Assembly (NCBI GenBank): GCA_951213105.1
Contig: OX578138.1
Location: 94,371,914 to 94,435,913 of the forward strand
Source: Amaurobius ferox
Lineage: Eukaryota; Arthropoda; Arachnida; Araneae; Amaurobiidae
Direction: 5' to 3'
DNA length: 64,000 nt
The notes beneath the pieces are model-generated. The model was given only the letters and a program-made list of their open reading frames with translations, was not told the DNA's origin and made no database searches. Positions 1 to 64,000 of the stretch are shown piece after piece (within the stretch, counting starts at the first letter, position 1; every line of letters begins with the position of its first letter). A program made the translations under genes and the position numbers.

Positions 1-789
1 TGAGCTTTGAAACCTCTTTGCTAAAATAAATAAAAGTAATGTACGCAGTCCGCAATATATATAATTAAAAGAACAATTAAACCGTTCATTTATAAAATAT
101 ATTTTTACATCCATTTATTTATTATACAAATAGAAAAAATAATAATAATCATTAACAAACACATTTAATTCCATTCCTTTGCCGAGCAACATGATATAAG
201 ATAGAATCTTCCTCATAAAATGCGAAATTAAATAACCATTTTAATTTCTTTATACTTCTAATCGTTGAGTAAAAGCTTGTGAAATACATGGAGGTTAATA
301 CATGTAAAAACATGGAGGTAGATTTTTCCATTTAAATTCATGTTTCATACAATTCATGCTTTCAGATAGTGACTATTTAATGCAAAAATCCTGCATCAAA
401 CTCAAAAATAAAGTTTTAATTCCCTTTGACGCTTTAAACAAACGATTTTTATCCTTTCCGTTTGGATAAACCACGGAGTTGGAGAGTAGAACTCCTATAA
501 AAAAAGTTCCGTTTTTCATTAATATCTCGACAACCCCTGGTCTTAAAAACTTGAAACTTGGGCAAAATTTATGGGGGGCTATTTCAAGGCAACCCACAAA
601 ATTTCATTAAATTTGGTTCAGCCGTTCTCTCGTGATGATGATACAAACGAAAGTTTCGTTTTTTACTAATATCTCGAGAACCACTGGTCGTAGAAATTCC
701 AACTATAGACTAAATTTTAAGTGGGGCTATTTCTAGGCTACCCACAAAATTTCATCAAATTCGGTTCAGCCGTTCTCCCGTGATGATGG

Positions 790-846
<57 letters not shown>
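790..846. repeat. (CAGA)n microsatellite
   Basis: About 13 copies of a CAGA tetramer lie inside the left Helitron arm. The right arm has only about three copies, so the tract expanded or contracted after the arms formed. Confidence 0.95.
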
Positions 847-847
<1 letters not shown>

Positions 848-869
848 TTTTCAATTTTATTTATATAGA

Positions 870-898
870 CTCCGTACGAAGAACGGGTATGCTGCTAG
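870..898 (+). repeat. Helitron 3' terminus (hairpin plus CTAG)
   Basis: The 29 bp spacer of the palindrome has a short stem (CCGT / ACGG), an 11-12 nt tail and terminal CTAG, followed by T. This matches the canonical Helitron 3' end (hairpin, then CTRR, inserted before T). The same end recurs at 4292-4320. The neighbouring right arm begins TC immediately afterwards at 899. Confidence 0.7.
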
Positions 899-1559
899 TC
901 TATATAAATAAAATTGAAAATCTGTCTGTCTGTTTGTCCCATCATCACGGGAGAACGGCTGAACCGAATTTAAGGAAATTTTGTGGATAGCCTTGAAATC
1001 GCCCCCCATAAATTTTGTCCAAGTTTCGAGTTTCTAAGACCAGGGGTTGTCGAGATATTAATGAAAAACGGAACTTTTTCTTAGGGGATCTACTGTCCAA
1101 CTCCGTGGTTTATCCAAACGGAAAGGTTGAAAATCGTTTGTTTAAAACGCCAAAATGAAATAAAACTTTATTTCCGAGTTTGGTGCAGGATTTTTGCATT
1201 AATTAGTCACTATAGGAAAACATGACTTGTTTGAAACATGAATTTAAATGGAAAAATCTACCTCCATGGTTCATCTTTCACAAGCTTAACGATGTAAAGT
1301 ATGAAGAAATCAAAATATAATTTCGCTATATAATTTCGCATTTTATGAGGAAGATTCTATCTTATATCCTGTTGGTCGGCAACGGAATGAAATTAAATGT
1401 GTTGTTAATATTTATTATTATTTTTTCTATTTGTATAATAAATAAATGGATGTAAAAATCTATTTTATAAATGAATGGTTTGATTGTTCTTTTAATTATA
1501 TATATTGCGGACTGCGTTCATCACTTTCAGTTACTTTAGAAAAAAGGTTTCAAGCTCAT

Positions 1560-2313
1560 ATATTGTGTTTAGCTAATAAACTCATATATTGTGTTTACTC
1601 AATAAATGCATTTAGCCGATTGTTGAAGAAGAAAAAGAGTAGAACGGGTGTATGTATCTTCTAATACAATTTTAGTGTTTTCATTTAGTATATACAAACG
1701 GGATCAGGATATTTTATTCTACAGATCTGCAAATTTAGAGCTACGAATTTAGAGGAATATCTCTAAATAACTTGGTAACATTTCTTAAACTTTACCAAAT
1801 TAGTGGAAATGTCTCCAAAATGATAAAAATGACCCTAATCAATAAAATTAAATTTGTTTTTTTAGAATAAAGTACTGAAATTATGTTTCTGTAGCATTTG
1901 TCGGTCTGTCCATCCATCCTACTTAGTAACACATTTAAGGAATTTTTTTAATATCACCAAATTGGTAAAAATATTTCTAAATCCATAAAAATATTATGAA
2001 ATTGATAAAATCGCGCTTAATAAATGAAATTAGTTATGTTTTGTTAGGGGATAGTATTGAGATGATGTTTCGTCAATTTGTCGCAAAATGGGACTATCAA
2101 CTCTACAGTCCCACATGGCGATAAATTTGGTGATTTTTTAAGTTATCGCTAAATCGACGAAAATGTCGCCAAACCTTCCATGGAGATTGCATTATTCAGA
2201 TGATATGATTTCCATCAATTTATTTAAAGCAAATGATATCATGTCGCTTAGCAACGAATCCAATATGTTATGCGGCATACGATTTTTATTAAATCTTTTC
2301 CGATTTGAATAAT
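1560..2313. other. Unassigned AT-rich spacer
   Basis: No gene is seen. Bases 1696-1730 resemble 4138-4172 (the motif CAGATCTGC in a shared context), suggesting a decayed shared repeat. Bases 2080-2180 contain GTCGCCAAA and GGCGATAAAT motifs like the internal block of family A, but too diverged to call a copy. Confidence 0.4.
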
Positions 2314-3620
2314 AACAAGAAAGATCAATCACGCTTAAAGCATTGATTATGAAATACTTTCCAACTTCAATGCAATTTTATTTTAAAAAGTCGAAAATGT
2401 AATACATTCCTCGGTAATATTTTAAAACTTATCACAATACTACATTGATTTATTATATTTGAAAACTTAAACCTTCATTGAAAAAAATGAACTTCATTCA
2501 AATGACGGCATTGAAATATAAATTGCCTGGTTTAAACATCTCTAAAATGTTATACATTCCTCGGTAATAGTTTTAGAATTATCATAATACTACGATAATT
2601 TATTATATTTGAAAACTTCATCGAAAACAACTGACATTAATTCAAATGACGTCATAGAAAAAATAACACGCCTGGATCTCTCTATAAAAGCAGGATTTCA
2701 TTCATAACTTTCTCCATTTCATTCATCACAATACTATAATAATTTATTTTATTTAAAAATTAAGACCATGGAGCTACAATTCATAAACTCTATGCTTAAA
2801 ACTTCATCGAAAAAAATCGTCCTACTGTTTATAAAATCAATTAATATTTCATTCATATCAGCCATGCAAACTCCATGGAGTGAATTATTTTGTGTTAAAG
2901 AAATACAGTAATTCTAATACAACTCATTCTACATATTTTGCTGTTTACATTTTACATAGGTGAAAAATAGGCTTAGTTGTAGAAATAATCAAATTTGAAT
3001 GAGAATTTAAACTCAAATATATTGTCATTGTGTTGTTTTATTATGTAGATGCACAGAATTTAAGCAAAAATAAAGTAGTTTTAGGACGGATACAACACTC
3101 AATATGAATTCAAAAGAACTTTAAAAAATCACGATTTTGAAACAAGATGGATGCCATATATCATTTTGAAGTGGGTCATGTGATCGTTTTATATCATGGT
3201 CACGTGATCGTTTCATATAAGATGTGTAATTATAATTTTAATTTTTATTTAAAAAACTACTGAATATATTTCGCTGAATTTTTTTTTATATATTTTATGG
3301 AACAATTTGACTATTACCTAAAATTCGAAGCAATTTGTGAATTTTAAATCCGCTTGAAAATGTTTGAAAAATTATGTCCCATAGGGCTCAATGTATTTCA
3401 TTTTTTTAACCCGTGTTCAATCCAAAACTAATTGGGTGATATTATTCATTTATATTCCCGTAGGTTCTACAGACCGTCTGAATAACATACTAAAATTTCA
3501 TTTTGATTAAGTCATTTTTATGGCAGTTATTGTGCTAACGGACAGACAGACAGACAGACAGACAGACAGAATGAACAAAGTCATAAACACTTTTCAACTT
3601 TGTTGTAAAGTGTTAAAAAT
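2314..3620 (-). mobile_element. Family C element, copy C1 (Helentron-like, complete)
   Basis: Read on the minus strand, it begins TTTTTAACACTTTACAAC with a hairpin partner GTTGAAAAGTGTT, followed by a (CTGT)n tract. It ends with GTTGGAAAGTATT and then a hairpin around GCTTTAAGC before TCTTTCTTGTT. The left AACACTTTACAAC and the right GTTGGAAAGT.TT are inverted partners. There is no long ORF. The copy appears complete and is the reference for C2-C5. Confidence 0.75.
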
Positions 3621-4291
3621 ATGTATATAAAATAAATTTCATTGACATTGAATTTTTGACTGGATAATATCAATTACGGTCTTCAGTTTTAAACATCATT
3701 ATTACTGATATTTTCGGGGACTGTTGATTCAGGGATTACTGATATTTTCAAATTATTATGGAATTGTTTTATTATGACGGAAATTGTTGAAACTCATATA
3801 TAGTACGTTGTACGAGTAATCTTTTACAAATGCATGGGTATATCTTCTAATCTACGAGAATATAAGTAGTGCAGATATATAGGCATATATTTTGATATAT
3901 ATTGGCATATATTGGAGTCAATTACGTCCTTCTGGTATTAAGATTACGGGGATTTTTGATGCTTTCAATTTTTTATGTCATCTCTTTTATTTTTGCAAAT
4001 ATTTTTAAGACTCATATTGCAATACGGGTAAGCTTCTACTAACACACTGGCATATTTTCTTCTCTGCGACAATATAAGTAGTACGGGGTTGCATATATTG
4101 ATTCAATTCCTTTTTTTTTTTAAATTTGCTTACAAAAGGGGCCAGGATGTTTTATTTTTCAGATCTGCCCGTGAAGATAATTTTGCATAGTGAGAACAGA
4201 TATTCTTAAACTTCTCTTTATGAGCAATAAATTTAATATTTTAACAGAATTTGCACGTGATTGCGAATTATAAATTTCTTTATATTATATA
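3621..4291. other. AT-rich spacer, possibly interior of a decayed Helitron
   Basis: No gene is seen. A Helitron 3' end closes this stretch at 4320, so some of it may be Helitron interior, but no matching 5' end is identified. GATTACTGATATTTTC-like words recur at 3700-3750. Bases 3880-3920 are rich in ATATATTGGCATATAT. Confidence 0.35.
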
Positions 4292-4320
4292 CTCCGTACG
4301 ATGAACGGGTATGCTGCTAG
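4292..4320 (+). mobile_element. Second Helitron 3' terminus
   Basis: Differs from bases 870-898 at one position (GATGAACGGG for GAAGAACGGG) and ends CTAG followed by T. It is preceded by a TATATTATAT tract, as in the first copy. The rest of the element is not clearly delimited. Confidence 0.6.
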
Positions 4321-4868
4321 TTCAATATAAATGTATATAGATGCATCATATACTTCCTTCGAGGATACTTTGGATCTCATCTATAGTCTATCATATCTAC
4401 GTTTGATCACACTTATAGTCACTCATATCTGCGTGTGAACACATTTACAGCATTGTGTTTATACAGAGGACGAATTATTATGACCACCTGATTAGCACTT
4501 CTCAGCTGCTGTAGCTTATATGGTTTAGTTGGGATGGAATTTAGTTAAGTAGACATCTTACTTGGTCCTTGACTCAGATTATCAGTAATTTGACGAACTG
4601 GTGCATTTATTGGTTCGATTGGATAAGCCAAGTTAGATCGAGCATTCAGAAGCCATTTGCATCCAATTTATAGGAATCATTAGTATGTTGCCAACTTGAA
4701 GAAAGAAAAATTAAAATATTATTTACGAAAACTTTTAAATGAATAACAAGATTGATATGTACTGTGTTAAAAAATGTGATTGTGGGTTGAACACCTTAAA
4801 GTATTACTCGGAGACGAAAAGTAAAATTGACAAATATTTTTATCTAATATAGTTAATCCGAATTAAAG
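4321..4868. other. Unassigned AT-rich spacer
   Basis: I see no gene, RNA or recognisable repeat here. Confidence 0.4.
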
Positions 4869-5810
4869 AAAAAAAATCTGATGTGGGCAGCACATGACTT
4901 TCCTTATATAATGCAATGAATTTACTATTTTTACAGTAAACAAAAAGTATTTTTATAGTAGATATTTATATTCTTTCCAAGATATTGAATTTTCGTCAAT
5001 GAGTCGTTATTTTCATTGATTTTGCAGCATTTTTATCCATTTGGCGAGTTTATCATTAATTTAGCAACATTTAAAAAAGTTGCCAAGTTGGCGACATTCC
5101 ACCAAATTCGTCGCCAAAATCTCGCCAAGCGTTATGGACCGAGAAATAAGTTATTCTTACAGCAGATAAATTTACATTCAATTTACATTCAAAACTATTG
5201 GCGTTCAAATACAAAAGTATCACTCAAAGTATATTTTTTCATGAACGGAACGAGCTAGATCCACGAGGATGATGTCACCAAATTTATGGCATGGTATTAC
5301 ATATGTAAAGTGAACGTGTTTCTCAATAGAATTTTTTTTTCAATTTTATATGACTTTTGATAATTTTTTTAAAAATGTGCAATATCTCGAGATCGGTTCA
5401 TGTTAGCGTTCTAAAATTTATGTCAATCGTTTTATAATGAAAAATAAATAAGAAATGTCTATTTGCGTAACTTAATTAGAGGTTTTGATTTTTTGGCGAA
5501 TTTTTCAAAATTTCACTCGAAAATTTAGGAGGGTTCTGAACATTCGATTGCGTATAAAAACAATAGGCTTCTAGTGTTTACGGATTGTAATTTTTGTACC
5601 AAATTTCGTTCGAATCGGCCCATTCATTCGTCAGTTATCGCCTCCACAGTCTCACTGACACACACACACACACAGAGAGACATCACTTCAAAAATGTTCT
5701 ATCCATGATCAGGGATGCTTGAAACGTGCTCTCCCCGTCGAAAACTCGAAATCGAATTTTCGACCCCGTCATAATACTTTCCTTATACATTATTGTATAT
5801 AAGGAAAGTA
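4869..5810 (-). mobile_element. Family A element, copy A1
   Basis: On the minus strand it starts with the hairpin ACTTTCCTTATATA / TATAAGGAAAGT. A conserved block and a short (TG)n tract follow. It ends TATATAAGGAAAGT, CATGTGCTGCCCACAT and a T run. The ends are complete. Small open frames inside, including one at 5016-5258, are incidental. Confidence 0.8.
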
Positions 5811-7231
5811 ATAAGTATCACACTCATATCTACAGGCCGTGCCATTTAATTTAATATGTATATCTCATGCATTTTGCACTTGAAAGAACGTCCCTAAGAA
5901 CAATTACGAACACCCCCTAAGAACAATTACGTCGGCTTTTAAAACCCCACTACTAAGACTCCTAAATATACAGGCGGCCATCTTGACTCCCAGTTGAAAC
6001 GATAGCTGTATATAAAGAAAATATAGCTACTTTTTCCTTCATTTCTTTGGACCACAAGAAAAGCAAAACATTGTAGGCTACTTTCTTGAAAGATTGATAC
6101 AAATTTTGAGAGTAGAAGCAACCTATTTTGCAGCTAAATTGCATTTCAAATGTCATCCATGCAATATGCACGCACCATTGAAATACCACAGGCAGACGAT
6201 AATTGACTGGGCATGTTGCAGACAAATTGGCGGTTCTGTCAGCCTGTATATATAGGAAACTTACTCACTACGATCTTTCTATTGGTCAGTTGAGACAGCA
6301 TGGCAAATTTGGTTGAGATGAACGGTATGTATTTGTAGAGCCGGAAATTCACAGATATATACACTTATTTACAAACTTTCAGGATTATATTATAAGTTTC
6401 GAGTCATTAGTTCAATAAAAAATGAATTTTTTCATTCAAATGACGATAACTCGAGCAGTTTTTCTAATTATACACCTACAATTATTAAACAATTGAACAC
6501 AATTTTACCTGTGTTACTTTTGTTAGTTATAATTAGTATTTAATAATTGCAATTTAAAAACAAGTTATTAGTTCAATAGAGATGGCTTTTTTTGTTCAAA
6601 TGGCGATAACTCGAGCAGTTTTTCTGATTATACACCTACAATAATTAAACAATTGAACACATTTTTTTCTCTGTTGCTTTTTTTAGTTATAATTTAGTAT
6701 TTAATAATTAGTATTTAAAGACAAGAATTGTCGATTAAATATTTTAGCATATAATATACATTTGTACACATTTTTTTAGTTTCTAAGCTAAATAAATACG
6801 ACGTTTCACATTCATACAATATTTCAGATATTTTGGTAAGTTTGTTTAGCACACTCTAACATTTTTATTTTGATATTTTAGTAAACTGTAAACTGCCGTA
6901 GGGAAACTCCTAAGAACAATTACGTTTGCTTACAAAACGTCACTACTAAAACTTCCAAATATACAGGCTGGCGCAATAGCGTACCTGGCAAAGACAGGTT
7001 TGTTTTCTCATCCTTTTATCAAGGTCTTGAAAAAGTCGCAACATTCCAGACTACTCCGAATGATTGGTACACAATTTTGAAAGCAGAAGCACTTATTTCA
7101 CCTCTAAATTGCGCATCAAATACGACCCACGTAACATACACGCATCATTGAAATAGCACAGGCAGAAAATAACTGATTGGAATCAAAGTGGCGGACGAGT
7201 ATATTTAAAATCCATAACTATACATCAAATA
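5811..7231. repeat. Old tandemly duplicated segment (family G)
   Basis: Bases 5890-6240 and 6905-7200 are direct diverged copies. They share AAGAACAATTACGT, then AATATACAGG, then AGTAGAAGCA/AGCAGAAGCA, then CACAGGCAGA in the same order. A second segment around ACGACGTTTCACATT at 6806 recurs near 8059. Removing the family A insertion at 7232-8004 brings that spacing to about 490 bp. No convincing protein is encoded. Confidence 0.55.
6405..6735 (+). repeat. Tandem duplication, 160 bp period
   Basis: Two direct copies share GATAACTCGAGCAGTTTTTCT, anchored at about 6443 and 6603, with about 85-90% identity by eye. This duplication is nested inside the larger family G duplication. Confidence 0.8.
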
Positions 7232-8004
7232 TTGCTTTCCTTATATGCATAATGTATAAGGAAAGTATTGTGAGGAGATCGAAAATTCGAATTAGAGTTT
7301 TCGACGGGAGAGCACGTATCAAGCATCCCTGATTACGAATTAAAAATTTTTGAAGTGATGTCTGTATGTGCGTGTGTGTGTATGAGTGTGTGTGTGTGTG
7401 TGTGAAAGTACACTGGAAGCCTATTGTTTTTATACGCAATCGAATGTTCTGAACCCCCTAAATTTTCGAGTGAAATTTTGAAAAAATCGTCAAAAAATCA
7501 AAACCGCTAATAAAGTTACGCAAATAGATATTTCTTATGGAATTTTTCATTAGAAAACGATTAACATAAATTTTAGAACGCTAACATGAACCGTTCTCGA
7601 GATATTGCACATTTTTCAAAAAATTATCAAAAAGTCATATAAAACATTGGTGACATTCTCGTGTATCTAGCTCGTTCCATTCATGAAAAAAGATACTTTG
7701 TAATACTTTTGTATTTCAAAGCCAATAGTCATTTATCTGCTGTAATAACTTATTGCTCCGTCCATAACGCTTAACGATATTTTGGCGACGAATTTGGCGG
7801 AATGTCGCCAAATTAACAAAAATATTGATAAATGGATGAAAATGACGCTAAATCAATGAAAATGACGACTTATTGAAGAAAATTCAATATCTTGGAAAGA
7901 ATATAAGTATCTATTATAAGAATAACATATTTTTTAACTGCAAAAGTAGTAAATTCATTGCATTATATAAGGAAAGTCATGTGTTGCCCACATCGGATTG
8001 TTTT
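7232..8004 (+). mobile_element. Family A element, copy A2
   Basis: Complete at both ends: a CTTTCCTTATATG hairpin on the left and TATATAAGGAAAGT with GTGTTGCCCACAT on the right. The (TG)n core lies at about 7370-7403. It is shorter than most copies because part of the interior is missing. It lies within the old tandem duplication and so inserted after it. Confidence 0.8.
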
Positions 8005-8731
8005 CCCATATGATCCCTATTTGTACAATATTTTCAAGTTTCTAGGTATATAAAAACGACGTTTCACATTGATTCAATATTCGAAATATTTTGGTAAGTT
8101 TAAGCACCCGCTAAAAATTATATTTTGCCATTTTCGTAAGCTATTACTGCCACAGAGAATTTTCCGACCTGTGTATAAATTTCGAAGTCTATGTTTTGGA
8201 AAAGTACGTTTTACACTTTAAAGAAGGTTTAATTCTGCAGCATTACTTCATTTCACTTCTCACGACCACACCCTACTGCAATTATATCTGTTTCCGAAAA
8301 TCCCTCTACTCGCGCCCTGTTATTCGTTTTAGTCTGCAAAACAAATTAAATTGGTCTGGAAATCGCTGCATAGATTTGTTTTTCTGGAAATTCATACACC
8401 CATACAGGCAGAGAAACGCACATATTTAAAGTAAAGACACAAAGCATGCGTCATCCACATGCGAAATTCTGTGAAAATTAAATAGTTTCGTGTTAGAAAG
8501 TATACACATATTATTGAGATTCAAACACGTAAAGGACTGATTCCTCAACTTATGATACATTAAACATGATAAAATTATACAAAACTTTATAACCGTAGGT
8601 CTTGAATATTCAACGCCGCGGTAGCATTTTACCTACGCATATGAAACGTATAGTAGATGATGTAAAAATGAAACACTCTGAAAACTTGTAAATGTGTAAA
8701 ACAAGACAAATGCTAATGCGTTCAAATATAT
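8005..8731. other. Unassigned spacer with a family G remnant
   Basis: Bases 8035-8110 repeat the ACGACGTTTCACATT segment seen near 6806. The open frame at 8196-8429 shows no recognisable domain and is probably incidental. Nothing else is seen. Confidence 0.4.
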
Positions 8732-9040
8732 CCCTAATATTGGTCCAATACACTACAAATATTGTATATCTTGGCATCACATTTGGAATATTACCAATGT
8801 AATCCCAATATTGACAAATATTGGGGTTACATTGAATTCCAATATTGGCGAAATATTTTCATTAAAATATTACGCCAATATTGGTGTTACATTGGAAATA
8901 TTTCCAACGAAACGACAATATTGCTGTAATATTTTCGCAATATTTTAAGCCAATGGTGGGGGTATTCCATCAAAATGTCCACTTTTTCATATTGGTCCAA
9001 AATTTTCAATATTGTCTGCCAATATTGATTGCTACTAGGG
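8732..9040. mobile_element. CCAATATTGG-rich MITE-like element
   Basis: About 309 bp packed with more than ten variants of the palindrome CCAATATTGG. It begins CCCTAATATTGG and ends with GCTACTAGGG, so the outer CCCTA..TAGGG ends are inverted. No clear target duplication is visible. The overlapping open frames on both strands (8881-9084 and 8887-9075) result from the palindromic composition and are not genes. Confidence 0.6.
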
Positions 9041-10256
9041 ATCTTAAAAATGTATATTTTCCGTCTGTAAAGCATACTTACTGAAAATAAAGCGTCCCTT
9101 TCTTTTATTCCGCAAAGATAATTTTAGTTCTTGCAGTGCAGCAGAAATCTGATGAAACCTTTATAATCAAAAAGTAAAGGTTTTTTCAAAATCTCTAAGC
9201 TTAAATTCTATTTAGAAGTGCGTGACTGTGGAAAAGTTACCGGAATGACATTTATTCAGTTTTTTAGAATTAATGAGAAAAATTTTCAAGTATTGCAACA
9301 TAATAACGAGAAACATAATATTGTATTAAATGGAAATTTCTTGTATTAAAATATTTGAATTATAAAGCATTAGATAAAATTATATAAGATTTATAGGAAA
9401 GTTTATAAGCACATTAATAAGGAAAGTTTCAGGAATGCACACGTTACGTTTATCTATCTTAAAGTGGCCATGCCCTTTCGAATAAAAGGGAATGTAGCGG
9501 CCCTAGCGGAAAATTTAAAAAGTCAAGATGTTTTACTCGATGGCAAAGCGAGATAGACGAAAAATAAGCCAATTCCAAAGTCAAGGAACATTGTTTGATT
9601 AGCAGAAATGGACAACATGAACTGATGAATCGCCTATCTTAAAGGCAAAGCATATTTCTCTATATGAAAACAAAGTAGCTGATGCCACCACTATTTGACA
9701 AATGTCTCATTCCTCGAGATTCTCTACTTTGTACCGCAAAAACTATAACATACAAAAATATAAAATTTGGTACACTTGTAGAAAAATGTTTCGGAAATAA
9801 ACCGTTTTTCGATATATGCTTAAGAAATATTTATTGTCAAGGACAAAATATGTGGGTTTCGAGTTTGCGTCCTGTATAGACTTATAATAGTAAGACCATG
9901 AACTTTTCCAGGCAGGTACCTACATAGTTGTATTTTTGCAGAATTGAGCCATTTTTGTCATTCCGAGGTAGTTTACGAGGTATTTTACTTTTTATGCACT
10001 TCTGAAGTGAAAAATGTTTTCTCTCATCGGCACTATCTGGTACCTATGTCTATACATCTGGTTTCCTCTTTCTCGTACCGCCAAAACTATAACATACAAA
10101 ATATGACATGTGGTACATTTGTAGAGAAATAATAGAGTGACACGATGAAATAAACTTTTTACCCATTTAAACTTTAGTTTGGCTTTTTATAGCTCGCCAT
10201 AAGCGAGCTCGGCGAGTACGAGGGTTGGAGAATCGTAGCAAGCAGCGAGCTGAACC
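9041..10256. repeat. Diverged dispersed repeat (family H) and spacer
   Basis: Bases 9725-9790 and 10074-10132 are direct diverged copies sharing AAAACTATAACATACAAAA and a following GGTACA.TTGTAGA. The motif GCGGCCCTAGCGGAAAATTT at 9497 resembles GCGCCCCTAGTGGCAAATTT at 40153. No gene is recognised, and the open frames at 9682-9879 and 9944-10132 lie in this repeat. Confidence 0.4.
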
Positions 10257-10264
10257 CTCTAGTC
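10257..10264. repeat. hAT target-site duplication, left copy
   Basis: CTCTAGTC abuts the left terminal repeat. A perfect copy follows the right terminal repeat at 11060-11067. Eight bases is the hAT signature length. Confidence 0.9.
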
Positions 10265-10332
10265 CAGAGGTCGCCAAAGTGGTCTATATAGACCCCCAGG
10301 GGTCTATTTAACAAAAGCGGGGGTCGATCTGA

Positions 10333-10887
10333 GCCAGGGGGTCGATTGGGGGTCGAAGATACAATTCATTGCTACGTAAGGATTATCAGTATTTTACAAA
10401 TCTGCGACAATTAGAAATAAAAGAAGAAGACTTGGAAATATATACAGGTCATCTTCAAAAATTGAGCGACGATTTTAAACTGCGCTTTGTTGATTTGGAA
10501 AACATTGACATCCCTGATTGGATTATTGTGCCATTTTCTGCTCAAATTGAAAACGTGGACATCAACCTGCAAGATGAGCTTGCTGAATTATTATCGGATC
10601 TTGAAGCAAAGACGCTTCTTAGAAATTTAACAATAAGCAAATTTTGGACAAATATAAATATAATGCAAAAATATGTAAAACTTTGTGAAATAGCTCAACC
10701 GTTTATGCTAGCATTTCCAAGTTCCTATATGGTTGAAGCCGGTTTCAGTCACGTAAATTCAATCTTAACCAAGTACAGAAATAAATTAAATGTGGAGCTT
10801 CGAGGGGATTTAAGATTAAAATTGACTAATTTTGAACCAAATATAGCGAACCTTGCAAAAATACACCAGGCACACCCATCTCATTGA
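10333..10887 (+). pseudogene. hAT transposase C-terminal fragment (SCAND3/ZBED-like)
   Basis: The frame is open from 10333 to a TGA at 10885-10887, but it has no ATG near its 5' end. Translation from a TTG at 10369 gives 172 residues, and the first ATG is at residue 99. The C-terminal half matches the hAT dimerisation region of the SCAND3/ZBED/FAM200 type: FPSSYMVEAGFS at residues 116-127, the KYRNKLNV region at 135-142, and LRGDLRLKLTNFEPNI at 144-159. Family members are about 600-700 residues and carry an N-terminal BED or related zinc finger and an RNase H-like core, both absent here. The frame has no stop, which suggests recent deletion from an active copy. It is a remnant inside a transposon with intact ends, with no sign of a host gene. 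Confidence 0.88.
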
Positions 10888-10966
10888 TTAAGAAGCAATA
10901 AATCTGTAGTTACTTTACTTATTATTTCTACTTATTTATAATTACTCATTATTTAATAAATATTAA

Positions 10967-11048
10967 GGTTTTTTAAATTATATAGGGGTCGATGATCAAA
11001 AATGTTTGGTTTTTTAAATTATATAGGGGTCGATGATCAAAAAAGTTT
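10967..11048 (+). repeat. 41 bp direct repeat, two copies
   Basis: Units 10967-11007 and 11008-11048 are nearly identical and contain TATAGGGGTCGATGATCAAA. They are subterminal in the hAT element. The left end has GGGGTC-rich words (10298-10355), so these may be transposase-binding subterminal repeats. Confidence 0.9.
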
Positions 11049-11059
11049 GGCGACCCCTG

Positions 11060-11067
11060 CTCTAGTC
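11060..11067. repeat. hAT target-site duplication, right copy
   Basis: CTCTAGTC, identical to 10257-10264. Confidence 0.9.
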
Positions 11068-11786
11068 CGTTAAAAAGTCGTATCATCAAAGTGTGTAACA
11101 CAGTGATTCCTTAAATGTTTGTCTAAGTACACGCTAATATTTCACTGTACTTAAAATGTGCATTGCTGAGAATCCAAATGCGCACTTCTGTGCATTTTGC
11201 TAGTGATAATTAAAATTTCGTAACAAACACACAATCTGATCTCATCAACTATTTCCATTAAACCTTTCTCGAGTATTCTAAAATTAGAAAATTTTGCTGA
11301 AAAAGCGATTACATATTTTTTCTATCAAATGGATAGTCACTTGACGCGATTACATATATTAAACTGCATTACAGTACAGTACCTACACAAATCCAATGTA
11401 TTGTGGAGGAAGTTAAAAATATACTGGCAAATCATCAGATTCTGCAAAGAAATACAGAATCTAATCTCTTCAGCTATTCCTTTTAGAATTTTTATAAGTT
11501 CAGGATGTTAGTACAATTACGGGAAATACTGAATTCCGTTCCATTGAGGCTCTCTAAGGGCACGGCAATACAATAGACGACCGCAGAGAAATTTCCAATT
11601 GGAACGATATAGTTATTGCAACGTTACCAGGTTGAAATTCTATTAGGAAATGCGTGGTGGTGTGGGAATCTCCGGAAAGAATTTTATTCAGCTCTTCGGG
11701 GATAAAAATAACCGTTCAAGGATTCCTATTTCAGTAATGAAAAAGTATATACATTTTACAAAGTGATTATTTGAGAAATAAAATTT
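11068..11786. other. Unassigned spacer
   Basis: No gene or recognisable repeat is seen. The 60-residue frame at 11329-11511 has no recognisable domain. Confidence 0.4.
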
Positions 11787-12881
11787 TTACTTTCCTTGCA
11801 AAACAGGGTAATGTATAGGGGAAAGTATTGGAATCATGTCGAAAATCGCAACTCCAGTTTGCGACGGATCTATACGTTTCACGACCTCTAGAATACGAAA
11901 AAACTATTTTTAGCGTGACGTCTGTGTGTGTGTGTGTCTGTCTGCCTGTCTGTCTGTGCAATAAATGTATCTACTCTGACTCAAAAACTAATGGACCGAA
12001 TTTCATAAAATTTGGTAGGCAAGTCACTTGTATGTGACCCTGGTGCAGATTAGTTTTGGGTACTATTCGGAATAAACCAACCCGCCTTTTTTTGCGAAAT
12101 GGCCCTCAAAAATTGCCTGTATCCACTGTAACTGAAAAACTAATTGATTAAATTTTACAAAATTTGGTACTAAAGTCAATTGTAGGTCACCCTGGTGCTG
12201 ATTAAATTTTGATATGATTCGGAAAAGAACAACCTGCCCTTTTTTACGAAATGGCCCGCAAAAATTGCATATCTCCACTCTAACTCAACTAATCGACACA
12301 ATTTCATAAAATTTGGCAGATAAGTCACCTGTGGTCGACCCTGGTGCTGATTAGATATTGGCATAATTCGGAAAAGAACAACCTGCCTTTTTCTAGGAAA
12401 AAGCCCACAAAAAATTCATGTATCCACACTAGCTAAAATACTAATTGACCCAATTTCACAAAAATTGGTAGATAAGTTACTTGTGTGATACTCTGGTGCT
12501 GATTAGATTTTGTACAATTTGAGAAGAACAACCTTCCGTTTTTTACGAAATGGCCCGCAAAAATCGCAAAAAAAGACTATATATGCTTAAATATATCAAA
12601 TGAATTTTTGTGTTATTCGCAATTTTTAACGTGGAAAATAATATAACACACTCCATTATACTTTAGAACTAACCGTTCTCAAGATATTTGAGATTTCTTG
12701 CATTTTTGTTACGCTGATGTCAGGAAAATGTCCTATTACCAAATAAAAACAAAAATTGAATTAAAAATGCAAATTGTTATCTGGTGCAATAAAACTCAAT
12801 CTAACGAAATATTAAAGAAATAAAGAACATATGAATTTGAGTCTGCAGGGAAAGTCACGTGCTGCCCACATCAGATTTTTT
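11787..12881 (+). mobile_element. Family B element, copy B1 (Helentron-like)
   Basis: It starts ACTTTCCTTGCA with a hairpin partner near 11811-11826 and a short (TG)n/(CTGT)n tract at 11920-11960. It ends TGCAGGGAAAGT, then CACGTGCTGCCCACAT and a T run. The interior has four diverged repeats of about 110-115 bp (words CTGGTGCTGATTAGAT and GAAATGGCCC recur at about 12040, 12190, 12340 and 12500). The open frames at 12063-12364 come from these internal repeats. Confidence 0.78.
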
Positions 12882-13087
12882 AATTTAAAAGTGCGCGTAT
12901 ATTGATGGAAGTGTATTTTACTTTGAAAATATAGTACATATATTTTTCATGAAATAAAATGATTCTCAAATGTTTTAAAATAGGTATAAATGGAAAAATC
13001 TATATAAAGTGTTGTTATGAACGTATCATTGGGAATCGTGGTTGTACGCGCAGGATACGAAAACGAGTCCAAATTTCTGGATAACTA

Positions 13088-13098
13088 ACATTTATTCT
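13088..13098 (-). terminator. LTR polyadenylation signal
   Basis: GAATAAATGTT on the minus strand, about 75 bp before the LTR 3' end, as expected for the R/U5 boundary. Confidence 0.5.
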
Positions 13099-13308
13099 CA
13101 AGCACAAAGTAAACAGGAACAATATACAATCAAACATAACTTAAATTATCCACTAATTTCACAAAATAACTGATATTATTCACAGAATGTTGACGAAAGT
13201 AATTTCACAAAACAACGTCTACTATTCTCAAAACAATGACAAAAACTACAGTCTAATGTAGCTCGTGTCATATTATATCGTCAACTCCATTGCAACAGAG
13301 AGATGAGT

Positions 13309-13320
13309 CCTTTTATAGCC
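13309..13320 (-). promoter_or_regulatory. LTR TATA box
   Basis: GGCTATAAAAGG on the minus strand lies in the expected U3 position of the solo LTR. If used, initiation would be about 25-30 bases downstream, near 13280. Confidence 0.6.
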
Positions 13321-13718
13321 TATCCATAGAAACTTCTGGAAATCTCTATATCTCAAAGAATAATCGTCATTTCGTGACGTTTCTGGAACATTACGGAAGT
13401 TGCCAAATGTAACCATATTGGCGATAAATCACCAAATCTGAAAACCCTTCTTCTAACTGGCAAATCCTGGCAACTCTGGGCGTATGTCATCTTCACGGCA
13501 TGCTGACGTCATGGACTGTGCTTTCTTTGCCTCGCCTTCGAGACAGATGAAAGAGCTCCAAAGTGAATATTTACACGTTCTCAACAGTACATATTTTGAA
13601 AAAAGCATTGGTTGCATAGTGTAATAAAAATCACAATGCGATGCAATATATTAGGTAACATCAGTTACATTGAGCGATGTTATATATAGTTCATATCACG
13701 GATTTTATGGTGATTATA

Positions 13719-13830
13719 CAGGGTGTGACATCAAGACCGCTCAAACTCTGCACAGACAGATTACTCGCTATGTATTCCAAGCGAGGAATCTGGCTGTGTA
13801 GAGTTTGGGCGGTCTTGATGGGACACCTTG
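13719..13830. mobile_element. Hairpin MITE (Tc1/mariner-like ends)
   Basis: The 112 bp unit is almost wholly an inverted repeat. Arms of 44 bp differ at about 6 positions, and a 24 bp centre contains its own CTCGC/GCGAG stem. It begins CAGGGTGTGACATC and ends GGGACACCTTG, resembling the CAGGGTGT ends common in Tc1/mariner MITEs. TA precedes the left end, but AA follows the right end. RNA from either strand would fold into a long hairpin. Confidence 0.75.
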
Positions 13831-13860
13831 AATTATAATATACATAGTCCCCTAAACTAA

Positions 13861-14640
13861 AAAGATAATAAAGTGATAGAATAGTGTCGGAATCAAAAAC
13901 GCGAATTCGAGTTTTTGATGGAGAGCACGTTTCAAACATGTCTGAATACGAATCAAACTCGAATCGAGAAAATTACAATAGGCACAAATATTACAATCGT
14001 CGATAAGTCGAAACTTATTGACTTTAAAAACAATCAAATGTTCGGATGACCCTCACATTTCCAAACGAAATAGTGACAAAATCATTAAGAAATCAGAATA
14101 TTTAATAATGCTACGTAAATGATCATTTCTTACGTAATTTTTCAGTAGAAAACAAATAATGCAAATTTACAGCGCTAGCATAAATCGTTCTCAAGGTATT
14201 GAACGTTTATCTAATAAATTTATCAAATATATTACATAAAATTAAAAATAACTATCGTGAAATATGTTCACTTGTCATGCAATATTATGCAATAAATTTG
14301 TTAACATCATATTCCAGGATTTAGATCGTTTTATTCACGAGAACAGATACTTGTTGTTGAGACCCAGACCGTCCGAACTACCAGAAAGATGTAATGTAAC
14401 TGTTTGGACGGCCGGGACAACAGATACTTGTGTAATAGTTTTATATTTTTAAAACCAATTGTTTGCCAGTAGTCATTTACATATAAGAAAATATCTCTCC
14501 ATGTGTGTGTGTGTGTGTAACGCTTGGAGATAGATTTGGTGACTCATTTAGCAAAATATTGCTAACTTGACAATATGTCGCCCCAGATATAAGAAAATTA
14601 ACGACAACGGCGCCAAGTTGATGAATTAGTTATTAACTAT
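13861..14640 (+). mobile_element. Family A element, copy A3 (decayed, SINE-interrupted)
   Basis: Recognisable from GAATTCGAGTTTTTGATGG near 13903 and from blocks matching family A through 14620. The left hairpin is badly decayed and the right end is lost. A short SINE tail interrupts it at 14355-14418. The (TG)n tract has ended up near 14503. Confidence 0.6.
14355..14418 (-). mobile_element. 5'-truncated SINE tail with target duplication
   Basis: Only about 64 bp of the 3' end of the 5S/tRNA-headed SINE is present, reading GACGGTCTGGGTCTCAACAA on the minus strand. It lies between perfect 13 bp duplications (AACAGATACTTGT at 14342-14354 and 14419-14431). This is the expected product of abortive target-primed reverse transcription. 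Confidence 0.88.
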
Positions 14641-16469
14641 TTTAATATAGGGATTATATTGCTTATTACGGCTTTTATCAATATTGTAATTGCCAATTTA
14701 GAGTTGATTGAAATAGATCTGCTGGAACTTCAAAATAATTTTACTTATTGTCATCCGAAAAACTGCTAAATGTACAATTGGGCTTTAAAGCATTGTGCCA
14801 TGAATAATATACATCATTTTTTACTGCAAAATGGCTAGTAGGAAACTGCTTATACATCATATTTCAGTAAACCGGTATGATGGGTGGCAATGCGAGAATG
14901 CATGTAAGGCTATTAGGCAGAAGTTTCACATTTGGTATTTTCTATCAAAGTGATGATAAGTGAGGATAAGTGACGCCAAATTCGACAGTTTTATTCCGGA
15001 AAGCTTATGGTTCCAAATAAATCTATGTCATCGAAATTACGAGGGTGACATGGGCTTAAACAATTCTTCTGACCAACATCTATACCATTTTCATTAAATC
15101 TATTAAGAACCAATTAAGCGGCACTACAACGTCACATTAAAGAAATAGCTCAATGTAAGTAAGAGGGTGTCAGAGATGGTGTGTTGACCCGAAGACAAAA
15201 TATACTTTTGCCTAGCAAGAGAATATAAGCTCAGAGAAGCAGATGAAGTGAGATCAGCATATCGTAGAGAAGTCAGTGCAGTTTCCCAGACATTGGCGAC
15301 AGTGTGACGACAAAAAAAGTCGTGAGTACCAAGTTGAAGTATAGTCATACTGAGTTGTGATTTTAAAGAAAAAGTGCTGTGCATCACTATGGCGAACAAC
15401 ATAGAGACCAGGGCATCTGACAAAACAGATCAGTGCAACAATACCAAGGAATGTGCCGGTTTTATATGAAATCAGGTAGGGTACATGAACTGTTTAAGTA
15501 AATGTAAATATCAGTATAACACGGTCTTATACGGTTTCCTCACCCCCTCGAGCGATTATGTAGTAAATATTTTAGGAAGCTGCTTACATGATTTTTATTG
15601 TTTTGCAATTGTAATTGTGCGAATTGTATTGTATGTAATACTTTTTTATTTCATCACTATGGGTGGGAATTGTGGTGTGATGGTCGAATGGTATGATTAC
15701 AGAGCGCATTGCAAGTTGTTTCTTTTCACAAAGAGGTCTTCATAAGTCATAATTGTTCACTAATTATGGGTATATGCGTAAACCATAAACAAACAGGTGA
15801 GAAAGGAAATGAATGATTGAGTACTGTAATAGAGGCCCCTGTAAACGATCCAGATTAAATACCCCTAATAATTGGTCAACACATTTCTTCTTCTTTGAGG
15901 ACAATATTTGTTGGTTTTCTCTTTAATTGGGTATCTGCAGTTCTGCAAACAGCAAATCTGCAGCAAAGATTATATTCAAGAAACAAATATTCAGTTTTAT
16001 AAATATAAATCTAAAAGTTTTTCAAATTCTATAGATTTTAAAGAATAAAAACATTTTATATTGCTATGCAAAAAGACAAAATGACTCTTTTGTTAAAGCA
16101 CCTATATCTAATACGACTATTAAAGATTTTTTAACCTTTTTCTAATATCCCGTCTTTTACAACACACACATTGCTGTTCAGTATATAAATATTTTCTTTA
16201 ATATCCTTGAACGTATGAATTTAAAAGAAATGGTGGCAATAATATACCGAAACTATGTGGTTTATACTGAAAAATGATTGATTGACGTCTCAGGACATAT
16301 TAAAATTCTTAAATATTTTCACCATATCACCGAGCTGGAATTATTACATTCTATTCCTGCATAATCCATTGACAGATGACATTTTATTTATAAAAGCACA
16401 AAGAATATATCTAAATATATTATTTTAAAGTACATTACACTAGAAAGTATGTCCATGATATGACGGAAT
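14641..16469. other. Long stretch without recognisable features
   Basis: No gene, RNA or clear repeat is seen in about 1.8 kb. The longest frame (15124-15423, minus, 99 residues) and the one at 15485-15745 (plus, 86 residues) have no recognisable domain and no splice or start context that I would trust. Confidence 0.4.
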
Positions 16470-16975
16470 TAAGAATTTGAAAAGCATTGTCTACTATTTA
16501 AAGTCATTTTTATCAATTTGGCGACATTTTCGTCAATCTGGCAAAATTTTTAAAAAATCGCCAAGTTTGCAATATCCCACCAAATTTTTCGCCAAGCATT
16601 TCGTAAGGACGGAGTATCGGGTTATTCTTATAGTCGTTTACTATGTTCTTTCCAAGATATTGAATTTTTTCAAATTAGTCATCATTTCCATTGATTTAGT
16701 GTCATTTTTCTCACCTTGGCGACCTTTTCGTCAATTGGGAAATATTTAAAAAAAATCCCAAATTGTAGATTTGCCCCCAAAATTTATCAGCAGAGTTTTG
16801 TTAAGCGTTACGGCCGGAGAAATAGGCTATTCTTATAGTAGATTTTCATATTATATCCAAGATATTGAATTTTTATAAATTTGTTGCCATTTTAATTGTT
16901 TTAGCGTCATTTCTATCAATTTGGCGATATTATTATTCATTTGGCGACTTTTTTTATCAACATTTTTGTCTAGTC
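16470..16975 (-). mobile_element. Family A fragment A4, internally triplicated
   Basis: Three head-to-tail partial copies of one internal segment of family A. The anchor GATATTGAATTTTT occurs at 16656 and 16861 (205 bp apart), with a partial first unit before it. The unit joints fall at TTATTCTTAYAG-like words. In the parent element such words occur twice, so unequal pairing there would give this structure. Neither element end is present. Confidence 0.65.
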
Positions 16976-18040
16976 AGACCCGCGAGCATTCTGCCCTAAA
17001 AGTAAGAATAACACACAAAACAATAACATACAAAATAATATTTCCTCCATTTTTTTTATGAAGTTTGAACTATTTTGAATGTTAAACCGTAGCTACCTTT
17101 ACCTACAATGCCCGTTTATTTCCCTCTTTTCCATCGTTGAAAAGTGGAAACTATGATACACCTATAAAATGTGTTATTTCGACATTTAACGGTAATTAGC
17201 TAGTTCAAAATGAAGCTTTCAAAGACAGTAGACGATGTGAATTTGATATCTTGACAAACAGGTAGATACATTGATAGATACATTGATAGATATAAATGTC
17301 AGCTTCGTTCAGGGTTACTGTAAAATTAAATCTGATTTGAATTTGAATACAATAAGATGTAATCAAACATAAGAAAATTCTTTATTGATATCAATACGAA
17401 AATTTTAATGAAAATTTTAAATTCATAGTGCTATATACTAAGTATATAAACCACAGCCAATATTTGCCATGTTTGATTGTGTCAACTTGCATTGATGGTT
17501 TTTTTGTCATCAATTGCGCATAATAGAGTTTAATAGTTTAATTTGTGCCGATATTATAAACGTATACAAACTTTCTTTGAAAAGTCAACAACTTCTTAAT
17601 GATTAAGAACAAGACAGTTTTAAAATGTTCACAGGTATGTTGACAGTTTAATTTGCGCTAAAATTATACACATAAAGAAACTTTTTCTAAAAAATCTCTG
17701 CTTTAATCCATTTCCCACGACGATTGATTTCCGAGGTAAATTCAAAAAGACCTATGCAGTCATTGATGTTATTTGATGTACAAAAAAGCACTACACAATA
17801 AACCATAGTGAAAACTAGATATTAAAATTAAAAAATATAAGAAAATCAAAGTAAAAATTTGAAACAAGATCAAAACAAATAAATTTAACGAATCCTCCAA
17901 ACTAAAGCATATACTCAAATGGTAATATAACAACGTTATTTTAGATGATAACTACAGGTAGCATCATCATTCTTGAGATGTGATGGATATCCGCGGATCT
18001 ATTTTCGCGGAGGATAGAACATGCATTTTCGATAAAGATG
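16976..18040. other. Unassigned spacer
   Basis: No gene is seen. A short GATA-type repeat (TACATTGATAGA) occurs at 17267-17295. The segments around 17530-17560 and 17640-17670 share GTTTAATTTGTGC/GTTTAATTTGCGC and may be a faint duplication of about 115 bp. Confidence 0.35.
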
Positions 18041-18047
18041 ACTATGG

Positions 18048-18128
18048 TTAAATCAAGGCTTAACAGTATCCCGCGTTGCGTTGATACGCTAGCGCGAGAA
18101 GCGGTATACAGTTAAGTCTTGGTTAAAT
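18048..18128. repeat. Inverted repeat with GC-rich loop
   Basis: A left arm (18048-18075, containing CAAGGCTTAACAGTATCCCGC) pairs with a right arm (18100-18128) with only a few mismatches. The loop is CG-rich (GCGTTGCG..GCTAGCGCG) in otherwise AT-rich DNA. It could be a MITE core or a tRNA-like fold. I cannot tell which. Confidence 0.55.
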
Positions 18129-18179
18129 ATGTTAACGAAATGAGCGTAACACTCTTAGTTGTTGCATGGTATCTCAAAT

Positions 18180-18973
18180 AAAAAAAATCTGATGTGGGCA
18201 ACACATGACTTTCCTTATATAATGTAATGAATTTACTACTTTTACAGTAAAAAAATAAGTTTTCTTATAGTAGATACTAATATTCTTTCCAAGATATTGA
18301 ATTTTTGACAATTAGTCGTCATTTTCATTGATTTAGCGTCATTTTCATTGATTTAGCGTCATTTTTATCCATTTGACGAGATTTTCGCTAATTTGGCAAC
18401 ATTTCAAAAAGTCGCCAAATTGGCGACATTCCGCCAAATTCGTCGCCAAAATCTCGCCAAGCGTTATGGACGGAGAAATAAGTTATTCTTACAGCAGATA
18501 AATGTCTATTGGCGTTCAAATACAAAAGTATTACTCAAAGTATATTTTTTCATGAATAGAACGAGCTAGATCCACGGTAATGATGTCACCCAGTTTATCG
18601 CAATGTATTACATATAAAAAGTGAACATGTTTCTCAATAGGAAATATTTTTTTTTTATTTTATATGACTTTTTGATAATTTTTTTGAAAAATGTACAATA
18701 TCTCGAGAACGGTTTTTGTTAGCGTTCTAAAATTTATGTCATTCGTTTTCTAATGAGAACTTACATAAGAAATGTCTATTTGCGTAACTTTATGAGTGGT
18801 TTTGATTTTTTGACGATTTTTTCAAAATTTCATTCGAAAATTTAGGGTGGTTCTGAATATTCGATTGCGTATAAAAACAAAAGGCTTCCAGTGTTTACGG
18901 ATCGGGATTTTTGTACCAAATTTCGTTCGAATCGGTCCATTCGTTCGTCAGTTATCGTCTCCACAGGCTCACT

Positions 18974-19013
<40 letters not shown>

Positions 19014-19189
19014 CGCATACATACTTTCACACACACACACACACGCACACACACACACAGACATCACTCCAAAAATGTTTGATTCGCGATCAGGAATGCT
19101 TGAAACGTGCTCTCCCGTCGAAAACTCGAATTCGAATTTTCGACCCCGTCACAGTACTTTCCTTATACATTATCCATATAAGGAAAGTA
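18180..19189 (-). mobile_element. Family A element, copy A5
   Basis: Full length with both ends: the 3' hairpin CATGTGTTGCCCACAT on its right end (minus strand) and the start hairpin at 19158-19189. The microsatellite core at 18974-19060 is long and compound. The frames across it translate as histidine-threonine repeats and are not genes. Confidence 0.82.
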
Positions 19190-19217
19190 ATATATAAATT
19201 GATAAGAAGTAAAATAA

Positions 19218-19520
19218 CATCAGGGTGTCACTTTCAGTATCTGAAGTCATACGCTACGTAATTCTTCATCGTTATATCATAATTTCGCTGTGAAAGATGT
19301 ATATAGTCATTGCATTATGTAGGAAACGGTCTGCCCATATCATGGCTTCACTTTCAGTATATGATGCCATACACTACGCAAAGCTCCATGGTTACATCAT
19401 AATTTCGCTGTGAAAGAAGTATACTCATCGCATTGCGTAAGAAACAGGTCACCTACATCATGACCTCATTTTCAGTATATGATGTCATACACTATGTAAA
19501 GCTCCACGGTAGTATCATAA
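19218..19520 (+). repeat. Tandem repeat, about 119 bp, three units
   Basis: TCACTTTCAGTAT or its variant occurs at 19228, 19348 and 19466. Each is followed by GATGYCATACACTA, AAGCTCCA and ATCATAATTTCGCTGTGAAAG, the last only in the first two units. The array abuts the family A copy just upstream. Confidence 0.85.
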
Positions 19521-19770
19521 AAATTGAAATATTTATCCGTATTTCAAACACTTTTATCAATATTTTCTAGAAGCGTTACCCAGAGAGAGATTGACAGATA
19601 AAGCAAGGTGTTTATATTATTAATTGTTGTAAGATAATATTTTGCATTTATACATAGTTATGACTGAAAAGTTCAGATATATATTATGCAAATATCAGAA
19701 ACATTGATGATAAGTTTTCATAATTATGATAGCAAGATTTAATCAAGAGAGAATCCACATGTACTTACAT

Positions 19771-19827
19771 TACGGTTACCTTACACCTTTCTGGTAGGTC
19801 GGACGGTCTGGGTCTCAACAACACAAT
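19771..19827 (+). mobile_element. 5'-truncated SINE tail
   Basis: Only the last 57 bp of the 5S/tRNA SINE is present, from TACGGTTACCTTACACC to CTCAACAACACAA. Flanking words ATGTACTTACAT (19759-19770) and ATGTTCTTACAT (19828-19839) match at 11 of 12 positions and form a probable target duplication. Confidence 0.8.
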
Positions 19828-19899
19828 ATGTTCTTACATGTAGAGGAACGTATGTCAGGTGTATTGTCTTATCAGCATTATTTCTTGCAACTTAAACTG

Positions 19900-20668
19900 A
19901 AAAATCTGATGTGGCCAGCACATGACTTTCACTGCAGACTTATATTCACGTTCTCTCTATTTTAATTAAATTTAATTCACTTTTTATTCAATTTTCGTCC
20001 TCATTTGATAACTGGACTTATTTTCAAGGGTGGCGTAGAGAAAATATGAAAAAACTAAAATATCTCAAGAACGGCTAGTCCTAGTGTAATGAGGTTGGTC
20101 TTATTCTTTTCTTCGGTGAAGATTAAGTATTAAACAAGCGATTAATGGATATATTTGAGCATACGTAATTTTTTATTTTAGATTTTGGCGATTTCTGAAG
20201 ACCATTTTGCAAAAAAAAAGAGGTTATATTTTTTGGAATCGTACTAAAATCTAATCAGCACCAGGGTGTCCCACAAGTAACTTATCTACCGAATTTTATG
20301 AAATTCGGTCTATTAATTTTTCAGCTAGAGTGGATACAAGCTTTAGCGAGCCATTTCACGAAATAGGAGGGTTTATTTATCTCGAATCGTACCCAAAACT
20401 AATCAGCACCAGATCCACTTACAAGTGACTTACCTACCAAATTTTATGAAATTTGGTCCATTAGTTTACTAGTTAGAGTGGATACAAAATATGCACAGAC
20501 AGACAGATACACAAACGCACAGACACATACACAGACGTCAAGTTAAAAATATTTTTTTCGTATTCTAGAGGTCTCGAAACGTGCAGATCCGTCGAAAACT
20601 CGAGTTGCGATTTTCGACATGATTCCAATACTTCCCCTATACATTACCATGTATTGCAGGGAAAGTAA
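19900..20668 (-). mobile_element. Family B element, copy B2
   Basis: On the minus strand it starts TTACTTTCCCTGCAATACATGG and ends CTGCAGTGAAAGTCATGTGCTGG..ACATCAG. Both terminal repeats carry the TGCA variant. The (TG)n core is short (20500-20540). It has fewer of the internal 115 bp units than B1. Confidence 0.78.
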
Positions 20669-20833
20669 AATGATATATTCTTATGCATAATACACTGAAT
20701 GTAAAATTTCTATATGTGCTTGAATTTATCAGACATTAATGGGAGATAATTTCTAACAATTCTATTACAATAAAATTTCGGTAAATAAAATGCCCTTCTA
20801 AAAATACTTCCGTAACGACATATGTAGAATATT

Positions 20834-20900
20834 ATACAGGGTAGTTCGAAAAGTATTTACCTATTTTTGAAAGCAATATTTAAAATAACTAAACCGCTTC
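20834..20900 (+). mobile_element. Possible mariner-like end
   Basis: TACAGGGTAGTTCGAAAAGT resembles the terminal repeats of Tc1/mariner elements that begin CAGGGT. No inverted partner or transposase remnant is found nearby, so this may be a truncated end or chance. Confidence 0.3.
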
Positions 20901-21144
20901 AAATGAAAGGGGCAAGATATTTAATAGCTGAAGGCTCAAGCAGACATCAAAGATGCAGACGAGGACATCAGTTGCATAGAGCCTTCATCAGCTGTATTAG
21001 GGCCGAAGAAGACTCTAAGTAACTGGTATGGGTTTCCAGGGATTTTAAAGATGAATTCCGATGACCGGCAGCAAATCAATATTTTATTGGAATAGATAGG
21101 ATTTGAGTAAAAAAAAAAACAATTGTCGTATCGCAAACCGTATG

Positions 21145-21437
21145 ACAGAGGGGACACGATAGCTCAGTGGTTGGCAAGTGGGCATTGCACCCGGACGACC
21201 CAAGATCGATTTCTGCCTCTTCTCAAACTGTCGCCGTGTTCAAATGGTGTACGATCACGTCAAACATGTAGGTCCGTAAGTCCTTCCGAGAGGTTGGTGG
21301 TAGGAGACAGAGGGCACAGTTCCTGTGGATGCCTCCCCCCACTAGGTTCTAATCCAAATTGCGTGGCACTTCCTTGCAGTCCAAACAGATAGATACCTTA
21401 CAGCTTCGGGTAGGTTGGATGGTCTGGGTCAAACTAA
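21145..21437 (+). mobile_element. tRNA-headed SINE with body shared with the 5S-headed SINE
   Basis: The head has a good A box (TAGCTCAGTGGTTGG) and a recognisable B box (GATCGATTTCT), so it derives from a tRNA. From TGTCGCCGTGTTCA (about 21228) to the end it follows the same body as the 5S-headed copies: GTCCGTAAGTCCTTCCGAGA, GTGGATGCCTCCCCC, then GGTCTGGGTC. An 11 bp target duplication, CAAACCGTATG, flanks it at 21134-21144 and 21438-21448. It is complete. Frames through it at 21123-21577 are not genes. Confidence 0.88.
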
Positions 21438-21794
21438 CAAACCGTATGGTAGAATGTTTAAAGCTTTTTTGGGATCATGTTCATCACAAGGCAAGTTTTT
21501 GTAAAAATAAGATAATTATAGCTAAGTTCGTTTTAATATATAGTGTGGTGACGGTCCTCGTATTAATACCATTTTAATATATATTTTCAAATAAAATCCA
21601 TTGTTGGATATATTATAATTAACATATTAATAACCCCCACCCCTCCCACAAGTCCGTACATTAAAGTGATTTTGTTTTAAAGCCATTTAAAATCTTAATT
21701 GCTAAATTTAGAATATATTATCTTAGAAACGTGATTACTTTAAGGAAATACTCATAATGTGCAGGTCACCTCGTGAATAAGAGTTTGCAATTTC

Positions 21795-22045
21795 GTCCCA
21801 GTAGCTTAACGGAAGAGTGTCGGCTGGAAAATTATGAAGATCCCTCGTTCGATTCTCGGTCGATACAGCAAGGTTCTTTATACTGTCACCCGGACAAATC
21901 AATCCTGTAGGTTATTGCAAAGATGTCGGAGGTCTGAAGACCCCAGACCGTGCGACTCACATAGTGGGTTTACAGTATCTAGCTGCACGGCCTGAAAGGA
22001 TACCTCCTGCACTCAGGAGGCACCCAAGGTCTACCATCCCACCAA
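21795..22045 (+). mobile_element. tRNA-derived SINE, second family
   Basis: A box CAGTAGCTTAACGGAAGAGTG and B box GTTCGATTCTCGG are followed by a non-tRNA body of about 180 bp containing CAGACCGTGCGACTCAC and CTGCACTCAGGAGGCACCC. It is preceded by an AATAAGAGTTTGCAATTTCG leader that also precedes the tRNA-like unit at 22449. No clear target duplication is seen. Confidence 0.65.
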
Positions 22046-22404
22046 ACAAACATTTATTTAGATCTAAAAATATAACAATTGATGAAAAATATTGTGATTA
22101 AACAGACAGTTTTACATTATATTTAAACTTGACAAGTACGTCCATTTTTCAGAAATGGGAAATTGGTTATTGCGAATATAGATAAAAAGATCATTGAAAA
22201 GTAAAATTTAGATGCCGGAGGTCTGAAAGTTTATCTAGTACGACTAGTACCGATTTACTGGACTCTGGAAGATAGAGCTGCGATATAAAATTGAGAGAAT
22301 AACCATCACCAGGGAAAAATAGTTGTAGGAGGTGGCTAACCTGAGGTAAAATTGGCAGGAGGTGTTCAGTCAGATTGTCAGTTACCCGCCAATCTGACAT
22401 TAGA

Positions 22405-22530
22405 TTGTGGAGAATGCAGAGTCCACTTCGGCAATAAGAGCTTGGAATTTCGTTTCAGTAGCTCAACGGTAGAGCGTCAGCTCGCGAGTTCGGAGATCCA
22501 AGGTTCGATTCCCGGTTGGGGCAGCAAAGA
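22405..22530 (+). mobile_element. tRNA-derived repeat with conserved leader
   Basis: The tRNA-like part (22456-22525) has A box TAGCTCAACGGTAGAGC and B box GGTTCGATTCCCGG, both close to consensus. The acceptor ends do not pair convincingly, so this is not called as a functional tRNA gene. Upstream, AGAGTCCACTTCGGCAATAA is shared with the minus-strand copy at 49680-49765. The repeat unit therefore extends 5' of the tRNA-like segment. Confidence 0.65.
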
Positions 22531-24167
22531 TCTTTTCAAACGCTGCAATCTTAAATGTAAAAATTTAAATCTCTATCTGTAAAACTCGGAATTTAAAATT
22601 TCTGATTTTTAAATCCTACTACCAAAGCTCCAACCGTCTCGGATTCTCAGTTTCTTAAGCGAAACGCTTGTCTATAATCTTGCCGAAGTGCCTTTAATGA
22701 AATTCGAGCCTTATTTTTTCCATGCTTTTTATGGTGTTTTAATAGATCACATAGTAAATTCGAGCCTATAAAATAATTAAACTAATTCAAAATTTAATAA
22801 TATAACGTCGAGGTACATATATTTGGATTCTGGAGTACAAGTGGATCAAATTTAATAGCTGTACGGCACTTATATCTCCCGTTATAGACTGCACAGACAG
22901 ACACACAGAAACATCTTCCTTTATCAAGTAAGATATTACATTGTGAAATGTAATTAAATTGATTATATGAATTTATGTGACCATATTTTTATTGACCTAT
23001 ATTTGCATTTATAATTAAAGCATTACAAATCGTATTTATATCTGCATATGTGTGAGACCAGAAATTGTTCTCACATGAGACACTTTTATTTGAGTATTTA
23101 TGGTGCCTAGAATAGCAAACAAAGCTATAGTCTGGCTGGCGCAGGAGTTTATGACAACTTGAACTTTAAGGTCAAAATACTATACATTTAGGGGTGCAAT
23201 ACCAGAGGGGCTGAGCTGGGTCATCATACTAAATGTGAAATGATGCCATTGGGTTAAGAAGAACCAATGAGCGCCAAGGGGCAGAAGAGCGGAGCTACCC
23301 CCCCCTCCCACCGAAGGAACCAGAGACGAAAAGAAAAAGATCAGAGTTGTGGACAAAATCAGAGATGTAGACAACGAGAAGCAGAGATGGAGATCAGACA
23401 TGAAAAGTAAAATGATCACGATTTTGACTACAGCACGGGTAGAGATGCATAAAAAACCGACAGATTTGTAGAGTATCCCGTAGAGGTTCCAAATTGATGG
23501 AGGTAGATCAAATGGCGAGTGCATTAAAAATACGAGGAGGAGCCACACACCACAGAGTTATGGCAGTATAAGACTAATGCAAGCCTTTAAGAGATGATAA
23601 GCCCAAGACTAAACTGGAAGGTATGTGCTCTGATTATCGCAGGTTCTAGACACTATCGTAAATCTAATAATTCGGATCGCATATGTCCCCTCGCTAAAAA
23701 TAATTAAGTTAAATTGATGTTTTTGATAAATTGATGTTGTTAATGAATGATATTGTTTAAGTTTAAATAGTCTAATCTTTTTATATTAATTAATAATTCT
23801 TTTCAGGACTTACACAAAAAGTAAAAATAATTGGAAGGTTTATTGCGGCACAACAACGAGCAATGTACGTTTAATAATTATTCCACTATATGAATCAACG
23901 GCCATGTCTTTAATGCTTAATAATAATTAATGTTAATTGTAAAAGTTCTCTTTTTCTATTTCGGTCGCCACAATATGAAATCATAAATAATATATTTTTG
24001 AAATACTCTTCACACGTTCATATCATAAATACAATTTATTAAATGTATCCATGTATCAGTAAATTAAAAGTACATTTAAGATAATTTAATAAACATTTTA
24101 AATATTCATGTTACATCAAATAGCTCTCATAAATGAAAACAGTTTAAATTAAGTTGCAAAATATATT
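22531..24167. other. Long stretch without recognisable features
   Basis: No gene is recognised. A minus-strand frame at 23180-23548 (122 residues) is hydrophobic and low in complexity, with no known domain. The opposite strand there is purine-rich (GAGACGAAAAGAAAAAGATC), which alone explains the Leu/Phe/Ser bias. A C-rich run lies at 23298-23310. Confidence 0.4.
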
Positions 24168-24530
24168 TTAGAAAGCTTTACAACCAAATCGTTTTTGTCT
24201 CTTTTTATACATATTTTTACCCAAATCGTCATTCAACGAAATGCTATAAACTTTCTTTATGCATTTGCTACGGTGATAAATTTTATACTCCCACTGTTAA
24301 AGGCAGTTAAAGCCACACGGAGAAACAGAAAGAGACTAAAAATCACACTATCTTCCATTCCTACCACCTCTTTTTTTCAAGTAATAAAGCGTGAAAAAGT
24401 AGGGAGGATTTATCTGCATTTTCAAGAATTTTATTAGGATTTCCAAGTTTTATTTATTCTGCTGTAAGTACTCCCTTCATAAAAATAGACACTTCTTAGT
24501 TTTGGAAATTGACGGTGAGCAATACGTTTC
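24168..24530 (+). repeat. Dispersed repeat family E, copy 1
   Basis: Aligns along its length with 39222-39570. Best conserved is TTTATCTGCATTTT.CAAGAATTTTATTAGGATT. The frame at 24195-24437 and that at 39374-39607 are not the same protein, so no conserved coding is supported. Element type is unknown. Confidence 0.65.
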
Positions 24531-25817
24531 TTTCACAATGTGAAACCTTTCTTATATCAGTTCTTTATATACATATCATAAAATGAGGCTTTTATATCTG
24601 GTATCACAACAGATAAAATTAAAATTCTTATACTTTATTTCATGTAAATTTTAAAATAATATGAAATGATTAAAGTAAATATTAAATTAGAAGATTAAAT
24701 CAGAAATGTAAATATTCTCAGAAAAAAAATATGGCATACATTTAAAATTCACCGACAGTTCGTGAGGTGGGGTTTTGAGTAACCGCATCAAAAACGAAAT
24801 ACTCCTTACTCACCAAGAAAATATTAAAATAATGAATTCAGCTAGGGATATTGTTATAAAAGATATTAAAAGTTTGGACATATGTTATGTACCTCGTCAA
24901 GATTGTATCGACATTTTGTGGACGTGATTAGAAATAAATGCTTCAGGGTTCTGAAATGCCCAGTCGTACAACGCAGTATTAAAAGAAAACGCGTAAAATC
25001 ATATATCAACAAAACACAATGATTAATTTACTTCTATTTTCATTTTTGAACGTTTTATTATATTCAAAATCATCAATAACACGATTACTTATCCAGCTAT
25101 CACTTTCATAATCAACTAAACCATCGGCAATTTTGTTTGATCGCCAACTTATCATTATCGATACCATTTTTGTGACCAAATATTGATAAGTATAAACGTT
25201 ATAATATTTAGTATTTAGTTAATAGATAGCATTTACAGTGGTGTAAGAAATATTTAGTATGAAAAGTTAATGTCGGGTTTCATCCGACATCTGAATAGAA
25301 CTAATATTTTTTAATCACTTGGCTCTCTAGACACAAAGCCGCAAAAGGTTAATAAAATCTGATCACATGCTTCTATGCAGATAATAATAATTTGTCCAAA
25401 TGTGCAAACATTTTGTGCAAAGGATAAACAAAAATTATGCAGCTTTCTTAGACACAAATTATTGTACGAACCAAAATAAAATGATTAGTTAAAGCATTTA
25501 GTGTTAAAACATATCATGCATTCTTCTACGCAGATAATATTCATTTATTTTTCTCATAATACTACAAGTATTAAAAGAAAAAACAATTTTAAGAAAATTG
25601 TTATACACCCTTGAAATTTATCCATATACATAAATTTATTTAATGTACAAATAATGAATGATACTATGGAAACTTTATTAATTTGTGCTTATGAATTTAT
25701 GAAACTTGCCATCTCAAGTTCTCCAAATCGGTTCAGTGGTTTTATAGATTATAAAGGGCCAACACACATACACACACACACATGTTCCACTTATTAATAC
25801 ACGAAATTATACGTATT
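24531..25817. other. Unassigned AT-rich spacer
   Basis: I see no gene. A (CA)n tract at 25760-25785 follows GGTTCAGTGGTTTTATAGATTATAAAGGGCCAA-like text of the kind often found near decayed transposon ends, but no element can be delimited. Confidence 0.35.
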
Positions 25818-25988
25818 TAAATTGATATACATTTAAATTGATATACACTTAAATTGATATACATTTAAATTGATATACACTTAAATTGATGCATATAAAA
25901 ATTGCTATACACTTAAATTTACATTTTTAAATTGATATACACTTAAATTGATACACATTTAAAGTAATATACAATTAAATTTATATTT
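25818..25988. repeat. 16 bp minisatellite, about ten units
   Basis: Repeats of AAATTGATATACATTT and AAATTGATATACACTT alternate at first, then decay toward 25988. The alternation suggests that expansion involved a 32 bp dimer. Confidence 0.9.
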
Positions 25989-26094
25989 CTAAAGATGAAA
26001 TTATGTTTTTCTGTTTGTCCACATCACAGAATTGTACGCAATTACAGAATAAAATCTGAAGTCCCCAATTTGGCGTTATTGTATCAAATTCGTC

Positions 26095-26108
26095 ACACTG
26101 AAGTGAGT
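26095..26108. repeat. Target-site duplication of the 5S SINE, left copy
   Basis: ACACTGAAGTGAGT, repeated perfectly at 26492-26505. Confidence 0.92.
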
Positions 26109-26491
26109 AGGCCAACGGCCGTACCGTGCTGAAAACACCGGTTCTCGTTAGATCACCGAAGTCAAGCAGCATCGGGCGCGGTTAGTACTTGGTGGGTGAC
26201 CACCTCGGAACACCGCGTGCTGTTGGCCATCTCGGGTGCGGTATCCCCGTGGTTTGCGCTCTAAGATTTGCAAGCTGCCACAAATGCCGCCGTGTTCATG
26301 CGGAGTACGATCACGTTAAACATGTGGGTCCGTAAGTCCTTCCGAGAGGTTGGTGGTAGGGGAAGGAGGGTACGGTCCCTGTGGATGCCTCCCCCACTGG
26401 GTTCCGGTCTAAATTGGGTGGCATTTCCCGGCCGTCCATACAGTTACCTTACACCTTTCTGGTAGGTCGGACGGTCTGGGTCTCAACAACA
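26109..26491 (+). mobile_element. 5S rRNA-headed SINE (SINE3-type), full length
   Basis: Order: near-complete 5S rRNA (26111-26227); linker 26228-26284; body beginning TGCCGCCGTGTTCATGCGG; and a tail GGTCTGGGTCTCAACAAC. The linker contains GTGGTTTGCGCTCT..GATTTGCA, which aligns with the A-box half of the tRNA-headed copy, so it looks like a decayed tRNA head. The perfect 14 bp duplication on each side shows it inserted by target-primed reverse transcription of RNA made from the 5S promoter. The CAA-rich tail is probably what its partner LINE recognised. Confidence 0.93.
26111..26227 (+). pseudogene. 5S rRNA-derived promoter head
   Basis: 117 nt closely resembling animal 5S rRNA, with TCAAGCAGCATCGGGCGCGG (A box and intermediate element) and GGGTGACCACCTCGGAACACC (C box). 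It differs from functional 5S by one missing base in CTTGG.TGGG and several substitutions. It is fused directly to SINE sequence and so is not a genuine 5S gene. It probably keeps a type 1 Pol III promoter. Confidence 0.92.
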
Positions 26492-26505
26492 ACACTGAAG
26501 TGAGT
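26492..26505. repeat. Target-site duplication of the 5S SINE, right copy
   Basis: ACACTGAAGTGAGT, identical to 26095-26108. Confidence 0.92.
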
Positions 26506-27046
26506 GAAAACTTTATATGCGTTCTTGGCATTAGTCCTATATTGGCCAGACAGAAATAAATTTCCTTACGTAATATTTTGAAAATGCTAGTATAAATCAT
26601 AAAATCTGAGTATAGTTGAAAATCGCTACTTATGCAATGCAGAGAAAATCAAAGAACTTTGTTAATAGAAAACCGTGTATTATATAATAAATATATAATT
26701 TAGTTTTCGAATTTTAAAATTCCCCTTAGAAATAATGTTTCAACATTCATAAATTTCAGACTCATTAGGCTTATGAAATTTTCAAAATTTAATTTTAATT
26801 TTTTATTTGTCGAAATCAATAAGCAATTTGATAAATAAATATTTATTTAAGTGTCAAATATTTTCATACATGTCACAATTCGAGCAAAATTTTATTAATT
26901 ATACTCATATTTCCAGGGAAAATGTCAAAGATTATCTAAATATGGTAAATAGAAATGAAAATATGGAATGTATGACATAATTTAGTATTAAGAATGTCGT
27001 ATATTTTCGTGTAAACGAGAAATAAATTCTGAATTACCTTTTTGTC
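26506..27046. other. Unassigned AT-rich spacer
   Basis: No gene or repeat is recognised. Confidence 0.4.
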
Positions 27047-27240
27047 CACTTCCTTCATATAAAATTTCTATTTTTGCTTGAAAATAACTACTAAATATTG
27101 TGACATTTACCATGCTTTTAATATTCTTCTCTCTCAGAATGCTATCCGCCATGGCTTCTTTTAAATAAATAATTAATACTTGCATTTTTGATAATCAGGT
27201 TTTTTGAAATTTTTTATATAAAATTTTCATCGCAAAAAAA
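27047..27240 (+). repeat. Dispersed repeat family F, diverged copy
   Basis: Shares ordered words with 42590-42720 and 51180-51370: TTTACCATGCTTT, then CATTCTC-like text, then ATCCGCCATG, then TTGAAATT and TCGCAAA. Divergence is high. Confidence 0.35.
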
Positions 27241-28868
27241 TAGCTGCCCTATACTCTAAATTCCATATGCTTTAATTGCATATGCGTCAAATGCAATAAT
27301 TTTAAATAAAAGTTTCATATAAGTGTAATAACATAATGAACTAACTTTAAATAAAAGTGTTTTATGCGTCTAATGAAGTAATTTGAAATACAAGTATTAT
27401 ATGAGTTTAATTAAATAAATTTGTGTAAACGTTTTATATACGTTGAATGAAATTCAATATACGTGTATGCATTTCTCTTACAATCAGATTGCTGAATCAT
27501 ATTTCAAAATACTAATTTGTCAAAATATCGTTCATTCAAAATAGTAATTAAATAATCCCAACATAGTAAGTGTTTATACAGATAGAACAATAAAAGCAGA
27601 CAACTGTTTTGAAATGACATGAGTTTCCTTCTTGGGTGCGAACGAAACGAGAGTTGTACACCGAATGGGAGAATTACCACATTCCTGCAAAAACATTTAA
27701 ATATAATAGAAAATGCGTCAGCTAATGTTAAGAATGACATGGTAAAATGAGAAAGAATAAAAAAAAGATATAGTCTAGATAATGAAAGCATAAAAAGTAT
27801 AAGACCAAGGGTAATGCCAAAATTCGGTGAAATATTTTGTTACAAAAAATATTACTAAGGATCATACAAAACTAGACTTCGATCTATGATCCTGACTTCT
27901 TTGAGGTCGTCTTTATCCATAAAAATTCCAGTAATATAGTTAATGGATTGTCCAGTACTCCATTTTTGATCGCGGTCTGGCAGAAACGCATGTAACCCCT
28001 CCTCACTTTCTTCGTTCTGTCTCTGTATATCTGTGGTTCTTATGCGTCGTATTAACCTTTATTTCTTGTTGTTGAGTTTAATTTATTCTTGTTCTCATTT
28101 GACTCCGCTTGTCGGGATATTTCTGTTATCTTTCAGTTCAGCACGACATTCTTGTGTGTTTGGTTTATCATGCTGTTTTCTGATTGGCTCTCTCTTAATT
28201 CAGGTCTTGGGTATATAACTCCACCAACTGTTTCTTTTTTTCGCGTCCTCTGTTATATGTACTTGTATACTTTGCTCAAGTTTTTATTATCCTTTGCACA
28301 AAGAGTAATGTAATTGATTAAGCAAATTGTTGGGATTTCTGTTAATATCAAAAGCTTCCCATAAATGAAGATTGAAAACTGGGAAAAATTCAAATAGTAG
28401 CCGCAAAAGAAAAAGAAAGCAATTACTTGTCCTGCAATGATTTTCAATAGATAATTTTCCAATATCCCGATTTTTCACAGTGGGCATTCAAATAAGCAAA
28501 AATCGACAAAATTAACAAATTTTGTTATTGCCACAATATTATTATTCACGTTATTTTACATCGATTGCAAAACAGCCGCATTCAAATCGTTTAAACTAAG
28601 ACCAGGTGAAGATTGTAATTCAGCAAAAATTATGTTGAAAAGTGCACTTTAAATGTATTTTCTCAAAATGGGATTTTCAGGATTTTCATAGCTTTAAAAT
28701 ATTTCATGCGTTCTAATTTTTGACGTAATTGTATGAAATTTGTAGGACATGTTCTGCATTAACCAAAATTGTGTATGTATTTTTAAATTCGATACACTTT
28801 ATATGACATAAATATGTAGTAAAACTTCGCCATACGCACAATTTTATGAAAATTGACCTCTTGATTTA
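27241..28868. other. Spacer with a possible core promoter
   Basis: No coding exon is recognised. The frames at 27504-27791, 28033-28218 and 28253-28487 are hydrophobic, overlapping and without domains. The part from about 27980 to 28260 is less AT-rich than its surroundings and carries the CCAAT/TATA pair listed separately. Confidence 0.35.
28182..28220 (+). promoter_or_regulatory. Possible core promoter (CCAAT and TATA)
   Basis: GATTGGCT (inverted CCAAT) lies about 25 bp before GGGTATATAACT (TATA box). The surrounding 27980-28260 is T/C-rich and could be U3 of an unrecognised LTR. No LTR ends are defined and no coding region follows. Confidence 0.25.
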
Positions 28869-30420
<1,552 letters not shown>

Positions 30421-30745
30421 TTAAAATATATTACATTTTTTTGAATTTTTGAATATTTCAATCACGTTCCAGTATCGTTAGCTACATTAAAAAATACACG
30501 GGAGGTTGTAAACAATTTAGCGACTTTGAAATCGGAGTTACACAAGCGCCGCTAGCTGCGGAACTTATAGAATTTTATATATTTTTTTACAAATATTCAA
30601 AAATATATTAAATGATTCAATTTCGAAATTTTTATTTACATTTTCGTATCGTTAACTACAGTGTAAAACAACCAGCGGTTTTACTAGGCCGAGTAGGAGC
30701 TTCGGAATTCGGAGGTACTCGAATGCAGCTAGGTGCGAGAAGCAG
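30421..30745 (+). repeat. Faint diverged direct duplication
   Basis: GTATCGTTAGCTACA (30471) and GTATCGTTAACTACA (30646) lie in similar contexts 175 bp apart, each followed by GC-richer text (AGCGCCGCTAGCTGCGG and CGAATGCAGCTAGGTGCG). It may be an old tandem duplication. Confidence 0.35.
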
Positions 30746-31200
30746 CTATGTTTTTGGCTTTAAATAGTGTAGCTGAATTGAGGCTGGGGAAGATATTATA
30801 CTGCACCTACTTCCACCGTCCTTGACTCTGTATTTTAGCTTGTGCCCTTGTACTGTATTGCACATAATAACAAAATAACAAACGGATACCTCCAAAGTCA
30901 AAACAGGGTCTGCTGGATTGAGTTCAGTTATGCTACAAGTTACACAAATCATGACATGCATGTATTTCCCTTTAATTACTTTATACTTTCTAGCTGAACC
31001 TGTCCTTGTGAGATAGCGTTGCAAATAATATATTTTACCTTAGTTTAATCGCCTTCAGATATTCTTGTTATTTAAAAAAATATTATTTTCTTCCCCATAA
31101 TGCCTCCCTCATTTGATCTTCCTAAAAATAAATCAGAATTTAAATAGAATTCACCCCCGAAAATGGTGGAATCATTTAAGTAGCTTTATCAGTATATGGA
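30746..31200. other. Spacer with an unrecognised minus-strand frame
   Basis: A 92-residue open frame runs on the minus strand at 30746-31024. I recognise no domain, and the local composition is ordinary. It is not called as a gene. Confidence 0.35.
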
Positions 31201-31217
31201 GCCTCGAAAGCAATTTG

Positions 31218-31235
31218 GAGGGGCGGGGGGGGGGG
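31218..31235 (+). repeat. G-rich run
   Basis: GGAGGGGCG followed by an 11-base G run (31225-31235) in AT-rich DNA. It has G-quadruplex potential. It directly precedes the family D repeat. Confidence 0.8.
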
Positions 31236-31420
31236 CTGCATGCCCATTTTAATTTCATCAACAGATGAAAAATAAGAGTTTCATGAAATCCTCCGGAATT
31301 CGATTAAAATATTGTACAGCGTATACACATTTTAACTTCATCAACAGATGAAAAATAAAAGTATCATAAAATACTCCGGAATTCGATTAAAATGATATAT
31401 TACTTATATTTGATAGGTTC
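31236..31420 (+). repeat. Family D repeat, two 83 bp units
   Basis: AAYTTCATCAACAGATGAA starts at 31251 and 31334. Each copy continues to TCCGGAATTCGATTAAAAT. A third diverged copy is at 48594-48690 and continues like the second unit into a GGTTCT word. Confidence 0.8.
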
Positions 31421-32440
31421 TGCTGTTGATTGATTTTTGGTTAAAAGTCCGTGATTTATCTTCTTTCTTGAAGACACTTGCTTTTATGTTTCCTGTAATA
31501 CATAGTCTACTAGCAGAAACACGCGGAGTTACTCAGGATGCTCTTGAAATAAAATAAAAATGGTACAAAATATGAAATGACAGACACAAATTTTGAGTTC
31601 TCGTTATTCCTTATATTTATTCACTGTAGCTCTTAACACTTAATTCAGAATATTCCCTTCACTTAATTCCATAAATAACGCGTTGAAACCCATCGGGTGG
31701 TTTTGGTGATACTTGAGTTAGAAAATTAAATGAAATTAGCGGTTTCCACCGGCACTCCGTGCGTTTGAAGTGAATAATAGTCATTAAATGTGAAATCAAC
31801 ATTTAATAAACGTTTTTGTAAAATTTTATGAATATCAGAAATCCTTTCAGATTAGCAAAGAAACGGCGCACATATTATATGTTCTATTAACATGTTAATT
31901 GGGAAATGTATTGAATCTCATTTCTGCGCTCTACAAGAGGATTGCATCACTGATTTTTATCCCGACTGACCGAGACAGTATATAAAGTTGTACTCGTATT
32001 ACTTATGGCTCGTGGATGTCTTGAATATAATTTCCTCACGACGAAATTATTTAATTGTTGAGAAATGATGTTTAACAACACTCAAAACTATATTGCGGTT
32101 TATTTAGAAAGCTATTTCTATTTTTTCAGTTTTAATTATTAACAGCTAAATGACATAATATTTTTAATTTTATTACTTCTGAGAGGCAAAGTAGTGTAAG
32201 TTTTGGAAAAAATATTTTCGCATCGTCACCCTTTATTCAAATCATCGAAATATTTGGAATTTTCGTCGTTCTGGAAGCTGAGATGAATCGAATTAGACCA
32301 AAATCAGATTCAGGTTAGCGTGGAAATAAGTACTAAATCATTGAGATATTTTTTAATTATTCCTTCATAAGATAAAAATATTCTTTCACAATATATTTAA
32401 TTATTCCTTCACATTATATTTAGATATTTATTTAATTATT
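31421..32440. other. Unassigned spacer
   Basis: No gene is seen. ATTATTCCTTCA words recur at 32357 and 32400 as a small local repeat just before family C copy C2. Confidence 0.4.
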
Positions 32441-33742
32441 TTTTACACTTTACAACACAGTTGAAAAGTGTTTATGACTTTATTCATTCTATCTGTCTGT
32501 TTGTCTGTCCGTTAGCACGATAACTACCGTAAAAATGACTTTATCAAAATTACGTTTTAGTATGTTGTTCAGACGGTCTGTAGGACCTATGGGAATATAC
32601 ATCAATAATATCACCCAATTAGTTTTGGATTGAACCTGGGTTGAAAAAATGAAATACATCGAGCCTTATGGGACCTTATTTTTCAAACATTTTTTTAAGC
32701 GGATTTAAAATTCACAAACTGCTTCGAAAATTTTATGAAATATTGATATGATACCCAAAAAAATATAAATAAAATTTCAGCAGAATATATTCGGTAGTTT
32801 TTTAAATAAAAATTAAATTATAATTACACCCATATCATATAAAGAGATCATGTAACCAACTTCAAAATTAAATATGACATCCATCTTGTGTCAAAATCGT
32901 GATTTTTAAAGTTCTGTTGAATTTATATTTAGTGTTGTATCCGTCCTAAAATCGCTTTATTTTTACTTAATGTCTGTGCATTCATATTTTGATATACCGC
33001 AATCATAATCTATTTGAGTTTAAACAACCAATGCCATCCATCTTGTGTCAAAATCGTGATTTTTAAGGTTCTTTTTAATTTATATTTAGAGTTGTATCCG
33101 TCCTAAAACCGCTTTAATTCTGCTTAATTTCTGTGCATCTTTATTCTGAAACAAAGCAATTAGAATATATTTGAGTTCAAATGACCATCAAACTTTGATT
33201 ATCTACAACAAAGCTTAATTTTTACTTTTAGAGAATGTATGCATATGAAGCTGTAAGATGAATTGCATAAGAATTGCTGAATTTTTTAACGCAAAATCAT
33301 TTAGCTCCCAAGTCTGCAATATAGCTGATATGAATGAAACATTCATTGATTTTACATTGAGAAGCAAACGACTTCATACCAGACTTTTTCGATGAAGTTT
33401 TAAGCATAAAGTTTAATTACTTTTACCACCAGGGATTTAACTTTTTAAGTAAAATAAATTATTGTAGTATTGTGATGAATAAAAGGAATGGGAAAAGGTG
33501 CATGAATGAAATATTTACTGCTTTTTCATCGATTTATATTTCAATGACGTCATTTGAATAATGTTCATTTTTTGCGATGCAGTTTTAAGATTTCAAATAT
33601 AATAAATTATTGTAGAATTGTAATAATTTTAAAAATATTTCCGCTGTATATATCGTATTTTAGAGATATTTAAATAACATTGAATTGCAGTTGGAAAGTA
33701 TTTCATAATCAATGCTTTATGCATGATTGATATTTCTTGTTT
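32441..33742 (+). mobile_element. Family C element, copy C2
   Basis: Starts TTTTTACACTTTACAAC with its hairpin partner GTTGAAAAGTGTT, then TCTGTCTG repeats. It ends with GTTGGAAAGTATTTC, the GCTTTATGC hairpin and TTTCTTGTT. Complete. It carries an internal tandem duplication, described next. Confidence 0.78.
32881..33190 (+). repeat. Internal 157 bp tandem duplication in C2
   Basis: CCATCTTGTGTCAAAATCG occurs at 32881 and 33038, and each is followed by the same TGTATCCGTCCTAAAA block. Other family C copies have this block once. Confidence 0.85.
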
Positions 33743-34050
33743 TAATTATTCGTTCCTGCTAAATCAAATTTTTAAATATTAATAAATATTTTTCGTCGAC
33801 ATGTAAGCTGAGAGGAATCGAATGAAACAAAAATAGGAAGATTCTAATTAAAGTAGCAGTGATCGAAGATTAGGCAAAATGGTCTTGATTTCCTTAGTTA
33901 TTCCTTTGCATTGTCACCTCTAATTCCAATTTTTTAAAATATTTTAGTTTTACGTTGATCTAAAATACAGGGCGGATAGAATGAATCTGGAGTCAAGATA
34001 CTTGATAAATAGAAATTGTTCCAGCATTAACCAAACTAGTTTTATATTTT

Positions 34051-34987
34051 TACTTTCCTTATATACATAATGTATAAGGAAAGTATTGTGACGGGATCGA
34101 AAATTCGAATTCGAGTTTTTGACGGGAGAGCACGTTTCAAACATCATTGATCACGAATCGAACATTTTTGAAGTGATGTGTGTGTGGAGAAGTGTGTGTG
34201 TGTGTGTGTGTCAAAGTGTCTGTGGAAACGATAACTGACGAAAGAATGGACCGATTCGAACGAAATTTGGTACAAAAATTACAATCGATATACACTGGAA
34301 GCTTACTGTTTTTATACACAATCGAATGTTCAGAATACTCCTACATTTTCGAGTGAAATTTTGAAAAAATCGTCAAAAAATCAAAACCTATAGTAAAGTT
34401 ACGCAAATAGACATTTCTTATCTAATTTTTCATTAGAACACGATTGACATAAATTTTAGAATGCTAACATGATCTCGAGATATTGCACATATTAAAAAAA
34501 CATTATCAAAAAGTCATATAAAATTAAAAAAAAATATTTCCTATTGAGAAACATGTTCACTTTTCATATGTAATACCATGCGATAAATTGGGTGACATCA
34601 TTCTCGTATATCTAGCTGGTTCCATTCATGATAAAAGATACATTGAGTAGTACTTTTGTATTTGAACGCCAATAGCCATTTATCTGCTGTAAGAATAACT
34701 TATTTCTCCATTCATAACGCTTGGTGAGATTTTGGCAACGAATTTGGTGGAATGTCGCCAACTTGGCGACTTTCCACCAAATTCGATGATGCTAAATAAA
34801 CGAAAAACTCGCCAAATGGATAAAAAAGGACGCTAAACCAATGAAAATAGCGACTAATTTACGAAAATTCAATATCTTGGAAAGAATATAAATATCTACT
34901 ATAAAAATAATCTATTTTTTTTACTGTAAAGTAGTAAATTCATTGCATTATATAAGGAAAGTCATGTGCTGCTCACATCAAATTTTT
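34051..34987 (+). mobile_element. Family A element, copy A6
   Basis: Complete, with a perfect start hairpin TACTTTCCTTATATACATAA and end TATATAAGGAAAGT, CATGTGCTGCTCACAT and T run. The (TG)n core at 34187-34211 is short. It lies about 300 bp after C2 and just before C3. Confidence 0.82.
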
Positions 34988-35021
34988 AGTTTTATTTTTA
35001 GCATTTTCACCCCTAATTCGA

Positions 35022-36860
35022 ATTTTTAACACTCTATAACATATTTGAAAAGTGATTACGTTCATTATGTCTATACGTTTTTCACGATAACTGCCGTAAA
35101 AATGACTTTATCAAAAGTAAATTTTAGTATGTTGTTGAGACGGTTTGTGGGCGATACGGAAATGTAAAAGAATAATATAACCCAATTAGTTTTGGATTGA
35201 ACTCGGGATGAATAAATGGAGTACGCTGAATCCCATGAGACCTAATTTTTATATATTTTCTAAGCGAAGTTTAAATTGAAAATTTGCTTCCAAAAGTTTA
35301 GAAAATACACAACTTATCACGTAAAATATATAAAAAATTTCCAGCTAAATATGTTAGATGGTTTTCTAAATAAAAATTAAAATAATAATTACACCCATAA
35401 AATAGAAAGAGATTATGTGATCCCCTTAAAAATAAACAAGAAATATCAATCATGCATAAAGCATTGATTATGAAACACTTTGCAACTGAAATTATTAAAT
35501 ATCTGTAAAATGCGATACATTCTGCTCTGATATATTTTAACTTATCACGGTACTACAATAATTTATCATATTTGAAAACATCAAACTTCATCGAAAAAAA
35601 TGAACTTTATTCAAATGACGTCATCGAAATATAAATCGTCTGGCCGTAAAAATGACTTAATCAAAATGAAATTTTAGTATGTCGTTCAGACGGTCTGTAG
35701 GACCTATGGGAATATAAATGAATATTATCACCAAATTAGTTTTGGATTGAACCCGGATTGAAAAAATGAAAAACATTAAGCCCTATGGGACATAATTTTT
35801 CAAACATTTTTAAGCTAATTTAAAATTCACAAATTGCTTCGAAAATTTTAGGTAATATTCAAATTGTTCAATAAAATTTATAAACAAATTTAGCGAAATA
35901 TATTTAGTAGTTTTTTAAATAAAAATTAAAATAGTAATAACACCTCTTATATGAAGCGATCACGTGACCATGATATGAAAAGACCGCGTTACCCACTTCA
36001 AAATGATATATGGCATCCATCTTGTCTCAAAATCGTGATTTTTAAAGTTCTTTTTAATTCATATTGAGTTTTGTATCCGTCCGAAAACCACTTTATTTTT
36101 GCTTAAATTCTGTGCATCTACATACTGAAACAAAGCAATTACAATATATTTGAGTTTAAATGCTCATCCAAATTTTATTATTTCTACAACGGAGCCTATT
36201 TTTCACCTATGTAAAATGTCAACAGCAAAATATGTAGAATGAGTTGTATTAGAATTGCTGTATTTCTTTAACACAAAATCATTTAGTTCATGGAGTCTGC
36301 ATAGCTGATATGAATGAAATATTCATTGAATTTGCAAAGAAAAGGACGATTTTTTTCGATGAAGTTTTAAGCATAGAGTTTAATTACTTGTAGCTCTATG
36401 GTCTTAATTTTTAAATAAAATAAATTATTATAGTGTTGTGATGAATGACATGAATGGGAAATTATTTATGAATGAAATGCTGCTTTTATAGAGAAAGACA
36501 GTCGTGTTATCTTTTCTATGACGTCATTTGAATGAATTTCAGTTGTTTTTGAAGTTTTCAAATATAATAAATTATCGTAGTATTATGATAATTATAAAAT
36601 TATTACCGAGGAATGTATCACATTTTAGAGATATTTAAACCACCAGGCAATTTATATTTCAATGCCGTCATTTGAATGAAGTTCATTCTTTTCAATGAAG
36701 GTTTAAGTTTTCAAATATAATAAATTAATGTAGCATTGTGATAAGTTTTAAAATATTACCGAGGAATGTATTGCATTTTAGACATGTTTAAATAAAATTG
36801 CATTGAAGTTGGGAGGTATTTCATAATCAATGCTTTAAGCATGATTGATCTTTCTTGTTC
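35022..36860 (+). mobile_element. Family C composite, copy C3, with inverted segment
   Basis: Bases 35022-35434 are the start of a plus-oriented copy (TTTTAACACTCTATAAC). Bases 35435-35642 are the terminal segment in minus orientation (AACAAGAAATATCAATCATGC onward). Bases 35643-36860 resume plus-oriented family C and reach a normal 3' end (GCATGATTGATCTTTCTTGTT). This is best read as two or three copies joined by nested insertion or inversion, with deletion of the second copy's start. Confidence 0.7.
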
Positions 36861-36899
36861 ACAATTACACCAAATTATACTATGTTGCCATGCTCAGAA

Positions 36900-37120
36900 A
36901 ATATAAAATTTCGAAGTTTTGCTTGAATTAAAAAAGAAAATATATTTAGATCTAGATTTTTCTTTAACAAAGCCGGATATAAAGTTTTATAAAAATCTAT
37001 TTTTATTTGTGACAGTATCTTGTACACAATAATTCGACCATAGTCAGACGACAGGCAAAAAGACGAACATCACTGTAAAAAAGTTCTAAATGTTTTCAAG
37101 GAAGTCGTAAAAACAATTCT
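36900..37120. repeat. Fragment of subfamily I
   Basis: ACAAAGCCGGATATAAAGTTT and the text after it resemble 56780-57000 (ACAAAGCCAGATATAAAGTTT). Only the interior is recognisable. Confidence 0.4.
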
Positions 37121-37675
37121 TTCTCTATACTGTAAAAAATAGCATGGAAAAGTAGGAAGAACTTTAGGTTTGGAAAGACGGTGTATGAAATATTTTTCAA
37201 CTGTTTTATAAATTAGTATGTAATTTTCAAAAGGATCACTATCTATATAAAGAAATATTTAAAAACTGTGGCTGTTACGATAGATTTTAAACTATTTTGT
37301 ACAAATTTTTCTGGTAGATATATACTACATAAGTTGTGTTTTACAACTTGTATTTTGAGGTCAATTATAGGTTGTTTTCGGTACATTAAGCTAAGGAGCT
37401 AAGTGATTAGATATCACACCTTTAAGCTGGATTAGATTTTGTCTGTCTCTCTGATTGTCTGCTTGCTTCCTCTGGCGATTTTCTTTAAAACTGAACAGAT
37501 TTCTAAAATATGGATAATGGAAACATATGGCTACGTTGAAAAAATTGGTCACTTTATACAGGTTGCTAGTATACTAAAATGGTTATTTTACCATCTTTCA
37601 TAATTGCCGTGTTCTTAATAAATTTGAAATATCTATTTACATTTGAAATGAAAATTTGAAATAAATTTATAAATT
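37121..37675. other. Unassigned spacer
   Basis: No gene is seen. TTTGTCTGTCTCTCTGATTG at 37438 suggests a transposon microsatellite block but cannot be assigned. Confidence 0.35.
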
Positions 37676-38972
37676 AACAAGAAAGATCAATCATGCGTAC
37701 AACAATGATTATGAAACACTTTCCAACTACAATACAATTGCATTTAAACATTTCTAAAATGCGATACATTCTGGGGTAATATTTTTAAAATTATCACAAT
37801 ACTACAATACTTTATTATATTTGAAAACTTCATCGAAAAAAAATGAACTTTATTCAAATGAAGTCATTAAAATATAAATTGCCTGGCTCTCTATGAAAAA
37901 GCAGCAAAAATGTCATTCATAAACATTTATTCTATTCCTTTTATTCATCACAATACTACAATAACTTATTTTACTTAAAAACTTAAAACCATGTAGGTAA
38001 AAAAATTTCACTCTGTGCTTAAAACTCCACCGAAAAAGTCTGCTATATAATCGTCTGTTCTCTATGTAAAATCAATGACTGTTTTATTCATATCAACTAT
38101 ATTGCAGACTCCAGCGCTAAATAATTTTGCGGTAAAGAAATTCAGAAATTCTTATAAAACTCATCTAACAGCTTGATGTGTTTACAATCTCCGTGCTGCC
38201 CAGGCGGTGAAGTGGATAGCGTCTTCGGCTGCTTTCTAGAGGGCTCGGGTTCGAGTCACGAATAAAGCATCGGTGTTTCTTGAGGATAAAGTCAGTCTTC
38301 CTCCTTCAGGATCCTCGTCAAAATATGAAGCTGCACCACCTCCGACATTCGTCAGTGATGCGTCCTTGTAATAAACTTTGTTCTCTCGTCTTGTGTTTTT
38401 CTTCGTTCTTTCCTGCTTCCAGCGTCACTGGTCCTGAATCCACTCAATATAAATTAAAAAGAATTTTAAAAATCACGATTTTGAGACAAGATGGATGCCA
38501 TATTTTATTTTGAAAAAGGCCACGTGAGAGATCTCTTCATATAATGGTCACGTGATCGCTTCATATAAGAGGTGTAATTATTATTTTAATTTTTATTTAA
38601 AAACTACATGAATATATTTTTCTGAAATTTTTTTATATCTTTTATGGGATAATTTGATTATTTCCTAAAACTGTCGAAACAATTTGTGAATTTTAAATTC
38701 GCTTAAAAAATGTTTGAAAAATTAGGTCCCATAGGGCTCAATGTATTTCATTTTTTCAACCCGCGTTCAATCCAAAACTAATTGGGTGATATTAGTCATT
38801 TACATTCCAATAGGTCCCACAGACTGTCGGAACAACATACTAAAATTTCATTTTGATAAAGTCATTTTAAGGCAGTTATCGCGGTAACATGCAGACAGAC
38901 AGGCAGTTAGATAGACAGACAGAATGAACAAAGTCATAAACACTTTTCAACTATGTTGTAAAATGTTAAAAA
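37676..38972 (-). mobile_element. Family C element, copy C4, SINE-interrupted
   Basis: On the minus strand it runs from ACATTTTACAACATAG with its hairpin partner to TGATTGATCTTTCTTGTT. Both ends are present. About 180 bp of the expected interior is replaced by a tRNA-derived repeat at 38194-38440. Confidence 0.78.
38194..38440 (+). mobile_element. tRNA-derived SINE, third family
   Basis: The head reads GCCCAGGCGGTGAAGTGGAT with a Ser/Leu-tRNA-like A box and a B box GGGTTCGAGTCAC. A pyrimidine-rich body of about 170 bp follows, including CCTCCGACATTCGTCAGTG. It sits inside C4 with loss of host element sequence and no visible target duplication. Confidence 0.6.
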
Positions 38973-39221
38973 TAAAAATGTAAAATAACCTTTAGCATTT
39001 GAAACAAATTTCTTAAATTTCAAATAACCTTTAACGTTTGAAACCACTTAATTTAAAATACAAATTGCATTTGAAATAACATAATGCACCGTAAACAATT
39101 TAATAAATTTGTTAAAAAGAACTTGAAAAATTATAATTTAAATTTTGAACAGCCTATATATTTCATATTATTGGAAATAACGTGTGCGAAATCACTCAAG
39201 CTAAATTCGCAATATAATGTT
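38973..39221. other. Unassigned spacer
   Basis: Nothing recognised apart from AATTTCAAATAACCTTTA.C words repeated near 38986 and 39015. Confidence 0.4.
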
Positions 39222-39570
39222 TAGAAAGCATTACAGCCAAGACGTTTAAACATATCTTCCTTTTTTTATCTAAATCGCCTTTCACAGAATTGCCATAAAA
39301 TTACTTTATGCATCTGCTACCGTAATAAATTTGATACTTTCAATTTTAAAAGCATTTAAAGTCATACTAAGAAATGGGTAAAGACCAGAAATTACGCTAT
39401 CTGGAATTTTACCCACTCCTTTTCCAGATAGAAGAAGTGTTGGGGATTTATCTGCATTTTTCAAGAATTTTATTAGGATTGCCGAGTTTTTATTTATTCA
39501 GCTTTAAGTGCTTTCCTCATAAAGCGAAAGAGGAGCTAGGTTTAGAAATTGACGACGAGAAATTCTCCGC
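39222..39570 (+). repeat. Dispersed repeat family E, copy 2
   Basis: Direct-orientation partner of 24168-24530. The plus-strand frame at 39374-39607 is open here but not in the other copy, so coding is not supported. Confidence 0.65.
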
Positions 39571-40470
39571 CGCCATATCACAGAGTCATTTTTATTTTGG
39601 TGTTTAGATACGCATCGCATGGAAAGCATTGAATATGGCATCGCATAGATTTAAAATACGTACTGAAACTTTTATTTTATGGAAGTCGGAATTTGTTGAA
39701 AAAGAATGACGAAAAGAAACTTTGGAAATTGACAAATTGAAAAAGAAAACTAGCATCTAGAATATCATGTGTGATAGAATGAAAACATTTTTTATAAAAG
39801 CAGACGTGTGTGTGTGCTATCAGTTTTAGCTTACTTTAGTTAAAACTGATTTACTTCTATTATAGTGTATGTATTTGGAAAGTATTGTGATAGGTTTAAA
39901 TGTGTGTGTGTGAAATGCAAGTTTGCAAATAATTTTGATAATTTGAGCATTCTAGAACACTAAGAAGCATTTTTAAAACACTAAGAAGGATTCTATAACA
40001 CTAAGAAGATTTTTAGCATGATGAGTGTCTGTATGTATATTTGTATATATATATATATATGCATGGTTCTTTGGAAAATTCGTGTCGTAGCAGCACGAAA
40101 GTCAGGTATACCCATAGGACAGTGACCATGCGCAATCGATTGAATGAACGTGCAGCGCCCCTAGTGGCAAATTTCAAAACTTAAGGAAACTAACTTAGAA
40201 ACTAGCAGAGATAGGCTAAAACCTCCAATCACATAATGAAAGAGCGGTGTTTAATTAATGCAAGACGATAATAACTTCAATAGCGCACATATAGAAAATG
40301 TGAAAAAAAATAAACATTTTTAACCACACATACGACAGAACCTCAGTAGTATCGCAGGAGTTGCTGAATTACATGATCAAAAGATACGTTGATTTACCAA
40401 GCTTACTTGAACCAATTATCGTTTTGCACTCAATACGAACCGCTCTTGCAATTTGTACGTGACCATTTCC
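39571..40470. repeat. Spacer with family H remnant
   Basis: Bases 40130-40270 resemble 9470-9570 (AGCG.CCCTAG.GG.AAATTT and following text). TAACACTAAGAAG.AT words repeat three times at 39957-40015. A short (TA)n tract lies at 40043-40060. No gene is recognised. Confidence 0.35.
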
Positions 40471-40473
40471 TAT

Positions 40474-40522
40474 AGATATCGTTCCTATAGATACTTTTCC
40501 TATAGGTACTTTTTTATAGATA
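40474..40522 (+). repeat. Short repeat TTCCTATAGATAC
   Basis: Three to four decaying copies of TTCCTATAGATAC or TACTTTTCCTATAGGTAC. Confidence 0.7.
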
Positions 40523-40606
40523 CAAATTATTATCGGAACATTACGATGGTGTGTTTACAACTAATATGGACTTTCCCAACAACACTGTATGCATATATGT
40601 GTGAGT

Positions 40607-40737
40607 CTGTATATCTACGGCTGTATATCTACGTCTGTATATCTACGGCTGTATATCTACGTCTGTATATCTACGTCTGTATATCTACGGCTGTATATCT
40701 ACGTCTGTATATCTACTTGTGTCTGTATATCTACGTC
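40607..40737 (+). repeat. 14 bp minisatellite CTGTATATCTACGK
   Basis: About nine units in which the last base is G or T, giving GGCTG and GTCTG joints partly in alternation. Because 14 is not a multiple of 3, all three plus frames read the same repeating peptide phases, which explains the overlapping frames at 40453-40837. Not coding. Confidence 0.93.
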
Positions 40738-41364
40738 TCGGGGTTGTGCTTGTTTCTGTATTGAATGTATATACTCTGGCTCAAAGATTGTCCATCCTAC
40801 TTTGCTAAAATTTGTTAGTTTTTTTCAGTTGTACTAATGACATTTTTGTCAGTATGTTTTCACAGTTTTGACAGAAAGATACGCAATCTTGTAATAATTA
40901 GATACTGGCACTAATTAAAAACATAGAGCATTCGTGAAAAATAAAGCAGTAACACAGTATGCAGTAAGGTATCCAATTACTTTTAAAGTTTATAGGCAGA
41001 ATAAATAATTAATTATATTTTACAGTACATATTTTATGTGTTTTGGTTTCAATATGTCATGATCTTTAAATAATAAAAAGACAGATTACTTGTGATCAAG
41101 TTTGAAAAGATAGGTTCCACGTGCAAAATAATATGAGTAAAAACATAAAACCGGATTTTCTGCCACTAGAATGACACTTTGGAACAGGTGAATTTCCAGT
41201 TGCACACATAAAAAGGTAACATGATATGTTCATTTTATGCACTTGTATACCTGCTTAAATAAGTCCCTCTTAAAAAACAATTTTATGCAGGCAAGCACGT
41301 GGGTAGCTAGTAAACAGGTGGGTAGCAGGTATCAGGCGCAAACTTTCTGCAACATCACTGAGGA
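40738..41364. other. Unassigned spacer
   Basis: No gene is recognised. GTGGGTAGCTAGTAAACAGG at 41300 has a small internal repeat. Confidence 0.4.
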
Positions 41365-41756
41365 CGTGCAGCATCACCCTAACAGCATTTTTTTTTTCAC
41401 AGTGACATAAGATTCACGTCACACTGTGACTTTGGGACGTCACAGGACGTCGCAATACGTCTCGGCAATGTCATATTGAGGTCACAGCGAAGTCATTTTG
41501 ATCATTTTCATGGTCGTTTGTGACGCCGCATATTAACTTGTTTGTGACGTCTCATTGTAATTGCCATTATAATGTCGTCACATTGTTACGTGTTAATTAA
41601 ATTCTGGAAACATCACAGAATATAGTCACAATGAAGTTACAAAGTTACTAATACGTAACGTCACATAGAAGTCACAAATATAATGCCACATTGTGACCCA
41701 GGTGTCACGTGACTGGAACGTCACTGTCACACATGTGACGATCTTTGCTGTGAGGG
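41365..41756. mobile_element. TGACGTCA-rich MITE-like element
   Basis: Dense in GTGACGTCAC, TGTGAC and GTCACA words on both strands. Near the ends are CCCTAACAGCA (41377-41387) and, inverted, TGCTGTGAGGG (41746-41756), matching at 10 of 11 positions. Perfect 9 bp repeats CACTGAGGA flank the region at 41356-41364 and 41757-41765. The left repeat is 12 bp outside the CCCT end, so either the element starts at 41365 or the repeat is coincidental. No transposase is seen. Confidence 0.65.
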
Positions 41757-41765
41757 CACTGAGGA

Positions 41766-42589
41766 AGAATTGCCTTCACGGCTGAAGTTAGGAGAGAAGT
41801 CGACGCGAGTACAAATGAAATAGGAAAAATCAAGGAAAAAAGAAATGAGTGGTAGGATACTTAAAAAGTACTGTAATAATTACAGAGGAAAGAACGAATA
41901 AAGAAATACCGCAATAATACAAGGAAAGAAAGAAAGAACGCAAAAATATAAGACTGTAAATCGCCGGATGGTAAAAGTATTACATCAACAGTTTTAAAGC
42001 GTTTTTTGATTGCATGTGAAAAGCATTAATGTGGGATTGATAGAGTATGTGGCAGGAATGGACAAGGGACATGACAGGAATTGCGTAAGATTGTATAGAT
42101 GCGTAATTAGCATGCTTCAATGAGTACCACGCTTAAAATATTTTAGTGTTTAACTGTTACTGAAGTTCAGTGTCGAAACTGCACGCATCCTCCGCGAAAT
42201 TTGAGTTTGGGCCTATAGTAACGGACTATATTTAGCCTATGTTGGGCATCTATAATTTCTTGAATTCTTATTCTGAGAGTTTATCTTTAGCCATTCTACA
42301 AAATATGACCTTTTCCTTCTCCCCGTCTGATTATATTCAATAAATCCTATTTTTATCCCCTTCTCAAAAATCAACTTTCCATCTGATTCAACAAAATCAC
42401 AATTTAAGGTATGAACGTGGCTTATCAGAACGTGGCATGCAAAAAGGAATAAATAAAATTTATGAAACATTCTACGAATCCAAATACATCATATGTTCCT
42501 CTAGAACGATGTATACAATTCTAAATTAGAATTTTCTGACATCATTTCCCGCAAACAAGCTTGCTTATTTCTGCTTCCGCCCAGATCGC
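41766..42589. other. Unassigned spacer
   Basis: No gene is recognised. 41880-41945 is rich in AAAGAAAGAA-type purine words. The minus-strand frame at 42237-42470 begins with a hydrophobic stretch that looks signal-peptide-like, but I have no homology to support it. Confidence 0.35.
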
Positions 42590-42760
42590 GTAGAAATGGA
42601 ATTTTTATCAAGCTTTCAACATTCTCCGTTTTCATGATGCCGTTCGCCATGTTTATTTCAGAAACGCATTTTTCTCTGTTAAAATTTCAGAGAGGCGTTA
42701 TTTGAAATTCTTGATTGAGTTTCTATTGCAAAACATCTGGTTTTGTATATACTATAAAAT
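42590..42760 (+). repeat. Dispersed repeat family F, copy 1
   Basis: Shares with 51180-51400 the ordered words CTTTCAMCATTCTCCG, TCATG/TCAGG, CGCCATGTTTATTTCA or CGTCATGTTTATTTCA, then ATTTCAG.GA and TTGAAATYCTTGATT. Confidence 0.6.
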
Positions 42761-42994
42761 AAGAACTTCGTATACGTTATATGGAATGCTTACTTTAGTA
42801 TACTGTTGCACGGAAAACTAGAAAACGTACCAGATGCTACCTGGCATTTAGGATGCAAACGTCTGATTAAAATGCCAGCAGAGCATACAGTGAATTCTTG
42901 AAAACTGAACAACGTTTTGACGACACGACCGCTGAGAACAAAAAAGAAATAACGCATGGGCGTAATACGCCCTAAGGAAGCGCTCATAAAGAAC

Positions 42995-43379
42995 TGTTGT
43001 TGTTAAGACCCAGACCGTCCGACCTACCCGAAAGCTGTAAGGTAACTGTTTGAACGGCCGGAAAGTGCCACCCAATTAAGACCAGAAGCCAGTGGGGGAG
43101 GCATCCACAGGGACCGTACCCTTCTTTCCCTACCGCCAACATCTCGGAAGGACTTACGGACCCACATGTTTAACGTGATCGTACTCCGCGTGAACACGGC
43201 GGCAGTTGTGTCAGCGTGCAAATCCAGCGCGCAAACCACCGGACGACCGCGCCCGAAATGTGACAACAGCACGCGATGTTCCCAAGTGGTCACCCACCTA
43301 AGTACTAACCGCGACCGCTGCTGCTTGACTTCGGTGATCTAACGAGACCCGGTGTTATCAGCACGGTAGGGCCGTTGGC
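42995..43379 (-). mobile_element. 5S rRNA-headed SINE, second copy
   Basis: On the minus strand: 5S head (43379-43262), the linker CGGTGGTTTGCGCGCTGG then ATTTGCACGCTG, the body, and a tail GGTCTGGGTCTTAACAACAA. The layout matches 26109-26491. The linker is better preserved here and resembles the A-box arm of a tRNA. Flanks TCATAAAGAACT (left) and TCATCAAGAAGT (right) match at 10 of 12 positions and may be a decayed target duplication. Confidence 0.9.
43262..43379 (-). pseudogene. 5S rRNA-derived head, second copy
   Basis: About 118 nt closely matching animal 5S rRNA, with TCAAGCAGCAGCGGTCGCGG and GGTGGGTGACCACTTGGGAA in the promoter regions. It retains the T-A-G-G-T-G-G-G spacing lost in the other copy. 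Fused to the SINE body and not a functional 5S gene. Confidence 0.9.
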
Positions 43380-44097
43380 ATCATCAAGAAGTGTGTATTT
43401 CGAATACAAGGCCTATTTAATATCAACATAAAATGTGTGGTCTTTAAAACTAAAGTATAGTATAATTAGAAACTGCGATATGAAATTATTAATCTAATAT
43501 ATTTTATGTTATTTTTCGAATACCAGCTCACATCCAGAAAACAAAAAAGCGGATCTTGGATTTATACAGAATGTAAAAGAAGCGTCTTCTACTCGTAAAG
43601 TAAAATTGAAAAATTAAATTTTATCAAGATTTCATCTGAAATTTGTCTTCTTTTTATACTACTCATAATGGTAATATGATACTAAAAAAAATAGAAAAAT
43701 CTTTTAAATTTGCAGAAATAGAAAACTGGTAAACTAAATCCATTTTGTTTACGAAAAAGCTACTTTTTTGTCTGGACAAAATGTCTGCCAATTAAACAAA
43801 ACACCTTTTTTATATATTTTGTATTCGGAGATCATCTGCTCGAATGAATGGGATTTTGAAAGCAAAATGATCGACGTAATTTTGGATTTCAAGGTTTATA
43901 CGTGTTAAATGCTACACTAATTCAATTTATGTTTTACTTTATATATTCATAATATTTTAACTAATTCGAATTTTGAAAATATCGCTGAGCTGCAAGTCAG
44001 GGATCCCAAAGTACATCTGTGCGAATTTCACAGCTGTACAAAGGTTCGATTTTCCACTACAAACGACGATAACGCACAAATACAAAGTCAGGTTTTA
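43380..44097. other. Unassigned spacer
   Basis: No gene or clear repeat is seen. Confidence 0.4.
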
Positions 44098-45124
44098 TTA
44101 CTTTCCGTATATACATAATGTATAAGGAAAGTATTGCGGCGTGGTCGAAAATTCGAATTCGAGTTTTCGACGGGAGAGTACGTTTCAAGAATCCCTGATA
44201 ACGAATCAAACATTTTTGAGGTGATGTCTGTGTGTTTGTATGTGTGTGTGTGTGTGTGTGTATGTATGTGTGTGTGAAAGTATGTGTGTGTGTGTGGCAG
44301 TGAATCTTTGGAGACGATATCTCACGAACGAATAAAGCAATTTGAATGAAATTTGGTACAAAATTCACAATCCGTGAATACGGGAAGCCTATTGTTTTTA
44401 AATGTAATCGAATGCTCAGAACTCACCTAAATTTTCAAGTGAAATTTTGAAAAAATCATCAAAAAATCAAAACCTTTAATAAAGTTACGCAAATAGACAT
44501 TTCTTAGAAAACGATTTGACATAAGAGCATTTTTTTCCTTAGAAAACGATTGACATAAACTTTAGAACGCTAGCATGAACCGTTCTCGAGATATTGCACA
44601 TTTTCCAAGCAAATTTATCAAAAAATCCCATAAATTAAAAAATATATATATTAACTGTTGAGAAACATGTTCACTTTTCATATGTAATATCATTTGGTGA
44701 CATCATTCTCGTGGATCTTGCTCGTTCCATTCACATGAAAATATATTTTGAGTAATATCTTTGTATTTGAACGTCAATAGTCATTTATCTACTATCAGAA
44801 TAACTTATTTCTCTGTCCATAACGCTTGGCACGAATTTGGTTTAATGTCGCCAACTTGGCGACTTTTTTAAATGTTGCCAAATTAACGAAAATCTTGCCA
44901 AATGGATAAAATGACGCTGAATCAATGAAAATGACGACTAATCGTCGAAAATTCATTACCTTGGATATAAGTATCTACTATAAGAAAAACCCCTACTATA
45001 AGTATCTACTATAAGAATATAAGTATCTCCTATAAGAAAACCCTTTTTTTTTTTGCTGTAAAAGTAGTAAATTCATTGCATTATATAAGGAAAGTCATGT
45101 GCTGCACACATCAGATTTTTTTTT
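44098..45124 (+). mobile_element. Family A element, copy A7
   Basis: Complete, with start hairpin CTTTCCGTATATACATAATG and end TATATAAGGAAAGT, CATGTGCTGCACACAT and T run. The GT core at 44230-44297 is compound. Two local duplications are specific to this copy: GAAAACGATTTGACATAA / GAAAACGATTGACATAAAC near 44515-44560, and TAAGTATCTACTATAAGAA units near 44965-45040. The first is also in A12, so A7 and A12 form a sublineage. Confidence 0.82.
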
Positions 45125-46046
45125 ATTATGTAAGCAGTTGCTGTTCTGAAAATTTTCGAATTGAAGATTCGTCAAAAAAAGACACGCCGTAACAGCACTC
45201 AGCACACACCTCGAATACTTTTGTATTTATATCCCTATATGTGTCCATGGATTATAGTCGTGAATACAATAACTCAATAATGAATGTACGTATTTCTATG
45301 ATATTGTATGCTTGCATATATTATGAAAATACATAAAAGTAGATAAAGAATTTTATGATCCGCATGATTAGAACACAAGTTATTGGAAATAGGAGATTTT
45401 CATACCAATATTTCCTATGAGAAACAATGGTAATTTTTAGAGAAATGGTAATAGTTTAATATGTGCGGGGAGAAGGCTATTCGACATTTCTTATAAACTT
45501 TATTAAACGAATGAATTGTGTGTGTTAGCGCAATTGTATGAATGTATCAAGTTCAACTGAACTATTGCTTATTTAATTTAGTTCAAATAATACTGGAGAA
45601 CACATTTTGACATTTTATAAATCTCTGAAATTAAACCGAGTTACCTTTAGATCTGTTGAATCTGAAAATGGCTGTTAAAAAACCAGATTAACTCTAGTTT
45701 TGTTAAATATCTGTAAAACAAGCTTTGCACTACATATCCAATTAAAAAACTCACACAGGAGGCTTGTTGCTTGTAATCAGTTGCCGGAGCGTCTTAGACA
45801 AGGGTCGTATAATAGTCAGCTAACACTGCTGCTTTCGATTTACCTTCATTCCATTTTTCGAGGACAGTATAACATCTTTATGAAACCGTTCCTTGTGTAC
45901 GTCACATATAGTACCGTGATAAATCGGGCAGAAATCCATAGAGTGTGAAAAGTGTATCTTTATTGGAATGTTGCACCTATTCTTTCGTAGTGCTTCAAGA
46001 GGATTTCTGGAAATTTTTTGTAATTCCTGAATTGGTGTTCGCAATT
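45125..46046. other. Unassigned spacer
   Basis: No recognisable gene. The frames at 45700-45948 (plus) and 45820-46044 (minus) overlap on opposite strands and have no domain I can name. Confidence 0.35.
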
Positions 46047-46950
46047 AAAAAAACAATCTGATGTGGGCAGCACATGACTTTCCTTATATAATGCAATGAA
46101 TTTACTACCTTTACAGTAAAAAAAATATTATTTTTATAGTAGATATTTATATTCTTTCCAAGATATTGAATTTTCGTCAATGAGTCGTTATTTTCATTGA
46201 TTTAGGGTCATTTTTATTCATTTGGCGAGTTTTTCACTAATTTAGCATCATTTAAAAAATCGCCAATTTGGCGACATTCCGCCAAATTTGTCGCCAAAAT
46301 CTCGCCAAATGTTACGACGGAGAAATAAGTTACTCATACAGCAGATAAATGACTATTGTCGTTCAAATGCAAAAGTATTACTCAAAGTATCTTTTGTCAT
46401 GAATGAAACGAGCTAGATCTACGAGAATGATGTCACCAAATTTATCGCATGGTATTACATATGAAAAGTGAACATGTTTGTCAATAGGAAATATTTTTTT
46501 TAATTTTATATGACTTTTTGATAATTTTTTTGAAAAATTTGCAATATCTGGAGAACGGTTCATGTTAGCGTTCTAAAATTTATGTCAATCGTTTTCTAAT
46601 GACAAATTACATAAGAAATGTCGATTTGCTTAACTTTATTAGAGGTTTCGATTTTTTCAAAATTTCACTCGAAGATTTAGGGGGGTTCTGAACATTCGAT
46701 TGCGTATAAAATCAATAGGCTTACAGTGTTTATGGATTGTAATTTGTGTGCCAAATTTCGTTCGAATCGGTCCATTCGTTCGTCAGTTATCGTCTCTACA
46801 GTCTCACTGACACACACACAGACATCCCTTCAAAAACGTTTGATTCGTGTTCAGGCACGCTCGAAACGTGCTCTACCGTCGAAAACTCGAATTCGAATTT
46901 TTGACCCCGTCACAATACTGGCCTTATACATTATGTATGTAAGGAATGCA
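46047..46950 (-). mobile_element. Family A element, copy A8
   Basis: Complete. The minus-strand start hairpin is mutated (TTGCATTCCTTACATACATAA) and the other end is intact. The GT core is almost absent (46808-46820), showing that the microsatellite length is dispensable. Confidence 0.8.
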
Positions 46951-47361
46951 ACTAAGGCTAATCCATGGTTTTAAAGTTTATATTTCTGATCAGCATATTC
47001 AAATTAGTGAAAATATACTACTTTTATATCAGAGCATATTGGACGTTCTTCGGTGTAATTAAGAAACCTCTAAAAGAGCAACTTTATGGGTTTAAGCATA
47101 CGTAAATATTTAATAATATTGTATAGGAAATTTAACTGGAAGATTGCACGTCAATGTAAGTTGGTTTTTAGTAAGTCAGGATGTTATTGAACATTAATTC
47201 AGAATATGCAATTTTGGAAAGAGACAGAATTGGGTTTAAATTTCGTGTATAACCAGATTTCATTAAATATAATAGGGACTCTGATTTTTATTTCCGCACA
47301 GAAAATAAATATATTTTAGACATTCGATCCTCGTGGCCAAAAAATATTCACTCCAGCTTTG
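46951..47361. other. Unassigned spacer between A8 and A9
   Basis: Nothing recognised. Confidence 0.4.
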
Positions 47362-48352
47362 TTACTTTCCTTATATACATAATGTATAAGGAAAGTATTG
47401 TGACAGGGTCTAAAATTCGAATTCGAGTTTTCGACGGGAGAGCACGTTTCAAGCATCCCTGATGACGAATCAAACCTTTTTGAAGTGATGTCTCTGTGTG
47501 TGTGTGAAAGTATGTGTGTGTGTGTGTGTGAAAGTATGTGTGTGTGTGTGTGTGTGAAAGTATGTGTGTGTGTGTGTGTCAGTGAGTCTGTGGAGACGAT
47601 AACTGACGAATGAATGGACCGATTCGAACCAAATTTGGTACAAAAATCACAATCCGTAAACACTGGAAGCCTATTGTTTTTATACGCAATCGAATGTACA
47701 GAATCCCCCTAAATCTTCGAATGAAATTTTGTAAAAATCTCAAAAAATCAAAACCACTAATAAATTTACGCAAATAGACATTTCTTATGTAATGTTTCAT
47801 TAGAAAACGATTGACATAAATTTTAGAATGCTAACATGAATCGTTCTCGAGGTATTGTACATTTTTAAAAAAATTATCAAAAAGTCATATAAAATAAAAA
47901 AAAATATTTCCTACTGAGAAACATGTTCCCTTTTCATATGTAATACCATGCAATAAGTTGCGTGACATCATTCTCGTGGATCTAGCTCGTTCCATTCATG
48001 GAAAAAGATACTTTGAGTAATACTTTTGTATTTGAACGCCAATAGTCATTTATCTAATGTAAGAATGACTTATTTCTTAGTGCATAACGCTTGGCTAGAT
48101 TTTGGCAACGAATTTAGTGGAATGTCGCCAACTTGGCGACTTTTTGAAATGTTGCTAAATTAACGAAAATATCGCCAAATGGATAAAAATGACGCTAAAT
48201 CAATGAAAATGACGACTAATTGTCGAAAATTCAATATCATGGAAAGAATATTAGTATCTACTATAAGAAAAACCTATTTTTTTACTGTAAAAGTAGTAAA
48301 TTCATTACATTATATAAGGAAAGTCATGTGTTGCCCACATCAGATTTTTTTT
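47362..48352 (+). mobile_element. Family A element, copy A9
   Basis: Complete, with a perfect start hairpin and end. The (TG)n core (47494-47580) contains three GTGAAAGTATGTG phases, a tandem expansion of a compound unit. Inverted relative to A8, about 410 bp away. Confidence 0.83.
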
Positions 48353-48593
48353 AAATGTAATGTTCCTTTTTGTCAATGAACGTATGCAATGACAGACATA
48401 TCGATAACAGTATATTTACTTTGCATAAATACTTTAAATTTTTCTCATTATTTCATAAATATCCCTTTATAGTCTGTGACATTTCACTTATTTAATCATT
48501 TTAGAAAAAATCAAATAAGACTTTCCACGAAAATGACGCTTCACTTAAAGTACTTTATCCCTAAACAGTCCAGAAAACAATTTAAAAAGACGC

Positions 48594-48690
48594 GCATATA
48601 CATTTTAACTTCAACGGATGAAGAAAAAGAATATCATAGAATATCCGAGAATTCGATTAAAGCTTTATATTACTTCCAGTGATGGGTTCT
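48594..48690 (+). repeat. Family D repeat, single diverged copy
   Basis: CATATACATTTTAACTTCAAC through ATTCGATTAAAGC matches the units at 31251 and 31334. The open frame at 48476-48682 crosses it and is not supported as coding. Confidence 0.6.
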
Positions 48691-48914
48691 ATTATTCAAA
48701 GATTGGAGGCGGAATGCTTATCAATTCAATTGTAGAAATCTCAACTCTTCACTTATTTCATATCATTGCTTTCATGTATTTTTTGTTCCAAAAATAGATT
48801 TTATGTTATTTAATATTCTATTTTACTCGATGAAATATAATTAATTTGAAATTAGATGGCATGGCAGTAACACGAGGCGAGGACACTGCAATTATATTAC
48901 TTTCTAACACTATA

Positions 48915-49679
48915 TTACTTTTCTTATACACATAGTATAATGTATAAGAGAAGTATTGTGATGTAGTCGAAAATTCAATTTCGAGTTTTCAACGGGGGAG
49001 CACGTTTCAAGCATCCCTGACCCCGAATCAAACGTTTTTGAGGTGATGTTTGGACGATATCTCACGAACGAATGGTGTGGTTTGACTAAAATTTGTTTAC
49101 GAAAATTACAATCTGTGAATACAAAAATCCTGTTGCTTTTAAACACAATTGTATGTTTAATATCCTCTAAATTTTAGAGTGAAATTTTGACAAAATCATC
49201 ACAGAATCAAAACATTTAATGAAGCTACGCAAATACGCATTCCTTCTGCAATTTTTTGTTAGGAAACTATTGACATAAACTTTAGAACGTTAGAACGTTA
49301 ACATGAACCGTTCCCTAGATATTTCACATTTTTCAAATAAATTTTTAAAAAAATCACATGAAAAAGAAATGATTAACTATTGTGAAATATGTTCACTTTT
49401 CATATGTAATATCATGCGATAAATTTGTGACATCATTTTCGTAGATATAGCTCGTTTCACTCATGAGAAAAGATACTTTTGTATTTGGACGTCAATTGTC
49501 ATTTATCTGCTATAAGAATAACTTATTCCTCCGTCCATAACGCTTGGCGAGATCTTGACGACGAATTTGGCGGAATGTGGCCAACTTGGCGACTTTTCAG
49601 ATATGTGGTCAAATTAACAAAAACGTCGCCAAATTGATAAAAATGATTCTAAATCAATGAAAATGCTGACTAATTGAGG
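48915..49679 (+). mobile_element. Family A element, copy A10 (3' truncated)
   Basis: The start hairpin is recognisable (ACTTTTCTTATACAC). There is no (TG)n core, and part of the first block is missing near 49050. It breaks off at 49679 where a minus-strand tRNA-derived repeat begins. Confidence 0.75.
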
Positions 49680-49824
49680 AACCCTGGATATCCGGCCAGC
49701 CGATGCTCTACCGTTGAACTACTGGGATGAAATTAAAAGCTCTTATCATCGAAGTGGACTCTACAAATTTATTTAAGAGTTATTGTAATCCCAAACTCAA
49801 AATAAGACAGACAAACGTATAATT
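49680..49824 (-). mobile_element. tRNA-derived repeat, minus-strand copy
   Basis: On the minus strand: leader AGAGTCCACTTCGATGATAA, then AGAGCTTTTAATTTCATCCC, A box AGTTCAACGGTAGAGC, then GGATATCCAGGGTTCC where it stops inside the B-box region. It matches the leader and tRNA-like unit at 22420-22500. It separates A10 from A11. Confidence 0.65.
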
Positions 49825-50614
49825 AAAAATCTGATGTGGGCAACACATTTCCTCATATAATGTAATGAATTTACTATTTTACTGTAAAAGAATAGGCTTT
49901 CCTTAAAGTAGATACTAATATTCTTTCCAAGATATTGAATTTTCGACAATTAGTCGTCATTTTCAATGATATAGCGTCATTTTTATCCATTTGGCGAGAT
50001 TTTCGTTAAATTGGCAACATTTCAAAAAGTCGCCCAGTTGGCGACATTACGCCAAATTCGTCGCCAAAATCTCGCCAAGCGTTATGGACCAAGAAATAAG
50101 TTATTCTTACAGCAGATAAATGACTATTGGCGTTCAAATACAAATGTATTACTTAAAGTATCTGTTTTCATGAATGGAACGAGCTAGATCCACGAGAATG
50201 ATGTCATCCAAATTATCGCCTGGTATTACATATGAAAAGTGAACATGTTTCTCAATAGGATATATATATTTTTTAATTTTATATGACTTTTTGATAATTT
50301 TTTTGAAAAATTTACAATATCTGAAGAACGGTTCATGTTAGCGTTCTAAAATTTATGTCAATCGTTTTCTAATGAAAAATTACATAAGAAATGTCGATTT
50401 GCGTAACTTTATTAGCGGTTTTGATTTTTTGACAATTTTTTCAAAATTTTATTCGAAAATTTAGGGGGGTTCTGAACGTTCGATTGCGTATAAAAACAAT
50501 AGGCTTCCAGTGTTTACGGATTGGGATTTTTGTACGAAATTTTGTTCGAATCGGTCCATTCGTTCGTCAGTTATTATCTCCACAGACTCACTGACACACA
50601 CATACACACACATA

Positions 50615-50653
<39 letters not shown>

Positions 50654-50783
50654 AGACATCACTTCAAAATGTTTGATTCGTGATCAGGGATGCTTGAAAC
50701 GTGCTCTCCCGTCGAAAACTCGAATTCGAATTTTCGATCCCGTCACAAAACTTTCCTTAAACATTATGTATATAAGGAAAGTA
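49825..50783 (-). mobile_element. Family A element, copy A11
   Basis: Complete on the minus strand. The 3'-terminal repeat is damaged (CACATTTCCTCATATAATG, missing part of GACTTTCC). The GT core at 50596-50655 is compound. Confidence 0.8.
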
Positions 50784-51179
50784 AAAATGCTTAATTTGTA
50801 TTCAAGATTTCTCAAATTGTGTGAATCTAGACAATTTTGCAACACATTACCTTTACATATACTATTATTGCGAAGAAAGTCATAATGAACGATATACTCA
50901 TAAATTTATGCGTATATTTCTTATATTACTTTCTAAGATTAATTTAAAACTATTATTCTTCATTGGTGATGAACGAAGCAGCCAATACTGGAATTCAATA
51001 AATCACATTCGTACAGAAAAATCTAACTCGCATATTGCATTTTCCGCAATTCGTTCACAATTTCTTACTTTATCAAAATGTAGCAGGAAAAAAAAGAGAG
51101 AGAAATGATATATTTTATAAATAAATAAACACCTCCGAGTTTCCTCCAGGTGATAAATGAAATGCAAAATTATTATTTT
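50784..51179. other. Unassigned spacer
   Basis: No gene is recognised. The frame at 50821-51108 has no known domain. Confidence 0.35.
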
Positions 51180-51410
51180 CTGGACATAAGCTAGCTATTT
51201 CCGCCTTCACGCTGCAACTGGCACAAATGTGACTTTTACCATGCTTTCACCATTCTCCGATCTCAGGATATCATCCGTCATGTTTATTTCAAAAGTATGA
51301 CATTTTCTGGCAGCATTTCAGGGAATCGGGATATTTGAAATCCTTGATTTGAAATTTTTGTCGCAAAGAGGAACGGTCGGTTCTCTTACTGTGGGATGGT
51401 ACGAAAATGC
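51180..51410 (+). repeat. Dispersed repeat family F, copy 2
   Basis: Partner of 42590-42760, extending further 3' (TTGATTTGAAATTTTTGTCGC). It ends about 40 bp before family B copy B3. Confidence 0.6.
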
Positions 51411-51448
51411 CCTGTGTATTTTTTGAAATTGCGTGTTTTTATTTTTTT

Positions 51449-51579
51449 TTACTTTCCCTGCAATACATGGTAATGTATAGGGAAAGTATTGAATCATGCT
51501 GATAATCACAACTCGAGTTTTCGACGGATCTACACGTTTCGAGACATCTAGAATACGAAAAAAATATTTTTAGCTTGAC

Positions 51580-51620
<41 letters not shown>

Positions 51621-52281
51621 TGTCTGTCTGTGTGTCTGTATGTCTGTGTGTCTGCGCAATGAATGCATCCACTGTAACTCAAAAACTGACAGACCAAATT
51701 TCATAAAATTTGATATGTGGATGAATTTGATATGTTTGATATTCACTTGGGTGAGACCCTGGTGCTGATTAGTTTTTGGTAGGATTCGTAAAAACAGAAC
51801 CCGCCTTTTTTTTTGCGAAATTGTACAAACATTTCATGTATCCATTCATTCTAGCTAAAATACTAATTGACCAAATTGTATAAAATATGGAAGATAAGTT
51901 ACTTGTAGGATGATCTGGTGCTGATTAGATTTCGGTACGATTAGGAAAAGAACAACCTGCCTTTTTTTACGAAATGGACTGCAAAAATCGCCAAAATCTA
52001 AAATAAAAAATTACGTATGCTCAAATATATCCATTAAATACTTGTTTTATACGTAATTTTTAACGAAGAAAAGAGTAAGACCAACTCCATTACACTAGAA
52101 CTAGCCGTTCTCGAGATATTTTAGTTTTTTTGTATTTTCTCTACGCCATCTTTGAAAATATGTTCAGTTACCAAATGAGAACGAAAATTGAATTAAAAGC
52201 GAATTAAATTTAAATAAAATGAAGAGAACGTAAATATAAGTCTGCAGGGATAGTCATGCGCCGCCCACATCAGATTTTTTT
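51449..52281 (+). mobile_element. Family B element, copy B3
   Basis: Starts ACTTTCCCTGCAATACATGG with hairpin partner TATAGGGAAAGT. The (TG)n/(CTGT)n core is at 51583-51655. It ends CTGCAGGGATAGTCATGCGCCGCCCACATCAG plus T run. Complete. Confidence 0.82.
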
Positions 52282-52610
52282 AAATACGGTTTATAGAAAT
52301 TGTGTTTTTAAAAACATTTCAATATTCAAAATTTTAATAGAATTGCATGATTAGGAATTTCATAGACATATTTTAAACCTCTTTTATATGTAGTTCTGCT
52401 TTTGAAAGTGTTGTGTATCAATGTATATATGCGTGTATGAGAGATGTAATAACAATAAAGCACTGTCAAAGCACTATCAAATGTAATTGTCGCCATCGAA
52501 TACAGCTTTTAAAAATCATTTAAAACCTAGAACGGAATTATTTTATACATAGTGAATTGAAACAAACTTTCGTCAAATTTTAAAATATTATTACACTATG
52601 AAGATGTAGC
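52282..52610. other. Unassigned spacer
   Basis: Nothing recognised apart from a small AAAGCACTGTC/AAAGCACTATC repeat near 52458. Confidence 0.4.
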
Positions 52611-52611
52611 G

Positions 52612-53166
52612 ATTGAGAGTCGCCAGCCCCGAACTCGTAACCTCGTGCTTATAAGACCGACATTATAAGATTAGAGCAAAAGCTAGTTTCCATTCCGAAC
52701 TTATAATCCGGGTATCCTAGCATCTTCGATCGATGTATTTGGCAGGAACAGAGTCGGCTGCTGCCACACACTCACCCACCTGATGAGGAGTCCCGGTCGA
52801 ATTTCAGCGAAGAAGGGGACCACCCAGAAAATCACGAAGACAGAGGCACTACCACTCCCTTCCTGGTAGACCGCAACTGACGTCACGCCCGGGATACGAC
52901 ACGCGTCCCGGCCATTTCAGCCCCTCGACAGAGTTTCGGATGGGAACGCTCGGAGGTTTTCTGTGTGACCCCCCTCCTCGCCGAGATTCGACCGGGGCTC
53001 TTCATCAGGTGGGGGAGTGTGTGGCAGCAGACGACTCCTGCCAAAGACAACGATCGAAGATACCCGAATTATAAGTTCGGAGTCGAAGCTATCTTTTGCT
53101 CTAATCATATAATGTCTGTCTTGTAAGCACGAGATCCCGATTTCGGTTCTGGCTCGGGATCATCAA
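52612..53166. mobile_element. GC-rich foldback element with tRNA-like arms
   Basis: Left (about 52618-52850) and right (about 52930-53166) arms are imperfect inverted copies, sharing CACCTGATGA.GAG.CCCGGTC, CTGCTGCCACACACTC and TTATAA words. The GC content stands out against the surroundings. Reading outward, each arm holds CTCTAATCWTATAATGTC then CTTRTAAGCACGAG then a B-box-like GGTTACGAGTTCGGGG (left) or a weaker version (right), which resembles a tRNA 3' half. The A box is poor. It may be two head-to-head tRNA-derived SINEs or one foldback transposon. Frames at 52701-52886 and 52917-53108 mirror each other and are not genes. Confidence 0.7.
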
Positions 53167-53365
53167 CATCAGTATCTACAAAGATATAATGGTAATTTTT
53201 AGGTGAGTGATATCAATATGGATTGTATTACCACTGCAATAACCAAAACGAGAATAGTTGATTTCTGATAATCAGTCGTTGACCGTTGGTAACTGACATA
53301 GCATGAAAACTTGCCGCAGCATTCAAAGCATTAATAATAAAACTTTATTAAATTGGTTATATTTT

Positions 53366-53760
53366 ACTTCCCCTGCCATACATGGTAATGTAAAGGATGT
53401 TTATGGAACTACACATTTTGAGTGCTCTACAACACAGAAATACTATCTGTAGCATGACAGCTGTATATGTGTCCATCTTTGTAATGTGTATATCCACGTT
53501 AACTTAACAACTCACTGTTTTACTTGTGGGTTACCCTGGTGCTAATTAGAGTTTTGCATGTTTCTCAAAAAGTAGAACCTGTCTTTTCTTGCGAAATGGT
53601 CCGCGAACATCATCCACGTCTGAAATAAAAAACTAAATATGAATAAATGTATTGATGAAATCCTTGCTTTAAACTTAACGTTTAACAACAAAACGATTAA
53701 AAACCAACCCCATTACTTTAGTGTTGGACCACTCTGGAAATATTTAGACATTTAGAATTT
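53366..53760 (+). mobile_element. Family B element, copy B4 (decayed, 3' lost)
   Basis: The start ACTTCCCCTGCCATACATGG is recognisable and the interior words CTGGTGCTAATTAGA and GCGAAATGGTCCGCG confirm family B. The microsatellite is gone. The copy fades before B5 begins at 53882. Confidence 0.65.
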
Positions 53761-53881
53761 TGAGGAGCTGATGATGGTTTTCGCTGTTGTAAAAACTATT
53801 CGATGACATTTATTAAAATTTGGTAGGGGAGTAAATTGTGGACAAAGGAAACTTGTGGCGTACTTTACTGTTTTATTAATT

Positions 53882-54708
53882 TTTACTTTCCCTGCAATAC
53901 ATGGTAATATAAAGTGAAAATATTGGAATCGTTTCGAAAATGGCAACTGGAGTGTCCCGAGGATTTACACGATTTGGGACCTCTAAAACACGAAAAAACG
54001 ATTTTTCGCGTGACGTCTGTATGTGTGCCTATCTGTCAGTCTGTCTGTGTATCTGTACAGATTCTGTATCCAATCTAATTGAAAAACGAATTGGGAAAAT
54101 TTCAAAAATTTGATAGTTAAGTCCCTTCTGGGTGATCCTGGTGCTTATTATATTTTGGTACGATTCGGGATAAAACACCTGCCTTTTTTTGCGAAAGAAC
54201 CCCCCAAAATTTCCTCTATCTACTCTAGCTGAAAAATTAATTGACCACATTTCACAAAATATTGTAGATAAATCCCTCGTGAACTAACCTGGTGCTGATT
54301 AGATTTTGGAACGATTCGAAAAAAGAGTCTGCCATTTTTTGCGAAATAACCCGAAAAATCGTTAAATCTAAAAATAAAGACAAATCATGGTCAAATACAT
54401 GAATTAACTACTTATTCTACATGTATTTTGGCCACTAAAATAATAAGACCGACCTCATTACTCTAGGAATAAACGTTCTCTAGATATTTTATTTTTTTTT
54501 CTCATTTTCGCTACTCCACCTTTGAAAATAAGTTCAATTACCAAATGAATACGAAGACTGAATTAAGAGTGCAAATTTAATGTAATTTAAAATAATTATG
54601 TGTGTTATTTTGTGAAATTAAGCTCAATTTAATGAATTATTGAAGAAATAAAGAGAACGTGAATATGAGTCTGCAGAGAAAGTCATGTGCTGCCCACATG
54701 ATATTTTT
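53882..54708 (+). mobile_element. Family B element, copy B5
   Basis: Complete: TTTACTTTCCCTGCAATACA at the start and GTCTGCAGAGAAAGTCATG with CTGCCCACAT at the end. Same orientation as B4, about 120 bp downstream of its recognisable part. Confidence 0.8.
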
Positions 54709-55495
54709 CGTCTTATTCAGATTTTCTGCCATTCTGTTCATTCAATCTTCCTCAAATTTCGCGAGTGTAAATAGAAAACGTAACATTTATTATGATATCT
54801 TCGTTTGACTGTTAATAACTTAATTTTTAAACTTTTACAACAGGTCGGGATGCATTTTCATTGATGTCCACCTACAATTCATGGTTTGAAGACCTTGATG
54901 TCCTCGCTATAAATTATGAAAAGAGCGTTACAAATTCAAAATTTGAAACAAAAACACAGTTCAATATTCAATTTGTTCAATTGAAAACTAGACACTGAAA
55001 GAAGACGCTAAAGGTCTGTGTTTACCATATGTGATTACAGATTACAGCTATATAACAACCACGTCTTTGTTTATAAATCCCCCACAATTCACTCTGCATC
55101 AAGGAAATACAAAAATATTCGCTGCTGTTCAATTTAGATATTTCCAAACAAATAAATTTTACTGCAAATTGAATTAGATCTCATAAAAATGCGTCAATTA
55201 TTTCAACTTATCAATGTCTAGCAAAATATATATATACTATGTCGGATGTGAATGAATAATTGCTACGTTTGAAAAGTTTGAGTTACGCAAACTAAATAAC
55301 TTACATGGAGTTTGACTTAACTCGATTTCCATATACCAGAAACCATTTTTTGTTTCAAATTTTGCAAGAAAAAATTGAAAAATCATCGGTATTGTGTGCA
55401 TACATGATTGCAACTATAGCATGTTATCCTTCATTTAAAAAAGCTCAACTGTAGCATGCTATTCTTTACTTTAAGCTTTCGCTTGATATCATACA
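54709..55495. other. Spacer with a satellite-related fragment
   Basis: Bases 55248-55305 (GGATGTGAATGAATAATTGC, CTACGTTTGAAAAGTTT, CGCAAAC) resemble part of the satellite unit at 57268-57310. No gene is recognised. Confidence 0.35.
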
Positions 55496-55507
55496 CTTGG
55501 CAATGTA

Positions 55508-55551
55508 CTCCCTCCCTCACCAGGGAGGAGAAACTTGCCCCCCAAGGGGGG
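55508..55551. repeat. Two adjacent GC-rich inverted repeats
   Basis: CTCCCT pairs with AGGGAG (55508-55527), and CCCCCC/GGGGGG (55538-55551) forms a second perfect inverted repeat. A TGACGTCA site follows at 55557-55564. The surroundings are AT-rich, so the cluster stands out. Confidence 0.7.
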
Positions 55552-55795
55552 TTTAATGACGTCACAAACAAAAACGAACTGATATCCAGGCTATTTTTCA
55601 AAGCAATCATTGAAATTATTAAGTTTCAATCTCATTGAGCCACAAATAAATCCTTTTATGCACGAAGGTGTCAAATTTTTTCCTATACTGGCACATTACA
55701 AAACTTTAAAATTTCGAATAAATAACAGTTTCGCTTGGATTTTAAAAAATTCCATCTTAAATTTCAACAAAAATTTCTATTTTTAAATTCTATTA

Positions 55796-55926
55796 TTACT
55801 TTCTTTATATACATAATGTATAAGGAAAATATTGAGACGGGGTCGAAAATTCGAATTCGAGTTTTCGACGGGAGAGCGCGTCTCAAGCATCCCTGATCAC
55901 GAATCAAACATTTTTGAGGTGATGTC

Positions 55927-55982
<56 letters not shown>

Positions 55983-56777
55983 TGTGCGTCAGTGAGTTTG
56001 TGGAGACGATATCTCACGAACTAATGGAGCAATTCGAATGAAATTTCGTGCAAAAATCACAATCCGTAAGTACTGGAAGCCTATTGTTTTTAACCGTAAT
56101 CGAATGTTCAGAACCCCCCTAAATTTTCGAGTGAAATTTTGAAAAAACCATCAAAAAATCAAAGCCTTTAATAAAGTTACGCAAATAGACATTTCTTAGA
56201 AAACGATTTGACATAAAAATATTTTTTCCTTAGAAAACGATTGACATAAACTTTAGAACTCTAGCTTGAACCGTTCTTTAGATATTGCACATTATTTAAA
56301 TAAATTTATCAAAAAATCCCATAAATTAAAAACATATATTAACTGTTGAAGAACATGTTCACTTTTCATATGTGATACCATGCGATAAATTGGGTGACAT
56401 CATTCTCGTAGATATAGCTCGTTCCATTCATGAGAAAATATACTTTGAGTAATACTTTTGTATTTGAACGCCAATAGTTATTTATCTGCTATAAGAAAAA
56501 CTTATTTCTCCATCCATAACGCTTGGCTAGATTTTGGCGCCAAAATTGGCGGAATGTCGCCAACTTGACGACTTTTGTAAATGTAACCAAATTAACGAAA
56601 ATCTCGCCAAATGGATAAAAATGACACTAAATCAATGAAAATGACGACTTATTGACGAAAATTCAAAATCTTGGAAAGAATATAAATATATATAATAAAA
56701 ACCTATATTTTTATTGTAAAAGTAGTAAATTCATTGCATTATATATTAAAGTCATGTGTTGCCCACATCAGATTTTA
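55796..56777 (+). mobile_element. Family A element, copy A12
   Basis: Start hairpin ACTTTCTTTATATACATAATG. The (TG)n core is long (55930-55980). The 3' terminal repeat is decayed (TATATTAAAGT), but the CATGTGTTGCCCACAT hairpin is intact. It shares the GAAAACGATTTGACATAA duplication with A7. Subfamily I sequence begins immediately after its 3' end. Confidence 0.8.
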
Positions 56778-57004
56778 TTTTTATAACAAAGCCAGATATA
56801 AAGTTTCGTGAAAATCCATTAATATTTGTGGTTGCTATAGTGTACACATGAATTCGAACTGAGACATGAAACAGATTGACGGATATCACTCCCAAAATAG
56901 TCAAAACGTGTTCAGGAGGTCTTAAAATACATATTGTCATCAAAATCTCGAAATCGAAAATTTTCGTGGCTACAGTACTTTCTCAATACTACGTAGAAAG
57001 TAAA
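56778..57004 (-). mobile_element. Subfamily I Helentron-like fragment
   Basis: On the minus strand it begins TTTTACTTTCTACGTAGTAT, with partner GAGAAAGTA forming the same start-hairpin layout as families A and B. CGAAAATTTTCGATTTCGAG follows. The body ends at the A12 junction, so the 3' end is missing. A related interior fragment is at 36900-37120. Confidence 0.6.
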
Positions 57005-57019
57005 AATACTTTTAATTAT

Positions 57020-58460
57020 ACAGTTGTATTACAATTAATCTGTCTATGCATCAGTTTGATTGGTATTGTGAAAGTTATTTTTCTTACAAGGATTTGGAGG
57101 ATTACTGTTTTTCATAGAATGTGAGGGCATAACGTCATTCTGTACGTGAATATGATGTAAAGTATCCTCTTAATATTCGGCGTAATGAAACAGTAAAACT
57201 CTTTTATGACAAAACAAGAATTTTCATCTTAAGAATTTTAAGGAGATATTCATTCCAAACATAATATGGATGAAGATTTGTTACGTTTGGAAAAGTTTAA
57301 ATTACACAAACAAAAAAATCATAAATAAATAATTTCAATTATATGGTTTTATCGCAATTAATATTTCTATGCATCATTAATTCCAGAGACAGAATTTAAA
57401 GATCAGTTTGATTGGTATTATGAACGTTATATTTCCTACAAGGATTTGGAGGATTACTGTTTTTCATAGAACGTGAGGGGATAACGTCACACTGTACGTG
57501 AATATGATGTAAAGTGTCCTCTTAATATTCGGCGTAATGGAACAGTAAATCTCTTCTATGACAAAGCAAGAATTTTCATCGTAAGAATTTTAAGGAGATA
57601 TTTCTCCCAAACATAGCATGGATGAACTTTTGTTTCGTTTGAAAAAGTTTAAATTAAACAAACAAAAAAAATCATAAATAATAAATAATTCCAATTATAT
57701 GGTTTTATCGCAATTAATATTTCTATGCATCATTAATTCCAGAGGCAAAATTTAAAGATCAGTTTGATTGGTATTATGAATGTTATATTTCCTACAAGGA
57801 TTTGGAGAATTACTGCCCTTCATGGAATATGAAGGGATAACGTCACTCTGTACGTGGATATGATGTAAAGTATCCTTATAATATTTTGCGTAATGGAGCA
57901 GTAAACCTCTTCTATGACAAAACAATAATTTTCACCGTAAGTTATTCTAGGAGATATTTATTCGAAACATTTGAAATATATCACGATAAAATGTCAATTT
58001 ATGCAACTTTTAAAAATTTATGTTTGAATTGTATAAACTTATGTATGTCGAGTTCAATGCAATGATGTGTTTTCAAAAGCGAAGATATTAATATTTCTAT
58101 GTATCATTAATTCCAGAGACAAAATTTAAAAATCGGTTCGATTGCTATTATGAACATTATATTTCCTACTAGGATTTGGAGGATTACTGTCTTTCATGGA
58201 ACATGAGGAGATAGCGCCACTCTGTACGTGAATATGATGCAAAGTAACCTAGTAATGCTCGGCATAATGGAGCAGAAGATATCTTCTATGACAAAACAAG
58301 AATGTTCATCGTAAGTTTTTCTAGGAGATATTTATGCTACACATTTGAAAGATATAACGAAAACATGGCCATTCATGCAACTTATAAATAAGGTATATTA
58401 GAATTTCATAAACGTATGTATATCGAATGGAACGCAGTAATGTGCGTTTTAAAGTGCAGT
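57020..58460 (+). repeat. Satellite-like array, about 352-374 bp units
   Basis: Four units, anchored on GATTTGGAGRATTACTG or its variants at 57091, 57443, 57799 and 58173 (spacings 352, 356 and 374). Each carries CTGTACGTG.ATATGATG and CTATGACAAAACAA. Units 1 and 2 share one tail (AAAAAATCATAAATAA), while units 3 and 4 share another (CATTTGAAAKATAT.ACGA, then ATGCAACTT). The array is therefore two types in order 1-1-2-2. Not coding. Confidence 0.88.
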
Positions 58461-59135
58461 GATGTGCCTGTTCTGAATGAAAATCTATCTCGTGTGGTTG
58501 CATTTATTGTACGCAAAGTCTTTTATAACAAATTATAAATTCACATGAGTTTAATTTAAGGATCGTGCTATTGAAAATGCATTTTCTGTATCAGTGATTA
58601 TATATATAACAATTTGCTGAAAAAGTAGGTTTATTATGCCAAAAATATACATATCGTCACCTACCACTATTGCAAACATGTACGATAATCACATAGTCGT
58701 ATGGAAAATTGCAGTTCAATAAAAGGTAATGCTCTGTTGTGTGCGATCAACCAAAAAAGTACAATAATATGATGAAGTTACATATTAATAAATCTGACAC
58801 TTCAAAATAAAAAAATTTAAACGGATGATATCTTCGAAATTTATTGAGAGTTTAAATTGTGCTCTAAAAATAACCATTTCTTTCTAAAAATTCAAGAATT
58901 TAATTTATCTTTAACTGTTAACTACTGTTAACACTTCATTAAGAATTTGGCGTCTCGTACTTATAATGCAGTTTAGTTAATGAGTTGGAGGTTATATAAA
59001 AGGAAAATATTTTATAAAAATGCCATTCACTTTGAAATTTATTTACGTGGGTTACATAAAGTTAAGTAAAATTACAGAATTTATAAAAATATGCAGTAAT
59101 ATTTCAAAATGATTTTCGGTTTATAATAATAATAT
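58461..59135. other. Unassigned AT-rich spacer
   Basis: No gene or repeat is recognised. Confidence 0.4.
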
Positions 59136-60086
59136 AACTTTCCTTATATACAATAATGTATAAGGAAAGTATTGTGATGGGGTCGAAAGTTCCAATTCGA
59201 GTTTTCGACGGGAGAGCTCGTTTCAAGCATACCTGATCACGAATCGAACATTTTTGAAATGATGTATGCGTGTGTGTGTGTGTGTCTGAAAGTATCTGTG
59301 CTTGTGAGTGTGTGTCATGAGACTGAGGAGACGATAACTGAATAATGAATGGACTGATTTGAATGAAATTTGGTACAGAAATCACAATCTATGAATACCG
59401 GAAGCCTATTGTTTTTATACGCAATCGAATGTCCAGAACCCTCCCCTAAATTTTCGAGTGAAATTTTGAAAAAATTATTAAAAAATCAAAATCTTTAATA
59501 AAGTTACATAAATAGATATTTATTATGTAATTTTTCATTCGAAAACGATTGACATAAATTTTAGAACGCTAGCATGAACCGTTCTCGAGATATTGGACAT
59601 TTTTCAAAAAATTATCAAAAAATCATGTAAAATAAAAAAAAATATTACCTATTGGTAAACATGTTCATTTTTCATATGTAATATCATGCGATAAATTTGG
59701 TGATATCATTCCCGTGGATCTAGATCGTTCCATTCATGAGAGAAGATACTTTGAGTAATACTTTTGTATTTGATCGCCAATAGTCATTTATATGCTATAA
59801 GAATAACTTATTTTTCTATCCATAACGCTTGGCGAGATTTGGCGACAAATTTGGTGGAATGTCACCAACTTGCCGACATGTGTAAATGTTGCTAAATTAA
59901 CGATAAACTCGCAAAATGGATAAAAATGATGCTAAAACAATGAAAATGACGACTAATTGACGAAAAGCCAATGTATTGCAAAGAATATAGCTACTATAAG
60001 AATAACCTACTGTTTTTACTGTTAAAGTAGTATATTCATTGCATTATATAAGGAAAGTCATGTGCTGCCCAAATCAGATTTTTTTA
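59136..60086 (+). mobile_element. Family A element, copy A13
   Basis: Complete, with start hairpin AACTTTCCTTATATACAATAA and end TATATAAGGAAAGTCATGTG, CTGCCCAAAT. The (TG)n core at 59270-59285 is short. Confidence 0.82.
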
Positions 60087-60663
60087 TAAATTTGCCGTCA
60101 TGGAGATATACTCGTATATTGCATTGAGATTACAAAATGCAATATAAAATTTCTCATTTCCTCTTCAAAAAGTGTTTCAATTAAAAAGCGCCTTTTCAAT
60201 TTAAAACTTTTAAATTAGCCTGCTACAAGAATAATTCTTAGCCAAAATTAGAAAAATTAATAAATAAATTTCAGCTTGATATCTTGCGTGTGGCACCTAA
60301 ATACCTGGAGCAATTTAGGAATTTAAATATTCTTGCAATTCACTGACGGCGATTGAAGAATAAAGTTAGATAATATTACTGATTTGCAAATAAAGCAATT
60401 CTATTTTCAAGATTAATTTCTCGCTTGAACTGTCAATAATTTTCCAAGTGGTCCAGGTCATATATCAGTGGTCCAGGTCATATGATTTAAATTTTTTAAA
60501 TGTCAATTCGCTTTTATAAACATTTTATAAAAAAAATATTTTTATTTAAAAACATTTAAATGCGGCCACTATGAAAAATAAATCAAAATTGTTTACTCTG
60601 TTCACAAAACAACTTACTATACTGAATATTTTGTGAAGTATACATTTAGAAAAAAATGAGTTG
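60087..60663. other. Unassigned spacer with a short repeat
   Basis: GTGGTCCAGGTCATAT occurs twice, 21 bp apart, near 60449 and 60470. Nothing else is seen. Confidence 0.45.
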
Positions 60664-60795
60664 TTACTTTCCTTATATACATAATGTATAAGGAAAGTAT
60701 TGTGAAGGGGTCGAAAATTCGAAATCGAGTTTTCGACGGGAGAGCACGTTTCAAGCATCCCTGATCACGAATCAAACATTTTTGAAGTGATGTCT

Positions 60796-60836
<41 letters not shown>

Positions 60837-61632
60837 TATGTGTGTGTATGTGTGTGTCAGTGAGTCTGTGGAGACGATAACTGACGAACGAATGGACCGA
60901 TTCGAACAAAATTTAGTACAAAAATCCCAATCCGTAAACACTGGAAGCCTATTGTTTTTATACGCAATCGAACGTTCAGAACCCCCATAAATTTTCGAAT
61001 GAAATTTTGAAAAAATTGTCAAAAAATCAAAACCGCTAATAAATTTATGCAAATAGACATTTCTTATGTAATTTTTCATTAGAAAACGATTGACATAAAT
61101 TTTAGAACGCTAACATGAACCGTTCTTGAGATATTGCACATTTTTCAAAAAAATTATTAAAATGTCATATAAAATGAAAAAAAAAATTTCCTATTGAGAA
61201 ACATGTTCACTCTTCATATGTAATTCCATGCGATTAATTGCGTGATATCATTTTCGTGGATCTAGCTCGTTCCATTCATGAAAAAAGATACTTTGAGTAA
61301 TACTTTTGTATTTGAATGCCAATAGTCATTTATCTGCTGTAAGAACAACTTATTTCTTCGTCCATAACGCTTGGCGAGATTTTGGCGACGAATTTGGCGG
61401 AATGTCGCCAACTTGGCGACTTTTTGAAATGTTGCCAAATTAACGAAACTCTCGCCAAATGGATAAAAATGACGCTAAATCAATGAAAATGACGACTAAT
61501 TGTCGAAAATTCAATATCTTGGAAAGAATATTAGTATCTATTATAAGAAAAACCTATTTTTTTACTGTAAAAGTAGTAAATTCATTGCATTATATAAGGA
61601 AAGTCATGTGTTGCCCACATCAGATTTTTTTT
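60664..61632 (+). mobile_element. Family A element, copy A14 (best preserved)
   Basis: Close to what I infer as the family consensus at both ends: TTACTTTCCTTATATACATA with its partner, and TATATAAGGAAAGT, CATGTGTTGCCCACAT and an 8-T run. The (TG)n core is 60798-60860. Useful as a query for the family. Frames at 60765-61079 and 60787-60990 cross the core on opposite strands and are not genes. Confidence 0.85.
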
Positions 61633-62160
61633 AAATAAAAAAGTACAAGTATAAAGTTGTACTTTTTCCGGCGGTAGTAGGTTACTGCGCACTATCACTA
61701 GGTGTACTATTTCTGAGTACTGTCACTAGGTTACTGCGGTTTTCCTATATCTGGTAATTTCTAAATTGGTGTATACTATGAACTGGCAACCTTGAACATA
61801 GAAATTATACAAATACGGTAGACAGCAATTATCACACAAATTCTCCTAACACTTTAGCAGAGGCTCCCAATTACTTTCAGGATCTTTCGATAACTCCCAC
61901 TTACTCTCGCGCAGATCCTCGTAGATCACCAAACTTGACTGTTCAGCACACATGATTGATTCCCTTGGTCAGAATCATCAACTTGTTTTCTTAAACACTT
62001 TCGGCGACTATACTGCTAGTCCGATTCTACATGTGAAATACTATGTCAAATGTCTTCACAATTCAGGGCAAAAGAGTTTGCAATGGCCAAGTTCATAGAA
62101 AAGAACACACCTCGACAGAAAGAATCTATCACTAGGTAGGAGTATATCTGCAAATTACAC
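61633..62160. repeat. Unclassified segment bounded by TCACTAGGT
   Basis: TCACTAGGT or TCACTAGGTA occurs at about 61696, 61727 and 62131, in the same orientation. The segment is less AT-rich than its surroundings. It could be an unrecognised mobile element, but no inverted ends or known domain are seen. Confidence 0.3.
61846..61953 (-). other. 36-codon minus-strand frame (uncertain)
   Basis: An ATG-initiated frame of 35 residues (rich in Glu, Ser, Lys and Trp, including KWELSKDPESNWEPLLK) ends in TAG. Its composition looks more protein-like than the other short frames in this window. It has no recognised domain and could be an exon remnant or chance. Confidence 0.2.
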
Positions 62161-62750
62161 TATTTGTTAAAATAAAATTTATAAAAAAATAAAAAAAATT
62201 GCAAGCTTGGTAAATATCTGTTATATAATTTTGTTGGGTCATCAAACCAATCAATTTGATCCCAAAATTATTTCTATAAGCAAAGTTATAAAATATAGCT
62301 TCAATCCCTTTCGATGCATTTGGGTGAAAAGGATATGTGGTGCACAGGCGAAAACAAAGTTAAACTTAACATTTAAGAAAATATTTAATTAATCTTAGAA
62401 CATGGTCGCACATCGTATAACCGTAAATATTGCATTGTGCCGCATAATAAAACCCACCATATTATCTTTAGTGCGAGTTCCTGGAATAAAATATATTATC
62501 TTAATATTACGCAATTAACTGCACCCATTTTAACTTTAAAATAACATGATTTATTAAGAACATTCTATTTATACTTTAATTACAATAACTATTCTTATAT
62601 TTAATGAGGAGATTGGGTATGTGATACAAGGTACTCCATTATTATAAAATTGATTATGACATTTTATATATGTTAATAAGCACATACCTTCTTGATGCCT
62701 TTAGACTTTTGAGGGTCATTGGTTGTGGAACCACCTTTCATTAATTTATG
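62161..62750. other. Unassigned AT-rich spacer
   Basis: No gene or clear repeat is seen. Confidence 0.4.
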
Positions 62751-63320
62751 ATTTATGACTTTAATATCGTCACACCACACTTGGAACATATTCTACCATG
62801 ACTCTGCACTATTGAGAACTTTGATCCATGTTCGGATCTCGTCTGCTGCACCTTCTCTGTGCAGTTGTGCCGAACTTAATGCATATGTTCGCATTTTGTC
62901 TGTAGCTCGCTGCTTACCTGAGCGTCCGACTTTTCTAAACAATTCTGTTCATCTTTCTGTAGTACTTAATTTATATCTTGAATCCCGACTAATTCTGCAT
63001 TCTCTATTCCCATCCTTCCTCTTTCTGTTGCCACCGCTTTTTGCCTGAGATCTAGATACGCCTCTTCAGCGATCATTGATTGACCTCAGTACGATGCAAC
63101 ACATCCTCATTGGTTAGACATCTAACCAATACTCTGGTTTCACTTTTAGTCTCCTTTTTATGGTTTTCCTGACCTCTCGGGTCAGGGCTACTGTAAATTG
63201 GAATCTGGGCCCTTTGCATTCTTAGAACTCATAAATCCACATAGGCCTGTCTAAGCGTATCCTGGTCTCACAGGAACAATTTAGAGGTCCAACTGTTAAA
63301 AATATAAATAAAATACGAAA
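62751..63320. other. Less AT-rich segment with palindromes
   Basis: Composition differs from the neighbours, and the segment is pyrimidine-rich on the plus strand. It holds a perfect ATTGGTTAGA / TCTAACCAAT palindrome (63109-63130, 2 bp spacer) and CCTGACC / GGTCAGG (63168-63186). On the minus strand CATAAAAAGG lies between them, so an LTR U3 or promoter is possible. The plus-strand frame at 62755-63048 has no recognised domain. Confidence 0.35.
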
Positions 63321-63529
63321 AGCTCCTTAAAGTTTAAATACTATGCACACTATTTTTACCTTCGTAAAAGACTCACAGTCCCACCAGGAGTACGATCTCG
63401 GATCTCTAATTCATCCAACCTCTGAGAAAATATTCCAACTTCTTGTCCCTATAATCTCTTCCGAAATCACATCAGCATACCATTGCCAATCTGAAAGACT
63501 ACCTTCATATTATGTATTTTTTTTCTTTT

Positions 63530-64000
63530 TTTTTTACATTTTTCAACATAGGTGAAAAGTGCTTATGTTCATTTTGTCTGTCTGTCCGTTCGTATGATAT
63601 CTGCCGTAAAAGTGACTTTATCGAACTGAAATTTTAGTATATTATTTAGACGATCAGTGGGACATATGGAAATATAAATGAATAATATCATCTAATTAGT
63701 TTTCGATTAAACCCGGGTTGAAATAATGAAGTATATTGAACCCAACGGGATCTAATTTTTTAAACATTTAAGCAAAGTTACAATTCACTGCTTCGAAAAA
63801 TTTTAATTTTAAAAATATTCTAATTATCCCATAAAATTTATCTATAAAATTTAGCAAAATATGTTCGATAGTTTTTTAAATAAAAATTAAAATAATAAAT
63901 TGCACCCATTACATATGAAGAAATCACGTGACCCACTTCAAAATAAAATATGGCATCCATCTTTTTTTTCCCAATGTAAAAATTTTAAAGTTATTTTAAA
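63530..64000 (+). mobile_element. Family C element, copy C5 (cut by window end)
   Basis: Starts TTTTTACATTTTTCAACATA with GGTGAAAAGTGCTTATG, then TCTGTCTGTCCG, then the family C interior. It is still in family C sequence at base 64000. Confidence 0.72.

Follow-up and report, generated by a model that had tools for sequence, protein, structure and literature searches.

The closest described counterparts of the element reported here are SINEs that carry a 5S rRNA-derived sequence at their 5′ end. According to the available portion of its description, AmnSINE1 of the Deu-SINE superfamily in amniotes consists of a 5S-derived promoter, a tRNA-derived region, a body and a tail (PMC3234267), and we find the same order in an element at positions 26109-26491 of the window, the 64,000-nucleotide stretch of the Amaurobius ferox genome that was analysed. 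Here too a tRNA-derived region lies between the 5S and the body, as in a 5S/tRNA chimera of the AmnSINE1 kind, although the likeness drawn here is one of architecture: AmnSINE1 is ancient, while the 5S family here is young and retains only the A-box half of its tRNA region. Unlike AmnSINE1, as far as its accessible description goes, this family also has a young tRNA-headed sister with a whole head in the same genome.

In Helicoverpa armigera, the 5S-headed HaSE3 shares its body and tail (94%) with the tRNA-headed HaSE1, and the available text describes it as a 5S/tRNA-SINE chimera for which template switching was proposed (PMC3272025). As here, a 5S-headed and a tRNA-headed SINE with a common body and tail occur in one genome; however, the accessible part of that report makes no mention of a tRNA remnant between 5S and body, whereas in this genome such a remnant exists and the extent of its decay is measurable. 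By their descriptions in the available texts, members of the SINE3 class (zebrafish SINE3, OS-SINE1, SINE3-1_TC and PxSE4/5) likewise combine a 5S-derived head, a body and a tail (PMC8010984, PMC7245038, PMC3747384), and the hagfish 7SL chimera SINE1-1_EBu also has the head of a Pol III RNA on an older tRNA-type SINE (PMC7245038), although in the accessible account that head is 7SL, with bipartite RTE parts, rather than 5S. About 24,000 5S-derived loci were reported in the giant squid, many such high-copy RNA loci being SINEs in the authors' view as given in the accessible text (PMC6962438), and cephalopod 5S loci are also treated in the available part of PMC13282606. AmnSINE1, HaSE3 and the squid loci make this kind of element already known, and the initial annotation overstated the case in calling a readable 5S-on-tRNA intermediate unusual.

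In the accessible text of the open-licence literature we found no description of a young 5S family with half a tRNA remnant, beside a young full-tRNA sister, in which decay can be measured; this concerns that literature and is not a claim of absence from print. Short body and tail strings gave only isolated 12-base matches in full-text literature, under unrelated titles. An exact 21-base body pattern had no match in collections of genome contigs and viral contigs, and the viral-contig collection likewise had no match to a pattern from the tail, to another from the body or to a V-SINE motif. Two octopus SINEs matched the window only over 18-21 bases (E = 0.36).

A 5S-headed SINE and its relatives in the window

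The element at 26109-26491 on the plus strand is a full-length 5S-headed SINE made up of a 5S rRNA head, a linker, a body and a tail. Its parts and its relatives in the window are as follows.

26095..26108, plus strand: 5′ target-site duplication ACACTGAAGTGAGT, a 14-bp perfect direct repeat
26109..26491, plus strand: full-length 5S-headed SINE, one of the listed genome places at 98-100%
26111..26228, plus strand: 5S rRNA-derived head, type 1 Pol III promoter region (RF00001, 102.4 bits)
26229..26233, plus strand: joint where the 3′ end of the 5S meets the 5′ end of the tRNA, from the alignment of the families
26234..26281, plus strand: tRNA-head remnant (5′ acceptor, D arm, decayed A box, last bases before the body), matching the sister tRNA heads
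26242-26252, plus strand: decayed A box in the D arm of the tRNA-head remnant
Between 26272 and 26273, plus strand: point of the 27-nt deletion in the tRNA-head remnant, from the alignment of the families
26282..26491, plus strand: body and 3′ tail ending ACAACA, common to the tRNA-headed sister family
26492..26505, plus strand: 3′ target-site duplication, a 14-bp perfect repeat of 26095-26108
42998..43379, minus strand: second, older 5S-headed copy (RF00001, 89.4 bits; 90% to the 26-kb copy)
43379-43261, 43260-43208 and 43207-42998, minus strand: 5S, linker and body of the second copy
21145..21440, plus strand: older tRNA-headed relative, with an A box at 21160-21170 and a B box (8/11) at 21203-21213
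14352..14417, minus strand: 5′-truncated tail copy of 66 bp inside a dispersed repeat, with 13-bp duplications at 14342-14354 and 14419-14431
19771..19823, plus strand: 5′-truncated tail copy of 53 bp; best perfect duplication 7 bp, no long one
18176-18999, 34987-34038, 46043-46956, 49825-50787, 60085-59133 and 61632-60661: further places of a dispersed repeat of about 950 bp

The 5S head spans the whole Rfam model (positions 1-120; E = 2.7e−21) and folds far better than its own shuffles (z = −3.98). It is followed by a linker of 53 nt (26229-26281) and a body of 210 nt, tail included. A hairpin predicted in this linker is absent from the 43-kb copy and was rejected. No run of four T occurs within the three long copies of the window.

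The second 5S-headed copy is 90% identical to the 26-kb copy over the entire element and has the same linker layout; a search for perfect flanking duplications at 42998-43379 found none. The tRNA-headed relative at 21145 has its A and B boxes at tRNA spacing, as does the sister family described below, and only 3 of 5000 shuffles reached its joint score for the two boxes. This copy has 11-bp duplications (21134-21144 and 21438-21448), and its body (21226-21430) is 82.5% identical to that of the 26-kb copy. For the truncated copy at 14352, an empty site is available, as all 11 compared copies of the host repeat are uninterrupted there.

We also observed that a dispersed repeat of about 950 bp, for instance at 4861-5815, occurs in about 10 copies of 73-88% identity in the 64 kb, and that several ORFs with His-Thr runs overlap it. 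Another ORF of the window (10333-10887, plus strand, 184 codons) is related to proteins named SCAN domain-containing protein 3; its nearest relatives, which are unnamed proteins, are 82-92% identical and those of Trichinella and Macrobrachium 46-62%, and it had no Pfam match at 1e−3. The body start of the 43-kb copy (43204-43177, minus strand) is similar to the Rfam s2m motif over the first half of the latter. Partial s2m matches at the body start scored 13.5, 16.8 and 13.1 bits (E = 1.5, 0.16 and 6.5), where the gathering score is 50. This resemblance is weaker in the 26-kb copy, and 21145 differs there, and it is probably due to chance.

Two sister families in the genome

We searched the assembly (3.56 Gb in 276 contigs, the window lying on contig C9) with copies of each head type. 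The 26-kb element gave 1215 first-look candidates and at least 40 scored full-length places at 98-100% identity, itself included, plus two short pieces. A tRNA-headed copy, L017, gave 1871 first-look candidates and at least 40 scored full-length tRNA-headed places, also at 98-100% (query included), plus four short pieces. A copy of an older 5S subfamily, L020, returned 5310 first-look candidates and at least 40 scored full-length places which, apart from the query itself, lie at 94-96%; 20 further old copies were taken from this search, and ten tRNA-headed and ten more young 5S copies were retrieved for alignment.

A query-free sample, twenty stretches of 10 kb taken at round positions of five contigs (196,529 unmasked bases), contained 18 body-related loci, to which the window adds 5. 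In four sample copies (L014 6718, L017 3952, L023 7179 and L024 4813) the tRNA-type head is entire, with both an A and a B box, and the bodies are 92-97% identical to that of the 26-kb copy; for the sister family as a whole, body identity to the 5S family is about 97%. Those with a full-length body and no B box are L020, with a complete 5S, L021, whose 5S is internally deleted, and the truncated copies L023 9771 and L032. Scaled up to the whole genome, four copies in this sample correspond to about 72,500 (Poisson range, 20,000-186,000).

Perfect target-site duplications accompany both families. In a survey that left out matches starting after body position 12 and the 26-kb copy itself (L005), 11 of 14 tRNA-headed copies have duplications of 14-18 bp ending at most 2 bases from the tRNA start GGGCGCGG, and 15 of 18 young 5S copies have duplications of 13-18 bp ending within about 3 bases of the 5S start. 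The copies are dispersed and flanked by duplications, as SINEs are, and the 5S-headed family has the 5S homology at the 5′ end, starting at about 5S +1, that marks SINE3.

Alignment of the families gives the order 5S, joint, tRNA head from its first base via the A box to the anticodon region, last head bases, and body. The joint differs between the subfamilies, its majority sequence being ACATTTC among old copies and CATCTC among young ones. Relative to the sister, a single 27-nt block is missing from the 5S family together with the B-box segment, and the deletion is the same in the old and the young majority. The sister family carries GGGTTCGATTCC in 13 of 14 copies and GGTTCGATTCC in the remaining one, and its A box is TAGCCCATTGG in 11 copies, with variants in 3. 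The B box GTTCGATTC is present in all 14 tRNA-headed copies and in none of the 40 aligned 5S-headed copies. In this count, 37 of the 40 5S-headed copies had come from B-less queries, and 10 of the 14 tRNA-headed ones from a query that contains a B box; the unselected copies, three with 5S (the two window copies and L020) and four with tRNA heads, agree with the split. These results bear out what the initial annotation said of the near-complete 5S gene at the front of the element, the perfect 14-bp duplications, the body in common with the tRNA-headed copy at 21145, and the missing B-box part. Its further proposals, that the 5S unit joined before the B box was lost and took over transcription, describe one possible history.

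Two loci, L046 and L050, hold 5S-headed copies inserted within tRNA-headed sister copies, and such nesting can yield relative ages. At a third locus, L053, three copies are clustered. One is a complete 5S copy, in another the 5S and linker run straight into the tail, and the third is a body copy that begins close to where the linker ends.

Proposed gain of the 5S head and loss of the B box

We propose that this is, very probably, a Pol III SINE family that switched its promoter from the tRNA type to the 5S type. A complete 5S rRNA sequence would have been added in front of a tRNA-headed SINE with A and B boxes, body and tail, most likely by a LINE reverse transcriptase that reached the 5′ end of the SINE RNA and then switched template to the 3′ end of 5S rRNA. 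Before or after this gain, a single 27-nt deletion would have removed the part of the tRNA that extends from the anticodon region across the T arm and includes the B box. The shared tail would let a presumed LINE partner copy both families by target-primed reverse transcription.

The direction of the switch is suggested by the more distant relatives. The diverged body relatives 21145, L016 and L029 all have tRNA heads, and none of the 5S-headed copies seen has a body as diverged as theirs, which points to the tRNA head as the older state. The initial annotation had also proposed sorting the copies by head and building a tree of the body. Such a tree of 40 rows, leaving out the 26-kb copy (L005) and matches that start after body position 12 or end before 195, unites 11 young tRNA-headed copies in one group (99/94) and, less firmly, the 18 young 5S copies in another (92/91). 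It gives no firm support to the deep forks, and the B-less copies require 4 changes of head type. It is the shared joint and deletion, not the tree, that argue for one origin of the 5S family.

A different order of events is possible, if unlikely: the B-box arm may have been lost first, leaving a B-less and poorly transcribed tRNA-headed SINE that was then rescued by the gain of 5S. A copy at L023 9724-9980 has neither B box nor 5S, begins at about the tRNA start and has a 17-bp duplication, and no copy with both 5S and an intact B box occurs among the 40 aligned 5S copies, 37 of them picked by B-less queries. However, the first three bases of the tRNA start belong to the duplication of the L023 copy, which could therefore equally be a 5′-truncated 5S copy, and it is the one copy of this type in the 20 sampled stretches.

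Template switching remains our preferred route for the gain itself. We regard it as improbable that the 5S head came by DNA recombination or by insertion of the SINE beside a 5S pseudogene; the 7-nt joint of unclear origin between the 5S and tRNA parts in the old majority would suit such an event, but the two parts meet at approximately the natural ends of the RNAs, which is what a switch at the RNA level predicts and fits template switching during reverse transcription.

Apparent constraint on the 5S and body, and apparent release of the tRNA remnant

We compared the majority sequences of the old 5S subfamily (22 copies) and the young one (18 copies); L021, L023_9771 and L032, in which the 5S is partly or wholly missing, were in the first old-group alignment and are not among the 22. 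From the old to the young majority, 6 of 53 sites changed in the linker, 2 of 117 in the 5S and 2 of 210 in the body, so that the linker exceeds 5S plus body (4/327) with a Fisher p of 0.0008; besides these substitutions, one base was lost in the linker and one in the 5S. Within the 18 young copies, 25 of 954 linker cells differ from the majority against 15 of 5884 in 5S plus body (p = 1.5e−12, a guide only because alignment cells are not independent events), and common variants at three linker positions point to several source genes differing mainly there. The 22 old copies, in which most differences should have arisen by mutation after insertion, served as a control, with 32 of 1188 cells in the linker and 157 of 7206 in 5S plus body (p = 0.29), the regions lying at 2.1-2.7%. 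Given an excess in the linker between the subfamilies and none within the old copies, constraint seems to act on the 5S and the body and to have been lifted from the tRNA remnant. Such a release would be expected if the 5S promoter had taken over.

It is very unlikely that the linker differences reflect mutation bias rather than relaxed selection. Between the two window copies alone, the linker excess (10/52 versus 25/328; p = 0.016) is gone outside CpG sites (4/35 versus 19/272; p = 0.31), as a bias would produce; however, the 22 old copies have no significant linker excess, hence no regional bias is seen in their even differences, and only one of the six source changes in the linker is a C-to-T change at a CpG.

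Genes for 5S rRNA have an internal type 1 promoter that is read via TFIIIA, and tRNA heads have a type 2 promoter whose A and B boxes are read via TFIIIC. Removal of the B box should cripple a type 2 promoter. The 5S family is without a B box yet young and numerous, its 5S looks constrained and its A-box relict appears to be drifting, which fits a takeover by the 5S promoter. The type 1 promoter of the 5S would then drive the 5S-headed family, and the tRNA remnant would drift after the takeover. We also noted that the young 5S copies, though the youngest group, have lost one base near box C, at 5S position 81; either this base is dispensable or another part of the promoter helps.

The linker as half of a tRNA-derived head

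Within the window, the likeness of the linker to a tRNA head varies with the copy. Against the head at 21145, the linkers of the two 5S copies taken jointly reach an ungapped score of 17, which none of 1500 column shuffles attained. Alone, the 43-kb linker scores 13 (reached by 1/1500) and the 26-kb linker 9 (reached by 74/1500), and this weak score makes the A-box-half reading plausible, not proven, from the window alone. Against sister heads elsewhere in the genome, none of 3000 shuffles reaches the score of any of three linkers, that of the 26-kb copy included, and the L020 linker is identical to a sister head at 34 of 39 positions. The sister copies settle the point: the linker represents the 5′ half, with the A box, of a head derived from a tRNA. 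This is how the initial annotation had read it, although at a length of 57 bp where we measure 53 nt.

General models do not recognise the heads of 21145 and the sister family as tRNAs. In pairwise comparison with 25 phage and E. coli tRNAs, the best scores of the linkers were reached by 197 and 169 of 400 shuffles, so that the expected match to tRNA beyond shuffled sequence holds for the sister heads and not for this set. A profile of the 25 tRNAs found nothing in the linker of the 26-kb copy or in the 21145 head, and gave the 43-kb linker 2.5 bits (E = 4; 0/300 shuffles), too weak for use. Rfam returned no tRNA in the 21145 head or the two window linkers at E up to 10. With E up to 1 it found none in the L037 and L023 heads either, and the sole match there was of the L023 T arm to tmRNA (E = 0.036). 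ARAGORN called no tRNA in the window and one among 11 genome loci, in an old copy in L029. The idea that the linker is unrelated sequence resembling an A box by chance, to which the weak 26-kb score and the shuffle-level scores against real tRNAs might lend colour, can be set aside, as the match of three linkers to the sister heads, beyond every shuffle, collinear and stopping at the deletion, already refutes a chance origin at this level.

Implications for promoter change in SINEs

A speculative and on the whole doubtful reason for the loss of the B-box arm is that it was harmful behind a 5S head, where TFIIIC would bind as well and RNase P and RNase Z would cut at the tRNA ends; loss of the T arm would then leave an uncut transcript and a single type 1 promoter. 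If this were true, the two sister families would document, in nature, a promoter swap that became complete when the element escaped tRNA processing.

Comparisons of SINE heads are usually made between distant species, at a time when any switch is long past. The genome studied here holds two young families with a common body and tail and different Pol III promoters, and the discarded half of the old promoter is still present, its apparent release from constraint measured against a control of old copies. This makes directly testable how a SINE changes its promoter and what becomes of the old one.
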